A DNA stretch of 64,000 nt, taken from positions 1,302,001-1,366,000 of the forward strand of contig NZ_OV350343.1 of assembly GCF_923868895.1 (NCBI RefSeq). The letters run 5' to 3'. The translations under genes and the position numbers were made by a program. The notes under the pieces are model-generated. The model saw nothing but the letters and a program-made list of their open reading frames with translations. It was not told the origin of the DNA and did not search any database. The DNA comes from Halomonas sp. TD01 (lineage in GTDB: Bacteria > Pseudomonadota > Gammaproteobacteria > Pseudomonadales > Halomonadaceae). Shown here one piece after another: positions 1-64,000 of the stretch (the stretch's first letter is position 1; every line of letters begins with the position of its first letter).

Positions 1-1275
1 TGGGTCTGCGCTGCCGTGCGCGACGAATTGATGCTGGACGGTAATGCACGCCAGAACCTCGCAACCTTCTGCCAGACCTGGGAAGAACCAGAAGTGCACG
101 AGCTGATGGATGCATGCATCGACAAGAACATGATCGACAAGGATGAATATCCGCAGACTGCTGAGATTGAGGCACGTTGCGTCCACATGCTGGCTGATCT
201 CTGGAACGCGCCCGAAGGGCCGGCAACGGGCTGTTCGACGACAGGCTCGAGCGAGGCCGCTATGCTGGGTGGGCTGGCCATGAAACGCCGCTGGGAGGCC
301 AAACGCCGCGCGGATGGCAAGCCAACCGATAAGCCTAATCTCGTGACGGGTCCTGTGCAGGTCTGCTGGCACAAATTCACCCGCTACTGGGATATCGAGC
401 ATCGCGAGATTCCTATGGAGCAGGGGCGGTTGCTGATGACCCCCGAGGAAGCTCTGAAATACTGCGACGAGAACACGATCGGCGTGGTTCCGACCCTCGG
501 TGTGACCTTTACCGGTGAGTATGAGCCTGTAAAAGCCGTCAGCGACGCGCTCGATCAGTTGGAGCGCGATACCGGTCTTGATATCCCAATTCATGTGGAC
601 GGTGCCAGCGGAGGATTTTTAGCACCATTCTGCGCAACGGAACTGGAATGGGACTTTCGCCTTCCGCGGGTGCGCTCGATCAACGCGTCAGGCCACAAGT
701 TCGGCCTCGCGCCACTCGGTGTTGGATGGGTACTGTGGCGCCAGGAAAGCGATCTGCCTGAGGAAATGATCTTTTGGGTCAATTATCTGGGCGGCAACAT
801 GAAGGACATTGCCCTTAATTTCTCGCGGCCTGGCGGGCAGATTGTTTGCCAATACTACAACTTTGTCCGGCTCGGCCGCGAGGGCTACGAAAAGGTGCAC
901 GGGGCCTGTTATGACAGCGCGGCGTTCCTCGCCGCCGAGATCGCCGCATTGGGTCCGTTCGAGATCGTTTTCGACGGGGAACGCAGCCGCGGCATCCCAG
1001 CGGTGTCATGGAAGCTGAAGGACGGCAGTGATCCAGGCTTCACGCTTTTTGATCTTGCCGACCGTTTGCGGGTGCGTGGCTGGCAGGTGCCGGCTTACAC
1101 ACTGCCCTCTAATTGCGAGGATCAGGCGATTCAGCGCATTCTTGTGCGCAACGGTGTCAGCGGGGATTTATGCGCGCTACTGATCGATGACATGAAAGCG
1201 GCATTGGCGCATATTTCGGCTCATCCCAAACAGGTGCCCCTTGCAGAAGAAGACGCCTCAGGGTTCCATCACTAA
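1..1275 (+). CDS. gadB: glutamate decarboxylase, 5'-truncated by the window edge
   Basis: PLP-dependent decarboxylation of glutamate to GABA, which consumes a cytoplasmic proton (group II decarboxylase, GadA/GadB class). The frame is already open at base 1, so about 45 N-terminal residues lie outside the window; the GTG at 16 is an internal codon rather than a credible start. Blocks follow enterobacterial GadB in order: [28 protein letters not shown] and SGHKFG, whose lysine (codon 697-699) is the Schiff-base lysine. The protein ends in His-His, comparable to the C-terminal tail whose His closes the active site at neutral pH in E. coli GadB. No gadC antiporter is in view; the next gene converges on this one. 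Confidence 0.93.
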
Positions 1276-1479
1276 TGCACCATTCTATAGCTCCCATTCT
1301 ATAGCTTCGGAGCTTTGAGCTGCTGTCGAAACCTGCTAACGCTCGAATTTACTGTCTTTGAATGCGGATCGCGGGTTTCAACGGATCCGCTTCAGAGTGA
1401 GAAGGCAGGCGGAACGAGATTGCACAGTAGACCAACGCTTTATCGGGGGCGTGTCTTTAAAGTGTGCGGCCTCGATGGA

Positions 1480-2508
1480 CTACTGTTTGACCTTCTCCGC
1501 AGCTGCAACCAATTGCCTTTCGAGTTCGAGAGTGAGGAAGTTCAGCATCCCACTGTCGACGAACTTGCCGCTGACTTCGCCGGCGATTCCGTGCTCGACA
1601 GTCAGTTCGTTCACGAGGTTGAGCTTCAGCTGGGGGGCGCCCTCGGTGAGGTCTAGGTCGCTCAGGTCGACCCAGACGATGTTGGGGCGGGTGGTCGACT
1701 CAAAGACGTAGCGCTTGTTGGTCAGGTCGCTGACAGTTTGCCAAAGGGTCTGGGACGCATCGGGCTTGCCGGGATCCGGGATCCGGAACGGCTGTGCGGC
1801 GTTACGGATGACGCTAAACATGGCCGCGATGGCCTGTAGCTGCGTTTGCGGCTGGTCCAAGCGACTCACGTAATACGCCGCACGGGCGAATCGGTCGCTC
1901 GCGAGGGTCGACCCAGGGATCGGTTGGTCGCCGCCAAGTCCACTGATGGTCTTGACCAGTTCAAGTTGCTGGTCGTACGTGGGTGAGTTCGTCATCACAC
2001 AGTACTCGCGGCTGTGGTAGACCTTGGGCTTCCCATCACTGTACTCGATGATGCACGAATCGCCCGTGGCGTCATCGAGAGCCAAGTGAATCGCTGGCGG
2101 CGTCCCGCCTGTAGGATCTATCATCTGCACCACTTGAACGCCAGATTTTTCAATCCATTCGACGGCTTCTGCTACGGTGGCGTAGTTGTCGAGGAAGTAC
2201 TGCATCCAGATGGCCTGACTCAACTGAGTGCGGCTGTCGTCCTGGGGGCCGTAGTCCGACTCCGCCAACCACAGCACGTGACCCGCCAGGCCGGCTTCAT
2301 TCAGGCCATCGACCGAGATCATGTCGAAGGCGGTCGCAACGACGCTCCCGTACTTCGATGTCCATGTCAGCTTTCCCTGCACCCCGTCGTCGCGTGTGAT
2401 GCCTTTCGGCTGCGTCCACAGATTTGTCATCAGGTCTTTGTGAAAGTCCATGTTACGGCCAACAATGACCGACCCGTTGGCGTTTGGCCAAACCACTCGC
2501 GTGCACAT
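1480..2508 (-). CDS. linear amide C-N hydrolase, choloylglycine hydrolase / penicillin V acylase family
   Basis: Ntn-hydrolase of about 342 aa that cleaves a non-peptide amide; the substrate cannot be told (conjugated bile salt, penicillin V, acyl-homoserine lactone or another N-acyl compound). I place the start at 2508, not at the open-frame limit 2634, because this gives Met-Cys at the N-terminus: Cys2 is the catalytic nucleophile of the family, and AGAGGAG lies just upstream. In this numbering Arg18 and Asp21 (GRNMDF), Asn70 (GLNEAG), Asn174 (TNSPTYD) and Arg206 (SDRF) match the family's catalytic and oxyanion residues. There is no signal peptide, so it is probably cytoplasmic, unlike many Gram-negative relatives. 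It converges on gadB across a 204-bp gap. Confidence 0.85.
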   Translation of the reverse strand: MCTRVVWPNANGSVIVGRNMDFHKDLMTNLWTQPKGITRDDGVQGKLTWTSKYGSVVATAFDMISVDGLNEAGLAGHVLWLAESDYGPQDDSRTQLSQAIWMQYFLDNYATVAEAVEWIEKSGVQVVQMIDPTGGTPPAIHLALDDATGDSCIIEYSDGKPKVYHSREYCVMTNSPTYDQQLELVKTISGLGGDQPIPGSTLASDRFARAAYYVSRLDQPQTQLQAIAAMFSVIRNAAQPFRIPDPGKPDASQTLWQTVSDLTNKRYVFESTTRPNIVWVDLSDLDLTEGAPQLKLNLVNELTVEHGIAGEVSGKFVDSGMLNFLTLELERQLVAAAEKVKQ

Positions 2509-2903
2509 ACGGCTACTCCTCTCGCTACATTGCAACTGACACATTGCCAGAATAGGTCCCGCATCGTCTCCGCCGTGTATCGGCAGTATAAGCCACCTTC
2601 TGGGAGATCGACCAGATTGGGCTACCCTACCCAAACTGGGACAGATTCTCTGTTTATGCCAATCACAATGCTGCTGATAAATTCAGCGGCGGACTGGGAG
2701 CGAGAGTTTGACGTCGAGAATCGCGCTCAGGGAGATTCTTTATGACTTAAGGGAGTCTGCCTGCCGATAGCAATAACGACTACGATGTATCTTAATCTCC
2801 CTTAAAACCACTTGATGTTGGAAGAGCGTTTGCTGCTTAATCAGCGCAAATTGCTCGGTTCTATATCCGAGTTCTGGTTTGAAAACGTTGGGGATATCGG
2901 CAA
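2509..2903. other. 395-bp intergenic region with an inverted repeat
   Basis: This divergent region separates the amidohydrolase from mscL. I see no credible gene. It holds a perfect 9-bp inverted repeat, TTAAGGGAG (2747-2755) and CTCCCTTAA (2797-2805), separated by 41 bases. The right arm can also pair with AGGGAGATT-type sequence at 2729-2737, so two alternative stems are possible. Whether it is an operator pair, a leader structure or chance cannot be decided from the sequence. Confidence 0.4.
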
Positions 2904-3401
2904 ATGTCTAAATTTTTTAAGGAATTCCGCGAGTTTGCGGTGAAGGGAAACGTAGTTGATATGGCCGTCGGCATCATTATTGGTGGTGCATTCACGCTGA
3001 TTGTGAAAAGTCTGGTCGCCGATGTTATGAACCCATTGATTGGGCTGATGGTGGGTGGGATTGATTTTTCGAACCTCTTTGTCGTGCTAAGAGAAGGAGG
3101 TATTGGGGGGCCTTATGCCACGCTTGCTGACGCTCAGGCGGCAGGGGCAGTAACGCTTAACGTTGGGTTATTTATTAATGCGGTGGTGAGCTTTGCGATT
3201 GTCGCGTTTGTGGTGTTTTTACTGGTTCGCACGATTAACCGAATGAAACGGGAAGAGGCGGTTGCGCCTGCTGACCCCACTGAAAAGCCTTGCCCATACT
3301 GCTTTATGGTGGTGCCTATTAAAGCAGTGCGCTGCGGCCATTGCACGTCTGAATTAACCGCTGAGGACGCGGCTGAAATGACGTCAGGTTTGGTTAAATA
3401 A
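2904..3401 (+). CDS. mscL: large-conductance mechanosensitive channel MscL with a C-terminal zinc-ribbon-like tail
   Basis: Homopentameric inner-membrane channel that opens under membrane tension and releases solutes on osmotic down-shock. The N-terminal amphipathic helix ([20 protein letters not shown]) and TM1 ([19 protein letters not shown]) are canonical, and TM2 lies at about residues 84-110. The protein has 165 aa against 136 in E. coli. The extra C-terminal part carries CPYC and CGHC spaced by ten residues, a probable zinc ribbon or redox-sensitive tail as seen in some other MscL proteins. The role fits a halophile that must shed compatible solutes such as ectoine. The gene is monocistronic and followed by a strong terminator. 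Confidence 0.96.
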
Positions 3402-3420
3402 CGCGTTAATAGGTAAAGAA

Positions 3421-3447
3421 AAAGGGTGCCCATTGGGCACCCTTTTT
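3421..3447. terminator. bidirectional intrinsic terminator between mscL and hemY
   Basis: The arms AAAGGGTGCCC and GGGCACCCTTT form an 11-bp stem with a three-base loop. Runs of A before it and T after it let it stop both mscL (+) and the hemCDXY transcript (-). Confidence 0.9.
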
Positions 3448-3469
3448 GATTGACGGCTTTCTGACGACG

Positions 3470-4735
3470 TTAAGCGCTGTTCTTCACGGCTTTTTTGGGC
3501 TCACTTTGCTTGCTGTCATTGGCGTCGCTTGGTTGTGGAAGCGAGGGCAGTGACTTAGCGAGCATATCCACACTGTGGCGGTAGTAGAGCTGGCTTTTGT
3601 TGTGTTCGCCAAGGCTTGCATAGAGGCGAGCAAGCTCGGCGCATACTTCACCGTTGGGGCGTTGACGTTGACTGGCTTCAAAGTACTCCAGCGCTTTTTC
3701 CCACTTGCCAGTACGCAGCGAAAGGCGGCCGCAGGCAAGCAATAGTTCAGGGTCGTTGGGGCGCTCTTGCAGCCATTTCTCCGCTTTTGCTAATTGGCGT
3801 GAGGCATCTACGTTAAGCAGGCCGTAGCGTTTCACCAAACGCGCATCCCAGTGGCTGTCAAGCGAGTGGTTAAGCAAGCGCTCGGCGATAGGCTCTTCGT
3901 TGGCCTGTAAAAGTGCCTCGGTATAGAGCACGATTAGCTCTGTATTGCCGCGTAGATAGTCCGGCATATCGGCCCATAGCCCGCGCACCCGCTCGATATT
4001 CGTGGGGTTTTTGGCCTCAAAAACAATCAATTCACGGTACGCTTTGAATTCCAACTGCTCACGCTCTTGCTGTGTAATCAGCTTTTGCGCAGACAAACGC
4101 GGTATTAACTGGCGTAAGCCTTCCCAATCGTTAACGCTTAGGTGCACTTGCTTAAGAAGCTTGAGCACTTGCGGGTGGTTGGGCAGCTTCTTATCCAAGC
4201 GATTCAAAATGGCCAGTGCTTCTTCAGGTTGCTGACGATCAACCATCAGTTGAGCCTGCATCAGACCAATGGCCGTATCAGCCCCTTCGGTAGTGAGCTG
4301 AGCCTGGTTTAAATGCTCTTGAGACTGCTCATGGTGGCCTTGGTAATGCGCCGCCAGTGCCGCAGAAAGGTAGTTTACAAGTGGTGTGCTGGAATCGTCA
4401 GCCGCTCGCACCAGCGTTTTCTCGGCTTTTTTCCAGCGGCCTTCGGTTAAGGCAACCAAACCGCGCACGGTACGTTTCATTGCACGACGATTGCGGGCAC
4501 GGCTATTCCAGGTGCGAAAACGCCCCACCGGACGAATAATGCCGCTGAGCAGGCGCAATGCAAAGTGCAAGATGATGAAAGCACCCAGCAGTAGCACCAA
4601 GCCGAACCAGAATGACGTTTGTACCGAGGTGTCACCAACGCGTATTAACCAATAGCCAGGCACCGACATCATCAGATGCCCGAACAATGCGCCGACCGCC
4701 AAGCCGGCAACAATTAAGAGAATTAGTTTTCTCAT
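3470..4735 (-). CDS. hemY: HemY, inner-membrane TPR protein of the haem-biosynthesis operon
   Basis: HemY of the enterobacterial type (not protoporphyrinogen oxidase). Two N-terminal membrane segments (about residues 3-22 and 42-64) anchor a tetratricopeptide domain, visible as repeated pairs of helices at about 95-160, 165-190 and 330-390. Its biochemical role is unsettled; it is thought to help organise late haem synthesis at the membrane. The ATG overlaps the hemX stop by four bases, so the two are translationally coupled. The 421-aa length and the place at the end of hemCDXY match the family. The C-terminal tail is rich in Lys and Ser. Confidence 0.9.
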   Translation of the reverse strand: MRKLILLIVAGLAVGALFGHLMMSVPGYWLIRVGDTSVQTSFWFGLVLLLGAFIILHFALRLLSGIIRPVGRFRTWNSRARNRRAMKRTVRGLVALTEGRWKKAEKTLVRAADDSSTPLVNYLSAALAAHYQGHHEQSQEHLNQAQLTTEGADTAIGLMQAQLMVDRQQPEEALAILNRLDKKLPNHPQVLKLLKQVHLSVNDWEGLRQLIPRLSAQKLITQQEREQLEFKAYRELIVFEAKNPTNIERVRGLWADMPDYLRGNTELIVLYTEALLQANEEPIAERLLNHSLDSHWDARLVKRYGLLNVDASRQLAKAEKWLQERPNDPELLLACGRLSLRTGKWEKALEYFEASQRQRPNGEVCAELARLYASLGEHNKSQLYYRHSVDMLAKSLPSLPQPSDANDSKQSEPKKAVKNSA

Positions 4736-6210
4736 GCATCACCTCCACCTTGGCGACGCGACTCAAAGCGGTTTTCAATAAAACCCGCTAGCGCCTGTTG
4801 CGAAGCGCTAATGTCCGGTAGCTCAGGTTGCACCTGGGTTTGCTTCAGTTCTTGCAGGCGAGCAATAACGCTTTGGGTCTCTTCACGTTCGGTGTCGTAG
4901 TAGCCGTTGAGCAGCGCTAGTGACTTATCGATGCTTGCCTCAAAAAGCGCTTGCTCTTCTTTCAGCAGTGCCAACTGAGACTGTTCAAGAATCAGGCGCA
5001 GGCTTTGACGCAAGTAGGACTCTTGCTCTGGTGTAATCAGTGTTTCTAACGCTTCGTCGTGCTGACGAATCACCACAAGATCTTTTAACTCTTCACCAAA
5101 GCGGGCCAACTGACGTTGGAAAGTGCCAGTGGGCGGCTGCTCAATGCTAGAGGTAACGGCGCGCTCTTCTATCTCTTGTGACAGGCGTAGGTCAGCGATA
5201 CGCTCTTGCTGAGCGTTCAACGCGAGATAAATACCGGTGCGATCAACCTGCGGTACGGCGTCCAGGGCGGCAAGTTCATTCGCAATTTCACGGCGTACTG
5301 GCGTTAATGCCGGATTGTCGGCATCGACCAAGCGAGCGTCGGCAGTGCGCAGCAGGGCGGCAGCACCTTCAACGTCACCTTCCAACTGCAGGCGCTGGTT
5401 GGCTAGCCGTAACAGGTAAGCGGCTTCAGCATGCAGCCAGTCACGCTCGTCGGTCTCTTGCTCTTGAGAGAGCTGTGCTAGCACGTTGTCTAGTGTGCTG
5501 TTGACCTCTCCGCGGTAGCTATCCAGCTCGCTACGCAGTTCGCTCATCGTGCTGTCCAGCGCTTGGTTGCGCTCGGCTTCGCTGTTCTCAATACGCGATG
5601 CTAGGTCGCTAACCGCTTGCTGTGAGGCACTGCTTTGCGCCTGCTGGGCGAGCTCGTCTATACGCTGCTGCTGATTATCCAAGCGCTGCCAGCCCTGCCA
5701 AGCGGCAAACGCGACGGCGAGTGCCAGGATAATCACCAGCGCAATGGCAATACCACTGCCTTTGCCACCACCACTGCCACTGTTCGTGGAGCTATTCGTG
5801 GAAGAAGGGGGAACGTGCGCAGCATTTCCAGATGCGCTACTGCTTGTTGGTTTAGTGCTGGCCGTCTGCTTGGTTCCTGCTGACGATTTAACGTCTGTTG
5901 AAGACTTAGGTTCTGCTGAAGACTTCGTATCAGTTGCCTGTTGGGGGTCAGCGCTTGGTTTGGTCGAAGCTTGGCCATTATTGGTGTTCGCCGACACGGT
6001 GCTGGCATTAGCTGCGTTATTGCCCCCTTTATTGCGGCGACGCGAGCGGCTGTTTTTAGCAGCGTAAGAAGACGCTGCCGTATTCCCTGCCGTTGATGTT
6101 TCGCTGCTCGACGAGTCTGACGCGGCAGTGTCGCTTGGTTTGGCGTCGTATTGAGATTCATCGGCAGACGCGTTGTGTACGCCTTCCTGATCGTTTGGTT
6201 GTTTGCTCAT
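4732..6210 (-). CDS. hemX: HemX, membrane protein of the hemCDXY operon
   Basis: HemX family protein (492 aa). It is often labelled uroporphyrinogen-III C-methyltransferase, but no methyltransferase motif is visible and the role is not established. The first 150 or so residues are a disordered tail dominated by Ser, Thr, Ala, Asn and Lys. One membrane helix follows (GIAIALVIILALAVAFAAW), then a coiled coil rich in Gln and a periplasmic helical domain. It starts 16 bases after the hemD stop and overlaps hemY by four bases, so it is the third gene of a four-gene operon. The low-complexity head is the part most likely to vary between strains. Confidence 0.87.
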   Translation of the reverse strand: MSKQPNDQEGVHNASADESQYDAKPSDTAASDSSSSETSTAGNTAASSYAAKNSRSRRRNKGGNNAANASTVSANTNNGQASTKPSADPQQATDTKSSAEPKSSTDVKSSAGTKQTASTKPTSSSASGNAAHVPPSSTNSSTNSGSGGGKGSGIAIALVIILALAVAFAAWQGWQRLDNQQQRIDELAQQAQSSASQQAVSDLASRIENSEAERNQALDSTMSELRSELDSYRGEVNSTLDNVLAQLSQEQETDERDWLHAEAAYLLRLANQRLQLEGDVEGAAALLRTADARLVDADNPALTPVRREIANELAALDAVPQVDRTGIYLALNAQQERIADLRLSQEIEERAVTSSIEQPPTGTFQRQLARFGEELKDLVVIRQHDEALETLITPEQESYLRQSLRLILEQSQLALLKEEQALFEASIDKSLALLNGYYDTEREETQSVIARLQELKQTQVQPELPDISASQQALAGFIENRFESRRQGGGDA

Positions 6211-6226
6211 CTGTCGCTAGCCCTTA

Positions 6227-7006
6227 TTAAGTTCCTTGATCGACATCGGCACCCTTTGGGTTGCAGGACCGACCCAACGCTGCTGCCAGTGCAGCTGGCG
6301 TTGCTCCCGACGCCACCTTGAGGTCACGAAAACCCAGTTTACCGGCCAGTTTAGCTAAACGGTGACTGGAAACGATTAGCGGTTGGTTCAACGCTGCTTG
6401 TTCACACCATCTTGCCAGATGTTGAAGCAGTTCGCCGCTGGTAGCGATTAACGCTCGATAATCGCCTGATAATAGACGTTGCTGCATGGCCGGCGTTGGC
6501 GCTTGATATACACGTCGATACACCGCGGTGCGGGTAACATTGGCCCCGCGAGCGCTTAGTGTCTCTGCTAATAATGAGCGACCACCCTCACCAGCCACTA
6601 GCAAGACACGCTGATGCGTAAGCGTTTTGAGTGAGGCAAGTGACAACAGCGCCTCGCTCGTGTCTTCTCCGTGGTCAGGCGAAGGAATATGGACACGCAC
6701 ACCCAGCTGTTCAAATAGTACGCTTGCCGTTGCACGGCCCACACTATAGTAGTTAATGCCCACCGGCAGTTGGGGCCAATAGCGATCAAGCGCTTCGCTT
6801 AAACAGTAAGCGGCAAAGGGGCTGACCACCACTATTTTATGGTACTGATCAATATCTAACCAAATACTGCGCTGAACGTGATCCTCGGGCAACGACTCTA
6901 AGCGCATAACGTCAAGTTGCTCAACAGAGGCTCCCTGAGCACGCAGCGAGTCTGCTAAGGCTGTTCCCCGTTCACCAGGGCGGCAGATCAGTACCGGTTG
7001 ACTCAT
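6227..7006 (-). CDS. hemD: uroporphyrinogen-III synthase
   Basis: Cyclises hydroxymethylbilane with inversion of ring D to give uroporphyrinogen III, the step after HemC and the branch point to haem, sirohaem and cobalamin. The 259-aa protein has the family's weakly conserved two-domain layout: RPGERG near the N-terminus, a hinge near [25 protein letters not shown], and the C-terminal block [11 protein letters not shown] before [15 protein letters not shown]. Sequence conservation in HemD is low, so much of the certainty comes from position. The start overlaps the hemC stop by four bases and hemX follows after 16 bases. Confidence 0.92.
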
Positions 7007-7947
7007 ACGTTGCGGCCATACACCTCGGCTAAAATATCGCCTGCCCCTTGATCCAACAGCTCTTCGGCGATTCGGATACCCAGGGCTTCGGGCTCATGAA
7101 TAGAGCCACTGCCTTCTGCACGCAGTACCTCAGTGCCCTCTGGGTTGCCCACTAATCCCCGCAGCCAAATGGTCTCATTGGCTTTATCCAGCACCGCGTG
7201 CCCCGCGATAGGCACTTGGCAGCCGCCTTCCAAACGCGTGTTCATGGCGCGTTCGGCACGCACACGGGTAGCGGTGTCGGGGTCATCCAGTGGGGCTAAT
7301 ATTCCAATTAACTCTGGATCATGGAGACGACACTCAATGCCTAGTGCCCCTTGGCCGCAAGCGGGAAGGCATATTTCAGGCGGCAGTGCTTGGGCAATGC
7401 GCTCATCGAGACCTAAGCGCTTCAAACCAGAGGTGGCGAGAATAATGGCATCAAATTCGCCCGCATCTAATTTAGCTAGGCGAGTCTGCACGTTTCCGCG
7501 TAGATTAAGAATCTGCAGGTCAGGCCGGGCTTCGCGCATTTGCAAGCCACGGCGCAGACTGGCGGTGCCGATTCGCGCACCCTCCGGTAGCTCTTCTATG
7601 CTGTTATAGTGGTTGGAAACAAACGCATCTGTTGGATCGGCACCTTCCAAAATGACAGAAAGTCCGAGCCCTTCAGGAAAGTGCATGGGAACATCTTTCA
7701 TTGAATGCACGGCGATATCCGCACGCCCATCGAGCATGGCGTCCTCTAGCTCTTTCACAAAGAGTCCTTTACCACCAATCTTGGAAAGCGGCGTATCAAG
7801 AATTTTATCTCCTTTGGTGGAGAGCGCAATAAGCTCGACTTCAAGGCCGCTATGTGCCGCCATCAAGCGGTCGCGGACGTGTTCGGCTTGCCACATAGCA
7901 AGCTGGCTTTTACGCGTAGCAATGCGCAATTTAGTGATGGATGACAC
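7003..7947 (-). CDS. hemC: porphobilinogen deaminase (hydroxymethylbilane synthase)
   Basis: Joins four porphobilinogen molecules into hydroxymethylbilane in the cytoplasm. The 314-aa protein shows the N-terminal [12 protein letters not shown] block, the catalytic aspartate Asp85 in HSMKDVP, the arginine-rich substrate sites ([20 protein letters not shown]) and Cys243 in [10 protein letters not shown], which carries the dipyrromethane cofactor. It is the first gene of hemCDXY. The upstream gap to 8085 is shared with the divergent PAS-LOV-GGDEF-EAL gene and must hold both promoters. Confidence 0.97.
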
Positions 7948-8084
7948 GTGATTCTCCCTTTGCCGCTGACAGGTCGCGACGAACTATGATAAGTCTCATC
8001 ATAAAGCACCCAGCTACACAGTAAAAATAACCGGCCGAAATTATGGTCAGTGCTGTAAGGCAATCCACACGTTTAGGTGATGCC

Positions 8085-10535
8085 ATGCCCTTTGTTCAAT
8101 CTCAAGGCAAGCTAAATCAGTTTTTTTTGTTATCGCAAGATTTATTCTTTTGCATTGATTTTGCGGGCATCTTACTTAACGTTAATCCGATGTTCGAAAC
8201 GTTGCTGGGCTATTCCGCGAGTGAGTGGATAGGTAAATCATGTGGCAAAGTGGTGGACCCACGCGATATCCCGGTTATTGAGGAGGCGTTGGCGCGTCTC
8301 CAATCACAAAAGAAAGTAACTCCGTTTGACGTTCGAGCACTAACGGCAGAAGGAGAAATGGTGTGGCTGGAAGTCACCGCCGCAGTGGGAGAGCACGTCA
8401 TTTACGTGATCGCCCGTGATATTTCGCGACGAAAAGCCGTCGAGAAACAGCTCCTTCGTAATCAGAGACTCTTCCAAATTGCCGGCGAGACCGCGCTGAT
8501 TGGCGGCTGGTACGTTGATATGTCCGAAAGGATGCCCATTTGGTCGAACGAGGTGTGTCGCCTGCATGGTGTTCCTGATGGATTTCAGCCCACCATTGAA
8601 GAAGCGATTGACTTTTATACGCCGAGCTCTCGGCCACGTATCCGTCAGGTGTTTGAAGCCTGCTGCGAACAAGGGATTAGTTTTGATGAAGAACTGGAGA
8701 TTATCACTCGGCAAGATGTCCGGCGTTGGGTAAGAGTGATCGGCAAAGCCTTACGTGACGAGTTGGGGGAGGTTATTCAGGTACAGGGCTCAACCCAAGA
8801 CATCACTGAGCGCAAAGCGACCGAGCGACAGCTCACGCTGCTTGAGCGTAGCGTTGAATCAAGCACTAACGGCGTCGTCATAGTAGATGCTCAACAGCAT
8901 GATTTACCCATTGTCTATGTGAACGCGGCTTTCGAGCGCATTACTGGGTATTCTCGCGATACGGCACTCGGCCAAAACTGCCGTTTTCTTCAGGGGGAAG
9001 AGACAGACCCAGCGACCCTGAAGAAGTTGCGCAAAGGGATCTACAGTCAGCAAGAAGTCCATGTCGTTATACGCAATCATCGCCGCAATGGGATGCCGTT
9101 TTGGAATGATCTGTATATCTCCCCTGTGCGTGATGCAACCGGTGCTGTAACGCACTTTGTTGGTGTTCAAAATGACATCACGGCCCAGCGCGAATACCAG
9201 GCACAACTTCGGCATAATGCCAGCCATGATGCATTAACGGGGTTACCTAATCGGCTTTTACTTGATCAGCGATTGGCGAAAGGGTGCCTACTGGCCAAGC
9301 GTTATCACCGCTACATCGCCGTGCTATTTGTCGACCTAGATGACTTTAAACCGATCAACGACATGCTAGGGCATGACGTGGGCGACCATATTTTAATTGA
9401 GGTCGCTAAGCGGCTTGAAAAAGAGCTGCGTCCTTGGGATACCGTGGCGCGTTTTGGGGGCGACGAATTTATCGTTTTACTGCCTGACTTGGCACAGGAA
9501 AAAGATGTTCTGCAGGTGGTTGAGCGACTTCTCGCTTGTCTCTCTGCGCCCTACTGGTATCGAGACAGTGAGCTGCGTATTACTGCCAGCATGGGCATTG
9601 CCACTAATGATGGAACGATCAGTGAGCCGCGCCAGCTTCTACAGCGAGCAGATCTGGCGATGTATAAAGCCAAGCGGCAAGGGCGTAATACCTATCAGTG
9701 GTATACCGATGAACTCAATCGCAAAGTTTCCGAGCGGGTAAATTTACGTCATGCGTTGCAACAAGCTATAGAACAGTCGCAATTTGAGTTGCATTACCAA
9801 CCGCAAATACATGGCCCCACTGGCCGAGTCTCTGGTGTGGAAGCACTGATTCGCTGGTATCACCCTGAGCGTGGCAACATTCCTCCTGGCCAGTTTATTA
9901 GTTTGGCAGAAGACACCGGGCAGATTATGCCGATCAGTGAGTGGGTGTTGGAGAGGGCGTGTTGTGATGCTGTCAGGCTTAATGCGAGCGCAAATATGCC
10001 CGTTACAATGGCGGTTAATATTTCGCCCATGCAGTTTCAGCGCTCAGGTTTTCTGGCGTCTATTCAGAGGGTACTCGAGTCGAGCGGTCTAGCTCCCGAA
10101 CTATTGGAGCTGGAGCTTACCGAAGGCGTGCTAATGGATAGTACGGAGCATGCCATACAAACACTTCAGGATCTGCGCTCGCTGGGCGTGCATATTGCGC
10201 TGGATGATTTCGGTACCGGTTTTTCAAGCCTTAGCTATCTCAAGCGTTTACCGATTAACAAGCTTAAGATTGACCGCTCATTTGTACGAGACGTGGTCAA
10301 TGACTCTCGGGATGCGGCGATTGTAGACGGCGTGGTAACCATGGCAGCCAAGCTTGGCCTTGAGGTATTAATCGAAGGCGTGGAAACGGCAGAGCAGTAT
10401 GCGTACCTCAATGCCCACTACAGCACGTATTTCCAGGGTTTTTATTTTGCTCGACCGATGCCCCTTTCAGACATCCGTGCCTTCTTACACCAATCTCCTT
10501 ATCCGGTTAGTGATTCTGAGCCGCACTCTACTTGA
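8085..10535 (+). CDS. PAS-PAS-LOV-GGDEF-EAL cyclic-di-GMP enzyme, putative blue-light receptor
   Basis: About 816 aa with no membrane helix. Two PAS domains (about residues 5-110 and 125-245) precede a third that reads as a LOV domain (255-370): GQNCRFLQG with the flavin-adduct Cys299 (codon 8979-8981), the FWN block and GVQND supply the usual FMN contacts. GGDEF at 458-462 is intact and has an RPWD inhibitory site five residues before it. The EAL domain (EALIRW, 586 onward) keeps ELTEG, DDFGTG, KIDRSF and EGVE, so both synthesis and hydrolysis of c-di-GMP are possible. I prefer ATG 8085, which has AGGTGA just upstream, over the in-frame ATG 8043. Divergent from hemC. The net activity and the chromophore need experiment. 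Confidence 0.9.
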   Translation: MPFVQSQGKLNQFFLLSQDLFFCIDFAGILLNVNPMFETLLGYSASEWIGKSCGKVVDPRDIPVIEEALARLQSQKKVTPFDVRALTAEGEMVWLEVTAAVGEHVIYVIARDISRRKAVEKQLLRNQRLFQIAGETALIGGWYVDMSERMPIWSNEVCRLHGVPDGFQPTIEEAIDFYTPSSRPRIRQVFEACCEQGISFDEELEIITRQDVRRWVRVIGKALRDELGEVIQVQGSTQDITERKATERQLTLLERSVESSTNGVVIVDAQQHDLPIVYVNAAFERITGYSRDTALGQNCRFLQGEETDPATLKKLRKGIYSQQEVHVVIRNHRRNGMPFWNDLYISPVRDATGAVTHFVGVQNDITAQREYQAQLRHNASHDALTGLPNRLLLDQRLAKGCLLAKRYHRYIAVLFVDLDDFKPINDMLGHDVGDHILIEVAKRLEKELRPWDTVARFGGDEFIVLLPDLAQEKDVLQVVERLLACLSAPYWYRDSELRITASMGIATNDGTISEPRQLLQRADLAMYKAKRQGRNTYQWYTDELNRKVSERVNLRHALQQAIEQSQFELHYQPQIHGPTGRVSGVEALIRWYHPERGNIPPGQFISLAEDTGQIMPISEWVLERACCDAVRLNASANMPVTMAVNISPMQFQRSGFLASIQRVLESSGLAPELLELELTEGVLMDSTEHAIQTLQDLRSLGVHIALDDFGTGFSSLSYLKRLPINKLKIDRSFVRDVVNDSRDAAIVDGVVTMAAKLGLEVLIEGVETAEQYAYLNAHYSTYFQGFYFARPMPLSDIRAFLHQSPYPVSDSEPHST

Positions 10536-10630
10536 GAAACGACTATAAAACGGCATGCCGCTGAGTGCGGTGACTCTGGTACACTTTCTGATAACGATTC
10601 CTTTAGTTTAGTCAGCAGGATATGCCTCCG

Positions 10631-12034
10631 ATGAGCCAAGCTACGAACCAGTCTTGGGGCGGTCGCTTTAGCGAGCCCACCGATGCTTTTGTTGCACGCT
10701 TCACCGCGTCTGTGACTTTCGACCAGCGCTTAGCGCGCCAGGATATTCAGGGCTCTATTGCCCATGCCACTATGCTGGCTCGTGTCGGTGTGCTGACCGA
10801 TGACGAGCGCGATACCATTATCACCGGCCTCACCGAGATTCAGGGCGAAATTGAGCGAGGCGAGTTTAACTGGTCGATCCCGCTTGAAGACGTGCATATG
10901 AATATCGAAGCACGGTTGACGGATAAAATCGGTATTACGGGCAAGAAGCTACACACCGGTCGTTCACGTAATGATCAGGTAGCGACCGATATCCGCCTAT
11001 TTATGCGCGATGAGATTGACGTGATTGAAGCAGAGTTGGTTCGTCTGCGTGAAGGCATGATTGAGCTTGCCGACCGTGAAGCCGATACCATCATGCCTGG
11101 TTTTACCCATTTGCAAACGGCGCAGCCGGTGACTTTTGGCCATCACCTATTGGCATGGCAAGAGATGCTAACCCGTGATCATGAGCGCCTGCTGGACTGC
11201 CGCAAGCGCGTGAATGTAATGCCTCTTGGCGCAGCGGCGTTAGCGGGCACGACCTATCCCATTGACCGCCATGTCACTGCAGAGCTACTCGGCTTTGATC
11301 GCCCAGCAGAAAACTCACTGGACGCCGTCTCCGATCGTGACTTCGCTATTGAATTCACCAGCTTTGCCAGCATTCTGCTAATGCATCTATCGCGCATGAG
11401 CGAAGAGCTGGTGCTGTGGACCAGCGCCCAGTTTGACTTTATCGACCTGCCTGACCGCTTCTGCACGGGTTCTTCTATCATGCCGCAGAAGAAAAACCCG
11501 GATGTGCCCGAGCTGGTTCGCGGTAAAACGGGCCGGGTGTATGGCCACTTAATGGCGCTATTAACGCTGATGAAGTCTCAGCCCCTGGCCTACAATAAAG
11601 ACAATCAGGAAGATAAAGAACCGCTGTTTGACGCCGTTGATACCGTGCGAGATTGCTTAAAAGCCTTTGCCGACATGGTGCCTGCTATTGAGCCGAAAAA
11701 AGACAGCATGTATGAAGCCGCACGACGCGGCTTCTCGACCGCCACGGACCTTGCTGATTACTTGGTGCGCAAGGGCGTAGCCTTCCGTGATGCCCATGAA
11801 ATTGTCGGTCAATCAGTGGCCTACGGTTTGAAGACTAAGAAAGATCTGTCTGAAATGACCCTTGAAGAACTGCAGCAGTTCTCTGCCACGATTGAGCAGG
11901 ATGTGTTCGAGGTACTTACGTTAGAAGGCTCCGTGGCCGCCCGTAACCATATCGGTGGCACCGCGCCTGAGCAGGTTCGCGCTGCTGCCAGCCGTGCCCG
12001 CGAGGCGTTGGCAGCGCTGAAAGGTGATGCATGA
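10631..12034 (+). CDS. argH: argininosuccinate lyase
   Basis: Last step of arginine synthesis: argininosuccinate to arginine and fumarate, as a homotetramer of the fumarase/aspartase superfamily. Visible blocks are SWGGRF at the N-terminus, [27 protein letters not shown] and the signature [12 protein letters not shown] with its flexible loop serine. The protein has 467 aa from ATG 10631. The in-frame ATG 10622 is possible, but it sits only one base after AGCAGGA, too close for good initiation. Its stop overlaps the lptM start by four bases, so argH leads into the lysine-pathway genes. Confidence 0.96.
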
Positions 12035-12162
12035 AACGCTGGGTTACCACCTTTAGTGCGGTGTTGTTGATCACGCTGCTGCTAGTTGGTTGCGGTCAGA
12101 AAGGGCCGCTTTATTTGCCTGACGAAGACACTAATGGTTCGGCTGCCGAGCAGGAGGGATAA
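12031..12162 (+). CDS. lptM: small lipoprotein LptM (YifL family)
   Basis: A 43-aa lipoprotein. A signal peptide ends in the lipobox LLVGC with Cys21 as lipidation site, followed directly by the family signature GQKGPLYLP and an acidic tail. In E. coli, LptM helps LptD fold and form its correct disulfides during assembly of the LPS export channel in the outer membrane. Position between argH and lysA is typical of gammaproteobacteria outside the enterics. The ATG overlaps the argH stop (ATGA), and its TAA shares one base with the lysA ATG. Confidence 0.9.
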
Positions 12163-13433
12163 TGGATCACTTTAACTACCGCGATGGCGTGCTTTATGCT
12201 GAAGACGTCCCGCTTACTCAGCTTGCCGCCGATCTGGGAACGCCTTGTTATGTCTACTCAAAAGCGACGTTAGAGCGCCATTTCCGGGCCTATACCGAAG
12301 CCCTGGGTGGTCATCCTCACCTGATTTGTTATGCGGTGAAAGCCAATTCCAACTTGGCGGTGTTGGGCCTGCTTGCACGGTTAGGGGCTGGGTTTGATAT
12401 TGTTTCGATTGGTGAGCTTGAGCGCGTGCTGAAAGCGGGCGGCGACCCGTCAAAAATCGTGTTTTCGGGCGTTGCCAAGCAGCCTCATGAAATGGCCCGT
12501 GCGCTAGACGTCGGCATTAAATGCTTCAATGTTGAATCCCGTCCCGAGCTTGAGCGGCTAAACGCCGTTGCGGCGGAACTGGGCAAGGTGGCACCGGTAT
12601 CGCTGCGGGTAAACCCGGATGTAGATGCAGGCACCCACCCGTATATTTCGACTGGGCTAAAAGATAACAAGTTTGGCATTCCTGTCGATGAAGCGCTGGA
12701 CGTTTACACGCTGGCCGCCAGCTTGCCCCACCTACGAGTGAAGGGGCTTGATTGCCACATTGGCTCTCAGCTAACCGAAACCGCCCCGTTTTTAGATGCC
12801 CTTGAGCGCCTCTTAATGCTGATGGAGCGGCTGCGTGAGCGTGGTATTGAGATTGATCATTTGGATTTGGGTGGTGGGCTAGGCGTTCCCTATCGTGATG
12901 AAAAACCACCTCAGCCGTTTGATTACGCGAGCCAGTTGCTGGCGCGCCTTTCTCGTTGGGAGGGCGGTGAAGCGCTTACTTTACTATTTGAACCGGGCCG
13001 CTCGATTGCGGCTAACGCAGGCCTAATGCTAACCCGCGTAGAGTTCTTAAAGCCCGGCGAAACCAAAAATTTCGCGATTGTTGATGCTGCCATGAATGAC
13101 CTAATCCGTCCTGCGCTGTATCAGGCATGGCAGGCGATTGTGCCGGTGGATACCCGCCAGCAACGTAAGTGTGCGGTCTATGATGTCGTGGGCCCTGTCT
13201 GTGAAACCGGCGATTTCCTCGGTAAAGAGCGCGAGTTGGCGATTGCTGAGGGCGATTTACTAGCCGTTCGATCAGCGGGCGCTTACGGCTTTGTGATGGC
13301 GTCGAATTACAACAGCCGTCCGCGCCCACCGGAAGTGATGGTCGATGGCAGTCGCTACCATGTGGTACGTGCTCGGGAAAGCCTGGAAAGTCTGTGGGCC
13401 GGTGAAGCACTGCTGCCGGAAGGGGAGCGCTGA
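12162..13433 (+). CDS. lysA: diaminopimelate decarboxylase
   Basis: PLP enzyme (fold type III) that decarboxylates meso-diaminopimelate to L-lysine. The 423-aa protein shows the Schiff-base lysine in CYAVKANSN, the HIGSQ strand, the glycine-rich GGGLGVPY loop, the phosphate-binding EPGRSI and the late CETGDFLG block whose cysteine reaches the partner subunit's active site. It is followed by dapF with a one-base overlap (TGATG), so the enzyme making meso-DAP and the one consuming it are produced together. Confidence 0.97.
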
Positions 13434-14266
13434 TGCTGTTGCACTTCACCAAAATGCATGGTCTGGGTAATGATTTTATGATGGTGGATCTAGTCACTCA
13501 GCGAGCGCGCCTGCGTGATGAACAGATTCGCCAGCTAGCAGACCGGCGTTTTGGCATTGGCTTTGACCAATTATTGGTGGTTGAGCCGCCCCGAGATCCA
13601 GAGATGGATTTTCGCTACCGTATTTTTAATGCTGATGGCAGCGAAGTTGAAAATTGCGGTAATGGTGCGCGCTGTTTTGCTCGCTTTGTTCGCGATCAGC
13701 GCCTCACACATAAGCATGAAATTCATGTGGAAACTGCCGGTGGGCCGCTGGTCCTCAATGTTCAGCACGACGGTATGGTGCGTGTTGACATGGGGAGGCC
13801 GCGTTTTAATCCGGCCACGCTGCCGTTTGAAGCACCGGGTGACCAACCACTACACGCTGTTGACGTCGACGGCGGCACGCTGGAACTAGGGGTTGTTTCA
13901 ATGGGGAATCCCCATGCTGTGCTGCAGGTTGAATGTGTTGACAGCGCACCGGTTGAGCATCTTGGGCCGCTGCTTGAGTTTCACCCTCGCTTTCCCAAGC
14001 GGGTAAACGTAGGTTTTATGCAGGTCGTGTCGCCCAGCGAAATTCGCCTGAGGGTGTATGAGCGTGGCAGCGGTGAGACGCTTGCCTGTGGCACGGGGGC
14101 CTGTGCTGCGGTGGCTAGCGGTATTCGCCAAGGGCTGTTGAAAAGCCCGGTAACCGTTCACCTGCCGGGTGGCCAGTTAAGCATTGAGTGGCCCGACCCT
14201 GAAGCGCCGTTGGTGATGGTGGGCCCTGCCACACGTGTCTTCGACGGTCGAGTTACACTCAACTAA
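13433..14266 (+). CDS. dapF: diaminopimelate epimerase
   Basis: Cofactor-free epimerase that converts LL- to meso-diaminopimelate for peptidoglycan and lysine. Both catalytic cysteines are present: one in [10 protein letters not shown] (about residue 76) and one in LACGTGACA (about residue 222). The N-terminal KMHGLGNDF block is canonical, and the 277-aa length equals the family norm. Translation is coupled to lysA by a one-base overlap. A 16-base gap with AGGAGA leads to the DUF484 gene. Confidence 0.97.
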
Positions 14267-14282
14267 TTCTAGGAGAACGGCG

Positions 14283-14993
14283 ATGTCTCAAGCCCCCGAG
14301 CCGCGCAAAACGCTCGACCCTGATCAAGTGGCGTTTTGGCTGGCACGCCACCCCGATTTTTTTGTTGGTCGTGAAGGCTTGCTGCAGCAACTCAAGGTGC
14401 CACATCCCCATATCGATGGGGCGGTATCGCTGTTAGAGCGCTTGGTGATTGATTTACGCCAGCGTGCTGAAACAGCAGAGGGGCGGCTTGAGCATCTTCT
14501 AGAAACGGCACGACATAATGAAGCCCAGTACCGTCGACTGCGTGAGACGCTACTCAATCTGGTTGAAGCAGAAGATCGCGATACGTTGGCCCAAGCGCTA
14601 GCTGTTCAGCTAAGCGAGCACTTTCAAACGCCTGCAATGGCGCTATGGAGCCCATCTTCATTAAGTGACGATGAGCCAACGCCGCCTCAGCCACCGCGTC
14701 ACGTGTTGGATCAGCATGCCAGCGCTCGCTTAGCTGCGCTGTTAGATGGGCGCACCAGCCGTTGTGTCAAGCTCAGTGTTAGCGACTGGAAATGTCTGTT
14801 GCCGCATACCAAAGCACCCCGACGGTCGGGTTCCTGTGCCATTTCGCGGCTTTCGGCGGGCGAGCAGCTGGGATATTTGCTTCTCGCAAGCCCTGATCCC
14901 GACTGTTACCGCGCCAGTATGGATACGTTGTTTACAGAGTATCTGAGCGATATCGTGGCACGGCTACTGCTTCGTCTGGAACATCATGGATAG
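14283..14993 (+). CDS. DUF484 family protein (YigA type, GAF-like)
   Basis: A 236-aa cytoplasmic protein of the DUF484 family, which always sits between dapF and xerC in gammaproteobacteria. An N-terminal helix pair (DPDQVAFWLARHPDFF) and a coiled coil (LLERLVIDLRQRAETAEGRL) are followed by a GAF-like domain from about residue 110. No catalytic motif is visible and the function is unknown; a role with XerC is suggested only by gene order. ATG 14283 is chosen because AGGAGA lies seven bases upstream, whereas the frame opens earlier inside dapF. Its end overlaps xerC by eight bases. Confidence 0.88.
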   Translation: MSQAPEPRKTLDPDQVAFWLARHPDFFVGREGLLQQLKVPHPHIDGAVSLLERLVIDLRQRAETAEGRLEHLLETARHNEAQYRRLRETLLNLVEAEDRDTLAQALAVQLSEHFQTPAMALWSPSSLSDDEPTPPQPPRHVLDQHASARLAALLDGRTSRCVKLSVSDWKCLLPHTKAPRRSGSCAISRLSAGEQLGYLLLASPDPDCYRASMDTLFTEYLSDIVARLLLRLEHHG

Positions 14994-15894
14994 CCCATGC
15001 TCATTGACGACGCAGGTCGAAGCGTATTTACGTAAGCTTGCTACCCACGCAAGCCCTGCCACGGTGGCAGCGTATCGTCAGGATTTAATTGCCTTGCAGC
15101 GTTTTTCTGAGCAACGTGGCGTAACCGATGCGGCGATGTTAGACACTGCATTTCTGCGCGCTTTTTTAGGGTCAGAGCGCAGCCGCGGGCTCGCGCCGAG
15201 AAGTTTAGCCCGCCGCCGCGCCGCGCTATCACGTTTTGCTGACTATCTTGTGCAGCATCACGTGCTTGTCGACAACCCTGTGGGGTTGCTGCGCACACCA
15301 AAGCAGCCAAGCCACTTACCAAGACCGCTTGATGTGGATGCGCTATCACGCTTTTTAGATACGCCTCACGATGGCACGCCGCTGGCAATACGTGACCAAG
15401 CCATGCTCGAGTTGTTTTACTCCAGTGGCCTACGGTTAGCGGAACTCGCCGCACTGGATTTAGGTCACTTAAATGCCCACCATGTGCGGGTGATGGGCAA
15501 GGGCAGTAAACCGCGGCAAGTGCCTGTTGGCAGGCGAGCGGATCAGGCGATTAAGGAGTGGTTGTCGTGTCGACCTGAACTGGCGGCAATGGGGGAAATG
15601 GCGTTATTTGTCGGTCAGCGTGGGCAGCGTCTTGGACATCGGGGTATTCAAAAGCGGTTGGCGCAGCTTTCTGTTGTGCGTGGCTTGCCTGAACACCTCC
15701 ACCCCCATCGGCTGCGTCACTCATTTGCAAGTCATTTGTTGGAGTCCAGCCAAGACCTGCGGGCGGTTCAGGAATTGCTGGGCCACGCTAATTTATCGAC
15801 GACCCAAGTCTACACCCGCCTGGATTGGCAGCATTTGGCCGAAAGTTATGATGCCGCTCACCCCCGCGCTAAACGCCGCACGACACGGAGTTAA
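14986..15894 (+). CDS. xerC: tyrosine recombinase XerC
   Basis: Site-specific recombinase that acts with XerD at dif to resolve chromosome dimers. All six catalytic residues can be read in the 302-aa protein: Arg150 (SGLRLAELA), Lys172, His241 and Arg244 (HPHRLRHSFA), His267 (LLGHANL) and Tyr276 (TQVYTRLDW). The N-terminal SAM-like core-binding domain spans about residues 8-95. It overlaps DUF484 by eight bases. XerD and dif are not in the window. This is the housekeeping XerC rather than a phage or integron integrase: it has the cellular length and the canonical dapF-DUF484-xerC-yigB context. Confidence 0.96.
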   Translation: MDSPCSLTTQVEAYLRKLATHASPATVAAYRQDLIALQRFSEQRGVTDAAMLDTAFLRAFLGSERSRGLAPRSLARRRAALSRFADYLVQHHVLVDNPVGLLRTPKQPSHLPRPLDVDALSRFLDTPHDGTPLAIRDQAMLELFYSSGLRLAELAALDLGHLNAHHVRVMGKGSKPRQVPVGRRADQAIKEWLSCRPELAAMGEMALFVGQRGQRLGHRGIQKRLAQLSVVRGLPEHLHPHRLRHSFASHLLESSQDLRAVQELLGHANLSTTQVYTRLDWQHLAESYDAAHPRAKRRTTRS

Positions 15895-15896
15895 CC

Positions 15897-16634
15897 ATGG
15901 CTTCTCTACAAGCGATTACGTTTGATCTTGACGATACGCTGTGGGACAACCAAGGCGTGATGTTAAAAACGGAAGAGGGCCACTATCGATGGCTAATTGA
16001 AGCGCTGGCGGCGTGGCGCAAAGCCCGCCATGAAGCGCCATTGACGCTGAGTTACGAGCAAGGGCTAGCCGACTACCTGGAGCGCCGCCAAGCGTGGGCC
16101 AAGCAAGTTCCGGAACGGCGCGGAGACTTTACCTGGCTACGTCTACGGGCGTTAGAAGCACAGCTAGAGGCCCAAGGCTTAACACGCAGTTGTGCGTTGC
16201 TGTGGGCTGCCGCTGCCATGAATGAGTTTCATCGACTGCGGGTGCAGGTAACCCCTCACCCTGAAGCCGCTGGGCTACTATCCGCGTTGAGCGAGCGTTA
16301 CCAGCTAGCCGCTATTACCAATGGCAATATTCACCTCAAGCGTCAGCCGTTAGCGGCGTACTTTCCGGTGGCTATTGCTGCAGGCGAATTACTGGCACCA
16401 AAACCAGACCCTAAGCCATTTCTCACCGCTTTGGAGCGTCTGAATGTTGTGCCGCACCGCGCCATGCATGTAGGTGATTCCTGGCAAGAGGACGTGTTAC
16501 CTGCACAGCGGTTGGGCATGCATGCCGTATGGATCGCCGCGCAAGGCGATCAAGCTTTGCCAACACGCATTCACCGAATTGCCCACGTGAAAGAATTGCC
16601 CGAGCTAATCGATTGGTTGGAACGACGCTCCTGA
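15897..16634 (+). CDS. HAD-family hydrolase, YigB-like
   Basis: HAD superfamily subfamily IA phosphatase, 245 aa. Motif I is FDLDDTLWD with the nucleophilic and acid/base aspartates, motif II is ITNGN, and motif III/IV is KPDPKPF followed by HVGDSWQEDV. A helical cap lies between motifs I and II. E. coli YigB at the same locus dephosphorylates FMN, so riboflavin metabolism is a reasonable guess, but HAD specificity cannot be read from these motifs. It starts two bases after the xerC stop. Confidence 0.88.
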   Translation: MASLQAITFDLDDTLWDNQGVMLKTEEGHYRWLIEALAAWRKARHEAPLTLSYEQGLADYLERRQAWAKQVPERRGDFTWLRLRALEAQLEAQGLTRSCALLWAAAAMNEFHRLRVQVTPHPEAAGLLSALSERYQLAAITNGNIHLKRQPLAAYFPVAIAAGELLAPKPDPKPFLTALERLNVVPHRAMHVGDSWQEDVLPAQRLGMHAVWIAAQGDQALPTRIHRIAHVKELPELIDWLERRS

Positions 16635-16742
16635 CAGACACCGCGGTGTGCTTAAGGAACCTGGGTTTATTTGGCAAGGCTGTCTGTGTTGAGCAAGCTT
16701 CAGGCTGTTTGGGAAAACTTGGCTTGTTCGGCAATCCTTGGT

Positions 16743-17378
16743 TTACTCAGGGGTATGCAGCCACTGGTCTAGTTTTTGAGAAAGCGTATCTACACCGTCG
16801 CGCTTGAGCGATGAGAAAAGCTGAACCGAGACAAAATCTTCCCACTCTTTAAGGCGCGAACGGACTTTTTGCAGCGCGGCGCTAGCAGGACCTTTTTTTA
16901 ATTTATCGGACTTGGTAAGCAGAATGTGCACGGGCATTTCGCGCTTATCCGCATAGTTGAGCATCATTTGGTCGAACTCGGTTAGCGGGTGGCGCACGTC
17001 CATTAGCAGTACAAGGCCACGTAGGCTGAAGCGGCCACGCAGGTAGTCAGACAGATGCTGCTGCCACTCTAGCTTCACCGCTTCAGGCACTTTGGCGTAG
17101 CCGTAGCCGGGCAAGTCGACTAAGCGACGCGATTCGTCATTCATGACGCTGAAAAAGTTGATCAACTGGGTGCGGCCTGGTGTGCGCGAGGTGCGGGCAA
17201 GGGCATTCTGTTGAGTAAGCGCGTTAATCGCGCTTGATTTACCCGCATTCGAGCGCCCAGCGAACGCGACTTCAGCACCGGTATCGTCTGGGCACAGCGC
17301 AAGCGTAGGGGCGCTGATCATAAAGCGGGCAGTGGGGTAGTTCAGTCGAGCGACTGGGTTATCATTGGCAGTAGACAT
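16743..17378 (-). CDS. engB: ribosome-biogenesis GTPase EngB (YsxC/YihA)
   Basis: Essential small GTPase that helps assemble the 50S subunit. In its 211 aa are G1 [10 protein letters not shown]2 TPGRTQ, G3 [10 protein letters not shown]4 TKSDK and G5 near SSLKRDG. It stands alone on the minus strand, convergent with yigB and divergent from the cytochrome c4-dsbA genes. The engB/cytochrome c4 neighbourhood is conserved in pseudomonads and halomonads. A 12-bp palindrome (16638-16649) lies between yigB and engB but has no T-tract and is not called as a terminator. Confidence 0.95.
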
Positions 17379-17688
17379 GGTGTTAATCCTGAAAAACAGA
17401 CGTATAAGACGGCCCGTTTCACCACGTTAACGTGAGTAAATGACGGTACCGCGACGAATTACCCCAAAAGCAGACCTGGACTTGCATTCCCGCCGCTAGG
17501 GTGATTCGTTATAATGCAAGCGGTTTATAACTGCGACCTGGGGCGCTAGTGTACCATCGCGCTCTAGCCAGCAGCGACCAACACGACATGTTGTTCGTTT
17601 TGGCGGAGCTGACCCTGGTAAAGTGCTGAACCTGGGCAGCGCCCAGGGTGCGTACCAGTCAATAATCAAACGGCATAGTGGAATAGCA
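17379..17688. other. 310-bp divergent intergenic region engB / cytochrome c4
   Basis: No gene is visible. A perfect -10 hexamer TATAAT lies at 17510-17515, without a well-spaced -35. A short hairpin CCTGGGC/GCCCAGG (17631-17647, three-base loop) sits 42 bases before the cytochrome c4 start, in its probable 5' leader. Promoters for both genes must lie here. Confidence 0.4.
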
Positions 17689-18318
17689 ATGAGAAAGTTA
17701 CTGGCAAGCCTGGCAATTACCATGGGTGCCGTTGGCACCGTACACGCCCAAACCGACCACCAAGCTGACGCGGATGCAGCGGCTGGTCGTGAACTGGCTC
17801 AAACCTGCGCAGCCTGTCATGGCCAGCAAGGTATTAGTCCATCGGGCGCTTTTCCAAACCTAGCAGGGCAGCAAATGTCCTATCTGGCCAAGCAAATCAT
17901 GGATATCCGTGACGGCGACCGTTTAGTTCCCACCATGGCCGGTCAAGTCGATGATTTCTCAGATCAAGACGCTTGGGATGTGGCAGCTCACTTTGCAGGG
18001 CAAAACGCGAACCTTGGTCAGACAAGCGATGAAGACGCAGAGCTTTTAGCTCGCGGTGAAGAGCTGTACCGGGCAGGCGATATGTCCAAAGGCATCCCTT
18101 CGTGCAGCGCTTGTCATACGCCTACGGGGGTTGGTATTGGAAGCGCAGTATATCCAGCGCTTTCAGGCCAGCACGCCGAGTATACGGTGTCTACGTTGCA
18201 AGACTTTGCTTCCGGTGAACGTGCTAACAGCCCGAATAACATCATGGGCGATATCGCTTCTAAAATGAGCGATAGCGATATGGAAGCCGTAGCGAATTAC
18301 CTATTAGGCTTGAACTAG
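17689..18318 (+). CDS. dihaem cytochrome c4
   Basis: Periplasmic or membrane-associated dihaem c-type cytochrome, 209 aa, which passes electrons to terminal oxidases such as cbb3. A signal peptide ends at VHA-QTD (about residue 20). Two haem-attachment motifs are present, CAACH at 40-44 and CSACH in the second half; the second domain ends with MSDSDMEAVANYLLGL, so the protein is the usual internal duplication. ATG 17689 gives the signal peptide its normal length; the upstream in-frame codons do not look coding. dsbA follows after 105 bases, as in pseudomonads. Confidence 0.93.
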   Translation: MRKLLASLAITMGAVGTVHAQTDHQADADAAAGRELAQTCAACHGQQGISPSGAFPNLAGQQMSYLAKQIMDIRDGDRLVPTMAGQVDDFSDQDAWDVAAHFAGQNANLGQTSDEDAELLARGEELYRAGDMSKGIPSCSACHTPTGVGIGSAVYPALSGQHAEYTVSTLQDFASGERANSPNNIMGDIASKMSDSDMEAVANYLLGLN

Positions 18319-18423
18319 TCGCTGCTAATAAAGGTGCCCTATCTCACTGGTAATTAAAGAGATGGGGAACCTCTTTGCATAACCAGCGGTCACAGTCTCG
18401 CTCATTTTTGGAGAATTATCGCT

Positions 18424-19056
18424 ATGTTAAAAACGTTAATGGTCGCGATGGCCGGCTTAGGCTTATCTGCGGCCGTAAGTGCCCAGGAGCTGGTAGAAGG
18501 TCAGCATTACACGCTGCTCGAGTCGCCGGTGGCGACACAGGTCGAAGAGGGGCAGATTGAAGTGACCGAAGCGTTTTGGTTTGGCTGTCCGCATTGCTAC
18601 CGGCTGCAAACACCTGCAAACGAGTGGTATGAAACGCTTGAAGACGACGTTAGCGTTGTTCACATGCCGGCCACCATGGGCGGGGACTGGAATACCCACG
18701 CGACAGCATTTTATGCAGCAGAATCTCTGGGTATCGAAGACGAACTGCACACTGATTTCTTTGAAGCTATTCATGAAGATGGTCGCTCACTGACAGATGC
18801 GGATGAAATCGCTGAGTTTTTCTCTAATTACGGCGTAAGCGAAGAGAAAGCTAAGCAGGCGCTGACGGCGTTTGGCGTTCGCAGCGAAGTTAATAAAGCC
18901 AACAGCCGCATGCGTGAAATGCGTCTGATGGGCGTACCGGCGCTCATTATTGATGGGCGCTACCTTGTGTCGCCAAGTACGGCAGGTAGCTTGGAAAATA
19001 TGCCGCAAATTGCGGATGCGCTTGTCGAGCGCGTGCGTAACGAGCGCGCACAATAA
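18424..19056 (+). CDS. dsbA: thiol:disulfide interchange protein DsbA
   Basis: Periplasmic oxidase that introduces disulfides into exported proteins. It has 210 aa with a signal peptide cleaved after VSA (about residue 20), the active site Cys55-Pro-His-Cys58 in a thioredoxin fold and the cis-proline loop GVPALII. An imperfect stem between 18330 and 18374 lies in the gap after cytochrome c4 and could separate the two transcripts. Natural clients in this window include LptM-dependent LptD and secreted proteins with paired cysteines. DsbB is not in view. Confidence 0.95.
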   Translation: MLKTLMVAMAGLGLSAAVSAQELVEGQHYTLLESPVATQVEEGQIEVTEAFWFGCPHCYRLQTPANEWYETLEDDVSVVHMPATMGGDWNTHATAFYAAESLGIEDELHTDFFEAIHEDGRSLTDADEIAEFFSNYGVSEEKAKQALTAFGVRSEVNKANSRMREMRLMGVPALIIDGRYLVSPSTAGSLENMPQIADALVERVRNERAQ

Positions 19057-19058
19057 CG

Positions 19059-19889
19059 GTGTTAGAGCATGGTCACGCAGGGGGGCAGATAGGCTCGCCT
19101 GCGTCATCATTGGCTGAACGTGGCCATATTCGCTTGCTGACGTTCAATTTGCAGGTAGGTATTCAAACGTCGGCGTATCATCACTATCTCACTCGTAGTT
19201 GGCAACATGTGTTGCCCCACCCTCAGCGCCTTAAACGCTTGGCGCAAATGGGCAATGTGCTAGAGCCATTTGATGTGGTGGGACTGCAAGAGGTCGACGG
19301 CGGTAGTTTCCGTTCTGGTCGTGTTAATCAAGTTGAATACCTTGCCTCTAAAGCGCGGTTTCCCCACTACTTTCAACAGCTTAATCGTAATCTAGGACAG
19401 TTTGCTCAGCACAGTAATGGGCTATTGTCGCGCATCGTGCCTAGTCACATCGAAGAGCATCGTTTGCCAGGTATGCTGCCAGGACGTGGTGCAATTCACG
19501 CGCGCTATGGTGAAGGGCCGGATGCACTGCATATCTTTGTAGCCCACTTGGCGCTGAGCCACCGTGGGCGTGTGCGCCAGCTAAATTATTTGAGCAACAT
19601 TATCGAGCCGCTGCGCCATGTGGTGGTCATGGGCGATCTAAACTGCACGCCTGATCAGCTTCATGCACATGAACGCTTTAGTACGTCGTTGCCGCTTCAC
19701 CCGGTTAAGCCACTGCTTAGCTATCCTTCCTGGCAACCCCGTCGCGCCCTGGATCATATTTTGCTGTCCCAAACCCTTGAAGCTGCGGATGTACGTGTGT
19801 TGGATCACTTATTTTCTGACCACTTACCGATCGCTGTCGATTTACCGTTACCTGCAGCCTGTCTGGCGGCGATTCGCCAAAGCGTTTAA
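19059..19889 (+). CDS. endonuclease/exonuclease/phosphatase (EEP) family protein
   Basis: A 276-aa protein with the EEP fold. Metal and catalytic residues are visible: FNLQ near the N-terminus, LQEVDGG (metal-binding Glu), HLALSHRGR (His), MGDLNCTP (Asp-Asn) and SDHLPIAVDL (the Asp-His pair). There is no signal peptide. The substrate may be nucleic acid or a phosphoester. A GTG two bases after the dsbA stop is the only start that keeps the whole reading frame; it lacks a clear Shine-Dalgarno, so translation may be coupled to dsbA. The same gene follows dsbA in pseudomonads. Confidence 0.85.
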   Translation: MLEHGHAGGQIGSPASSLAERGHIRLLTFNLQVGIQTSAYHHYLTRSWQHVLPHPQRLKRLAQMGNVLEPFDVVGLQEVDGGSFRSGRVNQVEYLASKARFPHYFQQLNRNLGQFAQHSNGLLSRIVPSHIEEHRLPGMLPGRGAIHARYGEGPDALHIFVAHLALSHRGRVRQLNYLSNIIEPLRHVVVMGDLNCTPDQLHAHERFSTSLPLHPVKPLLSYPSWQPRRALDHILLSQTLEAADVRVLDHLFSDHLPIAVDLPLPAACLAAIRQSV

Positions 19890-19991
19890 CGATAAGCGTG
19901 CTTAGTGGTTTACGGGCGCTGCATTGTCTGCGTATATACGCTATTGTCGGAGCGCTGACTCCCCTTAGCCGTTTTTACGCGAGACACCTCC

Positions 19992-20552
19992 ATGTCGGAC
20001 ACAACACAACTACCTGCGTTTATCGCTGCGCTGGACCGCGCCTCGGAGTGGTTCGGGCGTAGCCTTGCGTGGCTGATCATCATCATGATGTTGATTCAGT
20101 TCGCGATTGTACTGCTTCGTTACGCTTTCAGCGTTAACAGCATTTTTATGCAAGAGCTGGTGATGTATATGCATGCCAGTGTCTTTATGCTCGCCGCGGC
20201 CTACACCTTTCGCCACGATGGCCATGTGCGGGTCGATATTTTCTACCGTGGAATGACACCCCGCCGCCAAGCGGTAGTTAACATTGTGGGTATTATCACG
20301 CTCTTGATCCCAGTGATGGCTTTTATCATTGTTTCCAGCTTGGGCTACGTTGCTAACTCCTGGCGTGTTATGGAGACCTCCTCAGACTACGGTGGTATTC
20401 CAGCCGTCTTTGCACTGAAAACGTTAATACCGCTCTTTGCCGCGCTGATGATCGTACAAGGCATCATTGAAGTGGTGCGCAACGGCTACGTATTTACTGG
20501 CCGGATACCCCCATCTGTTGGTGATGATAACCACCTTGAGGAGCGCGTTTAA
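19992..20552 (+). CDS. TRAP transporter small membrane subunit (DctQ type)
   Basis: Four-helix small integral subunit (186 aa) of a tripartite ATP-independent periplasmic transporter. The stretch RHDGHVRVDIFY is the family's cytoplasmic loop signature, and membrane segments lie at about 22-42, 55-75, 95-118 and 140-160. The stop shares one base with the start of the large subunit, so the pair is coupled. Gene order is Q-M-P, unlike the P-Q-M order of the second TRAP system (tea) in this window. Confidence 0.92.
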   Translation: MSDTTQLPAFIAALDRASEWFGRSLAWLIIIMMLIQFAIVLLRYAFSVNSIFMQELVMYMHASVFMLAAAYTFRHDGHVRVDIFYRGMTPRRQAVVNIVGIITLLIPVMAFIIVSSLGYVANSWRVMETSSDYGGIPAVFALKTLIPLFAALMIVQGIIEVVRNGYVFTGRIPPSVGDDNHLEERV

Positions 20553-21955
20553 TGTTGGAATTTATGCCGCTTATTTTATTTGCCACCATCTGTATCGTAC
20601 TGATGTTCGGCTTCCCGGTGGCGCTTTCGTTAGCGGGCACCGCGCTGTTGTTTGCAGGAATGGGCTTAGGCCTTGAAGCCATCGGCGTCGACGCCAATTT
20701 CGACAGTGGATATCTTGCTGCGCTGCCCAATCGGCTTTACGGCATTATGACCAACCAAACGTTATTGGCGGTGCCATTATTTGTCTTAATGGGTGTTTTA
20801 CTTGAGAAGTCCAAAGTAGCCGAAACACTGCTCGATGCGATGGCGCTACTGTTTGGTGCTATGCGTGGTGGTTTGGGTATTTCCGTGACATTGGTCGGTA
20901 TGCTGATGGCGGCGTCTACCGGCATTGTGGGGGCCACCGTGGTTACCATGGGGCTTATGTCGCTACCTACCATGCTAAAGCGTGGCTATAGCACTTCGCT
21001 CGCGACCGGCACCATTTGTGCGACTGGCACGCTAGGTCAGATTATACCGCCTTCCATTGCACTGGTACTGCTTGGTGATGTGTTGTCGTCCGCTTACCAG
21101 CAGGCGCAGCTCTCGATGGGCATTTTTAGTCCTAAAACGGTCTCTGTGGGAGATCTGTTTATGGGGGCGCTGGTGCCAGGGTTGATTCTGGTGGTTATGT
21201 ATATGATTTACGTTGCCATGGTCGCGTGGCTGCGCCCGCAAATGGCGCCTGCTGCTGACCGTGAAGAGCTAATGGCAGAGCTTGGTCATACCTCAGGTCT
21301 TGGATGGCTGCTATTGAAAGGCCTTGTGCCTCCCGTGGTACTTATTGTCGCGGTGCTTGGCTCGATTTTAAGTGGGTTTGCAACGCCCACAGAAGCGTCA
21401 GCCGTCGGCGCCTTTGGTGCTCTGGTGCTGGCCATTGCTTATCGGCAGTTGGATTGGGCAACGCTGAAAGATGTGCTGCGTTCAACCACCCATGTGACCA
21501 CCATGGTGTTTATGATTTTGATTGGTGCGGCGCTGTTTTCGCTGGTCTTCCGAGCCTACGGCGGCGAGCATATGGTCACCGACTTGTTCGAAGGTATGCC
21601 CGGCGGGGTGGTGGGTGCGACCATTATCGTGATGCTGGTCATCTTCCTGCTTGGCTTTATTCTCGACTTTATCGAGATCACTTTCGTGGTGGTGCCCATC
21701 GTTGGGCCGATTCTGTTGGCCATGGGGCTGGATCCGATTTGGCTGGGCATCATGATCGCCATTAATCTGCAAACATCGTTCTTAACCCCACCGTTTGGCT
21801 TTGCGCTATTTTATCTGCGCGGCGTAGCGCCACCCTCGGTGCCGACTTCGGCGATTTACCGCGGGGTCATCCCGTTTATTCTTATGCAGCTTGGCATGCT
21901 GCTGGTGCTAACGTTCTTCCCCCAACTAGCGACATGGCTACCTGCTCAATTTTAA
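20552..21955 (+). CDS. TRAP transporter large membrane subunit (DctM type)
   Basis: The 467-aa ion-coupled translocation subunit. It has about 12 membrane segments and the family signatures MTNQTLLAVPLFVLMG near the N-terminus, GTLGQIIPPSI in the first half and LQTSFLTPPFGFALFYLRG near the end. It works with the preceding small subunit and the receptor 185 bases downstream to import an organic acid with Na+. The substrate is inferred from the receptor, which looks TakP-like. Confidence 0.93.
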   Translation: MLEFMPLILFATICIVLMFGFPVALSLAGTALLFAGMGLGLEAIGVDANFDSGYLAALPNRLYGIMTNQTLLAVPLFVLMGVLLEKSKVAETLLDAMALLFGAMRGGLGISVTLVGMLMAASTGIVGATVVTMGLMSLPTMLKRGYSTSLATGTICATGTLGQIIPPSIALVLLGDVLSSAYQQAQLSMGIFSPKTVSVGDLFMGALVPGLILVVMYMIYVAMVAWLRPQMAPAADREELMAELGHTSGLGWLLLKGLVPPVVLIVAVLGSILSGFATPTEASAVGAFGALVLAIAYRQLDWATLKDVLRSTTHVTTMVFMILIGAALFSLVFRAYGGEHMVTDLFEGMPGGVVGATIIVMLVIFLLGFILDFIEITFVVVPIVGPILLAMGLDPIWLGIMIAINLQTSFLTPPFGFALFYLRGVAPPSVPTSAIYRGVIPFILMQLGMLLVLTFFPQLATWLPAQF

Positions 21956-22068
21956 CCTGGGTCATTTTGATTAGCGCTGAGTTGAAAACTATCGTTACTA
22001 TCAACGCAACTAAGTGGCAACCTTAATTAAAAGCAGCCAAGCTGCATCAACTAACGGCTTGCAACAAA

Positions 22069-22093
22069 CCGCCTAGTCAAAAGGGCTAGGCGG
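22069..22093 (+). other. stem-loop between the TRAP membrane and receptor genes
   Basis: CCGCCTAG and CTAGGCGG form a perfect 8-bp stem with a nine-base loop, 48 bases before the receptor gene. No T-run follows, so it is less a terminator than a possible mRNA-stabilising or processing element. Such an element would allow the receptor to be made in excess over the membrane subunits. Confidence 0.5.
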
Positions 22094-22140
22094 CCTCCCC
22101 CTACCTATAACAGCAACAATAGAAGCCAGAGGGTTAATGT

Positions 22141-23250
22141 ATGAAAGCCAAAGCGCTACCTGTCGCCATTGCGATGACGACTGCTCTATCCGCTAGCTTG
22201 CTGGTGGTTTCAAGTTTTGATAATCAGGCCCAGGCACAAGAAAACTTCCGCTGGAAAATGGTCACTTCCTGGCCAAAAAACTTCCCTGGCGTGGGGCAGG
22301 GGCCTGAGCGGCTCTCGCAGCTGGTGGAAGAGATGTCCAATGGTCGCCTGACCATTGAAGTATTTGGCGCTGGCCAGTTGGTGCCTGGGTTTGAAGTGTT
22401 TGACGCCGTATCTGATGGCACCGCTGAGCTTGGCCACTCGGCTTCTTATTACTGGAAGGGCAAAGCCCCTGAAGCACAGTTTTTCGCTGCCGTACCGTTT
22501 GGTATGAATGCACAGGAAATGAATGCTTGGCTGTATTTTGGCGGCGGCATGGAACTGTGGAACGAAGTTTACGAGCCCTTTGGTGTAGAGGTCATGGTGG
22601 CTGGTGCCTCCGGTGTCCAAATGGGAGGCTGGTATAACAAGGAAATCAATTCCATTGAGGACCTTAATGGCCTGAAAATGCGTATGCCAGGCTTAGGCGG
22701 TGAAGTGATGAGCCGTATGGGCGTTGCCATTGTGAACATGCCTGGCGGCGAAATATTCACATCACTTCAGTCGGGTGCCATTGATGCGACTGAGTGGATT
22801 GGCCCCTATAATGATTTAGCTTTTGGCCTGCATCAGGCCGCCGATTACTACTACTACCCAGGCTGGCACGAACCGACGGTGATGTTTGAAACCATCGTCA
22901 ACGAGGAAGCATTAGCCGAGTTACCCGCTGATTTGCAGGCGATCTTGACGACCGCAGTGCGCGATATCAACGCAAACGTGCTTGATGAGTACACCGCGCG
23001 TAATAACGATGCGCTAGAGACTCTGGTCAACGAGCATGAGGTTGAATTGCGCCGCATTCCTGACGACGTGTTGGCTCAGGCCCGTGAGTATTCAGAAGAC
23101 GTTACTGCTGAATTGGCTGAATCAAGCGAGTTAGGTACACGTATTTATGAGTCCTATCGTACCTTCCAGGATAAGGTCGAAAACTACCATGCGATTTCTG
23201 AACAGGCGTACTACAACGCACGTAATCCAGATGGTGACACAACGCAGTAG
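22141..23250 (+). CDS. TRAP transporter periplasmic receptor, TakP-like
   Basis: The 369-aa DctP-family binding protein. A long signal peptide is cleaved near QAQA-QEN. The motifs TSWPKNFPGVG, ASGVQMGGWYNKEI, MRMPGLGGEV, AIDATEWIGPYND and YYPGWHEP match the subfamily that includes TakP of Rhodobacter, which binds alpha-keto acids with Na+, and related lactate receptors, so a 2-oxo- or 2-hydroxy-acid is the likely ligand. The start ATG is preceded by a purine-rich stretch (CCAGAGGG). A strong terminator follows. Closest relatives should be checked before naming a substrate. Confidence 0.9.
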   Translation: MKAKALPVAIAMTTALSASLLVVSSFDNQAQAQENFRWKMVTSWPKNFPGVGQGPERLSQLVEEMSNGRLTIEVFGAGQLVPGFEVFDAVSDGTAELGHSASYYWKGKAPEAQFFAAVPFGMNAQEMNAWLYFGGGMELWNEVYEPFGVEVMVAGASGVQMGGWYNKEINSIEDLNGLKMRMPGLGGEVMSRMGVAIVNMPGGEIFTSLQSGAIDATEWIGPYNDLAFGLHQAADYYYYPGWHEPTVMFETIVNEEALAELPADLQAILTTAVRDINANVLDEYTARNNDALETLVNEHEVELRRIPDDVLAQAREYSEDVTAELAESSELGTRIYESYRTFQDKVENYHAISEQAYYNARNPDGDTTQ

Positions 23251-23304
23251 CGGCTCAATAGCGATGTAACTATGCTATGAGCATTCTGCTCTCGTTGAAT
23301 ACGC

Positions 23305-23336
23305 AATGGCCGCCTCTCAGGCGGCCATTGTTTTAG
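23305..23336 (+). terminator. intrinsic terminator after the TRAP receptor gene
   Basis: AATGGCCGCC and GGCGGCCATT form a perfect 10-bp stem with loop TCTCA, followed by GTTTTAGTT. It closes the Q-M-P TRAP operon 55 bases after its last stop. Confidence 0.9.
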
Positions 23337-23407
23337 TTAAGAAGCCCCTATTTAGCGCTGTACTTGGGTATTCTAGAGAACTACTGAACCGTTAAGTAAG
23401 GAGCCCC

Positions 23408-24238
23408 ATGTCCAACGATTCCCGCCTTCGCAATGTGCTCACCATCGCTGGTTCTGACCCCTCGGGTGGTGCTGGCTTGCAGGGTGATTTGAAAACCTTT
23501 TCGGCGCTGAGTGTCTACGGCACCAATGTGATCACCGCGGTCATCGCCCAAAATACCTGCGGTGTGGCCTCTGTGTATCCGGTTTCGCCTCACGCTATTC
23601 GCGAGCAGTTAGAGCACCTGATAGAGGATGTGGCATTAGATGCCGTTAAAATCGGTATGGTTGCTAGTCGTGAGGTTGCCGAGGTGATCGCTGATGTATT
23701 GCGGAAAAACCGCCCCCGCTGGATCGTATTGGACCCGGTGATGGTTGCCAAAAGCGGTGACATTCTAGTCGATGACGCTGGCATTCGTGCCGTGCGCGAT
23801 ATACTGGTGCCTTTAGCAGACGTCATTACGCCCAATTTGCCTGAAGCTGCTGTGCTCTTAGACGCCGAACCACCGGCTTCATTGGATGACATGGAGGCGA
23901 TGCTGCCAGCGCTGGTTGAGTTGGGAGCACCTTACGTGGTGCTGAAAGGTGGCCATCTGCGCGGTGATACCTGTCCTGACTTACTAGCAACCCCGAATGG
24001 GCATGCATGGCTTCCTGCTTCACGTATTGATACTGACAACTTGCACGGCACGGGCTGTGCACTCTCATCTGCGATTACTGCGTGCCTAGCAAAACTACCC
24101 GCCGATGCTTCGCCAAGCGCCCCTAAACAAGCGATTGGCGAAGCAAAACTGTGGTTGCACGCCGCTTTAGAGGCTAGCACTCGGCTAAATGTCGGTCATG
24201 GCCGTGGGCCAGTGCACCACTTTCATGCGTGGTGGTGA
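23408..24238 (+). CDS. thiD: hydroxymethylpyrimidine/phosphomethylpyrimidine kinase
   Basis: Phosphorylates HMP and HMP-P to HMP-PP for thiamine synthesis (ribokinase-like fold, 276 aa). Visible signatures are LTIAGSDPSGGAGLQGD at the N-terminus, LDPVMVAKSGD in the middle and the anion hole and base DNLHGTGCALSSAI near the C-terminus. GTAAGGAG stands just before the ATG. Two other thiamine genes, thiG and thiS, lie about 15 kb away, so the pathway is dispersed. It could also take part in pyridoxal salvage, a known side activity of the family. Confidence 0.94.
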   Translation: MSNDSRLRNVLTIAGSDPSGGAGLQGDLKTFSALSVYGTNVITAVIAQNTCGVASVYPVSPHAIREQLEHLIEDVALDAVKIGMVASREVAEVIADVLRKNRPRWIVLDPVMVAKSGDILVDDAGIRAVRDILVPLADVITPNLPEAAVLLDAEPPASLDDMEAMLPALVELGAPYVVLKGGHLRGDTCPDLLATPNGHAWLPASRIDTDNLHGTGCALSSAITACLAKLPADASPSAPKQAIGEAKLWLHAALEASTRLNVGHGRGPVHHFHAWW

Positions 24239-24329
24239 TGTAAATGACCTAGCGCAATAAGCGTACAGAGCAGCAGTCGAAAAGCTAAGACACACCTTGC
24301 GGTATGCACAAACGGACACCATGCTGAAA

Positions 24330-24384
24330 GGTGCCCGCTTGATCGTCCAAAGTGCCTACTGACGGTGCCGACTTGATCGGCCAA
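24330..24384 (+). repeat. imperfect 21-bp direct repeat in the leader of the Usp gene
   Basis: Two copies (24330-24350 and 24364-24384) share 18 of 21 bases, start 34 bases apart and each contain CTTGATCG. They lie immediately before the ribosome-binding site of the tandem Usp gene. TTGAT resembles an FNR/ANR half-site, but the second half-site is poor, so regulator binding is only a possibility. Confidence 0.5.
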
Positions 24385-24395
24385 GGAGTTGCGCC

Positions 24396-25241
24396 ATGTC
24401 TCGCACGCTGCTGTTCGCTACGGACCTTTCTCAGGATAACCGCGCTGCGTTTGCCCGCGCTCTACGGCTGGCTTATGCCCAAGGAGCACAGCTCGACATT
24501 CTTCATGTCCTGGACCCTTACTTGCCTCGACGTGTTCTTCACGACGTTGAAAGCGCGGTTAATGAAGATATTAGCGCCACATTGACCGACCTACGCGAAG
24601 ATTACGCGCTGGAAGCGCCTTCGTTGCTTATTCAAACCGTTGTGGGGGCGCCTCATGTTGAAATTGTGCGAGAAGCCCACGAACGCAATGCCTCGTTAAT
24701 TATTATGGGCATGCACCGTAAGCGCGGTCAGAAAGATCTCCTCTTGGGAACCACCGTGATGCGTGTGCTGAGAAGTGCGCCTTGTCCGGTGGTGGTCGCT
24801 TCTTATCTACCGACACAGCCTTGGCAACATATCCTGGTGCCGATCGATTTTTCGCTTACCGCCCGACAGACACTCCGGGAAGCACTCATTCGCTTTCCAG
24901 AAGCGAAGTTGACGCTACTGCATGCCTGGAGCTTGCCTGGAGAGCGTGAGTTGGGCTCTCAGGCTAATTTCGCGCAGTGGCGAGATCACGAAGTAGAGCG
25001 CCTACGTAGAACGCTGGATAACGAGGTTGAGAGCTTAATGCGTGATCTTGATGGCGTTCCTGATGTCGAGCTAGTGCTCGAGCCAGGGCAACCCTGTGAT
25101 GTGCTTCAAGATTATATGAAGCGACACTCTCCCGATTTGGTGATTATTGGTAGCCGTGGCCAGCCCCAACACACCAGCCAAGTGACCGAAATGCTGTTAG
25201 GAGAACCTCACTGCGACCTCATGCTGTGTCGCTCTTGGTAG
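24396..25241 (+). CDS. tandem universal stress protein (two Usp domains)
   Basis: A 281-aa UspE-type protein made of two Usp domains, about residues 1-140 (from MSRTLLFATDLS) and 145-281 (from HILVPIDFS). The first C-terminal motif, GMHRKRGQKDLLLGT, keeps most of the ATP-loop spacing but has Arg in place of the second Gly. The second, GSRGQPQHTS, lacks the final Gly-Ser, so ATP binding is uncertain. Family members support stress survival and motility. The gene stands alone, after a 157-bp gap carrying direct repeats. TeaD is the other Usp protein in this window and has an intact ATP motif. Confidence 0.88.
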   Translation: MSRTLLFATDLSQDNRAAFARALRLAYAQGAQLDILHVLDPYLPRRVLHDVESAVNEDISATLTDLREDYALEAPSLLIQTVVGAPHVEIVREAHERNASLIIMGMHRKRGQKDLLLGTTVMRVLRSAPCPVVVASYLPTQPWQHILVPIDFSLTARQTLREALIRFPEAKLTLLHAWSLPGERELGSQANFAQWRDHEVERLRRTLDNEVESLMRDLDGVPDVELVLEPGQPCDVLQDYMKRHSPDLVIIGSRGQPQHTSQVTEMLLGEPHCDLMLCRSW

Positions 25242-25314
25242 TTGTTGTACGGAACCTTTATTTTTGTTTTGTGTATGTATAGCTAGTGTTCCGGGAAATG
25301 AGGAGGTTTTCGCT

Positions 25315-25896
25315 ATGCTATCTGTACACGGTCAACATTTAGCGCTAGGCGCGCTGCTGTCAGTGGGCACGTTCTTATCAGCATCTAATGTGCTGGCCGA
25401 TAGTGTGACTGAGCGGGGAGAACGCTTTGAGCGAGTCGTAGAAATTGATGGTCAGCGCTACGCGTTAATGGGCAGCGGGGTGTTTCGCTACATGATCTGG
25501 ACTGCCTATGCGGGTGCCTATTATCAGCTTGAAGGAGAAACTGAGCCACAGCCGTTGAGTGATGTGCCACGCCGCCTTGAGTTAGCTTACTTTCATGACA
25601 TTGAGGCTGCCGACTTTGCGGAAGCGACTGAGAAAACGCTAAAAGAGTCGCTGACACTCTATGAATTTAACCAGATTGAACAGGACCTGGAGCGGCTGAA
25701 TCAGCGCTATCGTGATGTAACGCCCGGCGATCGCTATCTGCTCAGTTGGGATGGAGAGTGGCTACGTCTTGCCCTCAACGGTGATGTGGTATTTGAGGAT
25801 GACAGTGCTGAGTTCGCCAGCGCCATGTTTGGTATTTGGCTGGGCGAGCGCCCGCTAAGCGATGCTTTTCGTGATGCGCTGCTGGGCCAGAGCTAG
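25315..25896 (+). CDS. secreted chalcone-isomerase-like protein
   Basis: A 193-aa exported protein with a chalcone-isomerase-like domain (FERVVEIDGQRYALMGSG, then ELAYFHDIEAADF). In bacteria this domain is not a flavonoid enzyme; it is thought to bind fatty acids or other small hydrophobic ligands. A signal peptide ends near VLA-DSV. ATG 25315 is chosen because GAGGAGG lies upstream at a good distance. No partner gene suggests a pathway. Confidence 0.8.
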   Translation: MLSVHGQHLALGALLSVGTFLSASNVLADSVTERGERFERVVEIDGQRYALMGSGVFRYMIWTAYAGAYYQLEGETEPQPLSDVPRRLELAYFHDIEAADFAEATEKTLKESLTLYEFNQIEQDLERLNQRYRDVTPGDRYLLSWDGEWLRLALNGDVVFEDDSAEFASAMFGIWLGERPLSDAFRDALLGQS

Positions 25897-25974
25897 CCCA
25901 TAGGTGGGTTTTGTCTGAAACCTATGCCAGCGATTACACTGTCTCTTCTTTGGATGACATCGCAAGGGGCTAGT

Positions 25975-26412
25975 GTGAAGGCACTGATTCAACGGGTAAA
26001 AAATGCCAGCGTGACGGTCGAGGGTAAGACGGTAGGAGCTATTGATCATGGCCTGCTGGCACTAGTGGGTGTTGAAAAAGGCGACAGCGAGGCCGATGCT
26101 GAAAAACTACTGCATAAGCTGCTGCACTACCGTGTTTTCAGTGACCATGAAGGCAAAATGAATAATAACCTTCAGCAGGCCAACGGGGGCTTATTGCTGG
26201 TATCACAGTTTACATTGGCTGCCGATACCCACAAAGGTTTGCGCCCCAGCTTTTCTAGCGCGGCACCGCCCGCCGAAGGCGAGCGTCTGTTTGACTATTT
26301 AGTGGCTAATGCACGCGCTGCTTGGCCTAACGTTGCTACCGGCCAATTTGGCGCTGATATGCAGGTGGCGCTGGTTAACGATGGGCCGGTAACGTTCTTG
26401 CTTGAAAGCTAA
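25975..26412 (+). CDS. dtd: D-aminoacyl-tRNA deacylase
   Basis: Hydrolyses D-aminoacyl-tRNAs and mischarged Gly-tRNA(Ala), protecting translation. From the GTG at 25975 (preceded by AAGGGG) the protein has 145 aa, the family length, and begins with the usual [12 protein letters not shown]. The active-site threonine motif SQFTLAAD and the Gly-cisPro motif in NDGPVTF are both present. The frame is open farther upstream, but those codons do not resemble the family. The gene converges with the ABC-F gene 24 bases away. Confidence 0.95.
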
Positions 26413-26436
26413 CCGGCTTATTACATGCAGGTTAGG

Positions 26437-28383
26437 TCAGGCGTCTTCGCTGGCCAATAGCTCTGCTTCCATCGTTTCCAGTGCTTCCTCGGCTGCCAGC
26501 CACTGCTGCTCGGCGGTGTCCAAGCGACTTTTGATTTTCGCCTGTTGGGCAAGTGCTTCGGTAAGTTCTGCTTTACGAGCGCTGTCGGTATAAAGTGTTG
26601 GGTCAGCCAGAATAGCTTCTACTTCTTCAAGTGCTTGCTGAGTTTTCTCCATGGCTTTTTCAGCTTGATCGCGCTCTTTTTTCAGCGGTCTTAGCTTCTC
26701 GCGTAGTTCCGCTGCGGCCTTGCGAGCGGCTTTGCGGTCACCGCTAGGCTGTTGGCTTTGGCGTTCGCTTTTTTCGCTACGTGCATCGCGGCGGCCCTCT
26801 TCTAAACGCGCCTTTAGCCATACCCGATAGTCGTCGAGATCGCCATCGAAGGGTTCCACACGATGATCGGCAACCCGCCAGAACTCATCAACCGTGGCGC
26901 GCAATAAATGACGGTCGTGAGATACCAGAATGACGGTACCCTCAAAACTTGCCAGCGCCTCGGTTAGTGCCTCGCGCATTTCCAAGTCCAAGTGGTTGGT
27001 TGGCTCATCGAGCAGCAGCAGGTTTGGTTTCTGCCAGGCGACCAGCGCCAGTGCCAAGCGCGCTTTTTCACCGCCGGAGTAGGTGGCCACTTCGCCAAAA
27101 GCGTCATCGCCCTTAAAGCCAAATCCACCGAGGAAGTTGCGAATTTCTTGGTCACTGGCCGTGGGCGAGAGCCGCTGAACGTGTACAAACGGCGTCGTGG
27201 TTACGTCCAGGCTTTCCAGTTGGTGCTGGGCAAAATAACCAATGGCTAAATGCTCACCTGGCACACGCTTGCCCTCTAGCAGCGCAAGCTCACCGGTCAG
27301 TGATTTGATCAACGTTGATTTACCCGCGCCGTTGGGGCCTAACAGACCAATACGGCTGCCGGGTAATAGCGTAATGTTGACCTTCTCTAATTGGGCGACA
27401 TCGCCCGCGTCTCCACGATAGCCAAGGGTGGCTTGGTCCAGCACGAGCAGCGGGTGCGAAGTCTTATCTGCGGCAGGTAGAGTGAAGTGAAAAGGCGAAT
27501 CCGTATGAGCGACGGCAATGTCGCCCATACGCTCCAGCATTTTCACGCGACTTTGCGCCTGTTTTGCTTTCGTTGCCTGGGCGCGGAAGCGCGCTATGAA
27601 ACGCTCAATTTCCTCGCGGCGGGCCTGCTGTTTGGCCGCTTCGGCTTGCTGTAGGGCGAGCTTTTCAGCTCGTGTGCGCTCAAAGCGAGAGTAGTTGCCA
27701 CGGTAAAGCTCGAGCGTTTGGTGATGCATATGCACGATGTGATCGCACACAGCATCCAAGAAGTCGCGGTCGTGAGAAATCAGCAGCAGCGTGCCTGGGT
27801 AGCGGGTCAGCCACTGTTCTAACCAAAGCAGGGCGTCGAGATCCAGGTGGTTAGTTGGCTCATCAAGCAGTAATAAATCGGAAGGCATAAACAGCGTGCG
27901 AGCTAGATTCACCCGCATACGCCAGCCACCGGAAAAGTCCGACAAGGGCCGCTTAAGATCTGCTTGTACGAAACCGAGCCCCACCAGCAGCTGCGACGCC
28001 CGTGATTCGGCTGTGTAGCCATCCAGAGTTTCGATAAGCCCATGTAACTCGGCTTCACGGTGCGCATCATCTGCTTTGCGAGCGGCCAGCAGATCAGCTT
28101 CCGCTTGCCGCAACGCATGATCGCCATCCAGAACGTACTCCACAATGGGGCGATCCAGTGCTTCAACTTCCTGGGCCATGTGAGCGATCCGCTGGCCACC
28201 GCTCATTTCAACGTCACCTTGGTCGGGGCCAAGTTCGCCTAGCAGGAGTTTGAATAAGCTCGACTTACCGGCGCCGTTTGCCCCGATAATGCCAGCCTTT
28301 ATGCCGCTGTGGAGCGTAAGGTCGGCGTTATCGAGTAGCGTTTGTGTGCCCCGTTGCAGGGCGACTTGGCGCAGTGCGATCAT
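26437..28383 (-). CDS. ABC-F family ATPase, YheS-like
   Basis: A soluble translation-associated ABC-F protein of 648 aa with no membrane domain. Two ATPase modules are visible: Walker A GANGAGKSS, signature FSGGWRMR and Walker B LLLLDEPTNHLDLDAL in the first; GPNGAGKST, YSGGEKARLAL and a second LLLLDEPTNHLDLEM in the second. The linker between them (about 235-290) is the P-site tRNA interaction motif, with ATKAKQAQSRVKMLERM typical of YheS. A charged coiled coil forms the C-terminus. It probably relieves stalled ribosomes; antibiotic protection is less likely for this branch. Its start codon lies opposite the neighbour's leader. Confidence 0.92.
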   Translation of the reverse strand: MIALRQVALQRGTQTLLDNADLTLHSGIKAGIIGANGAGKSSLFKLLLGELGPDQGDVEMSGGQRIAHMAQEVEALDRPIVEYVLDGDHALRQAEADLLAARKADDAHREAELHGLIETLDGYTAESRASQLLVGLGFVQADLKRPLSDFSGGWRMRVNLARTLFMPSDLLLLDEPTNHLDLDALLWLEQWLTRYPGTLLLISHDRDFLDAVCDHIVHMHHQTLELYRGNYSRFERTRAEKLALQQAEAAKQQARREEIERFIARFRAQATKAKQAQSRVKMLERMGDIAVAHTDSPFHFTLPAADKTSHPLLVLDQATLGYRGDAGDVAQLEKVNITLLPGSRIGLLGPNGAGKSTLIKSLTGELALLEGKRVPGEHLAIGYFAQHQLESLDVTTTPFVHVQRLSPTASDQEIRNFLGGFGFKGDDAFGEVATYSGGEKARLALALVAWQKPNLLLLDEPTNHLDLEMREALTEALASFEGTVILVSHDRHLLRATVDEFWRVADHRVEPFDGDLDDYRVWLKARLEEGRRDARSEKSERQSQQPSGDRKAARKAAAELREKLRPLKKERDQAEKAMEKTQQALEEVEAILADPTLYTDSARKAELTEALAQQAKIKSRLDTAEQQWLAAEEALETMEAELLASEDA

Positions 28384-28411
28384 GCATTCTCCCGAAAAAG
28401 TGGGTAAATCA

Positions 28412-28984
28412 ATGTTCGATTCTAACCGATTCCAGCGCTTACAGCAGGCTCCGCTGTGGGATTTTGCACTGACGTTTTATGCCCAGCCTGGGGTTGAGCA
28501 GGCATGCCTTGTTCTGCAGGACAGTGCAGGGGTTGATGTGTGTGAGCTTCTAGTGCATGGCTGGCTCTACCAGTACGGCCTTCAGGCAACGCCAAGTGCG
28601 CTGGCAGTGGAGCGCGAAGCACGTGAGCATTGGCAGCAATCGGTCACAGTAGTTTTGCGACAGTTGCGCCGTGACCTTAAGCCACAAGCCGCAGTAAATG
28701 AGGGCGTTGCTCAATTGCGAAAGACGCTTCAGCAGGCTGAGCTTCAGGCTGAGCGTGAGAATCTTCAACGCTGGCAGCAATGGATATTGCAAGCATCTAA
28801 ACATAACCAGCGGTTAAAAAACTGCGCTATAAGTAAGCAAGATGTTGCACAATGGCTGCAAAGTAAGCTGTTTTCGAATGTTCTTGCCTTTGATCAAGAG
28901 GTTGTGTCACCCGAGCGCGAGAACGTCAGCGAGGCACTTAATATGCTTGCGACACAGCTTGACCGCTACGAGCGACCGCGCTAG
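28412..28984 (+). CDS. TIGR02444 family protein (DUF2390)
   Basis: A 190-aa cytoplasmic protein of the TIGR02444/DUF2390 family, function unknown. The N-terminal block APLWDFALTFYAQPGVEQACL and the later helical segments rich in Gln and Arg are typical; no catalytic motif is seen. I use ATG 28412; ATG 28382 in the same frame would overlap the divergent YheS start codon and is less likely. In related genomes this gene also sits head-to-head with the ABC-F gene, which suggests shared expression but nothing more specific. Confidence 0.8.
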   Translation: MFDSNRFQRLQQAPLWDFALTFYAQPGVEQACLVLQDSAGVDVCELLVHGWLYQYGLQATPSALAVEREAREHWQQSVTVVLRQLRRDLKPQAAVNEGVAQLRKTLQQAELQAERENLQRWQQWILQASKHNQRLKNCAISKQDVAQWLQSKLFSNVLAFDQEVVSPERENVSEALNMLATQLDRYERPR

Positions 28985-29047
28985 CCTGAAATTAAGCTAT
29001 TTTTGAATAACGCGTGTTTCAAGGTTTGTTATTACTTTTGACACTGT

Positions 29048-29136
29048 TTCTAAAAGCTACTTCTAAAAGTTATTCTAGATGTGTTCAAAAAGACATGCTT
29101 TATGAATAGTGCTTTTATGAATAGTGATTCTAAAAG
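29048..29136 (+). repeat. repeat cluster upstream of teaA
   Basis: The 255-bp AT-rich gap before teaA holds three copies of TTCTAAAAG (29048-29056, 29061-29069, 29128-29136). Between them is a 13-bp direct repeat TTTATGAATAGTG (29099-29111 and 29114-29126, period 15 bp). A TATACA hexamer at 29177-29182 could be a -10. The layout suggests repeated binding sites for a regulator of the osmotically controlled tea operon, but none is identified. Confidence 0.55.
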
Positions 29137-29239
29137 TCTGTGACAATTAACAGAGCGTTTTAAGAGCGGCACGCATTATACAAAAATTAAATATTGGCGC
29201 ACTCGCATAGCGCGCTTACCACTGCTAGAGGAACTCTGC

Positions 29240-30286
29240 ATGAAGGCAAGCAAGTTAATTTCGACTCGTTCAGTAACGACCAAGTTAATGACGACGGCGA
29301 GCATTGGTGCACTACTATTTGGCCTCAGCGCAGCCGCTCAAGCAGATAATTGGCGTTACGCCCACGAAGAGTACGAAGGCGATGTCCAAGACGTATTCGC
29401 TTACGCATTCAAAGAATATATCGAAGAGAATTCTGATCACAGCGTTCAGGTCTATCGTTTTGGTGAGTTAGGTGAGTCTGATGACATCATGGAGCAGACT
29501 CAAAACGGCATTCTCCAGTTCGTAAACCAGTCGCCTGGTTTCACGGGTTCTCTTATTCCAGAAGCGCAAATCTTCTTTATCCCTTATCTGTTACCAACAG
29601 ATGAAGAAACCGTCCTTACTTTCTTCGACGAAAGTAAGGCTATCAACGAAATGTTCCCAGAGCTCTATGCCGAGCAAGGCCTTGAGCTACTTAAGATGTA
29701 CCCTGAAGGTGAAATGGTTGTTACCACCGACGAGCCAATTAGCTCGCCGGAAGATATGAATAACAAAAAAATTCGTACCATGACGAACCCATTGCTTTCA
29801 GAAACCTACGATGCCTTTGGTGCAACACCGACGCCACTGCCTTGGGGTGAAGTATATGGTGGTTTGCAAACTGGCATTATCGATGGCCAAGAAAATCCGA
29901 TTTTCTGGATCGAGTCTGGCGGCTTGTATGAAGTGTCTCCGCACCTTACCTTCACAGGCCATGGTTGGTTCACTACCGCGATGATGGCTAATCAAGACTT
30001 CTATGAAGGCTTGTCTGATGAAGACAAAGAGCTGGTGCAAGAAGCGTCTGATGCTGCCTATGACCACACAATTGAGCACATCAAAGGGCTAGCCGACGAG
30101 GCATTAGCTAAAATCCAAGAAGCTTCGGATGAAGTCACTGTGACGCGCTTGAATGAAGAGCAAATTCAGGCTTTCCGTGAGCGTGCTCCGCAGGTGGAAG
30201 AGGCCTTCCTAGGCATGACGGGGGAGCGTGGTGCTGAGCTGCTTGAGCAGTTTAAAGCCGATCTCGAAGCCGTAACTAACGAGTGA
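29240..30286 (+). CDS. teaA: TeaA, ectoine/hydroxyectoine-binding TRAP receptor
   Basis: High-affinity periplasmic receptor for ectoine and hydroxyectoine (348 aa). I recognise the mature protein as very close to H. elongata TeaA: NWRYAHEEYEGDVQDVF, VYRFGELGESDDIMEQTQNG, FVNQSPGFTGSLIP, TPLPWGEVYGGLQTGI and ENPIFWIESGGLYEV. These stretches include the aromatic and acidic residues that hold ectoine in the known structure. The signal peptide is cleaved near AQA-DNW. A terminator follows the gene, so the receptor can be made in excess over the membrane subunits. The operon recovers ectoine leaking from the cell and takes it up from the medium on osmotic up-shock. Confidence 0.96.
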   Translation: MKASKLISTRSVTTKLMTTASIGALLFGLSAAAQADNWRYAHEEYEGDVQDVFAYAFKEYIEENSDHSVQVYRFGELGESDDIMEQTQNGILQFVNQSPGFTGSLIPEAQIFFIPYLLPTDEETVLTFFDESKAINEMFPELYAEQGLELLKMYPEGEMVVTTDEPISSPEDMNNKKIRTMTNPLLSETYDAFGATPTPLPWGEVYGGLQTGIIDGQENPIFWIESGGLYEVSPHLTFTGHGWFTTAMMANQDFYEGLSDEDKELVQEASDAAYDHTIEHIKGLADEALAKIQEASDEVTVTRLNEEQIQAFRERAPQVEEAFLGMTGERGAELLEQFKADLEAVTNE

Positions 30287-30327
30287 TTCACCGTTTAGCA
30301 CGCTCGCTTTAACGGACAATCACCTAG

Positions 30328-30352
30328 GGGGCAGCCAGCGCTGCCCCTTTTC
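30328..30352 (+). terminator. intrinsic terminator between teaA and teaB
   Basis: GGGGCAGC and GCTGCCCC form a perfect 8-bp stem with loop CAGC, followed by TTTTC. It lies 41 bases after teaA and 232 bases before teaB. It would uncouple receptor expression from the membrane subunits, either partly by read-through or fully with a second promoter before teaB. Confidence 0.85.
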
Positions 30353-30583
30353 TATTCCTACACGCTCGTCTGGTGCTGACAGCCACCTAACAAAAAAAGC
30401 GCGTTACCTTACGCAAAAGACAGAAAAATTTACGTACATCCAGCGTTGAAGCGGAAAGAGTTATTAACCGTTACGCTACAAAATGAGTAGGGCCGGACAT
30501 GCTCCGTTCGGTGGTCAGTGAAGGAAGAGGCGCTAGGTTGTCTTAAATAGTTAGCTGCCACGCTGCATAAGAGGAGATCGGCC

Positions 30584-31162
30584 ATGACCGAAGAAGAATC
30601 CGAAAAGAATTACAGCTCTGGTTTGCCCGGCATACTAGGGGTGATCGACACTGCAATTAGCAAAATCGAGTCAGTCATACTGGCGCTGGGGGTTTTGCTA
30701 ATGGCGCTGAATACGGTCACCAATGTTATTGCCCGTTTTGTATTTGGCAATAGCATTATGTTTTCAGGTGAATTAAACCGTATTTTGATCATTATGATTA
30801 CCTTCGCGGGTATTGGTTACGCCGCTCGACACGGCCGCCATATTCGCATGTCAGCAATCTACGATGCTTTGCCCGTTGGGGGGCGCAAGGTGTTGATGAT
30901 AGGTATTTCGTTATTTACCTCCCTCGTTATGTTTTTCCTGCTGTACTACTCCGTCGTGTACATCCTCGACCTTCAAAGCAAAGGTCGTGTGTTGCCGTCA
31001 CTAGGGATACCTATTTGGATCATTTATGTCTGGGTACCCATGGGTTTCCTAATTACGGGCATTCAGTATCTGTTAACGGCAATTAAAAACCTTACCTCTC
31101 GGGATGTATATCTCTCTACAGGGGTAGTCGACGGTTACAAAGACACCGAAACAGAAGTGTAA
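30584..31162 (+). CDS. teaB: TeaB, small membrane subunit of the ectoine TRAP transporter
   Basis: The 192-aa DctQ-type subunit with four membrane helices (about 28-50, 65-82, 103-126 and 145-168) and the loop [19 protein letters not shown] precedes the ATG. It pairs with TeaC, 28 bases downstream, to form the Na+-coupled translocator that accepts ectoine from TeaA. The 297-bp gap upstream of it, after the teaA terminator, contains no gene and may hold its own promoter. Confidence 0.94.
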
Positions 31163-31190
31163 AGCAGGGCTTGCACCCTAGGGGAACGCT

Positions 31191-32474
31191 ATGACGACGA
31201 TAATGGTAGTCACCATGATTGCCCTGCTGCTGCTGGGCTTTCCTATGATGATCCCGCTGATTACGGCGGCGGTGATCGGTTTTTATATGATGTTTAACGG
31301 CTTCGGCCAAATGGATACGTTGATCCAGCAGATGATGGCGGGCATCCGGCCTGCCTCGCTGATTGCGGTGCCGATGTTTATTCTGGCGGCAGATATTATG
31401 ACGCGCGGCCAGTCTGCTAATCGCCTAATCGATATGGTGATGTCCTTTATAGGCCATATCAAAGGTGGTCTTGCGGTCAGTACAGCAACTTCTTGTACGC
31501 TGTTTGGCGCGGTTTCTGGTTCTACCCAGGCAACCGTGGTAGCGGTGGGCTCACCTCTGCGGCCCAAGATGCTGAAAGCGGGCTACTCTGACCCCTTTAC
31601 ACTGGCGCTAATCATTAACGCTAGTGATATCGCCTTTTTGATACCCCCAAGTATTGGCATGATCATTTACGGGGTTATTTCGGGTACATCGATTGGCGAG
31701 CTGTTTATCGCGGGTATTGGGCCAGGGCTTTTAATCCTGTTTATGTTCTCAATCTATTGCATTATTTATGCCGTGGTAAAAGGCGTGCCTACTGAGCCTC
31801 GCGCTAGCTGGAAAGAGCGCGCCATCGCAGTGCAAAAAGCGCTATGGCCGTTAGGTTTTCCAGTCATTATCGTTGGTGGTATTTACGGTGGTGTTTTTAG
31901 CCCGACGGAAGCAGCAGCAGCCTGTGTGTTGTATGCAATACTGCTCGAATTTGTGGTGTTCCGTTCCCTCAAAATGAACGATATTTATGCGATTGCTAAA
32001 TCCACCGGCTTAATTACCGCGGTGGTGTTTATATTGGTCGCCGTGGGTAATGGGTTCTCCTGGATAATCTCGTTCGCGCAGATTCCACAAATGATTTTGG
32101 AAGCGGTAGGTGTAAATGAAGCCGGGCCTACAGGCGTACTGATCGCGATCTGTATTTCTTTCTTTGTTGCTTGCATGTTTGTTGATCCGATTGTGGTCAT
32201 TCTGGTGCTTACGCCCATTTTCGCGCCTGCGATTGCGGCGACCGGCCTGGACCCTGTTCTGGTGGGTGTTTTGATCACGCTGCAGGTGGCCATTGGCTCG
32301 GCGACCCCGCCCTTTGGCTGCGATATATTTACCGCGATTGCGATCTTTAAGCGGCCTTACTGGGAAGTCATCAAAGGCACACCGCCCTTCATCTTTATGC
32401 TGATTTTAGCGGCGGCGCTGCTGATCATGTTTCCGCAAATTGCGCTGTTCTTGCGTGATGTTGCCTTCCGCTAA
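31191..32474 (+). CDS. teaC: TeaC, large membrane subunit of the ectoine TRAP transporter
   Basis: The 427-aa DctM-type translocation subunit with about 12 hydrophobic segments. Signatures are SLIAVPMFILAADIMTRG, IINASDIAFLIPPSIGM and GSATPPFGCDIFTAIAIF, the last being the family's C-terminal substrate/ion motif. It sits between teaB and teaD with short gaps, as in H. elongata. Its hydrophobic core differs clearly from the other DctM protein at 20552, so the two TRAP systems are not recent duplicates. Confidence 0.95.
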   Translation: MTTIMVVTMIALLLLGFPMMIPLITAAVIGFYMMFNGFGQMDTLIQQMMAGIRPASLIAVPMFILAADIMTRGQSANRLIDMVMSFIGHIKGGLAVSTATSCTLFGAVSGSTQATVVAVGSPLRPKMLKAGYSDPFTLALIINASDIAFLIPPSIGMIIYGVISGTSIGELFIAGIGPGLLILFMFSIYCIIYAVVKGVPTEPRASWKERAIAVQKALWPLGFPVIIVGGIYGGVFSPTEAAAACVLYAILLEFVVFRSLKMNDIYAIAKSTGLITAVVFILVAVGNGFSWIISFAQIPQMILEAVGVNEAGPTGVLIAICISFFVACMFVDPIVVILVLTPIFAPAIAATGLDPVLVGVLITLQVAIGSATPPFGCDIFTAIAIFKRPYWEVIKGTPPFIFMLILAAALLIMFPQIALFLRDVAFR

Positions 32475-32495
32475 GCAGTCACAAGGAGATCGCGG

Positions 32496-32939
32496 ATGTT
32501 TAATCGCATTTTAATTCCCGTTGATGGCTCAAAAGGGGCGATTAAGGCACTGGATAAAGCGGTTGGCCTGCATATGCTTACCGGTGCAGAACTTTATTTG
32601 CTGTGTGTCTTTAAGCACCACAGCTTATTGGAAGCATCGCTTTCCATGGTGCGGCCGAATAAACTTGATTTGCCCGATGATGCACTGAAAGAGTACGCCA
32701 CGGAAATTGCAGTACACGCCAAGTCCTATGCCATAGAGATGGGGGCAGACAGCGCGCGAATAAGGGCGTTTGTGAAAGGCGGGCGCCCCTCGCGAACCAT
32801 TGTGCGCTTTGCCCGTAAACGGGAGTGCGACTTAATTGTGATTGGCGCTCAGGGAACCAACGGCGAGAAAAATCTGCTGTTGGGCAGTGTCTCCCAACGT
32901 GTGGCGGGTGCGGCACACTGTCCTACGTTGGTCGTTTAA
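32496..32939 (+). CDS. teaD: TeaD, ATP-binding universal stress protein regulating TeaABC
   Basis: The 147-aa single-domain Usp encoded directly after teaC. The ATP-binding motif is intact (Gly, two residues, Gly, nine residues, Gly-Ser, in [15 protein letters not shown]). In H. elongata TeaD binds ATP and restrains ectoine uptake through TeaABC, linking transport to ATP status. AAGGAG precedes the ATG by eight bases. An inverted repeat CTAGCACCCG/CGGGTGTTAG (32973-33020) in the following gap could be a weak end signal, but it has no T-tract. Confidence 0.94.
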
Positions 32940-33073
32940 GACACCAAACTACTGCACTTGATCGTGGTCTTACTAGCACCCGTCGTCTCAGGTAATGCAG
33001 CCTGGGGTGGCGGGTGTTAGTCTTTGAAGCACTCAAACATTTGGCGCGTTGCGCCTTGGATAAGGTTCTTTTC

Positions 33074-33754
33074 ATGAAAGCATTATTTTCTTCCACCGCT
33101 TTGGCGAGTTTGTTATTGGTCGCTCCTTTTGCAGCAGCGGCCCCTGAAACCGACGAACAGCGCCTTGCTTACAGCTTAGGCGTGACCCTGGGCGAGAGCA
33201 TGCAGGCCGATATTGAAGACCTCGACCTTGATGCATTTACGGACGGCATGCGCGATGTCTTTGATGGCAATGAGTTAGCGTTAAGCGAGGAAGAGATGAT
33301 GGAAGCGCTGGTCGCTTTCCAAGAACGTTCTATGGCGGAGCGCGAGCAAGAAGCCGCTGAAATTGCTCAGATTAATCTAGAGGAAGGCCAAGCTTATTTG
33401 GCTGAAAACGCTGAGCGTGAAGAAGTTGAAGTTACCGAATCTGGCTTGCAGTATGAAGTACTTGAGTCCGGTGACGGCGCAACTCCTGGCGCTGAAGACA
33501 CCGTTGAAGTGAATTATGAAGGCATGCTGCTGGACGGCACCGTATTCGACAGTTCCTTTGAGCGTGGCCAGCCGGTGAGCTTCCAGGTAAATCAAGTCAT
33601 TGAAGGTTGGCAGGAGGCGCTTCAGCTGATGAGCGTCGGCGATAGCTGGATGCTATATATCCCTGCTGAGCTGGCTTATGGTGAAGGTGGTCAAGGTCCT
33701 ATTGGCCCGAATGAAATGCTGACGTTCCGCGTTGAACTGTTAGGCGTTGAGTAA
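33074..33754 (+). CDS. FKBP-type peptidyl-prolyl cis-trans isomerase, periplasmic (FklB/Mip-like)
   Basis: Exported folding catalyst of 226 aa. A signal peptide (MKALFSSTALASLLLVAPFA) is followed by the alpha-helical dimerisation domain of Mip/FkpA proteins (about 25-110) and a C-terminal FKBP domain (about 120-226) with VNYEGMLLDGTVFDSS, GWQEALQLMSVG and IPAELAYGEGG. The next gene, also secreted, begins on the base after its stop. The signal peptide is the reason to prefer ATG 33074 over the earlier in-frame GTG or ATG. Confidence 0.93.
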   Translation: MKALFSSTALASLLLVAPFAAAAPETDEQRLAYSLGVTLGESMQADIEDLDLDAFTDGMRDVFDGNELALSEEEMMEALVAFQERSMAEREQEAAEIAQINLEEGQAYLAENAEREEVEVTESGLQYEVLESGDGATPGAEDTVEVNYEGMLLDGTVFDSSFERGQPVSFQVNQVIEGWQEALQLMSVGDSWMLYIPAELAYGEGGQGPIGPNEMLTFRVELLGVE

Positions 33755-34804
33755 ATGATACGTTCCGCCGCTTCTACGTCTTGCCTTTTTGGCGCGCTTT
33801 TACTGCTGGGCAGCGCGGCTGTTCACGCTGAAGCAGAGGACGTGCCTGGAGATTTACCTGCATTAAGCGCAGCGAGTGACCGCGCTAGCGTGGTCGGCGT
33901 GTCGTCTGGCGGCTACATGGCCGCACAGTTGGCGGTTGCTTGGCCTGAACGCTTTAGTGGCGTAGGCGTATTAGCGGCGGGCCCCTGGAGCTGTGCCCAA
34001 GGTGCGCTTAGTTTGGCTCTTAGCCAGTGTATGAGCACCCGACGTGGGTTGCCTTCTCTGGATGAGCTGGATCGCCGGCGCGAGCGTTATGAGTCGCTTG
34101 AGCAGGTGGGTGAGCGCGATGCGCTAAGCCAGCTGCGAGCCTATGTATGGCACGGTGATGAAGATGACACTGTTTCTCCAGAGCTGGGTAGCTTGTTGGC
34201 AGAACAGTGGCAGCGCTGGCTGGCATCTTCAGAGCAGCTGCGTTTCGTACGCAGTGAGAACACTGGTCATGGTTGGCCCATAAAACTGCCGAAGCAGGCC
34301 AACGCTAGCCCCCAGACATTTGGCGGTTGTCGACAGGGCGGGGGCAGCCATGTGCTTGCTTGTGATGAGAATGTGGCTGGCGATATGCTTTCATGGCTTT
34401 ACCCTGAGCGTGATGCAAATGCTAGCGAGGGCGAAGTAGTTGCCTTTGATCAGTCGGAGTTCGCTGTTAAAGGCTTGGCCGACGTGGGGTATCTGTTTAT
34501 TCCTGAGGCGTGCGAGGCGGGGGGCTGCCCTGTCACGATAGCGTTGCATGGCTGTCAAATGAGTGTAGACGCCATTGGCGACACGTTTATGCGCCACAGT
34601 GGTTTAAATCGCTGGGCAGCAGACTATGGTCAAGTGGTGCTATACCCGCAGGCGGAAAGTAGCATGGCTAATCCGCAGGGGTGTTGGGATTGGTGGGGCT
34701 TTGCCGAAAGCACTTGGCAGCTCAATCCGCTGCATGACACGCGTGATGGCACTCAAGCCAGAGCGCTAATGGCGATGCTTGAGCACCTACAAAGTACGCC
34801 TTAA
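33755..34804 (+). CDS. secreted PHB-depolymerase-like esterase (circularly permuted alpha/beta hydrolase)
   Basis: A 349-aa protein with an N-terminal signal peptide (cleavage near VHA-EAE). The lipase box GVSSGG puts the nucleophile at Ser50, unusually near the N-terminus. It is followed by WHGDEDD (acid) and TGHGWP (His), the order found in the circularly permuted poly(3-hydroxybutyrate) depolymerase of Penicillium. A second part (ALHGCQM, NRWAADYG, QGCWDWWGF) matches the C-terminal region of bacterial relatives. It may degrade extracellular PHB or oligomers; the substrate is not proven. It abuts the FKBP stop with no gap, so the pair is probably cotranscribed. Confidence 0.8.
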   Translation: MIRSAASTSCLFGALLLLGSAAVHAEAEDVPGDLPALSAASDRASVVGVSSGGYMAAQLAVAWPERFSGVGVLAAGPWSCAQGALSLALSQCMSTRRGLPSLDELDRRRERYESLEQVGERDALSQLRAYVWHGDEDDTVSPELGSLLAEQWQRWLASSEQLRFVRSENTGHGWPIKLPKQANASPQTFGGCRQGGGSHVLACDENVAGDMLSWLYPERDANASEGEVVAFDQSEFAVKGLADVGYLFIPEACEAGGCPVTIALHGCQMSVDAIGDTFMRHSGLNRWAADYGQVVLYPQAESSMANPQGCWDWWGFAESTWQLNPLHDTRDGTQARALMAMLEHLQSTP

Positions 34805-34874
34805 ACCTAAGCACATCCTAATTCCAGGTTCTAAATCCAAGTACTTGGTCAGTACTGCTTTGCTGTATTTCTTA

Positions 34875-35483
34875 CTAGTTGTTTAGCTCATTCTCCAGCG
34901 CTGACACTAAGCCGTGTGGTGCTGGGGAGTAGAGCACTCTCTGTAAAATCTTACCGTTACGGTTAACTAAGAAAAGCGATGCGCTATGGTCAATGGTATA
35001 GGCCATGGCTGAGTCGGGTGCCTCTACTCGTCGCCAAATAACGCCATAGCGTGCCGCAACATCTTCAAGCTGCTCTTGACTACCCACCAAGCCGATAAAG
35101 GCATCACCAAAGAACTGCATATACTCTTCCATGCGTGGCAGCGTATCGCGTTCAGGATCAACCGTTACCATGACAGGCACCACGCGTTCGCGCTGAGCGT
35201 CGCTTAGCTGGGCCAACGCCTGACGCTTAACGGCCTGATTCATTGGGCAAACGTCGGGGCAGTAGGTGTAGCCAAATGAAACAATGGCAATGTCGTCTTC
35301 ATCTAGCTGGGAGAGAGAGAAATCACCTTGAGTAGAGGGCATTTCTATTGGTCCTCCCGTCACGTCGTCACTGTCAGGCTGAAAGGCAAACTGGTACAGG
35401 CCGATAGCGGAAACGGTCAGCATGACGAGTATGAGTGCTAGTCCCAGCCAGAGTGATTTACGATTGTTTGGTTTAACGGCCAT
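34875..35483 (-). CDS. Sco1/SenC-family copper chaperone
   Basis: A 202-aa protein with an N-terminal membrane anchor (about residues 10-30) and a thioredoxin-like periplasmic domain. The copper-binding CPDVC and the distal histidine in TIDHSASLF are present, so it should deliver copper to the CuA centre of cytochrome c oxidase, or act as a thiol reductant. No oxidase gene is in the window. It lies five bases after the next gene upstream on the same strand, a small membrane-anchored protein probably acting in the same process. Confidence 0.93.
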   Translation of the reverse strand: MAVKPNNRKSLWLGLALILVMLTVSAIGLYQFAFQPDSDDVTGGPIEMPSTQGDFSLSQLDEDDIAIVSFGYTYCPDVCPMNQAVKRQALAQLSDAQRERVVPVMVTVDPERDTLPRMEEYMQFFGDAFIGLVGSQEQLEDVAARYGVIWRRVEAPDSAMAYTIDHSASLFLVNRNGKILQRVLYSPAPHGLVSALENELNN

Positions 35484-35488
35484 GCGTA

Positions 35489-35992
35489 TTAACTCCTAAT
35501 CACATCAAAGTCGAACCAACTGCCCAACTTGCCTTCCGGTGTCTCCAGAATAACCCGTGCCCGCCAGGGCATCACGTCTTGCGTGCAGATACCGACTTGC
35601 CCTTGGCCATGAAAGTGCCCAGGTGCCGTGGCGGTTAAGCCAAAGCGGTGTAAGCCCATATCCATATCGCGACCAATAAAGTCGACCGTTACATGACTTG
35701 GGTTGAGGCCCTCGACCTCTACATCCAGTGGCAGAATATCTAACGCGTCGATACGGCCGTCGGCATCAATGGTTAGTGTTAAGCGGCCTTTATCTCCCAG
35801 GACTGCCGAGCACGTGCTGGAATGTAGATTGCAGTCGGCATTCGGCGTAAACCATGTGATATCACCATCATCGCGCAGCCAATTGGCAAACACGTACCAC
35901 GTGCAGGCGGCCAGTGAGATGCCAGTGATGAGGATAAGCACTTTCAGTGCTGGAAAACCCGTAAAGTAGACAGGTTTAGGCAAATTCTTCAT
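35489..35992 (-). CDS. membrane-anchored periplasmic protein linked to Sco1, function unknown
   Basis: A 167-aa protein with one N-terminal membrane helix (ALKVLILITGISLAACTWYV) and a beta-rich periplasmic part. Conserved-looking points are two close cysteines (DCNLHSSTC), the run GRDMDMGLHRFGL, a GHFHGQG turn and GICTQDVMPWRA. The Met- and His-rich pattern recalls FixH/YtkA-like copper-associated domains, and the five-base spacing to sco supports a role in copper delivery or oxidase assembly. The family was not identified with certainty. Its start faces the divergent AEC carrier gene. Confidence 0.7.
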   Translation of the reverse strand: MKNLPKPVYFTGFPALKVLILITGISLAACTWYVFANWLRDDGDITWFTPNADCNLHSSTCSAVLGDKGRLTLTIDADGRIDALDILPLDVEVEGLNPSHVTVDFIGRDMDMGLHRFGLTATAPGHFHGQGQVGICTQDVMPWRARVILETPEGKLGSWFDFDVIRS

Positions 35993-36098
35993 GGCAGAAT
36001 GGTCACTACGCAGGCCGTAAGGTGGAAGTTAGTTTCATGGTAACAGTAATCGCACGGATGTCGCTGTGCTGGGATGTCGCAGTTAACAAGGAATAACA

Positions 36099-37013
36099 AT
36101 GGAGAGTATTACTGGCGCACTTGGGCCACTGTTTTTATTGATTTTACTGGGCGCTGCCATTGGCTATGGCCGCTGGCCAAGTGCTACGTTTTGGCCGCAA
36201 ATGGAGCGTCTGATCTACTTTGTGCTATTTCCAGCAATGCTGATAGGTACGTTGGCCACTGCTGATGTCAGCCAAGTGCCGGTTGGACGCATAGCATTGG
36301 TACTACTCGGCACTATGGGGGTTTTTGGTCTGTTGCTATGGCGCTGTCGTGGTTACCTTGGTTTAACGCCAGCGGCGTTCACGTCGGTGTTCCAAGGCGC
36401 CGTGCGCTTTAACACCTACGTGGGCGTTGCGGGGGCAGCGGCGCTACATGGCAGCATGGGGGCGACTACCGCTGCAGTGGCGGTGGCGCTTATGGTGCCG
36501 GTGGTGAACGTAATGTGCGTCGCAAGCTTTGTCGCGGCAGGTACGCTGGGTAGTGGAAGCCTTGGCCAAAGTGCCCTTGCACTGGCTAAAAATCCACTGA
36601 TTTTGTCCTGTCTAGCGGGTATCGGGCTCAATCTTTCGGGGGTTGGCTTGCCCGGTTGGAGTCAGGATACAGTAGGGCTGTTGGGTGGTGCGGCGCTGCC
36701 GCTAGGGCTAATTGCCGTGGGTGTGGCGCTTCGCCCAGCGGCACTGTTACGGCTTGATCGTGGCGTGATAGCGACAAATAGCATAAAGCTGATGTTAATG
36801 CCTGCGGTGGTGCTGTTATTAGCGTGGCTGGTGGGGCTGGACCCTATCAGCCGCGATGTGGCGCTGCTGTTTGCAGCGCTGCCTACTGCCACGTCTGCCT
36901 ACATTCTTGCTCGACAGCTGGGTGGTGATGCTGAGCTGATGGCGGCAATTATTACCGGCCAGACGCTGTTAGCGATGCTGACGTTGCCCTTTTGGTTGCA
37001 GTTGGTGGGCTAA
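36099..37013 (+). CDS. AEC-family transporter (auxin efflux carrier superfamily)
   Basis: A 304-aa inner-membrane protein with about ten hydrophobic segments in two inverted halves, of the AEC/bile-sodium-symporter-like group. The N-terminal GPLFLLILLGAAIGYGRW and the late LPTATSAYILARQLGGDAEL are characteristic. Bacterial members carry malonate, malate or other acids; the substrate here is not evident. AAGGAA precedes the ATG. It is followed directly by the repeat array at 37.05-37.75 kb, whose promoter starts 34 bases after its stop. Confidence 0.88.
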   Translation: MESITGALGPLFLLILLGAAIGYGRWPSATFWPQMERLIYFVLFPAMLIGTLATADVSQVPVGRIALVLLGTMGVFGLLLWRCRGYLGLTPAAFTSVFQGAVRFNTYVGVAGAAALHGSMGATTAAVAVALMVPVVNVMCVASFVAAGTLGSGSLGQSALALAKNPLILSCLAGIGLNLSGVGLPGWSQDTVGLLGGAALPLGLIAVGVALRPAALLRLDRGVIATNSIKLMLMPAVVLLLAWLVGLDPISRDVALLFAALPTATSAYILARQLGGDAELMAAIITGQTLLAMLTLPFWLQLVG

Positions 37014-37046
37014 TCTAAAAATAAATAAAAAGTATTCGCATTTGGG

Positions 37047-37075
37047 TTGACGGGGTAAATGAGAATGATTATATT
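37047..37075 (+). promoter_or_regulatory. strong sigma-70 promoter with overlapping Fur-like box
   Basis: TTGACG (37047-37052), a 17-bp spacer and TATATT (37070-37075) form a near-consensus promoter. Its predicted start, about 37082, is the first base of the first repeat unit. TGAGAATGATTATAT (37060-37074) matches 11 of 14 specified positions of the Fur 7-1-7 palindrome and covers the -10 region, so Fe-Fur should repress it if the match is real. Confidence 0.75.
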
Positions 37076-37081
37076 GTGATT

Positions 37082-37204
37082 GTCAGCGTTTGATGAGACG
37101 TTGGCAACCACGACAGAAACCGCCAGTTTCCTGTCATGGTTTCTCCCTCTCATTGCTAGTCACGGTCTTTTGCCGCTCCCGCTTGGAGCGGCTTTCTTTT
37201 TTTT
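37082..37204 (+). ncRNA. putative small RNA, copy 1 of a four-unit array
   Basis: A transcript of about 123 nt is predicted from the promoter at 37047-37075 to an intrinsic terminator (stem GCCGCTCC 37172-37179, loop CGCTT, GGAGCGGC 37185-37192, then TTTC and eight T). Copy 1 differs from the others in the middle: it lacks 11 bases after CACGAC. No start codon with a ribosome-binding site and reasonable frame is conserved across copies. The single-stranded stretch CTCATTGCTAGTCACGG before the terminator is the best candidate for target pairing and reminds me of the conserved part of Pseudomonas PrrF, which must be checked by alignment. Confidence 0.65.
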
Positions 37205-37254
37205 AATGCGCTACGTTTTTGTGATTTTCCTTGAGATGCCATGCGTAGGCTGTG

Positions 37255-37387
37255 GTCAGCGTTTGATGAGGCGTTGGCAACCACGACGCTATTTCAAAGA
37301 CCAGCGCCAATTTCCTGTCATGGTTTCTCCCTCTCATTGCTAGTCACGGTCTTTTGCCGCTCCCGCTTGGAGCGGCTTTCTTTTTTT
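37255..37387 (+). ncRNA. putative small RNA, copy 2
   Basis: Same body as copy 1 but with the longer centre (CGCTATTTCAAAGACCAGCG) and A for G in the following CAATTTCC. Terminator stem 37356-37363/37369-37376 with T-tract to 37387. The preceding 50-bp spacer has no convincing -10/-35 pair at the right distance, so independent transcription is uncertain. Confidence 0.5.
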
Positions 37388-37437
37388 AATGCTCTACGTT
37401 TTTGTGATTTTCCTTGAGATGCCATGCGTAGGCTGTG

Positions 37438-37570
37438 GTCAGCGTTTGATGAGGCGTTGGCAACCACGACGCTATTTCAAAGACCAGCGCCAGTTTCCTG
37501 TCATGGTTTCTCCCTCTCATTGCTAGTCACGGTCTTTTGCCGCTCCCGCTTGGAGCGGCTTTCTTTTTTT
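37438..37570 (+). ncRNA. putative small RNA, copy 3
   Basis: Near-identical to copy 2, with CAGTTTCC restored. Terminator stem 37539-37546/37552-37559 with T-tract to 37570. The spacer before it carries AATGCTCTACG in place of AATGCGCTACG. No own promoter is evident. Confidence 0.5.
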
Positions 37571-37620
37571 AATGCGCTACGTTTTTGTGATTTTCCTTGA
37601 GATGCCATGCGTAGGCTGTG

Positions 37621-37752
37621 GTCAGCGTTTGATGAGGCGTTGGCAACCACGACGCTATTTCAAAGACCAGCGCCAGTTTCCTGTCATGGTTTCTCCCTTT
37701 CATTGCTAGTCACGGTCTTTTGCCGCTCCCGCTTGGAGCGGCTTTCTTTTTT
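37621..37752 (+). ncRNA. putative small RNA, copy 4
   Basis: Near-identical to copy 3 apart from CCCTTTCATTG for CCCTCTCATTG next to the presumed pairing region. Terminator stem 37722-37729/37735-37742. The T-tract is interrupted after TTTCTTTTTT and the spacer is absent, marking the right end of the array 107 bases before ldhA. Confidence 0.5.
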
Positions 37753-37858
37753 CTAGCGGCATCTTTCTTTGACCTCGGTGAATACCTCTTCTGACGTTTA
37801 GGCAGATAATGGGCAAATTGCCTATGCTGATCATCCATCCAGAGTCAGGAGAAATGCC

Positions 37859-38860
<1,002 letters not shown>

Positions 38861-38890
38861 ACGACGCTTAGCTACCTTTAATTGCTATTT

Positions 38891-39661
38891 TTAAACGTCA
38901 CGGCGGTAGATCAAATCCCATACGCCGTGGCCAAGTTTCTCGCCGCGGGCTTCAAACTTGGTGAGTGGGCGAAAGTCTGGGCGCGGCACGTAGGGCGCTG
39001 TTTCTGAGCTAGCGGTATTCACGTAGCCGGGCGCGGCGTCCATCACCTCGGCCATCCACTCGGCGTAGGCTTCCCAGTCGGTCGCCATGTGAAAGGTGCC
39101 TCCAGGTTTTAAGCGCGTACGAATCAGCTCAACAAACGCGGGTTGCACAATGCGTCGCTTGTGGTGCTTCTTCTTCGGCCATGGGTCGGGGAAAAAAAGC
39201 TGTAGCGTGGTTAATGAGTCTTCAGGTAGACACTGCTCCAGCACCGCTAAGGCATCTTCGCGGTAAACGCGCAGGTTGGTTAGGCCGCGTTTATCTACCT
39301 CGTCTAGCAGCTTGCCCACACCAGGCGCGTGAACCTCAATACCGATAAAGTCAGTATCTGGGTGGCGTTCGGCTTGCTCGATGAGTGAGTTACCCATACC
39401 AAAGCCAATTTCCACCACGCGCGGTGCTTGGCGGCCAAACAGGGTATCCAACTCCTGTCGCCCATTGGCAATCGTTAGTCCTAAGCGTGGCCAAACGTCT
39501 TCTAAGCCGCGGCTTTGTGCTGGGGTCATGCGCCCTGCGCGAATCACGTAGCTCTTAATCCCCCGCCGGTGTAGCGGGGCATCAGCATTTTCAGGACCAG
39601 TGGTGTTGCTCTCAGAGCCGGCAGCGTTGCTTTCAGGCGTGGTGTCGTTCGTATCGGTCAT
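38891..39661 (-). CDS. trmB: tRNA (guanine-46-N7)-methyltransferase
   Basis: SAM-dependent methylation of G46 in the tRNA variable loop. The 256-aa protein has a non-conserved, Thr/Asn/Glu-rich head of about 30 residues and then the family blocks [33 protein letters not shown] (SAM site), [27 protein letters not shown] and [19 protein letters not shown]. It starts 12 bases after the thiG stop, so thiS, thiG and trmB form one run; thiG-trmB linkage is common in gammaproteobacteria. Confidence 0.96.
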
Positions 39662-39673
39662 GATGTCTCTGTA

Positions 39674-40468
39674 TCAGCCGTTAATTCGGCCTGCAAAAGG
39701 CGAAGAGGGGTCGGCGCTCTGGCGGCGAGGCATACGGCCTGCTAAGAAGGCATCGCGGCCAGCTTCTACGGCAAGCTTCATGGCGTTAGCCATACGCAAC
39801 GGGTCGCGGGCGTGAGCAATCGCTGTGTTGAGCAGCACGCCGTCACACCCTAGCTCCATCGCCATGGCGGCGTCAGATGCAGTGCCAATGCCCGCATCGA
39901 CCAGCACGGGCACACTGCTTTGCTCAACAATCAGGCGTACATTATGCGGGTTTTGAATGCCGTGTCCCGAGCCAATCAACGAACCTAGCGGCATGATAGC
40001 GCAGCAGCCCATGGCTTCTAGTTCACGTGCCACAATGGGGTCGTCGCTGGTGTACACCATCACGTCGAAACCGTCAGCCAGCAGTGTTTCGGCGGCTTTT
40101 AGCGTCTCGACCACATTGGGGTAGAGCGTGTGGTCGTCGCCGAGTACTTCCAGTTTGACTAGGTTATGGCCCTCTAACAGCTCACGCGCCAAACGGCAGG
40201 TACGCACCGCATCTTTGGCGTTGTAGCAACCAGCGGTGTTGGGCAGCAAGGTGTAGCGTTGAGGTGAAATGACATCGAGAAGGTTAGGCGCGTCGGCATC
40301 TTGACCTAAGTTGGTGCGGCGCACAGCAAAGGTGACAATTTCCGCGCCGCTTTGGGCAATGGCCGCGCCAGTCTCGGTAAAGTCTTTGTATTTGCCAGTA
40401 CCCACCAGCAGACGGGAGCTGAACTCGCGCCCAGCAACGGTAAACGGTGTATCAGTCAGTGGCGTCAT
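39674..40468 (-). CDS. thiG: thiazole synthase
   Basis: Forms the thiazole phosphate of thiamine from DXP, dehydroglycine and ThiS-thiocarboxylate (TIM barrel). ATG 40468 is preferred over the earlier frame limit 40489 because AAGGAA stands seven bases upstream and the N-terminus then reads [19 protein letters not shown] like the family. The catalytic lysine lies in [10 protein letters not shown]; phosphate-binding loops are seen at [14 protein letters not shown] and GVLLNTAIA. It has 264 aa and works with ThiS, encoded just upstream. Confidence 0.95.
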
Positions 40469-40508
40469 AGCGGTTCCTTGTGAAAGCAAAAACGGGTGAC
40501 GGGCTAAG

Positions 40509-40730
40509 CTAGCCGCCGCCGATGGCGTGAACGACTTCTATTTGGTCGCCATTGGCTAAATGCGTTTGAGCAAGCTGGCTTTTGGGCACGATCTGTTCGT
40601 TAATTTCCACAGCGATACGGCGCCCGGTCAAGCCTAATTGCTCAATCAGATCAGCAGCGCTAAGGCCAGCTGCCAGCGTATGCGATTCGCCATTGAGCGT
40701 CAGTTGTATCGACTCATTAGGAGTAGGCAT
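40509..40730 (-). CDS. thiS: sulfur carrier protein ThiS
   Basis: A 73-aa ubiquitin-like protein whose C-terminal glycine is thiocarboxylated and hands sulfur to ThiG. The end reads VVHAIGGG, with the required Gly-Gly, and FNGE-type strands are seen as [16 protein letters not shown] 40730 gives the normal family length; longer frames upstream do not look coding. It lies 40 bases before thiG. ThiF, ThiI and ThiH/ThiO are not in the window. Confidence 0.93.
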
Positions 40731-40835
40731 AACGGTAAGTGTCCCATTCGGTGAGGCAAAACATTGTCTATTGTAGCGGTTTCGCACCGCTCAAGGTATG
40801 TGACAACGTTAATCATCTCAGTGAAATATCGAGTG

Positions 40836-40913
40836 CTTATCTCAGGTACTTATCTCAGGTACTTATCTCAGGTACTTATCTCAGGTACTTATCTCAGGTA
40901 CTTATCTCAAGTG
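40836..40913. repeat. 13-bp tandem repeat, six copies
   Basis: CTTATCTCAGGTA occurs five times without change (40836-40900), followed by a sixth copy with three changes (CTTATCTCAAGTG, 40901-40913). It lies 34 bases before the DUF423 gene and in the probable promoter/leader space between it and divergent thiS. Copy number is likely to vary by slippage. Confidence 0.95.
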
Positions 40914-40946
40914 CTTACAATAAATAGTTATAAACAGGAGTAACCC

Positions 40947-41324
40947 ATGCAGCGAGCAGACAAACCCTGGTGGTGTTTAGTGGCCCTCTCAGGAGCATTA
41001 ACGGTGATACTAGGAGCTTATGCGGCTCACGGGTTGGCATCGCGTACCACTGCTGCCATGGTCGACATCGTTGAAACTGGCGTGCGTTATCAAGCGTGGC
41101 ATACGTTGGCCATGTTAGCGATGCTGGCTTGGCGCAGCCAGGACCCTCAGCCAGGACAGCGAATAGTGCTGGCGCTTTGGGCGTTGGGTATCACGGCGTT
41201 TTCAGGCTCGCTTTACCTGATGGCCCTAGTGGGGCTTAGCGTTGGTGTTGTGACGCCCATCGGTGGTTTGCTGCTGATGGCAGGCTGGTTAGGCTTAGCC
41301 GTTACTGCGTTGCTCAGCCGTTAG
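40947..41324 (+). CDS. DUF423 family small membrane protein
   Basis: A 125-aa protein with four hydrophobic segments (about 8-26, 45-62, 72-90 and 98-121) of the DUF423/YgdD family. Typical residues are GAYAAHGL near the N-terminus, a QAWHTLAML helix and FSGSLYLMALVG. The function is unknown. CAGGAG lies upstream of the ATG. Its last four bases overlap the convergent thioesterase gene, and its leader contains the 13-bp repeat array. Confidence 0.88.
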   Translation: MQRADKPWWCLVALSGALTVILGAYAAHGLASRTTAAMVDIVETGVRYQAWHTLAMLAMLAWRSQDPQPGQRIVLALWALGITAFSGSLYLMALVGLSVGVVTPIGGLLLMAGWLGLAVTALLSR

Positions 41325-41755
41325 CGCGGTGGTTGGCCAGCTGGGTTGTCTGGCAGCGCATAGCTCGCGGTAATATGCGCAACCGGCTTAGTGTCATCGC
41401 AGGCCGAGAATATCTGCACTTCGCCTACCGCTAGACGGCGGCCTAACTTGATGAGTTTGGCGTGAGCAACAATATCGTGTTCGCCAGAGGCCGCGCGTAA
41501 GAAATGGCAGTTTAAGTCACTGGTGACCGCCATGGCTTCGGGGCCTATTTGTGCCAAAATGGCCACATACAGTGCCACATCAGCAAAGCCCATCATGGTT
41601 GGACCAGATACCCGAGGGCCAGGGCGAAGGTGTTCATCACCGATCGTTAGTCGCAGGGTGGCACTCATCGGGCCAACGCTTTCAATTCTGCCCATCCGCT
41701 GGGGAAACACCTCATCTAAAAAGTGTTCAATCTGCTCGGCAGTCATTACGGTCAT
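41321..41755 (-). CDS. hotdog-fold thioesterase (PaaI family)
   Basis: A 144-aa hotdog-fold protein of the PaaI/acyl-CoA thioesterase type. The helix region RVSGPTMMGFADVALYVAIL carries the catalytic-type acidic residue, and VTSDLNCHFLRAASG is the following strand pair. It probably cleaves an acyl- or aryl-CoA, but the substrate is unknown. It overlaps the end of DUF423 by four bases (tail to tail) and lies after the glcB terminator, so it is likely transcribed on its own. Confidence 0.85.
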   Translation of the reverse strand: MTVMTAEQIEHFLDEVFPQRMGRIESVGPMSATLRLTIGDEHLRPGPRVSGPTMMGFADVALYVAILAQIGPEAMAVTSDLNCHFLRAASGEHDIVAHAKLIKLGRRLAVGEVQIFSACDDTKPVAHITASYALPDNPAGQPPR

Positions 41756-41771
41756 TATTATTGTCCTTTAT

Positions 41772-41801
41772 AAAAAAGCCCCGAGGCGTGCGCCTCGAGG
41801 C
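41772..41801 (-). terminator. intrinsic terminator of glcB
   Basis: Read on the minus strand, GCCTCGAGGCG and CGCCTCGGGGC pair over 11 bp (one G-U) with a two-base loop, followed by six T. It stands 22 bases after the glcB stop and 16 bases before the thioesterase start codon. Confidence 0.9.
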
Positions 41802-41822
41802 TGATGATACCGTAAAACGGGC

Positions 41823-43997
41823 TTACTTCGCCTTGTGCACCTGACGCCACGCGTGGAGTAGCGGCTCAGTGTAGCCAGAAGGCTGAACGCGGCCTTTGAA
41901 CACCAAGTCAGAGGCTGCTTTAAAGGCGGTTGAGCCTTCGAAGTCGGCGCTCATAGCAGTGTAGGTGGGGTCGCCAGCGTTCTGCTTATCAACCACTTTA
42001 GCCATACGCTTAAGCGTTTCTTCCACTCGCGGCGCATCGACAATGCCGTGGTGCAGCCAGTTGGCAATATGTTGGCTGGAAATACGCAGCGTAGCGCGGT
42101 CTTCCATCAGGCCTACGTTATGAATGTCTGGCACTTTCGAGCAGCCCACGCCGTGCTCAACCCAGCGCACTACGTAGCCCAGAATGCCCTGGCAGTTGTT
42201 ATCCAACTCTTGTTGAATCTCTTCATCCGACCAGTTGGCATTTTCGGCGACTGGCACGGTGAGCAGGTCATCCAAGAAATCGGGTTCGCCCTGGGCTTCC
42301 AGCTCGCGCTGTACATCCGTTACGTTGACTTGGTGATAGTGAAGCGCATGTAGCGTAGCCGCCGTTGGAGAGGGCACCCATGCCGTGTTAGCACCCGCTT
42401 TCGGGTGGCCAATTTTCTGCTCTAGCATGTTATGCATCAGATCCGGCATCGCCCACATGCCTTTACCGATTTGAGCACGACCACGCAGGCCACAGGCTAA
42501 GCCTACCTGCACGTTGTTCTTCTCGTAGGCGGTGATCCACGCAGCGCTCTTCATATCGCCTTTGCGAACCATCGGGCCTGCTTCCATGGCGGTGTGCATT
42601 TCATCACCGGTGCGGTCAAGGAAACCGGTGTTGATGAATACAACCCGAGAAGCCGCTTCAGCAATGCACGCCTTCAAGTTGACGGTAGTGCGGCGCTCTT
42701 CATCCATGATGCCCATTTTCAGGGTGTCACGGCTCATGCCCAAGATGTCTTCAACGCGACCAAACAGCTCGTTGGCGAATGCTACTTCTTTCGGCCCGTG
42801 CATTTTCGGTTTCACGATATACACTGAGCCAGCGCGTGAGTTACGCGGCTGATCGGCGTCTTTTTTCAGGTCGTGCAGCGCCAGCAGTGAGGTCACTACT
42901 GCGTCCAAGATACCTTCCGGCAGTTCGTTGCCGTTTTCGTCTAGGATGGCAGGCGTGGTCATCAAATGGCCAACGTTGCGCACGAACATCAGCGAACGAC
43001 CCGGCAGTTTAACGGTGCTGCCATCGGTGGTTTGCCAAGTACGATCAGCGTGCAGCGTCCGCTTGAAGGTTTTGCCGCCTTTGTCGATGCTCTCTTCCAG
43101 GTCGCCCTTCATCAGGCCAAGCCAGTTGCTGTAAACACCGACTTTATCTTCAGAGTCGACAGCAGCAACGGAGTCTTCACAATCCATAATCGCGGTCAGC
43201 GCCGCTTCGACAACCACGTCTTTCACGTGAGCAGGGTCGGTTTTACCGATCGGGTGGCTATCGTCGATCTGGATTTCCAGGTGCAGGCCGTTGTTGGCGA
43301 GCAGGATTGCTTCCGGGGCAGATGCGTCGCCGTTAAAGCCGATCAGCTTGCCGGAATCTTTTAGGCCGGTTTCGCGACCGCCTTCCAGGCTAACGACCAA
43401 GTGGCCGTCACGAATAGCGTATTTCACCGCATCACGGTGAGAACCTGTGGCCAGTGGAGCTGCACGATCGAGCACGCCGCGAGCATAAGCGATAACTTTT
43501 TGACCGCGCTTCGGGTTGAAGCTGGTGCCTTTTTCAGCGCCGTCTTCTTCCGAAATCGCATCGGTGCCGTACAGGGCATCGTACAAACTGCCCCAGCGGG
43601 CATTAGCAGCGTTCAGAGCATAGCGGGCGTTGCTCACAGGTACTACCAACTGCGGGCCTGCTTGAATAGCCACTTCTCGGTCTACATTGGCCGTGGTGGT
43701 TTTAACGCTATTTGGCGCATCAACCAGGTAACCTGCTTCTTTCAAGAAGCTGCGGTAAGCTGGCATATCGCTAACCGGGCCAGGATTCTCACGGTGCCAG
43801 GCATCCAGTTTTTCTTGTAGCGTGTCGCGCTCTTCAAGCAGTTGGCGATTTTTCGGTGTCAAATCATGGAACAGGGCGTCAACGCCAGCCCAAAAAGTGT
43901 TTTCGTCAACACCAGTGCCCGGTAAAGCCTGTTCATTGATGAAACGGTCCAGGTCTGCTGACACCTGTAAACGGTGACGCGTGATACGCTCGCTCAT
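41823..43997 (-). CDS. glcB: malate synthase G
   Basis: Condenses glyoxylate with acetyl-CoA to malate in the glyoxylate shunt and glycolate use. The 724-aa length fits isoform G (E. coli 723), and the blocks [54 protein letters not shown] and [21 protein letters not shown] are typical; the late [15 protein letters not shown] includes the catalytic-loop region. It is transcribed alone and ended by a strong terminator. No glycolate oxidase genes are adjacent. Confidence 0.97.
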
Positions 43998-44204
43998 GGG
44001 GTTCTCCTATGAAAGGTGCCCGTGGGATATTATCGTGCCACGGTCAGGTTAAATGTATATTTGTGGAAAATACTTCCACAACTGAACTGGCATGTAAACA
44101 GTCGATGCCGTAAAGCAGCAAAATGCTCGACCAAATGATGAGAGCGGTAGTGGTCTCCGCTGTCATTCAGCCAATGGATAGGTGGCGTTCACGGAGAGAC
44201 GTTA

Positions 44205-45173
44205 ATGCATAATTTCCAACACCTGGAAGGCTTGTTTCGGCAAGCAGCAGGCAAGTCATCACTCTCTCGACTAAGGCCGGGCGATGCGCTAACGGACGCC
44301 GTGCACGACTATTTTCGCCACTACGGCTTAGAAACGCTATTAAACGACACCAGTGAAGTGCACGCGGGATTTATTGATACTGGACGCTTTGCCCTTTGGT
44401 GCCAAGTATGGAGCCCGCCTGTTCCAACCGGCACTGCGTTTGTGATTCACGGCTACTTTGATCATTTGGGCCTTTACCGCCATTTGCTCGGCTGCCTGTT
44501 GGCTAAAGGGTGGCGTGTGGTGTTGTGGGATCTTCCTGGTCATGGGCTTTCCAGCGGCCCACGCGCCGAAATTGAAGATTTTGACGACTACCAGCACTGC
44601 CTTGCGCATTTGCAGGCGACATTGCAGCTCCAGGGCATGGCCCCTATGCCGTGGCTAGGTGTCGGGCAGAGCACCGGGGCGGCTATCCTGGCGACCGATG
44701 CGCTTACCCGCCGTGAGGCGGCAGGCTGGGCAGGTATTGTGCTGCTGGCGCCATTGGTACGTCCTTGGCGCTGGAGTCAGTCTAGCTGGCTGCACCTTAT
44801 TGCCAGCCCCTTTTTAAAAGAGCTACCGCGTAAATATCGCCCTAATTCTACTGACGAGCAGTTCACGACGTTTTTGCGTGACCAAGACCCACTTCAACCC
44901 GAGCGGTTAAGCGTTACGTGGATAACCGCGATGCGACGCTGGATGCCGCGTTTGCTGGCGCTAGCACCTAACCCGTTGCCGACGCTTATTTTGCAGGGTG
45001 AGCAAGACTTAACCGTCGATTGGGAGTGGAATTTGGCGGTATTGGAGGAGAAATTTCCCAATGCCGAGATCCACCGCCATCCAGAAGCCCGACACCACTT
45101 AGTTAACGAAGCTGAGCCGATTCGGCAAGTGCTGTTTGATGCCTTGGATAACTTTGTTGAAAATGTGCACTAG
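44205..45173 (+). CDS. alpha/beta hydrolase, monoacylglycerol-lipase-like (PldB type)
   Basis: A 322-aa cytoplasmic hydrolase. The oxyanion HGYFDH (His82-Gly83) precedes the nucleophile elbow GQSTG with Ser156. The acid is in LQGEQDLTVDW and the histidine in PEARHHLVNE. The DLPGHGLSSGPR loop is characteristic of lysophospholipase/monoacylglycerol lipase families. Substrate is inferred only at class level. It overlaps the convergent yifB stop by four bases. The 207-bp gap to divergent glcB shows no clear promoter motif. Confidence 0.88.
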   Translation: MHNFQHLEGLFRQAAGKSSLSRLRPGDALTDAVHDYFRHYGLETLLNDTSEVHAGFIDTGRFALWCQVWSPPVPTGTAFVIHGYFDHLGLYRHLLGCLLAKGWRVVLWDLPGHGLSSGPRAEIEDFDDYQHCLAHLQATLQLQGMAPMPWLGVGQSTGAAILATDALTRREAAGWAGIVLLAPLVRPWRWSQSSWLHLIASPFLKELPRKYRPNSTDEQFTTFLRDQDPLQPERLSVTWITAMRRWMPRLLALAPNPLPTLILQGEQDLTVDWEWNLAVLEEKFPNAEIHRHPEARHHLVNEAEPIRQVLFDALDNFVENVH

Positions 45174-46678
45174 GCTCCCCTTAGCAGCCTATCCAACTGC
45201 CGGTAGCCGATAGCCTCGATAAAGTGTGGATGAGTGGGCTTGGGTTCGCCTTGTAGGTCGGCCAGGGTAAGCGCGACCCGCAGAACACGGTGATAGGCGC
45301 GGGCAGAGAGCTTGAGTTTTTCCAGCACGCCTGCCAACCAGGCGCGCTCTTCATCGTTCAGCGCGCAGGCGGCTTCTAGGGCTTTGCCGCTAAGTTGGCT
45401 GTTGAGTGCACCTCGCGCCATCTGCCGCTCTCGGGCGGCCATCACCCGCTCGCGCACGGCGCTGGAAGGTTCACCCTGAGTTTGGGCGGTGAGCTGTTCG
45501 GGCGGTAGAGCGGGCACTTCTACTTGCAGGTCAATGCGGTCTAGCAGCGGACCAGAAAGCCGTGCCTGATAGCGCTGAATCTGGCTGGCGCTGCACTGGC
45601 AGCGCTGGCGTGGATCCCCCAGGTGGCCACAGGGGCAGGGGTTCATGGCGGCAACGAGCTGAAACTGCGCTGGGTAACGGCGCTCATGACTGGCGCGTGA
45701 GAGGTGAATTTCCCCTGTTTCTAGTGGCTGCCGTAAAACTTCTAATACATTGCGGGAAAACTCTGGCAGCTCGTCTAAAAACAGCACGCCGTGGTGAGCA
45801 AGCGAGATTTCCCCAGGTTTGGGTTTTGAGCCCCCGCCTACCAATGCGGCGGCGCTGGCGCTGTGGTGGGGCTGACGAAACGGCCGCTGGCCCCAGTCTG
45901 CTTCCAGGGGCAGCCCACATACCGAACGCACGGCAGCCACCTGCAGCGCATCGTCTTCGGAAAGCGGCGGTAAAATGCCCGGTAAGCGGCTAGCGAGCAT
46001 GGTTTTACCGGTTCCAGGAGGCCCAGCTAACAACAAGTTGTGACCGCCAGCGGCCGCTACTTCCAACGCGCGGCGTGCCTGCTGCTGGCCGCGCACGTCG
46101 GCTAAATCGGCAATGGGGGCAGTGGATCTCACCGAGGCAGACAGCTGGTGGGGCGGGATTTTCTCTTGCCCCAGCAAATGAGCCACGACTTGCCATAGGG
46201 TGTCGGCGGGTAGCACCGGTAAATCGCCCGCTAGTGCGGCTTCATCGGCACAGGCGCGTGGAATAATCAGTGCTTTATTGACGCGCCGTGTGGCAAGGGC
46301 AAAAGGCAATACGCCGGGCACGGCGCGTAGTTTGCCATCCAGCGCCAGTTCGCCAGCGCACTCCATGCCTTCTAGCGCATCTACGGGAATCTGGCCGGAG
46401 GCAGCCAAAATGCCGAGCGCAATCGGCAAATCGAAGCGACCACCCTCTTTAGGCAGGTCGGCAGGGGCAAGGTTGAGGGTAATCCGCTTGGTATTGGGAA
46501 AATCAAATCCGGCATTGATGAGCGCGCTGCGCACCCGCTCGCGGCTCTCTTTGACGGCGGTTTCAGGCAGGCCCACTAGCGTTAACCCCGGCAACCCGTT
46601 TGCTAGATGTACCTCGACATGCACGGCGGGGGCTTCCAGCCCGACGCCTGCGCGCGTGGCCACAATGGCTAGTGTCAT
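45170..46678 (-). CDS. comM: YifB/ComM family AAA+ Mg-chelatase-like protein
   Basis: A 502-aa protein. An N-terminal Lon-protease-like domain (VEVHLANGLPGLTLVGLPETAVKE) is followed by an AAA+ module with Walker A AGPPGTGKT and Walker B GVLFLDELPEF, then a cysteine-rich insert (AMNPCPCGHLGDPRQRCQC) and a C-terminal helical lid ending YRQLDRLLRG. ComM is a helicase that extends branch migration during natural transformation; most gammaproteobacteria carry it. In this window no other competence gene is present. Confidence 0.93.
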   Translation of the reverse strand: MTLAIVATRAGVGLEAPAVHVEVHLANGLPGLTLVGLPETAVKESRERVRSALINAGFDFPNTKRITLNLAPADLPKEGGRFDLPIALGILAASGQIPVDALEGMECAGELALDGKLRAVPGVLPFALATRRVNKALIIPRACADEAALAGDLPVLPADTLWQVVAHLLGQEKIPPHQLSASVRSTAPIADLADVRGQQQARRALEVAAAGGHNLLLAGPPGTGKTMLASRLPGILPPLSEDDALQVAAVRSVCGLPLEADWGQRPFRQPHHSASAAALVGGGSKPKPGEISLAHHGVLFLDELPEFSRNVLEVLRQPLETGEIHLSRASHERRYPAQFQLVAAMNPCPCGHLGDPRQRCQCSASQIQRYQARLSGPLLDRIDLQVEVPALPPEQLTAQTQGEPSSAVRERVMAARERQMARGALNSQLSGKALEAACALNDEERAWLAGVLEKLKLSARAYHRVLRVALTLADLQGEPKPTHPHFIEAIGYRQLDRLLRGA

Positions 46679-46762
46679 GGCGCTCCCTCGCTAGTTTTTA
46701 TTCCTAACCTAACCCTACGGTATCTGGAACGTTTAAAAATAGCGTGCGCTTGAAAAGAAACC

Positions 46763-47656
46763 TTAGTTAATAGTTAGATCGGCCGCTTGAGTTGGGCTGT
46801 GTGGCTCGAGTGCAGCGAACAGCTCTCGGGCAAACCGCTGGGCAGAGGGCAGTGCTCCGAAGCTCCAGACGGGCGGTAGGCGTAGTAGTTGAGCATTCTG
46901 AACACTGGGTAAGTGCTGCCATAGACCGCTGCTTTCGAGCTGTTCCTCAATACTTGAAGGGAGTGGGTCGATAATCACTAACGTTGCCTCCGGATAGCGG
47001 GCCAAGGCTTCAATCCCCACCAGTGAAAATCCCCACGCATTGGTGGGTTGATCCCACGCATTGGGCAGTGCCAGTTGCTGAAGTACGGCGTTGTAGAGGC
47101 TGTTTTCCCCAAACACTCGTACATGGCGGGCGTCCATAAACTGCACCATCAGCAACGGCGCACTATCAGGGCGCTGGTCGCGTAGTTTGGCCATTAGGGT
47201 TTGAGTGTCGTTGATCAGCTTTTCTGCCTGGGCGTCACGTCCGGTTAGCGCACCCAATTGGCGCGTTAATGTCTGCATCTCTTGCCACGTATCGCTCCCC
47301 GGTGAGTAGAACGAAAAGGTGCTGACAGGAGCAATCCGCTCCAGGCGCGGCGTCAACCCGGCAAACATGGGGGATATCAATATTTGTTCTGGAGGCACTT
47401 GGGCCAATAGCTCCAGGTTAGGCTGGTTACGTAGCCCCATATCGGTGGCACTGTTAGGTATTCGTGGCTCGCCCACCCATGCGTGGTAGTCGCTCTGCTG
47501 GGCAACGCTGCTGACAGGGGCGTCTATCGCCAATAAGGTCTCTGCAATAGTCCAATCGACAGTTGCCCACTGTGCTTTGGCGGTAGAAAACGCCAGCAGG
47601 CAAAAGGCAAATAGCCCGCCGCGGGCGAGCAAAGAGAGCAAGCTGGAGTGACGCAT
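46763..47656 (-). CDS. iron-siderophore ABC transporter binding protein (FhuD/BtuF-like)
   Basis: A 297-aa periplasmic protein with a signal peptide (cleavage near AKA-QWA) and the class III binding-protein fold: two lobes joined by one long helix (about 140-165). The stretches ETLLAIDAPVSSVAQQSDY and LISPMFAGLTPRLERIAPV are typical of FhuD-like proteins. It follows the TonB receptor after a terminator, and a Fur-like site (47698-47712, 10 of 14 matches) lies about 45 bases upstream. No cognate FhuB/FhuC permease is present here. Confidence 0.88.
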   Translation of the reverse strand: MRHSSLLSLLARGGLFAFCLLAFSTAKAQWATVDWTIAETLLAIDAPVSSVAQQSDYHAWVGEPRIPNSATDMGLRNQPNLELLAQVPPEQILISPMFAGLTPRLERIAPVSTFSFYSPGSDTWQEMQTLTRQLGALTGRDAQAEKLINDTQTLMAKLRDQRPDSAPLLMVQFMDARHVRVFGENSLYNAVLQQLALPNAWDQPTNAWGFSLVGIEALARYPEATLVIIDPLPSSIEEQLESSGLWQHLPSVQNAQLLRLPPVWSFGALPSAQRFARELFAALEPHSPTQAADLTIN

Positions 47657-47745
47657 GGTGGTGAGGAGCCATCCAAGAAGTAAGGCGTATATTTAAACGA
47701 TAATGTTTATTGTTTGCAAACATTGGTTTCGGGAAAAACTTGAGT

Positions 47746-47776
47746 AAAAAAATGCCCAGGCGCTATACCTGGGCAT
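47746..47776 (-). terminator. intrinsic terminator of the TonB receptor gene
   Basis: On the minus strand ATGCCCAGG and CCTGGGCAT form a perfect 9-bp stem with a seven-base loop and a following run of T. It separates the receptor from the downstream binding-protein gene. Confidence 0.9.
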
Positions 47777-47791
47777 CACTGACGCTGACGT

Positions 47792-47819
47792 TTTTAGAAG
47801 CAGTGTTTTAGAAGCAGTG
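47792..47819. repeat. 14-bp tandem duplication after the TonB receptor gene
   Basis: TTTTAGAAGCAGTG is repeated twice without interruption, 17 bases beyond the receptor stop and before its terminator. It looks like simple duplication with no evident role. Confidence 0.85.
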
Positions 47820-47835
47820 TTTTATAAACAATGGA

Positions 47836-49938
47836 TTAGAAGCGATAGTGAACGCTGGCGGTAACGCCTCGTTCTGCGCCGAAGTAGCAGTACTCCAGCG
47901 AGTTGCAGGAAGCCACGTACTCTTTATCCAGCAGGTTGTTCACATTTAGGCGTGTTTCGACCCCTTCAACGCCAATGTGGCTTAGATCGTAGCCAATGGT
48001 GGCATCGACCAGGGTGTAGTCAGGGACGGTTTCAGTGTTGGCTCGGTCGGCGGCAATATCTGCGTAGTGGCGTACGCCAACCCCGACATCTACACCGTTC
48101 AGCCAGCCATCGTTAATCGCGTATTGACCCCACAGCTGCACTTGATGGCGCGGCGAATAGATCGCATTGTTGCCCTGATTGCCGTCGTCGCTTTTTGCGT
48201 AGGTAATATCTGTAAAGCTATAGCCAGCCTGCAAAGAAAGCGCCTCGGTTAGCTGGGTTTGTGCTTCCAGCTCCAGCCCTTGGGATTCAATTTCACCTAC
48301 CGCGCGATAAGGGTCGGATGGCTGCTCCTTGGTTGCGACGTTTTCTTGGCTGATATGGAACAGCGCTGCGCTGAACTGGCTAGCGCTGCCGTTAGGCTGG
48401 AATTTTAGGCCAACCTCCCACTGCTCACCTTCCATCGGCGCTAACAAGTTGCCGTTTTCATCCACAAAACTGGTAGGCGTGAAAGCGGTCGAGTAGCTGG
48501 CATAGGGCGCTACACCGTTATCGAACAGGTACACCACACCAGCACGGCCGCTGAACTGGGTATCGCTAAGTGAGCTGGTGTCACCGCTATCACGGTTGGT
48601 ATTGTCGATATTCACCCAGTCGTAGCGGCCGCCTAGCGTGAAGCGCCAGTTATCGACGGCGATTTGATCCTGTAGATAAACACCCGTTTGGTCTATCTCA
48701 TGGCGTTCACGGATAGGGGCGTAAAATTCAATCGGGCCGCTACCATAGACAGGATTGAAAGCATTAATGGGTTGGAAATACCCAGAAGGCCATGACACGT
48801 CATTTTCTCGCTGTTGATAATCGACCCCAACGAGCAAGGTGTGATCCATAAAGCCGCTGCTGATGGTGGCTTCAAGCTGGTTGTCGATAGTCCAGGCTTC
48901 TAGAGATTCATCACTGCCAGAATAGTAGCGGGTTAATTCATCAGAGGTGGGTGACGTCCAGCCATAGCCATAGACTTGGTTAAGCACCACATCGGAATTG
49001 AGATAACGTAGTAGCTGGCGGCCCGTTACGTCGTCATTAAAGCGATGTTCCAGGGTATAGCCAGCCATGCGCTGAGTACGCTCGTAGGCGTTGTAGTCGG
49101 CTTCGCCATCGAAGAAGTTATTACTGATCTTCTTGCCATTTCTTGGTACTACCGCTCCTTCATAGGGCACGCCGGAGTGGTAGCCGCCTTCTGGCTCATC
49201 TTGAAGATAAGCTTCTACGGTTAGGCTGGTGTCGTCGGTGATATCCCATGTTAGTCGGGGCGCAATGGCATAGCGCTCTTCTTCGGCGGGGCCAAACTGG
49301 GTGTCGGCGGTACTGGCAATGCCGGTCAGGCGAAACGCCACCCGCTGTTCTGCGCCAATCGGCCCAGTGAGGTCAAAGGCGGCACTGCGCTGGTTATTGT
49401 TGCCTACCCGAAAACGTAACTCACCGCTTTGTTCAAATTCAGGGCGCTTACTGTTTAGCGCCACCACACCACCCGGTGACGCGCGGCCGTAGAGCACCGA
49501 GGCGGGGCCTCGCACCACTTCAATGCTGTCTAGAAACCACGGATCGATGCGCATACTGCTATGGGAGTTGGCATCACCCATGACCTTTAAGCCATCTAAG
49601 AAGGTATTGCTCAAACTGCCGTCAGAAAACCCGCGCAATACCAGGTAATCGAAGCGATTGGAGGCACCGACCTGGTTGCTGTAAACACCCGGCGTGTAAT
49701 CGGTAGCGCGCTGAACGGTGCTCACCCCGCGGTGATCCATTTGTTCACGGGTAATGCTAGAAACGCTTTGGGGCGTTTCGATAAAAGGGGTGGTGACTTT
49801 GGTAGCCGCCTGCTGGGCGGTAACGGTGACCGTTGCTAGCTCGGCAGCCTGCTGTGCAAAAGCCGGAGTGGCGGTAAAGGCTATCAGCAGGGCGCTACTA
49901 AATGGAGAGAGGAGAAAGAGGCGTTGTGTTGACGACAT
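47836..49938 (-). CDS. TonB-dependent siderophore receptor (FhuA/FoxA type, hydroxamate-like)
   Basis: A 700-aa outer-membrane receptor. Signal peptide to about FAQ (residue 29); a TonB box-like ELATVTVTA; plug domain about 45-165 with TPQSVSSITREQMD, LRGF and VVRGPASVLYGRASPGGVV; then a 22-strand barrel ending in the C-terminal Phe (SVHYRF). The late CNSLEYCYFGAERGV resembles ferrichrome receptors, so a hydroxamate siderophore is likely. A Fur-like box lies about 45 bases upstream, and an AraC regulator is encoded next to it. No siderophore-synthesis gene is seen, so the ligand may be foreign. Confidence 0.93.
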   Translation of the reverse strand: MSSTQRLFLLSPFSSALLIAFTATPAFAQQAAELATVTVTAQQAATKVTTPFIETPQSVSSITREQMDHRGVSTVQRATDYTPGVYSNQVGASNRFDYLVLRGFSDGSLSNTFLDGLKVMGDANSHSSMRIDPWFLDSIEVVRGPASVLYGRASPGGVVALNSKRPEFEQSGELRFRVGNNNQRSAAFDLTGPIGAEQRVAFRLTGIASTADTQFGPAEEERYAIAPRLTWDITDDTSLTVEAYLQDEPEGGYHSGVPYEGAVVPRNGKKISNNFFDGEADYNAYERTQRMAGYTLEHRFNDDVTGRQLLRYLNSDVVLNQVYGYGWTSPTSDELTRYYSGSDESLEAWTIDNQLEATISSGFMDHTLLVGVDYQQRENDVSWPSGYFQPINAFNPVYGSGPIEFYAPIRERHEIDQTGVYLQDQIAVDNWRFTLGGRYDWVNIDNTNRDSGDTSSLSDTQFSGRAGVVYLFDNGVAPYASYSTAFTPTSFVDENGNLLAPMEGEQWEVGLKFQPNGSASQFSAALFHISQENVATKEQPSDPYRAVGEIESQGLELEAQTQLTEALSLQAGYSFTDITYAKSDDGNQGNNAIYSPRHQVQLWGQYAINDGWLNGVDVGVGVRHYADIAADRANTETVPDYTLVDATIGYDLSHIGVEGVETRLNVNNLLDKEYVASCNSLEYCYFGAERGVTASVHYRF

Positions 49939-49980
49939 GAAGAGTTCCTGTGGGCCGAGGAAGCAAGGAAAAATAAGTAA

Positions 49981-49995
49981 TGAGAATTATTGCCT
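49981..49995. promoter_or_regulatory. Fur-box-like site upstream of the TonB receptor gene
   Basis: TGAGAATTATTGCCT matches 10 of 14 specified positions of the Fur 7-1-7 palindrome and lies 43-57 bases before the receptor start. The match is moderate; the gene's function supports it. Confidence 0.6.
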
Positions 49996-50146
49996 TTTGC
50001 GAGTCTCAAAAGGTATGCGCAATGCCAAACTAGTTATGCGTGCTGCCAAATGCCGCGGAAGGAAGGAACTATTGGTGATAGATGGCTGCACCTGGGTACC
50101 TGCAGGAGGTGCCGGGCATGCAGGGGCAACGTCACGATGTTTATGG

Positions 50147-51073
50147 TTAGCGCTGCATGCTGTGAGGTGCCATACCAAATTGGCGCTTGAAGGCCGTAGC
50201 AAAGTTGCTGGCATGGCGATAGCCGCACGCATGAGCAGCCTGTTGCACGCTAAACCCCTTTTCTAGATCGCGATAAGCTTTGTGCAGCCGGGAAGCGCGC
50301 AGGTGTTCAAAAATTGAGCAGCCATAACAAACGTGAAATTTCTGACGCAGGCTACTGGGGCTCATCGCCGCTTCTTTGGCCAATGTTTGCAGGTGATAGC
50401 GCTGCTCGGGGTACTTCGTGATTTGCTGATGCAACGCGGCGATGCAGCGTCGGTCACGCTGGGAAAGCTTGGGGGATTTAGGCTGTCGCTCGAGATGCTC
50501 TGGTAGTCCAAGCCCCAAGAGCTGCAGCGCCAGCCCTTGCCATAACAGTGATTGACGCCAAGCTGCGGCTGGTTGCTCTATGGTGGTGCACAGCGTTTGC
50601 CTTAGCGCAGCAGGTAACTGCCAAATATGAAATTGCGGGCTGTTTGGGGGGGGCGGTAGCGCAAGGGAGGACGTCGCCAATACCGCGACATTGACAGTGC
50701 GCAAGCGGGGTTGGGCAGGCTGGATAACAATGAGCGGGTGTTGGGCATCAAAATGCGCGCAAAAACCATCGCCCGCCGTTAGTCGATAGGGTGTCTCGCC
50801 TAACTGAACACTGATCTCCCCTTCCAAAATAACGCTGATAAACCATGGCACACTCTGGTAGGAAGTAGAGGTATAAGTGCGTTCCACCTGCAGGTCAGAA
50901 AGTGTCAGGTGGAGTGCCTGCGAGAGCCTGACATCGTGAACATGGCCAAGCGCTACCGGGCTAAGAGGGCTAGGTGAATCTTCAATGCGGTAGTGAATTC
51001 CAAAGCGCTGGCCAAGCTGCAAAAGCGCTTGGGAAGTGATTTCAGGCGTTGAAGCGCGTTGCTGCTGTGGCAT
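50147..51073 (-). CDS. AraC-family regulator, PchR-like (siderophore sensing)
   Basis: A 308-aa transcription factor. The N-terminal part (about 1-190) is a ligand-sensing domain of the PchR type (VPWFISVILEGEISVQLGE, GDGFCAHFD). The C-terminal domain has two helix-turn-helix motifs: LQTLAKEAAMSPSSLRQKF and VQQAAHACGYRHASNFATAF. Regulators of this type switch on a cognate TonB receptor when its ferric siderophore is present. The receptor gene lies just downstream on the same strand, 208 bases away. A Fur-like site 160 bases upstream suggests repression by iron. Confidence 0.9.
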   Translation of the reverse strand: MPQQQRASTPEITSQALLQLGQRFGIHYRIEDSPSPLSPVALGHVHDVRLSQALHLTLSDLQVERTYTSTSYQSVPWFISVILEGEISVQLGETPYRLTAGDGFCAHFDAQHPLIVIQPAQPRLRTVNVAVLATSSLALPPPPNSPQFHIWQLPAALRQTLCTTIEQPAAAWRQSLLWQGLALQLLGLGLPEHLERQPKSPKLSQRDRRCIAALHQQITKYPEQRYHLQTLAKEAAMSPSSLRQKFHVCYGCSIFEHLRASRLHKAYRDLEKGFSVQQAAHACGYRHASNFATAFKRQFGMAPHSMQR

Positions 51074-51233
51074 CGTGGCGTTAGTGATCGAGGTGAGAGC
51101 AGCTTGGTGCAGTTACCCATCCAATACGTGTATCAACATGGGACTGCTTTGTACGGCTGCCCTTAATTGGTGCTCAAAAAGAGGCAAAAAAGTTAGCGCA
51201 TAGACAAGATATCACCATCAATTCGAATGTCAA

Positions 51234-51248
51234 TGATAGTGATTCTTA
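51234..51248. promoter_or_regulatory. Fur-box-like site upstream of the AraC regulator
   Basis: TGATAGTGATTCTTA matches 11 of 14 specified Fur positions and lies in an AT-rich stretch between ubiK and the regulator, about 160 bases before the regulator start. Confidence 0.6.
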
Positions 51249-51312
51249 TTAATAGGTGGGAAAGCCAGCGGCAGGGAGCCGCTCGCCGCTGGCAATAGTA
51301 TGTCGCTTACGC

Positions 51313-51723
51313 TTAGGTATCCGCTTTAGGCGGTTCGGGGCTTTCGGTTTTAGTACTTTCGGTTTTAGTACTTTCGGTTTTAGTACTTTCGGTCTTGGTG
51401 CCCTCGCTCTTAGTGCTGTGTGGCTGAACGGGCGTCGGCGGCGCTTCTGCTTCAACCGGGGTGCTGCTTGTTGAGGTAGAGGCTTCCACCGCTGCCTCAA
51501 GGCTGGCCACTTGGCGCTCCAGGGCTTCAACGCGGGAACGCGTGCGCTGCAGTACATCCATCAAAATATCAAAGTCTTCCCGTGACACCAGCTCCAGTCT
51601 GTCAAAGGCGCCACGTACCACCTGCTGTACGCCTTTCTGAATATCTTCCGGGGCTTGGGACGCATTCTGTAAACGATCCCCAATCTGCTGGGCTAAACGG
51701 CTGATGCGATCTTGAGGCGCCAT
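51313..51723 (-). CDS. ubiK: ubiquinone-biosynthesis accessory factor UbiK (YqiC/BMFP family) with a repeat tail
   Basis: Small coiled-coil trimeric protein that supports the Ubi enzyme complex in making ubiquinone. The family core covers about residues 1-85: MAPQDRISRLAQQIGD, then VVRGAFDRLELVSREDFDIL and the C-terminal coiled coil RVEALERQVASLEAAV. Beyond it, a tail of about 50 residues contains Thr-Lys-Thr-Glu-Ser four times, encoded by a 15-bp DNA repeat, so the protein has 136 aa against the usual 85-100. ATG 51723 is chosen because AAGGAGAG precedes it; the frame extends upstream without family likeness. Confidence 0.9.
   Translation of the reverse strand: MAPQDRISRLAQQIGDRLQNASQAPEDIQKGVQQVVRGAFDRLELVSREDFDILMDVLQRTRSRVEALERQVASLEAAVEASTSTSSTPVEAEAPPTPVQPHSTKSEGTKTESTKTESTKTESTKTESPEPPKADT
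51341..51400. repeat. 15-bp in-frame tandem repeat in ubiK
   Basis: CTTTCGGTTTTAGTA occurs three times exactly (51341-51385), followed by a degenerate fourth copy CTTTCGGTCTTGGTG (51386-51400). The 15-bp period keeps the reading frame, so changes in copy number lengthen or shorten the tail by five residues. Confidence 0.95.
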
Positions 51724-52409
<686 letters not shown>

Positions 52410-52465
52410 CGCTTTCCGGCCTGCCTTTTACGTATAACTTCTCTTAATACAACGGGGAACTCCTC

Positions 52466-53713
52466 ATGAATGAGTTAGCTGATTTGAGCTATGCGCTCGA
52501 TACGTTTTACTTCTTGATTTGCGGCGTGCTCGTAATGTGGATGGCCGCTGGCTTTTCAATGCTTGAAGCTGGCTTGGTGCGTTCCAAAAACACCGCCGAA
52601 ATCCTGACCAAAAATATCGCACTGTTTGCGATTGCTTGCACCATGTACTTGTTGGTCGGTTACTACATCATGTATTCCAGCAGCGCGGGTGGCTTCTTAC
52701 CCAACCTTGGTTTCTTAATCGGCGCTGAAAACAGCGTTGATGCAGTGACCGCAGGCGGTGATGATGCGCCTTACTACTCAATGCGCTCTGACTTTTTCTT
52801 CCAGGTGGTGTTTGTTGCCACTGCCATGTCGATTGTGTCGGGTGCGGTTGCTGAACGTATGAAACTGTGGGCATTCCTGGCCTTCGCTGTTGTGATGACA
52901 GCCTTTATCTATCCGGTATCTGGCTACTGGACATGGGGTGGCGGCTGGTTGTCTGAAGTCGGTTACTCCGATTATGCGGGTTCCGGCATTGTTCACATGG
53001 CGGGTGCCGCCGCTGCCTTAGCCGGTGTATTGGTACTTGGTCCGCGTAAGGGTAAGTACGGCAAAGATGGCTCTATCCACGCGATTCCAGGCGCTAACAT
53101 GCCGCTGGCCACGTTGGGTACCTTCATTCTTTGGATGGGCTGGTTCGGCTTCAACGGTGGCTCTGAGCTGAAAATGTCTGACATCAGCTCTGCCAACAAT
53201 GTTGCTCAGGTGTTTGTTAACACCAATGCGGCCGCTGCCGGTGGCGTGCTCGCTGCACTGATTCTTGCCAAGCTGTGGTTCCGTAAAGCGGATCTTACAA
53301 TGGCGCTTAATGGTGCATTGGCTGGTCTAGTGGCGATTACGGCTGATCCGCTGTCCCCCTCTGCGCTAGGCGCTGCTGTGATTGGTGCGGTGGGCGGTTT
53401 GATCGTTGTTTTCGCTATCATTACGCTAGATAAACTCAAGCTAGATGATCCGGTCGGCGCTATCTCGGTACACGGTGTTGTGGGTATCTGGGGTGTGTTG
53501 GCGGTGCCGCTGACCAATAGCGATGCTTCTTTCGGCGCACAGTTGATCGGTATCGTTGGTATCTTTGGCTGGGTATTCGTCGCTAGCTTAGTGGTGTGGC
53601 TGGTGCTGAAAGCCATCATGGGTATCCGCGTTAGCGAAGAAGAAGAGTATGAAGGTGTCGATATCGCTGAGTGCGGTCTTGAAGCCTACCCCGAGTTTAG
53701 CGTTAAGAAATAA
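52466..53713 (+). CDS. amtB: ammonium transporter AmtB
   Basis: A 415-aa trimeric channel protein with about 11 membrane segments. The twin histidines of the pore are in GSGIVHMAGA and ISVHGVVGIWG. The N-terminal segment SMLEAGLVRSKNTAEIL and the GWFGFNGGSELKM block are typical. There is no separate signal peptide. The acidic C-terminus (SEEEEYEGVDIAECGLEAYPEF) is the part that normally meets GlnK. A terminator follows, so the second PII gene is expressed separately. Confidence 0.96.
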   Translation: MNELADLSYALDTFYFLICGVLVMWMAAGFSMLEAGLVRSKNTAEILTKNIALFAIACTMYLLVGYYIMYSSSAGGFLPNLGFLIGAENSVDAVTAGGDDAPYYSMRSDFFFQVVFVATAMSIVSGAVAERMKLWAFLAFAVVMTAFIYPVSGYWTWGGGWLSEVGYSDYAGSGIVHMAGAAAALAGVLVLGPRKGKYGKDGSIHAIPGANMPLATLGTFILWMGWFGFNGGSELKMSDISSANNVAQVFVNTNAAAAGGVLAALILAKLWFRKADLTMALNGALAGLVAITADPLSPSALGAAVIGAVGGLIVVFAIITLDKLKLDDPVGAISVHGVVGIWGVLAVPLTNSDASFGAQLIGIVGIFGWVFVASLVVWLVLKAIMGIRVSEEEEYEGVDIAECGLEAYPEFSVKK

Positions 53714-53748
53714 GCTCGTGCTAATGAAATGAGCTGGCGTGCTCCCTT

Positions 53749-53774
53749 GGCCTCCCTACGTGGGAGGCCTTTTT
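53749..53774 (+). terminator. intrinsic terminator of glnK-amtB
   Basis: GGCCTCCC and GGGAGGCC form a perfect 8-bp stem with loop TACGT, followed by five T, 36 bases after the amtB stop. Confidence 0.9.
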
Positions 53775-53811
53775 GTCTTGGTACACTCTCACTGCACATT
53801 TGCGTTGATTT

Positions 53812-53840
53812 TTTATTCTCTGCCAGTAGCGGTGTATGCT
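53812..53840 (+). promoter_or_regulatory. possible sigma-70 promoter of the second PII gene
   Basis: TTTATT and TATGCT at a 17-bp spacing lie 77 bases before the start codon. The -35 is weak. No sigma-54 motif was found here, so constitutive rather than nitrogen-controlled expression is suggested. Confidence 0.45.
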
Positions 53841-53889
53841 TAATAGTAACGGGCTTGGCTAACAGCAGTGTCCCGCCAACCTTTGATAA

Positions 53890-54255
<366 letters not shown>

Positions 54256-54328
54256 GTTTGTTAACTGTGAGTGGTGAATGGTAAGTAAAAAGCAGTAAGT
54301 TGTTTGAACTGTAGGCAGTAAGCAGCAC

Positions 54329-54362
54329 AAAGCCCCTGTGGATCATCTCCAGCAGGGGCTTT
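54329..54362. terminator. terminator between the second PII gene and fpr
   Basis: AAAGCCCCTG and CAGGGGCTTT form a perfect 10-bp stem with a 14-base loop; flanking A and T runs are short, so it may work in both directions between two convergent genes. A run of three TACTCAC repeats (about 54384-54405) overlaps the end of fpr. Confidence 0.75.
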
Positions 54363-54401
54363 GTATTAGCGACTAGAATTTTTCTACTCACTACTCACTA
54401 C

Positions 54402-55178
54402 TCACTTCTCAACAAAGGCACGCTCGATCACGTAATCGCCCGGCTCGCCCATGCGCGGGGAAATATTCAGGCCCAATTCGTCTAGTAGTGAGCTAGTGTC
54501 GTCGAGCATGGCGGGGCTGCCACAAATCATCGCGCGGTCTTGGCGCGGATCAATCGGCGGAAGGCCGGTATCTTCAAACAGCTTGCCGCTGCGAATGTGA
54601 TCGGTCAGGCGTCCCATAGTGTGGAACTCTTCACGGGTTACCGTAGGGTAGTACACCAGCTTCTCGGCAATTTCTTCGCCTAGATATTCGTGAGCAGGCA
54701 GTTCTTTGGTAATAAAGTCGGCGTAGGCCAGTTCAGACACTTCGCGCACGCCGTGTACCAGCACCACTTTTTCAAAGCGCTCGTACACTTCAGGGTCTTG
54801 GATCAGGCTCATAAACGGTGCAAGGCCCGTGCCGGTGGAAAGCATGTAAAGGTTGCGGCCCGGTAGCAGGTCATCGCATACCAGCGTGCCTGTAGGCTTG
54901 CGGCTGACCATAATTTGGTCACCGACCTGAAGGTGCTGCAAGCGCGAGGTGAGCGGGCCATCGGGCACTTTGATGCTGAAAAATTCTAGGTGGTCTTCGT
55001 AGTTAGGGCTAGCAATGGAGTAAGCACGCATCAGCGGTTTACCGTTCACTTCCAGGCCAATCATCACAAACTGACCATTTTTGAAGCGTAGGCTACGCTC
55101 GCGAGTGGTGCGGAAGCTGAACAGGGTGTCGTTCCAGTGGTGAACGCTGAGGACTTCTTCCAGGGCAAACTTGCTCAT
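54402..55178 (-). CDS. fpr: ferredoxin/flavodoxin-NADP+ reductase
   Basis: A 258-aa FAD enzyme that moves electrons between NADPH and ferredoxin or flavodoxin, important in oxidative stress. The FAD motif RAYSIASP and the NADP motif TGTGLAPFMSL are present, and the end AFVEK is that of the bacterial subclass I known from Pseudomonas and Azotobacter. It is divergent from a LysR regulator resembling FinR, which activates fpr under superoxide stress in Pseudomonas; the same arrangement here suggests the same control. Confidence 0.94.
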   Translation of the reverse strand: MSKFALEEVLSVHHWNDTLFSFRTTRERSLRFKNGQFVMIGLEVNGKPLMRAYSIASPNYEDHLEFFSIKVPDGPLTSRLQHLQVGDQIMVSRKPTGTLVCDDLLPGRNLYMLSTGTGLAPFMSLIQDPEVYERFEKVVLVHGVREVSELAYADFITKELPAHEYLGEEIAEKLVYYPTVTREEFHTMGRLTDHIRSGKLFEDTGLPPIDPRQDRAMICGSPAMLDDTSSLLDELGLNISPRMGEPGDYVIERAFVEK

Positions 55179-55361
55179 GCTAACTCCTCCATTGGGCAGA
55201 GTGGCCTAAGCCTCGTCTGCCATATTCTAAAAAAGCATAAAAGATGGCTAAATATGTTGATGGTAATTCTAAATAAAGAGAGATATATCTGTTAAGCAAA
55301 TTATACTGATAACACTTATCTAAAAAATAGATATGCTGCCGAAACAAGATAGGTTCTTGCT

Positions 55362-56288
55362 ATGCATTACACCCTGCGCCAGTTGGAAGTCTTTGTGGCG
55401 GTCGCCCAGCACGAAAGTGTTTCCCAGGCAGCGCGTGCCCTCGCGATGTCCCAGTCTGCCACCAGCACGTCGCTAGCGGAGCTTGAGCGTCAATTTGACT
55501 GCCAGCTTCTTGATCGCATGGGAAAGCGGTTGAAGCTTAATGCGTTAGGTTTTCAGCTGTTGCCGAAAGCGGTTGCCCTGCTAGATAGGGCGGAGGAGGT
55601 AGAAGAACTGTTGCGCGGCCAGCAAGGCGTGGGCGCGTTGGATGTGGGCGCGACGCTAACCATAGGCAACTATTTAGCGACCTTATTAATTAGCGATTTC
55701 ATGCAGCGCTACCCCGGCAGCCGGGTGCGTCTTGCGGTGCGCAATACGCGTCACATTATTGAGAGTGTGCGCCAGCACTCGCTTGATTTAGGGCTGATTG
55801 AAGGGCAGTGCGACGACGATATGATTATTAGCCAGCCCTGGGTGGAAGATGAGCTGTGTGTGTTCTGCTCGCCGCGCCACCCGTTGGCGGGGCGCGAGCA
55901 TCTTGAGCTGGAACAACTGTTGCGTGAAGACTGGATTATGCGCGAGGAGGGCTCTGGCACTCGCATGACTCTTGAACACGCCGCGCGCCACCGGCGTAGC
56001 CGGTTTAATACCCTGTTGGAGCTTGAACATACCGAGGGTATTAAGCGGGCGGTGGAATCGGGTCTAGGCATTGGCTGCGTTTCCAGGCTAGCACTGCGTG
56101 ATGCGTTCCGGCGCGGCAGCTTAGTGCCTCTGCCAACACCGGAATTAGACTTAAAACGTCAGTTCACTTTCATCTGGCACCGCCACAAGTATCTTACCAC
56201 GGGGGTACGAGAGTTCTTGCGACTTTGCCGCGAGATGACCGCGGGTGCCAAGCGCAGTGATGATATTCCACTGCCGCCGATTCCTTAG
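55362..56288 (+). CDS. finR: LysR-family regulator, FinR-like
   Basis: A 308-aa LTTR with an N-terminal winged helix-turn-helix (LRQLEVFVAVAQHESVSQAA, then SQSATSTSLAELERQF) and a substrate-binding domain from about 90 (DVGATLTIGNYLATLLISDF). It lies head-to-head with fpr across 183 bp, and its N-terminal half recalls FinR of Pseudomonas putida, which controls fpr. AT-rich sequence in the gap is suitable for LysR binding, but no T-N11-A site is claimed. The symbol rests on this context. Confidence 0.75.
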   Translation: MHYTLRQLEVFVAVAQHESVSQAARALAMSQSATSTSLAELERQFDCQLLDRMGKRLKLNALGFQLLPKAVALLDRAEEVEELLRGQQGVGALDVGATLTIGNYLATLLISDFMQRYPGSRVRLAVRNTRHIIESVRQHSLDLGLIEGQCDDDMIISQPWVEDELCVFCSPRHPLAGREHLELEQLLREDWIMREEGSGTRMTLEHAARHRRSRFNTLLELEHTEGIKRAVESGLGIGCVSRLALRDAFRRGSLVPLPTPELDLKRQFTFIWHRHKYLTTGVREFLRLCREMTAGAKRSDDIPLPPIP

Positions 56289-56308
56289 TCACTCAATACG
56301 ATAGTTAC

Positions 56309-58165
56309 TCAATACGACGGCAAAACGTTGGTCGAATTGACTGTTAGGGGAGCCGGGGGGTGTTGAGACAGCTTGAAGCTGCTGATAGTGCCTTTAAGAT
56401 GATTGGCTTGCTCTTTCAGCTGTTCAGCAGCGGTGGTGGACTCTTCCACCATGGCAGCATTTTCTTGGGTCATACGGTCAAGTTCAGACACTGCAATATT
56501 GATTTGCTTGATGCCATCGCTCTGCTCGCTAGTAGCGGAGTTGATTTCCTCTAGGACATCGGTGACGCGGATGATATGAGCGACGATATCCTGCATGGTG
56601 GCACCGGCATTTTGCACTAATGCGGTACCGTTATTGACTCTGCTTTGTGAATCTTCAACGAGTTTTTGAATATCGTTGGCGGCTTCGCTACTACGCCCTG
56701 CTAATTTACGTACTTCATCGGCAACGACCGCAAAACCACGGCCATGTTCCCCCGCCCGGGCGGCTTCTACGGAGGCGTTAAGGGCCAGTAAGTTGGTTTG
56801 GAAGGCAATGCTGTTCATTAGCGTGACAATTTCACCAATTTTATGGGAGGCCTGGGAAATATCTTCCATCGTGGTGACCACATTGGCGACCACTTGGCCG
56901 CCCTCTTTAGCGACTTTCGAGGCCTTATGGGATAGCTGATTGGCTTCTTGAGCCGAGGCGGCGGTGTGTTCCACCGTGCTGGTTATCTGTTCCACCGAGG
57001 CAGACGTCTGCTGCAGGCTAGAAGCCGCGTTATCGGTACGGCGGGATAGATCCTGGCCGCCCAGAGCAATTTCGTTAGCGGCATGGTGCACCGACTCACT
57101 GCTGGTGCGCACATCAATCAAGACCGCTTCCATTTTGCCTACAAAACGGTTGAAGGCACCGCAAATTTGGGCCACTTCATCGCGGCCTTGTTCTGGAAGT
57201 CGGCGGGTCAGATCCCCTTCACCACTAGCGATGTCATTTAGGGCATCTCGGGCTCGTTCGAGGCCAGCGAACGCACGCTTGAGCCACAAACTCAGCAGTA
57301 GAGCCGTGACAGCAATGATGGCTATTAACGTGAACAATGAAGACTTGAGGATGGCGCGCAATCCTGCAGTGGCTTCACGCTCGTCTAACGCCACGCCGAG
57401 CTCCCAGTCGGTACCGGCGATGGAGATCACTGATAGTCGCTTAGTCTGGCCGTCGACTTGGACAGGCTTCCACTCATCCTGGGCAGCGCTCAGCTGCTTG
57501 ATAGCCTCAGGAGATAAGGTGTCGCTAATTCGACTCAGCGGCTCGAGAGCCAACGCAGCGTTGGGATGCGCAATCACTGTCTCGCCACCGCTACTCAGAA
57601 AGGCAAAGCTCGAAGGCGTTGGCTGAATAGCGGTGACCTGGCTGACGAGGTTGTCGATGACGACATCGCCGCCGATCACCCCATATAAACGGCCATTACG
57701 CTTGACTGGCGTCGCAAAGGTAACCACTAGCTGATTGCTATTAGCGTCCACGTAAGGCAGCGAGACGATAGTACGATCCTGCTTTGTTGCTGCTTGGTAC
57801 CAGTCACGCTGTCGTGGGTCATAATCACTGCCTGGTATCCAACCATCGGAAGAAAGATGACTACCATCAGATTGGCCGTAAAAGGCCGCTAAGAACCCGC
57901 CTGACTCTGCTAACTGGGCGAGTGGCGCAAGCGGGTCATTATCAATCACGGGCATGCGCGCTGCTTCTAGTATGGCGGCTCGGGCATCAATCCATTCTTC
58001 AATTGCCAGGGCGTTCCCCTGTGCGATGGATGCCAGCTGTCGGGTTACTTGCTGGTCATTATGTGTCTGCAAGGTCAGGTAGCTGACCGAGGCATTAATA
58101 GTCAGTGCTAGCGTGATCACCAGCAAAGTGATCATCATGATGCGCAAGCGTAGGGACGACAGCAT
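56309..58165 (-). CDS. methyl-accepting chemotaxis protein with double-Cache amino-acid sensor
   Basis: A 618-aa chemoreceptor: TM1 (about 10-30), a periplasmic double-Cache domain (about 35-275), TM2 (about 280-300), HAMP and a signalling domain with the hairpin [20 protein letters not shown]. The sensor carries the amino-acid signature: Tyr, four residues, Arg, one residue, Trp-Tyr in YDPRQRDWY, and Asp in VIGGDV, so an amino-acid ligand is predicted. No CheR pentapeptide is seen at the C-terminus. A sigma-28 promoter lies 73-99 bases upstream. Its signalling half is nearly identical to that of the third receptor at 60582. Confidence 0.93.
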
Positions 58166-58237
58166 TAATTAAGTCTCGCTATTTAGGTAAAGTAAGGTCG
58201 GAAGTTGACCGCTTGGTAGGTAACGTCTGCTGTCATG

Positions 58238-58264
58238 CTATCGGCGTCGACGGATACGACTTTA
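58238..58264 (-). promoter_or_regulatory. sigma-28 (FliA) promoter of the chemoreceptor at 56309
   Basis: On the minus strand TAAAGTCG, 11 bases and GCCGATAG match the FliA consensus with exact spacing. This places the gene in the flagellar/chemotaxis regulon. Confidence 0.85.
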
Positions 58265-58453
58265 GGTGTACGCTACGGTCAATGCAGATTTTTAGACGAG
58301 GAAAATACGCGCTGGCTTAAAGCACGCGAACAGGGGTGACATAACAGCGGGAGCCTCAAAATAAGGCCTGGGCAGGATAATGACCGCCAGAGCCAGTGGT
58401 AGCGATAAACTTCCGCTACCGTCGGTGCCCCGGCGGCCTGATTTTATAGCAGT

Positions 58454-60571
58454 TTAGTGTTGTGACAGCGCTGGCGCAGGCAGTGTGCGCTGGCCCTGTG
58501 TATGGCGGCTGTCATGTGCTTCAAGCGTGAACCCACCTACCAGTGCATCGAGCCGATTCGCCTGATCTTTAAGCTGTTCGGCGGCGGTGGTGGACTCCTG
58601 CACTAGGGCTGCGTTTTGCTGAGTCATCTGGTCTAGATCGGTAACGGCAATGCTTACCTGACTGATGCCGTCGTTTTGCTCTCGCGCGGCCGTACTGATA
58701 TCGCCCAGCATTTGAGTAACACGCGTCACGCTTTGAGCCAGTTCATGCATAGCGGCTTCGGCATCGCGCACCATTTGTGTGCCGCTTTCTACCTTACCGG
58801 CTGAGGCATCAATACGTTGGCGAATATCTTTGGCAGCGTCGCTGCTGCGCGAGGCGAGTTTACGTACCTCATCAGCCACGACGGCAAAACCACGACCATG
58901 CTCCCCAGCACGGGCAGCTTCTACGGATGCGTTTAGCGCCAGTAGGTTAGTCTGGAAAGCGATGCCATCAATGACGCTGACAATGCTCTGAATTTCATCA
59001 GAGTTGGTGCGAATATCCGTCATTGTGGCGACCACCTGCTCAAACGCACTGTCAGTGCGGGACGCTAGCTCAGAGGCGGTTTGAGAAAGTCCGCTGGCTT
59101 CCTGAGAGGCGTGAGTGGTGTGGCCAACGGTACTGCTGATCTCTTCCATGGCTGAAGAGGTCTGTTGCAGGCTGGCGGCGGCCTGTTCGGTACGCCGTGA
59201 AAGATCGTGCCCACCTTGGGTAATCTCATTGGCCGCATGGTTGACTGCTTCGCTGCTGCGCCGTACATCCAGCAAGATGGTTTGGATTTTCTCCGCGAAG
59301 GCATTGAACTGTTCTGCTACCGCTGCGCTTTCATCGCGCCCATGAACTGGCAAACGTTGGGTAAGGTCGCCATGCCCTGTCGCGATCTCTTCCATACGGT
59401 TAGCCAGGCGCTTAAGAGGACGTGCGATTCGTCCACCAATCCACCACAGTGCGCCGACACCAATGGCTGCCAGTAGCAGACCCACCAGTGACATGCCTAG
59501 CGTGTTTTGCTGGCGCTGCTCGCTGAGTACGTCTTGCAAAGCGTTCAGTTCGGCCAGTGCCACTGACTCAGGGAGCTGTAGTACCAAGACCCAAGGCTGG
59601 TCTGTATTGCCAAGGGTGATGGGCTGATAGCGCTGAAGCATACCGTCGGCCATGCTGCTATGGAGGCTGCCCTGCGACACTGCCTGTTTAATACCTGCCA
59701 ATAGCGTGTCGCTTAGCGAATCGCTAGCGGGTGATCCTAGGGCTTCTTCGCTAGCGGTATCGGCTACCAAGCCGCCACGCCCGGCTACCAGTGTCATTCG
59801 TCCCGCACCATCATAAAGCGTCTGGTTAGCATCGCTTAATAAGGTTTGGATAAAGTTAAGCGCCAAATCAATCCCTGCCACCCCACGAAATTCACCATCT
59901 ACCAAGATGGGGGCATTGAACGAGGTGACTAGCTGGGTCTCGCCGCCGAAATCATAAGCCGCGGGGTCGATAATACAGGGAGCCAAGGTTTCACGCGGGC
60001 ACAGATAGTACTCACCTTCGCGCACGCCGCTGGCAAGGGGAGTTTCGCTCTCCATGTCCTCACCTAGCGGTAGTATCGCCAGCTCGCCATCATCGGTGCG
60101 GTACCACCAGGGCATAAAGCGGCCGCTTCCGTCATGGCCGTAGCGCTCGTCACCCGCGTAGCGGGCGTCATCTCCAAAGGCGTTGGGCTCCCAGCCGATA
60201 TAGGCATCCAATAGATCAGGATTATCGGCGACGGTTTGGCGGACAAGATTCGAGAGCTGTCGGCGGCTTAAGTACAGCGCGCGTTGGCCTTCTGCATCTT
60301 CCATGCCCATTAACGCATTGGTCGTGGCTAGTTGGCTGGCCAGCGTCATCGCTTTGTCCAGCTCGCGCTGAATGCGTTGGCCTTCCGCATCGGCAATGGC
60401 GTTTAAGCGGGCATCTAGCGCGCCTTCCATGAGCTCACTGGTGTGGTCATCCACGGTTTGTTGGGTGTGAGCGGCGGCGATCAAGTTATACACCACCATG
60501 GCGGCCACGATGGCTAACAGGCAAGGGCCTGCTAGTGCCACGACAAAAGAGCGTAACGAGCGAAAATGCAT
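58454..60571 (-). CDS. methyl-accepting chemotaxis protein with a different double-Cache sensor
   Basis: A 705-aa chemoreceptor with TM1 (about 10-30), a large periplasmic Cache-type domain (about 35-350), TM2 (about 355-380), HAMP and a signalling domain. The amino-acid signature is not seen; the corresponding place reads RFMPWWYR, so the ligand differs from that of its neighbours. Paired cysteines occur in [15 protein letters not shown]. It starts ten bases after the stop of the third receptor and is likely read from that gene's sigma-28 promoter. The 288-bp gap beyond its stop has a hairpin (58398-58420) without T-tract. Confidence 0.92.
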
Positions 60572-60581
60572 AGTGTAATCC

Positions 60582-62453
60582 CTAGGCGATATGGCGACGT
60601 TGGCTGTCAGGTGCTTGATAGGGCACTTGCAAAGCAGGTGTAGCGGTGTGGGACAGCTTAAAACTGCTGATAGTCCCCGCGAGATGTTCAGCTTGCTCTT
60701 TTAATTGCTCGGCGGCGGTGGTGGACTCCTCAACCATCGCGGCGTTTTCCTGGGTCATGCGATCAAGCTCGGCAACGGCGATATTGACTTGATTAATGCC
60801 GTCGCTTTGCTCGCTGGTGGCTGCGTTAATCTCCTCCAGCACATCGGTAACGCGGGTGATATGGGCAACAATATCCTGCATCGTCGTACCCGCATTTTGT
60901 ACCAGAGAAGTGCCATTGTTGACTTTGGTTTGTGAGTCTTCGATTAGCTTTTGAATATCGTTGGCAGCTTCGCTACTACGCCCCGCCAGTTTGCGAACTT
61001 CGTCGGCCACCACAGCAAAGCCGCGGCCATGTTCGCCGGCACGGGCCGCTTCCACGGAGGCGTTGAGTGCCAGCAGATTGGTTTGGAAGGCAATGCTGTT
61101 CATCAGCGTGACAATTTCACCAATTTTATTAGAGGCTTGAGAAATGTCTTCCATTGTCGTGACGACATTTGCCACCACTTGTCCTCCTTCCTTCGCGACG
61201 TTTGAAGCCGCATGGGAGAGCTGGTTGGCTTCCTGGGCGGACGCAGCGGTGTGCTGAACAGTGCTGGTGATTTGCTCAACCGACGCAGACGTTTGCTGCA
61301 GGCTAGAGGCAGCGTTGTCGGTGCGGCGCGATAAATCTTGACCGCCCATGGCAATTTCGTTGGCTGCGTGATGAACCGCTTCACTGCTCGTACGGACATC
61401 AATCAGAACGGCTTCCATTTTGCCGACAAAGCGGTTAAAAGCGCTGGCAATTTGAGTGACCTCATCGTTGCCCTCTTCCGGTAGGCGTTGGGTTAAATCA
61501 CCTTCTCCCGAAGCAATGTTGTCCATCGCGCTACGCACACCGAGTAAGCGGCGAAGTAGCAGTGACAGCAACAAACCGAATACCACCGCGGTGATGGCGG
61601 CGACGACTAACAGCGTAATAATCGAGGTTGTCGCAATGGCACGTAGGCCTGCGGTGGCTTCGTGTTCATCAAGCGCCACCACTAACTGCCAGCCGCTGCT
61701 GCCACCCACAGTGCTGCCCATAAGCAGCTTGCTGCTGTTTTGCAGCTCAAGCGCTTGAGGCTCTTCGGCCTGGATAATCTGAGCCAAACTAGCGTTGGTA
61801 AGATCGCTGCTCAACACTGAGGAAGGCTCAAGCGTTAACGCGGCATCAGGGTGTGCCACGAGCGTGCCATCTTCCGTCGTCAAAAAGCCAAAGCTTGATG
61901 GCGTCGGGGCGATACTGGCCACAATAGCAATAACATCTTCAATCGTGATATCGGCGCCGATGACAGCAGCAAGCTGTCCGTTACGGTAGAAAGGGCGTGC
62001 AAAGGTAACAATTAATCCCCCCGTTTGGGCATCGACATAAGGCGTTGTGATAATGGTGTCTTTGGCGTTGACAGCGTCTTGATACCAGGGCCGTTGGCGA
62101 GGGTCATAGTCACTGGGCGGCTGCCAGTTATCAGAAAAAACAGCATCGGACGTAGAGGGGTAAGCTATATAGGCAGTCATGAAACTGCCGGAGTCAGCCA
62201 ACTGACGCAGTGCGGTAAGCGGGTCGCTGTTGCTGACAGCATCATCCATGCTGGCCAGCATGGTATAGCGGGCGTTAAACCACTCATTAATCGCCTGAGT
62301 ATTGCCGTTTACAACGGCATCTAGGTTGCTGCTTACCTGTTGGTTATTGTGATGCTTGACGGTGGTATAGCTGGCTATGCCATTAATGATGAGGGCTACA
62401 ATAATGGCCGTGAGGGCGGCTAGTAAGATGCGGGCTCGTAGGGAGGAAAACAT
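60582..62453 (-). CDS. methyl-accepting chemotaxis protein with double-Cache amino-acid sensor, second paralogue
   Basis: A 623-aa chemoreceptor with the same layout as the one at 56309. The sensor has YDPRQRPWY and Asp in VIGADI, which again fits the double-Cache amino-acid motif, but the rest of the sensor has diverged while the HAMP-to-signalling half is nearly the same. This indicates duplication followed by a change in ligand range. It is the first gene of a two-gene unit with the receptor at 58454 and has a sigma-28 promoter 33-59 bases upstream. Confidence 0.93.
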
Positions 62454-62485
62454 GGTCGCTCTCTAAATCGTCAGGGGTCAGACGA

Positions 62486-62512
62486 CTATCGGCAAGAACG
62501 ACCACTTCTTTA
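62486..62512 (-). promoter_or_regulatory. sigma-28 (FliA) promoter of the chemoreceptor pair
   Basis: On the minus strand TAAAGAAG, 11 bases and GCCGATAG match the FliA consensus with exact spacing. It drives the receptors at 60582 and 58454. Confidence 0.87.
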
Positions 62513-62558
62513 GTAGAAAAGCACGTTTAGTGGAAAAGAGAGGGTGATGTTTTAAGTA

Positions 62559-62990
62559 TTAGCGTAAGTCGCTAACGGCGTTTTGAATATCGGCCAGGGA
62601 CGCTTTACTCAAATCTTTTGAAAGCGTGTGAATGACCAGTTTGTGGGTGGTGTTATCAAGTTTTTCACGCAGCAAGCCGAGAAATTTAGGCGGCGCGACC
62701 ATAATAAGCTTTTCCATGCTGTTATCGACGCGGGCGTCATATAAGCGCTTGGCGACTTCTTTGGCGAATAGCTCGTTTTCATGCTGCGAGGCAGCGCCCT
62801 CTTCTCCAGACGAGCGCGATGACGTTGACGTGGATTCATGGACATCGGCACCGCGGCGGTCGGTGATTAAATCACCTTCGTGCAGCCTGCCTGCTGCGTG
62901 TACAAGGCTTTCATGCTCGGCGAGATTCAACGCATCACGGGTAAAAATACGTGCGCGGGCGGCGTCAGCTACCACGATATAGGTGGTCAT
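62559..62990 (-). CDS. host-attachment-type protein (eRF1-like fold family)
   Basis: A 143-aa cytoplasmic protein of the family labelled 'required for attachment to host cells'. Characteristic blocks are VVADAARARIFTRD at the N-terminus, a Ser/Thr/His-rich linker (about 50-68), FAKEVAKRLYDARV and LIMVAPPKFLGLLREKL. The name comes from a plant pathogen; the fold is related to archaeal/eukaryotic release-factor domains, and the function in free-living bacteria is unknown. It lies 106 bases before the chemoreceptor gene, after the sigma-28 promoter's upstream edge. Confidence 0.82.
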   Translation of the reverse strand: MTTYIVVADAARARIFTRDALNLAEHESLVHAAGRLHEGDLITDRRGADVHESTSTSSRSSGEEGAASQHENELFAKEVAKRLYDARVDNSMEKLIMVAPPKFLGLLREKLDNTTHKLVIHTLSKDLSKASLADIQNAVSDLR

Positions 62991-63088
62991 CGTCGTACGT
63001 CCTCCTTGTCGTTAGTTACCCTCTAACCATGGCAAGCGTTTGCCGTTTGGTCAAACACTTGCGAGTGGCGAAGTACGTTGTTGGGGGG

Positions 63089-63898
63089 TTAAAGTACCTT
63101 GCTGCGCAGTAGACTTGTAATGGCTTCGCCAATCAGTACCAAGATAATAATCGCGATCAAAATGGTGGCGACCGTCGGCCAGGCAAAGGTGTCGATAGCT
63201 CCTTGAAGAATCACACCAATGCCGCCTGCGCCAACGAGTCCTAGCACGGTGGATTCACGGATATTAATATCCCAGCGCAAAATCACAATGGCAAAAAAGG
63301 CTGGCATCACCTGGGGCACAATGGCGTAGGCAACCACTTTTGCCTTGGAAGCACCGGTAGCTTCCATCGCTTCCACCGGTCGCCGGTCGATTTCTTCAAT
63401 CGCCTCACCCATTAACTTGCCGATAAAGCCAATTGAGCGAAACACAATCGCTAAAATCCCTGCCAGCACGCCGGGGCCAAAAATAGCCACAAATAACAGC
63501 GCCCATATAATCGTATTCACCGAGCGGCTTGATACTAGAATAAAGCGCCCTAGCCACAGGCAAACACGATTGGGAGTGGTGTTCTGTGCGGCGATATAGG
63601 CCACGGGCAAGGCTAGGAAAATAGTGAGGAATGTTGCTAACGTCGCGATATGTACCGTTTCAAGCAGGGCGTTGAGAATACTGTTTAGCCCGGCAGCGCT
63701 GGGTGGCCACATGCGCGCACCCAAGTTAGACATTTGATTGGGAGCGTCCCATACCCAGGGCCAGAAAATATCAATATCGCGAACCGCCCAGAACACCAGC
63801 ATTAACGTGCCCAGCAGCACGGCGTAGCGGATGAGCCGCTCTTTACGGTCGTAGCGATGCCAAACGCGGTCGGCAAGTTGCTGTGCGTGATCTACCAT
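63089..63898 (-). CDS. phnE: phosphonate ABC transporter permease PhnE
   Basis: A 269-aa inner-membrane permease with about six membrane helices, for phosphonate or related phosphorus compounds. The permease-to-ATPase coupling loop is near RPVEAMEATGASKAKVVAYAI, with the Glu-Ala and Gly of the EAA motif. Its start overlaps the stop of a second phnE-like gene by seven bases, the tandem phnE arrangement of phnCDE1E2 operons. The binding protein and ATPase genes lie beyond the window. Confidence 0.92.
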   Translation of the reverse strand: MVDHAQQLADRVWHRYDRKERLIRYAVLLGTLMLVFWAVRDIDIFWPWVWDAPNQMSNLGARMWPPSAAGLNSILNALLETVHIATLATFLTIFLALPVAYIAAQNTTPNRVCLWLGRFILVSSRSVNTIIWALLFVAIFGPGVLAGILAIVFRSIGFIGKLMGEAIEEIDRRPVEAMEATGASKAKVVAYAIVPQVMPAFFAIVILRWDINIRESTVLGLVGAGGIGVILQGAIDTFAWPTVATILIAIIILVLIGEAITSLLRSKVL

Positions 63899-64000
63899 AT
63901 TTTTTTCCTCACCCAGCCGCTGATGCCTTCACTAAGCAAAATAACCGCGATAATGACCAGCAGAATCGCAAAGGCGAAGTCGTAATCATAACGACCAAAG
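63892..64000 (-). CDS. phnE: second PhnE-type permease, only the C-terminal end in the window
   Basis: The last 36 codons of a gene continuing past the edge. The translated end (YDFAFAILLVIIAVILLSE, then ISGWVRKKIW and TAG) is a hydrophobic helix with the basic tail typical of PhnE permeases. It is translationally coupled to the complete phnE by the overlapping stop and start. Identification relies on this tail and the neighbour. Confidence 0.8.
   Translation of the reverse strand, partial: FGRYDYDFAFAILLVIIAVILLSEGISGWVRKKIW

Follow-up and report, generated by a model that had tools for sequence, protein, structure and literature searches.

The repeat array described here lies within a 64,000-nucleotide stretch of the Halomonas sp. 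TD01 genome (the window; the genome itself, G000 in our series, is a single contig of 4,142,565 bp), between the gene for an AEC-type transporter (36099–37013; Pfam Mem_trans) and that for a D-isomer-specific 2-hydroxyacid dehydrogenase (37859–38860). Both genes and all parts of the array are on the forward strand. Four direct repeats were found where the original prediction had placed them, with starts at 37082, 37255, 37438 and 37621. Copy 1 (37082–37203) is a short form of 122 nt, whose mid-body is 11 nt shorter than that of the long form seen in copies 2 (37255–37387; 133 nt), 3 (37438–37570; 133 nt) and 4 (37621–37752; 132 nt), a small correction to the predicted body of about 130 bp. Spacers of about 50 bp part the units, the one between copies 1 and 2 occupying 37204–37254. 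Each copy contains an intrinsic terminator, a 21-nt stem-loop followed by a U-tract (stem-loops at 37172–37192, 37356–37376, 37539–37559 and 37722–37742), and the stem-loop is identical in all four, as had been stated. Also as described earlier, copies 2–4 differ from one another by only a few bases, at two positions within the unit, and copies 1 and 3 share 89% identity. A nearly invariant core of 33 nt (37135–37167 in copy 1), which holds CCCUCUCAU and UUGCUAGUCACGG, is intact in copies 2 and 3, and copy 4 has a single C-to-T difference from it at 37699. Overlapping open reading frames of up to 87 aa were considered as a hidden protein in the array and rejected, because the variable body carries indels that argue against a kept frame, in line with the earlier statement that no conserved reading frame is present.

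Tandem Repeats Finder reported the array with a period of 183, 3.4 copies, 98% matches and a score of 1234, and the runner-up among its nine rows for the window scored 150. Tandem repeats elsewhere in the window include the 13-bp repeat CTTATCTCAGGTA (40836–40917; 6.3 copies, 97% matches), which sits between the divergent ORFs 40509–40787 (minus strand) and 40947–41324 (plus strand), a perfect 15-bp repeat of 3.5 copies (51341–51393) and a 14-bp repeat of 3.7 copies at 81% (47792–47843). Complete matches to the array unit were obtained at four places in the genome, all of them in the array, and the next best match was of 21 nt. The absence of the full unit elsewhere in the genome rules out a dispersed mobile repeat, a possibility that had been raised at the outset. 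Tandem repeats are prone to mis-assembly, and in two genomes of the genus (G052 and G076) contigs do end inside a unit, but the window genome is in one contig, substitutions tell its copies apart, and six other genomes of the genus have arrays, one of them with five copies on one contig; we find an assembly artefact or a mobile repeat scarcely credible.

A sigma-70-type promoter, TTGACG-17-TATATT (37047–37075; 10 of 12 consensus matches), ends seven bases ahead of 37082 and predicts a start at about that position, in agreement with the proposal that the array begins at a promoter-defined start. This type of promoter is kept ahead of the unit across the genus; the number of promoter-like sites in the region (2 vs 1.5 expected) is not in itself above chance. 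Terminator-like sites are in excess there (11 vs 3.4 expected). Overlapping the spacer and the -10 element of the promoter is a Fur-box-like site, GTAAATGAGAATGATTATA (37055–37073), which agrees at 14 of 19 positions with GATAATGATAATCATTATC, which we take to be the Fur-box consensus. Putative Fur boxes overlie not only the promoter of copy 1 but also those of most of its relatives, and the window genome has two genes of the Fur family and one for Hfq. Searches ahead of copies 2–4, including the spacer between copies 1 and 2, detected neither a promoter-like nor a Fur-box-like site.

None of the Rfam families reached its gathering score anywhere in the window. At a low threshold, the best match of the region was PrrF (RF00444), to which copy 1 together with its promoter scored 47.3 bits (E 1.1e-6), the highest score of any copy, compared with a gathering score of 90 bits; copies 2–4 scored 22–25 bits. 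This gap between copy 1 and the other copies arises in part because the first positions of the RF00444 model are a Fur-type promoter. RyhB, NrrF, OmrA/B, AbcR1/2, Qrr and csRNA were absent among the Rfam matches of the region. We built a covariance model, R1, from 36 units with their promoters, all from the genus (40 units had been picked, and L084, with two cuts of a split unit, and L085 and L091, at contig edges, were left out). R1, which recovers copy 1 with an E value of 1.3e-29, matched at the same place in all 20 RF00444 loci fetched, out of 56 such places in the order, at E < 0.01 (best match per locus, 6e-8 to 0.005). These 20 loci include f21, the family whose RF00444 scores exceed the cut-off, and two loci that belong to the window's own family but to other genera, in one of which the core, UCUCCUCAUCAAGCUAGUCACGGUC, is intermediate between that of the genus and that of PrrF. 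Across the order, RF00444 matched in 43 of 244 genomes, nine of which were over the cut-off, all in f21; under strict filters, the genomes listed without a match include that of the window and three more of the genus. The reciprocal covariance-model matches and the intermediate core argue for common descent, so that homology of the unit with PrrF, a Fur-controlled sRNA, is well supported despite scores below the curated threshold. A DNA search recovered the unit from all 82 genomes of the genus (Vreelandella/Halomonas), and R1 recovered it from 258 of the 275 genomes of the family. Named stretches that carry the exact core, 56 in number, bear the name Vreelandella or Halomonas, with a single Halovibrio. 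Homology and breadth of occurrence together favour a small-RNA gene over an ORF or a mere 3' end of the AEC gene, as the original prediction had it, and PrrF, one of the families it had singled out for a covariance search, was the right one to try.

The predicted fold of copy 1 (-44 kcal/mol, z -4.27) consists of two hairpins followed by a single-stranded stretch and then the terminator. Copies 2–4 share the first hairpin and the terminator in their predicted fold and are without the second hairpin; their z values are -1.55, -2.07 and -2.14, respectively. Across the 36 aligned units the three helices show pairing in 97.6% of cells, compared with 32–44% for helices slid along the alignment as controls, and cells with a double change number 38 vs 12.2 in shuffles, over all three helices. 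One of the five covariation measures, that of further pair types, was not above shuffles (479 of 500). The predicted order in copy 1 and in the genus alignment, hairpin, hairpin, single-stranded core and terminator, is that of PrrF. Run alone, RNAalifold gave the first stem another partner and paired the region of the first loop with the core; GAUGAGA in that loop is complementary to UCUCAUU in the core, which makes an internal competition between loop and core possible. In most of the aligned units, by eye, the U-tract past the terminator (37193–37203 in copy 1) is broken by a C (UUUCUUUUUU), an interruption that could affect the strength of termination. For a predicted two-unit read-through RNA (37082–37387), the lowest-energy fold (-104.5 kcal/mol) brings the first and the last terminator arms together in one stem, and the centroid (-94.9 kcal/mol) keeps the two terminators separate.

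PrrF represses the mRNAs of acnB, sdhC and sodB, the last being a usual target, and it was for these three gene families that we examined pairing with the core. Its segment CCCUCUCAU is perfectly complementary to ATGAGAGGG, which lies at the acnB Shine-Dalgarno, a 9-nt match equalled by 18 of 3000 mononucleotide-shuffled cores, while UUGCUAGUCACGG is complementary at 12 of 13 bases across the sdhC start codon, which 1 of 3000 such cores equalled; the sodB start had no convincing match to the core. By eye, across 18 genomes of the genus, the acnB leader has ATGAGAGGG unchanged in 14 and the sdhC start has CCGTGAATAGCAA unchanged in 16; the two remaining sdhC starts show a C-to-T change that allows a wobble pair. 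Conservation of the sdhC site may partly reflect the protein, because the site spans the first codons. Duplex energies gave a weak signal, shuffles equalling the window genome in 37 of 300 cases for acnB and 85 of 300 for sdhC, and the average over 18 genomes in 9 and 53 of 300, respectively. A genome-wide, wobble-tolerant seed search gave numbers close to those of its control, with 203 sites forward and 243 reverse compared with 214 and 203, and in minimum-energy duplex scans other sites in the loci outranked the translation starts. A search with a Shine-Dalgarno-type pattern gave 18 places, three of them inside the array, and left eight open frames, among them acnB and one that we take to be a PuuD-like membrane protein. 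Pattern searching also turned up two frames (L267 and L268), about 2.8 kb apart in the genome and identical over the 330 residues printed, presumably of a group-II-intron-like reverse transcriptase. The case for acnB and sdhC as targets is good but not proven, and an iron-sparing repressor is the best reading of the unit.

The number of copies across Halomonas, a count that had been suggested together with the prediction, varies from one to five per locus. Among 84 loci in 82 genomes, 57 have one copy, 19 two, five three, two four and one five (G071, scored with two copies, has one unit that is split; two loci each come from G026 and G052); draft assemblies may hide further arrays. A relative of the AEC gene lies upstream of the unit in nine of ten loci checked and the downstream dehydrogenase is present in four of these ten, whose flanks are short. 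In G016, G018 and G055 (L047, L049 and L074), copies with promoter-like sites of their own are spaced by about 1.3 kb, two of them on either side of the dehydrogenase gene. The four intact terminators of the window array are co-oriented with the next gene, as would suit a battery that insulates the dehydrogenase from an iron-starvation promoter; however, more than half of the genus loci make do with the single copy, and what is repeated comprises bodies and cores besides terminators. Insulation as the only role was rejected, and we hold it to be very improbable.

Nineteen multi-copy genomes have a promoter-like site for every copy at the locus (including the third copy of G031), and in seven of the 82 genomes (G000, G002, G047, G054, G064, G078 and G080) such a site is found at the first copy only. 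The weaker promoter-like sites of L046, L056 and the third L094 copy were counted as promoters; four copies of G047 and one of G080, which an earlier conservation count had taken in, were counted as promoterless. The seven single-promoter arrays have two to five units, and thus one to four extra copies each and 17 promoterless copies altogether. The existence of the 19 genomes with a site per copy, as well as a spacer that differs little between G000 and G002, could suggest that copies 2–4 each have a non-sigma-70 or weak promoter of their own in the 50-bp spacer and are expressed as four sibling sRNAs. However, beyond the failure to detect a promoter-like site before these copies, the nearest possible -10 elements are not alike in G000 and G002, matched units in G047, G064, G078 and G080 are separated by only about a dozen bases, and the first promoter has left no significant trace in the spacer of G000 or G002 (equalled by 274 and 222 of 1000 shuffles, respectively). 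A decayed relic is evident in G054 before copy 3 (0 of 1000 shuffles) and is less sure before copy 2 (58 of 1000). Independent promoters were therefore rejected and have, in our estimation, a slim chance of being the explanation.

The core is under less constraint where a copy is promoterless. A 33-nt core that matches the reference throughout is found in 7 of 17 promoterless copies vs 88 of 103 others (3 contig-edge or split copies out of 123 were set aside), the latter comprising first copies of the arrays (7/7), single copies (45/55) and first (18/20) and later (18/21) own-promoter copies. Fisher's test gave 0.006 for promoterless against later own-promoter copies, 0.019 against first copies of the same genomes and 0.0002 against all 103 others, values that are indicative, the copies not being independent. 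Divergence was compared among six of the seven array genomes, G054 being left out as too distant. Copy 1 differs between them by 0.0% in the core, 1.4% in the body and 3.2% in the promoter; for the last promoterless copy the figures are 10.3% (core), 6.9% (body) and 6.6% (terminator). As the core of the last copies diverges about as much as the neighbouring intergenic sequence (9.5% in the downstream flank), constraint on it is, by this measure, lost; their bodies diverge more slowly than third codon positions of the AEC gene (10.5–35% in the same six genomes), so that promoterless copies may have some function. Terminator stems or U-tracts are altered in the last copies of G002, G047 and G078. 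The last promoterless copies of G002, G064, G047 and G078 (L009, L022, L092 and L096) have a variant seed, CTCTTTCCTTGCTAGTCAC, in common, which in G078 is in the middle copy too. Internal copies of G002 and G047 consist of a last-copy body joined to a copy-1 core and terminator, the mosaic expected of unequal crossing-over, and thus look like chimeras formed in that way. With copies 2 and 3 intact in the core and copy 4 changed at one position, the array of G000 is probably young. The original suggestion that selection acts on gene dosage or on divergence of targets is not borne out by copies for which no promoter was detected and whose cores are so often changed.

Taking these lines of evidence together, we consider it likely that the locus is the PrrF-type iron-sparing sRNA gene of the genus, locally amplified, with copies 2–4 expressed by read-through only and having a minor selected function or none. 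Copy 1 probably serves as the working gene. Under iron shortage, Fur would leave its site and RNA polymerase would make copy 1, mostly halting at the copy-1 terminator; the resulting RNA, probably together with Hfq, would then block translation of the iron-using enzymes AcnB and SdhC. Copies 2–4 would have been born by unequal crossing-over from a promoterless copy, and would be transcribed only when at least one terminator is read through, giving PrrH-like concatemers. Such copies probably have minor or no selected function, decay tending to start at the last one, and the array is probably a by-product of duplication and not a selected dosage device.

An alternative that overlaps with this in mechanism and differs in the selected trait is that regulated read-through yields dimers to tetramers, used whole or cut to monomers in the manner of PrrH or of CcsR1-4 of Rhodobacter, and that the array persists because of dosage or as a regulator in polymeric form. 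It could draw on the occurrence of single-promoter arrays of 2–5 units in 7 of 82 genomes, the integrity of all four terminators in the window, the slower divergence of last-copy bodies than of AEC third positions, and the making of PrrH by read-through of the prrF1 terminator (PMC10597452). The loss of constraint on the last promoterless core, next to an unchanged copy-1 core, and the altered last-copy terminators tell against it, and recombination with copy 1 accounts for the intact internal cores; we judge it rather unlikely. A more specific proposal, that a single Fur promoter with a ladder of terminator-separated PrrF units lets regulated read-through set the number of seeds per RNA, so that iron or haem status is expressed as chain length, we regard as decidedly doubtful. 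If true, it would be a generalised PrrH, and the divergent last seed of the four sister genomes (CUCUUUCCUUGC for CUCCCUCUCAUUGC) could reach new targets only upon read-through.

Our preferred reading, an amplified PrrF-type gene with one working copy, invites comparison with several known systems. Multicopy sRNAs, some in tandem, include OmrA/B, AbcR1/2, Qrr and csRNA (PMC4211561). Halomonas serves as a chassis in biotechnology, and the PrrF scaffold of P. aeruginosa has been put to use there (PMC12164125, PMC13414033). In the literature examined, drawn from a collection without most subscription papers, we met no report of a native Halomonas PrrF, and a search of that collection for PrrF with Oceanospirillales returned none. 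RyhB is an iron-repressed RNA that silences iron-using enzymes, sdhC included. The logic of the Halomonas unit would be alike, and is shared by NrrF, a Fur-controlled iron-sparing sRNA with sdhC among the genes it silences (PMC5586341). The array also resembles CcsR1-4 of Rhodobacter sphaeroides, whose monomers are released by RNase E from the transcript of one promoter; the likeness is one of arrangement, and each Halomonas unit, in contrast, keeps its intrinsic terminator. CcsR1-4 are four homologous sRNAs belonging to another stress regulon.

The closest likeness is to PrrF1, PrrF2 and PrrH, with which the locus has in common a Fur-type promoter, a similar RNA length, tandem duplication, and a core followed by a CUAxUCACGGUxUUUUG-like sequence and the terminator. 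In P. aeruginosa, prrF2 has its own promoter. PrrH requires read-through of the prrF1 terminator in that species (PMC10597452, PMC4211561), and the arrangement of the Halomonas array would likewise permit a transcript to run from the first promoter across the first terminator and on through the next unit. It differs in having up to five units behind a single promoter in Vreelandella/Halomonas and in a diverged core (CUCCCUCUCAUUGCUAGUCACGG), with scores under the Rfam gathering score. Our results add a PrrF-type iron-sparing RNA to nearly the whole of the window's family; the PrrF relative itself belongs to a known kind, and what is new is the array of PrrF-type units behind a single promoter. 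With one copy, several own-promoter copies or several copies behind one promoter, the genus forms a natural series for testing under which conditions sRNA copies are put to use or decay, and whether read-through of the PrrH kind is general.
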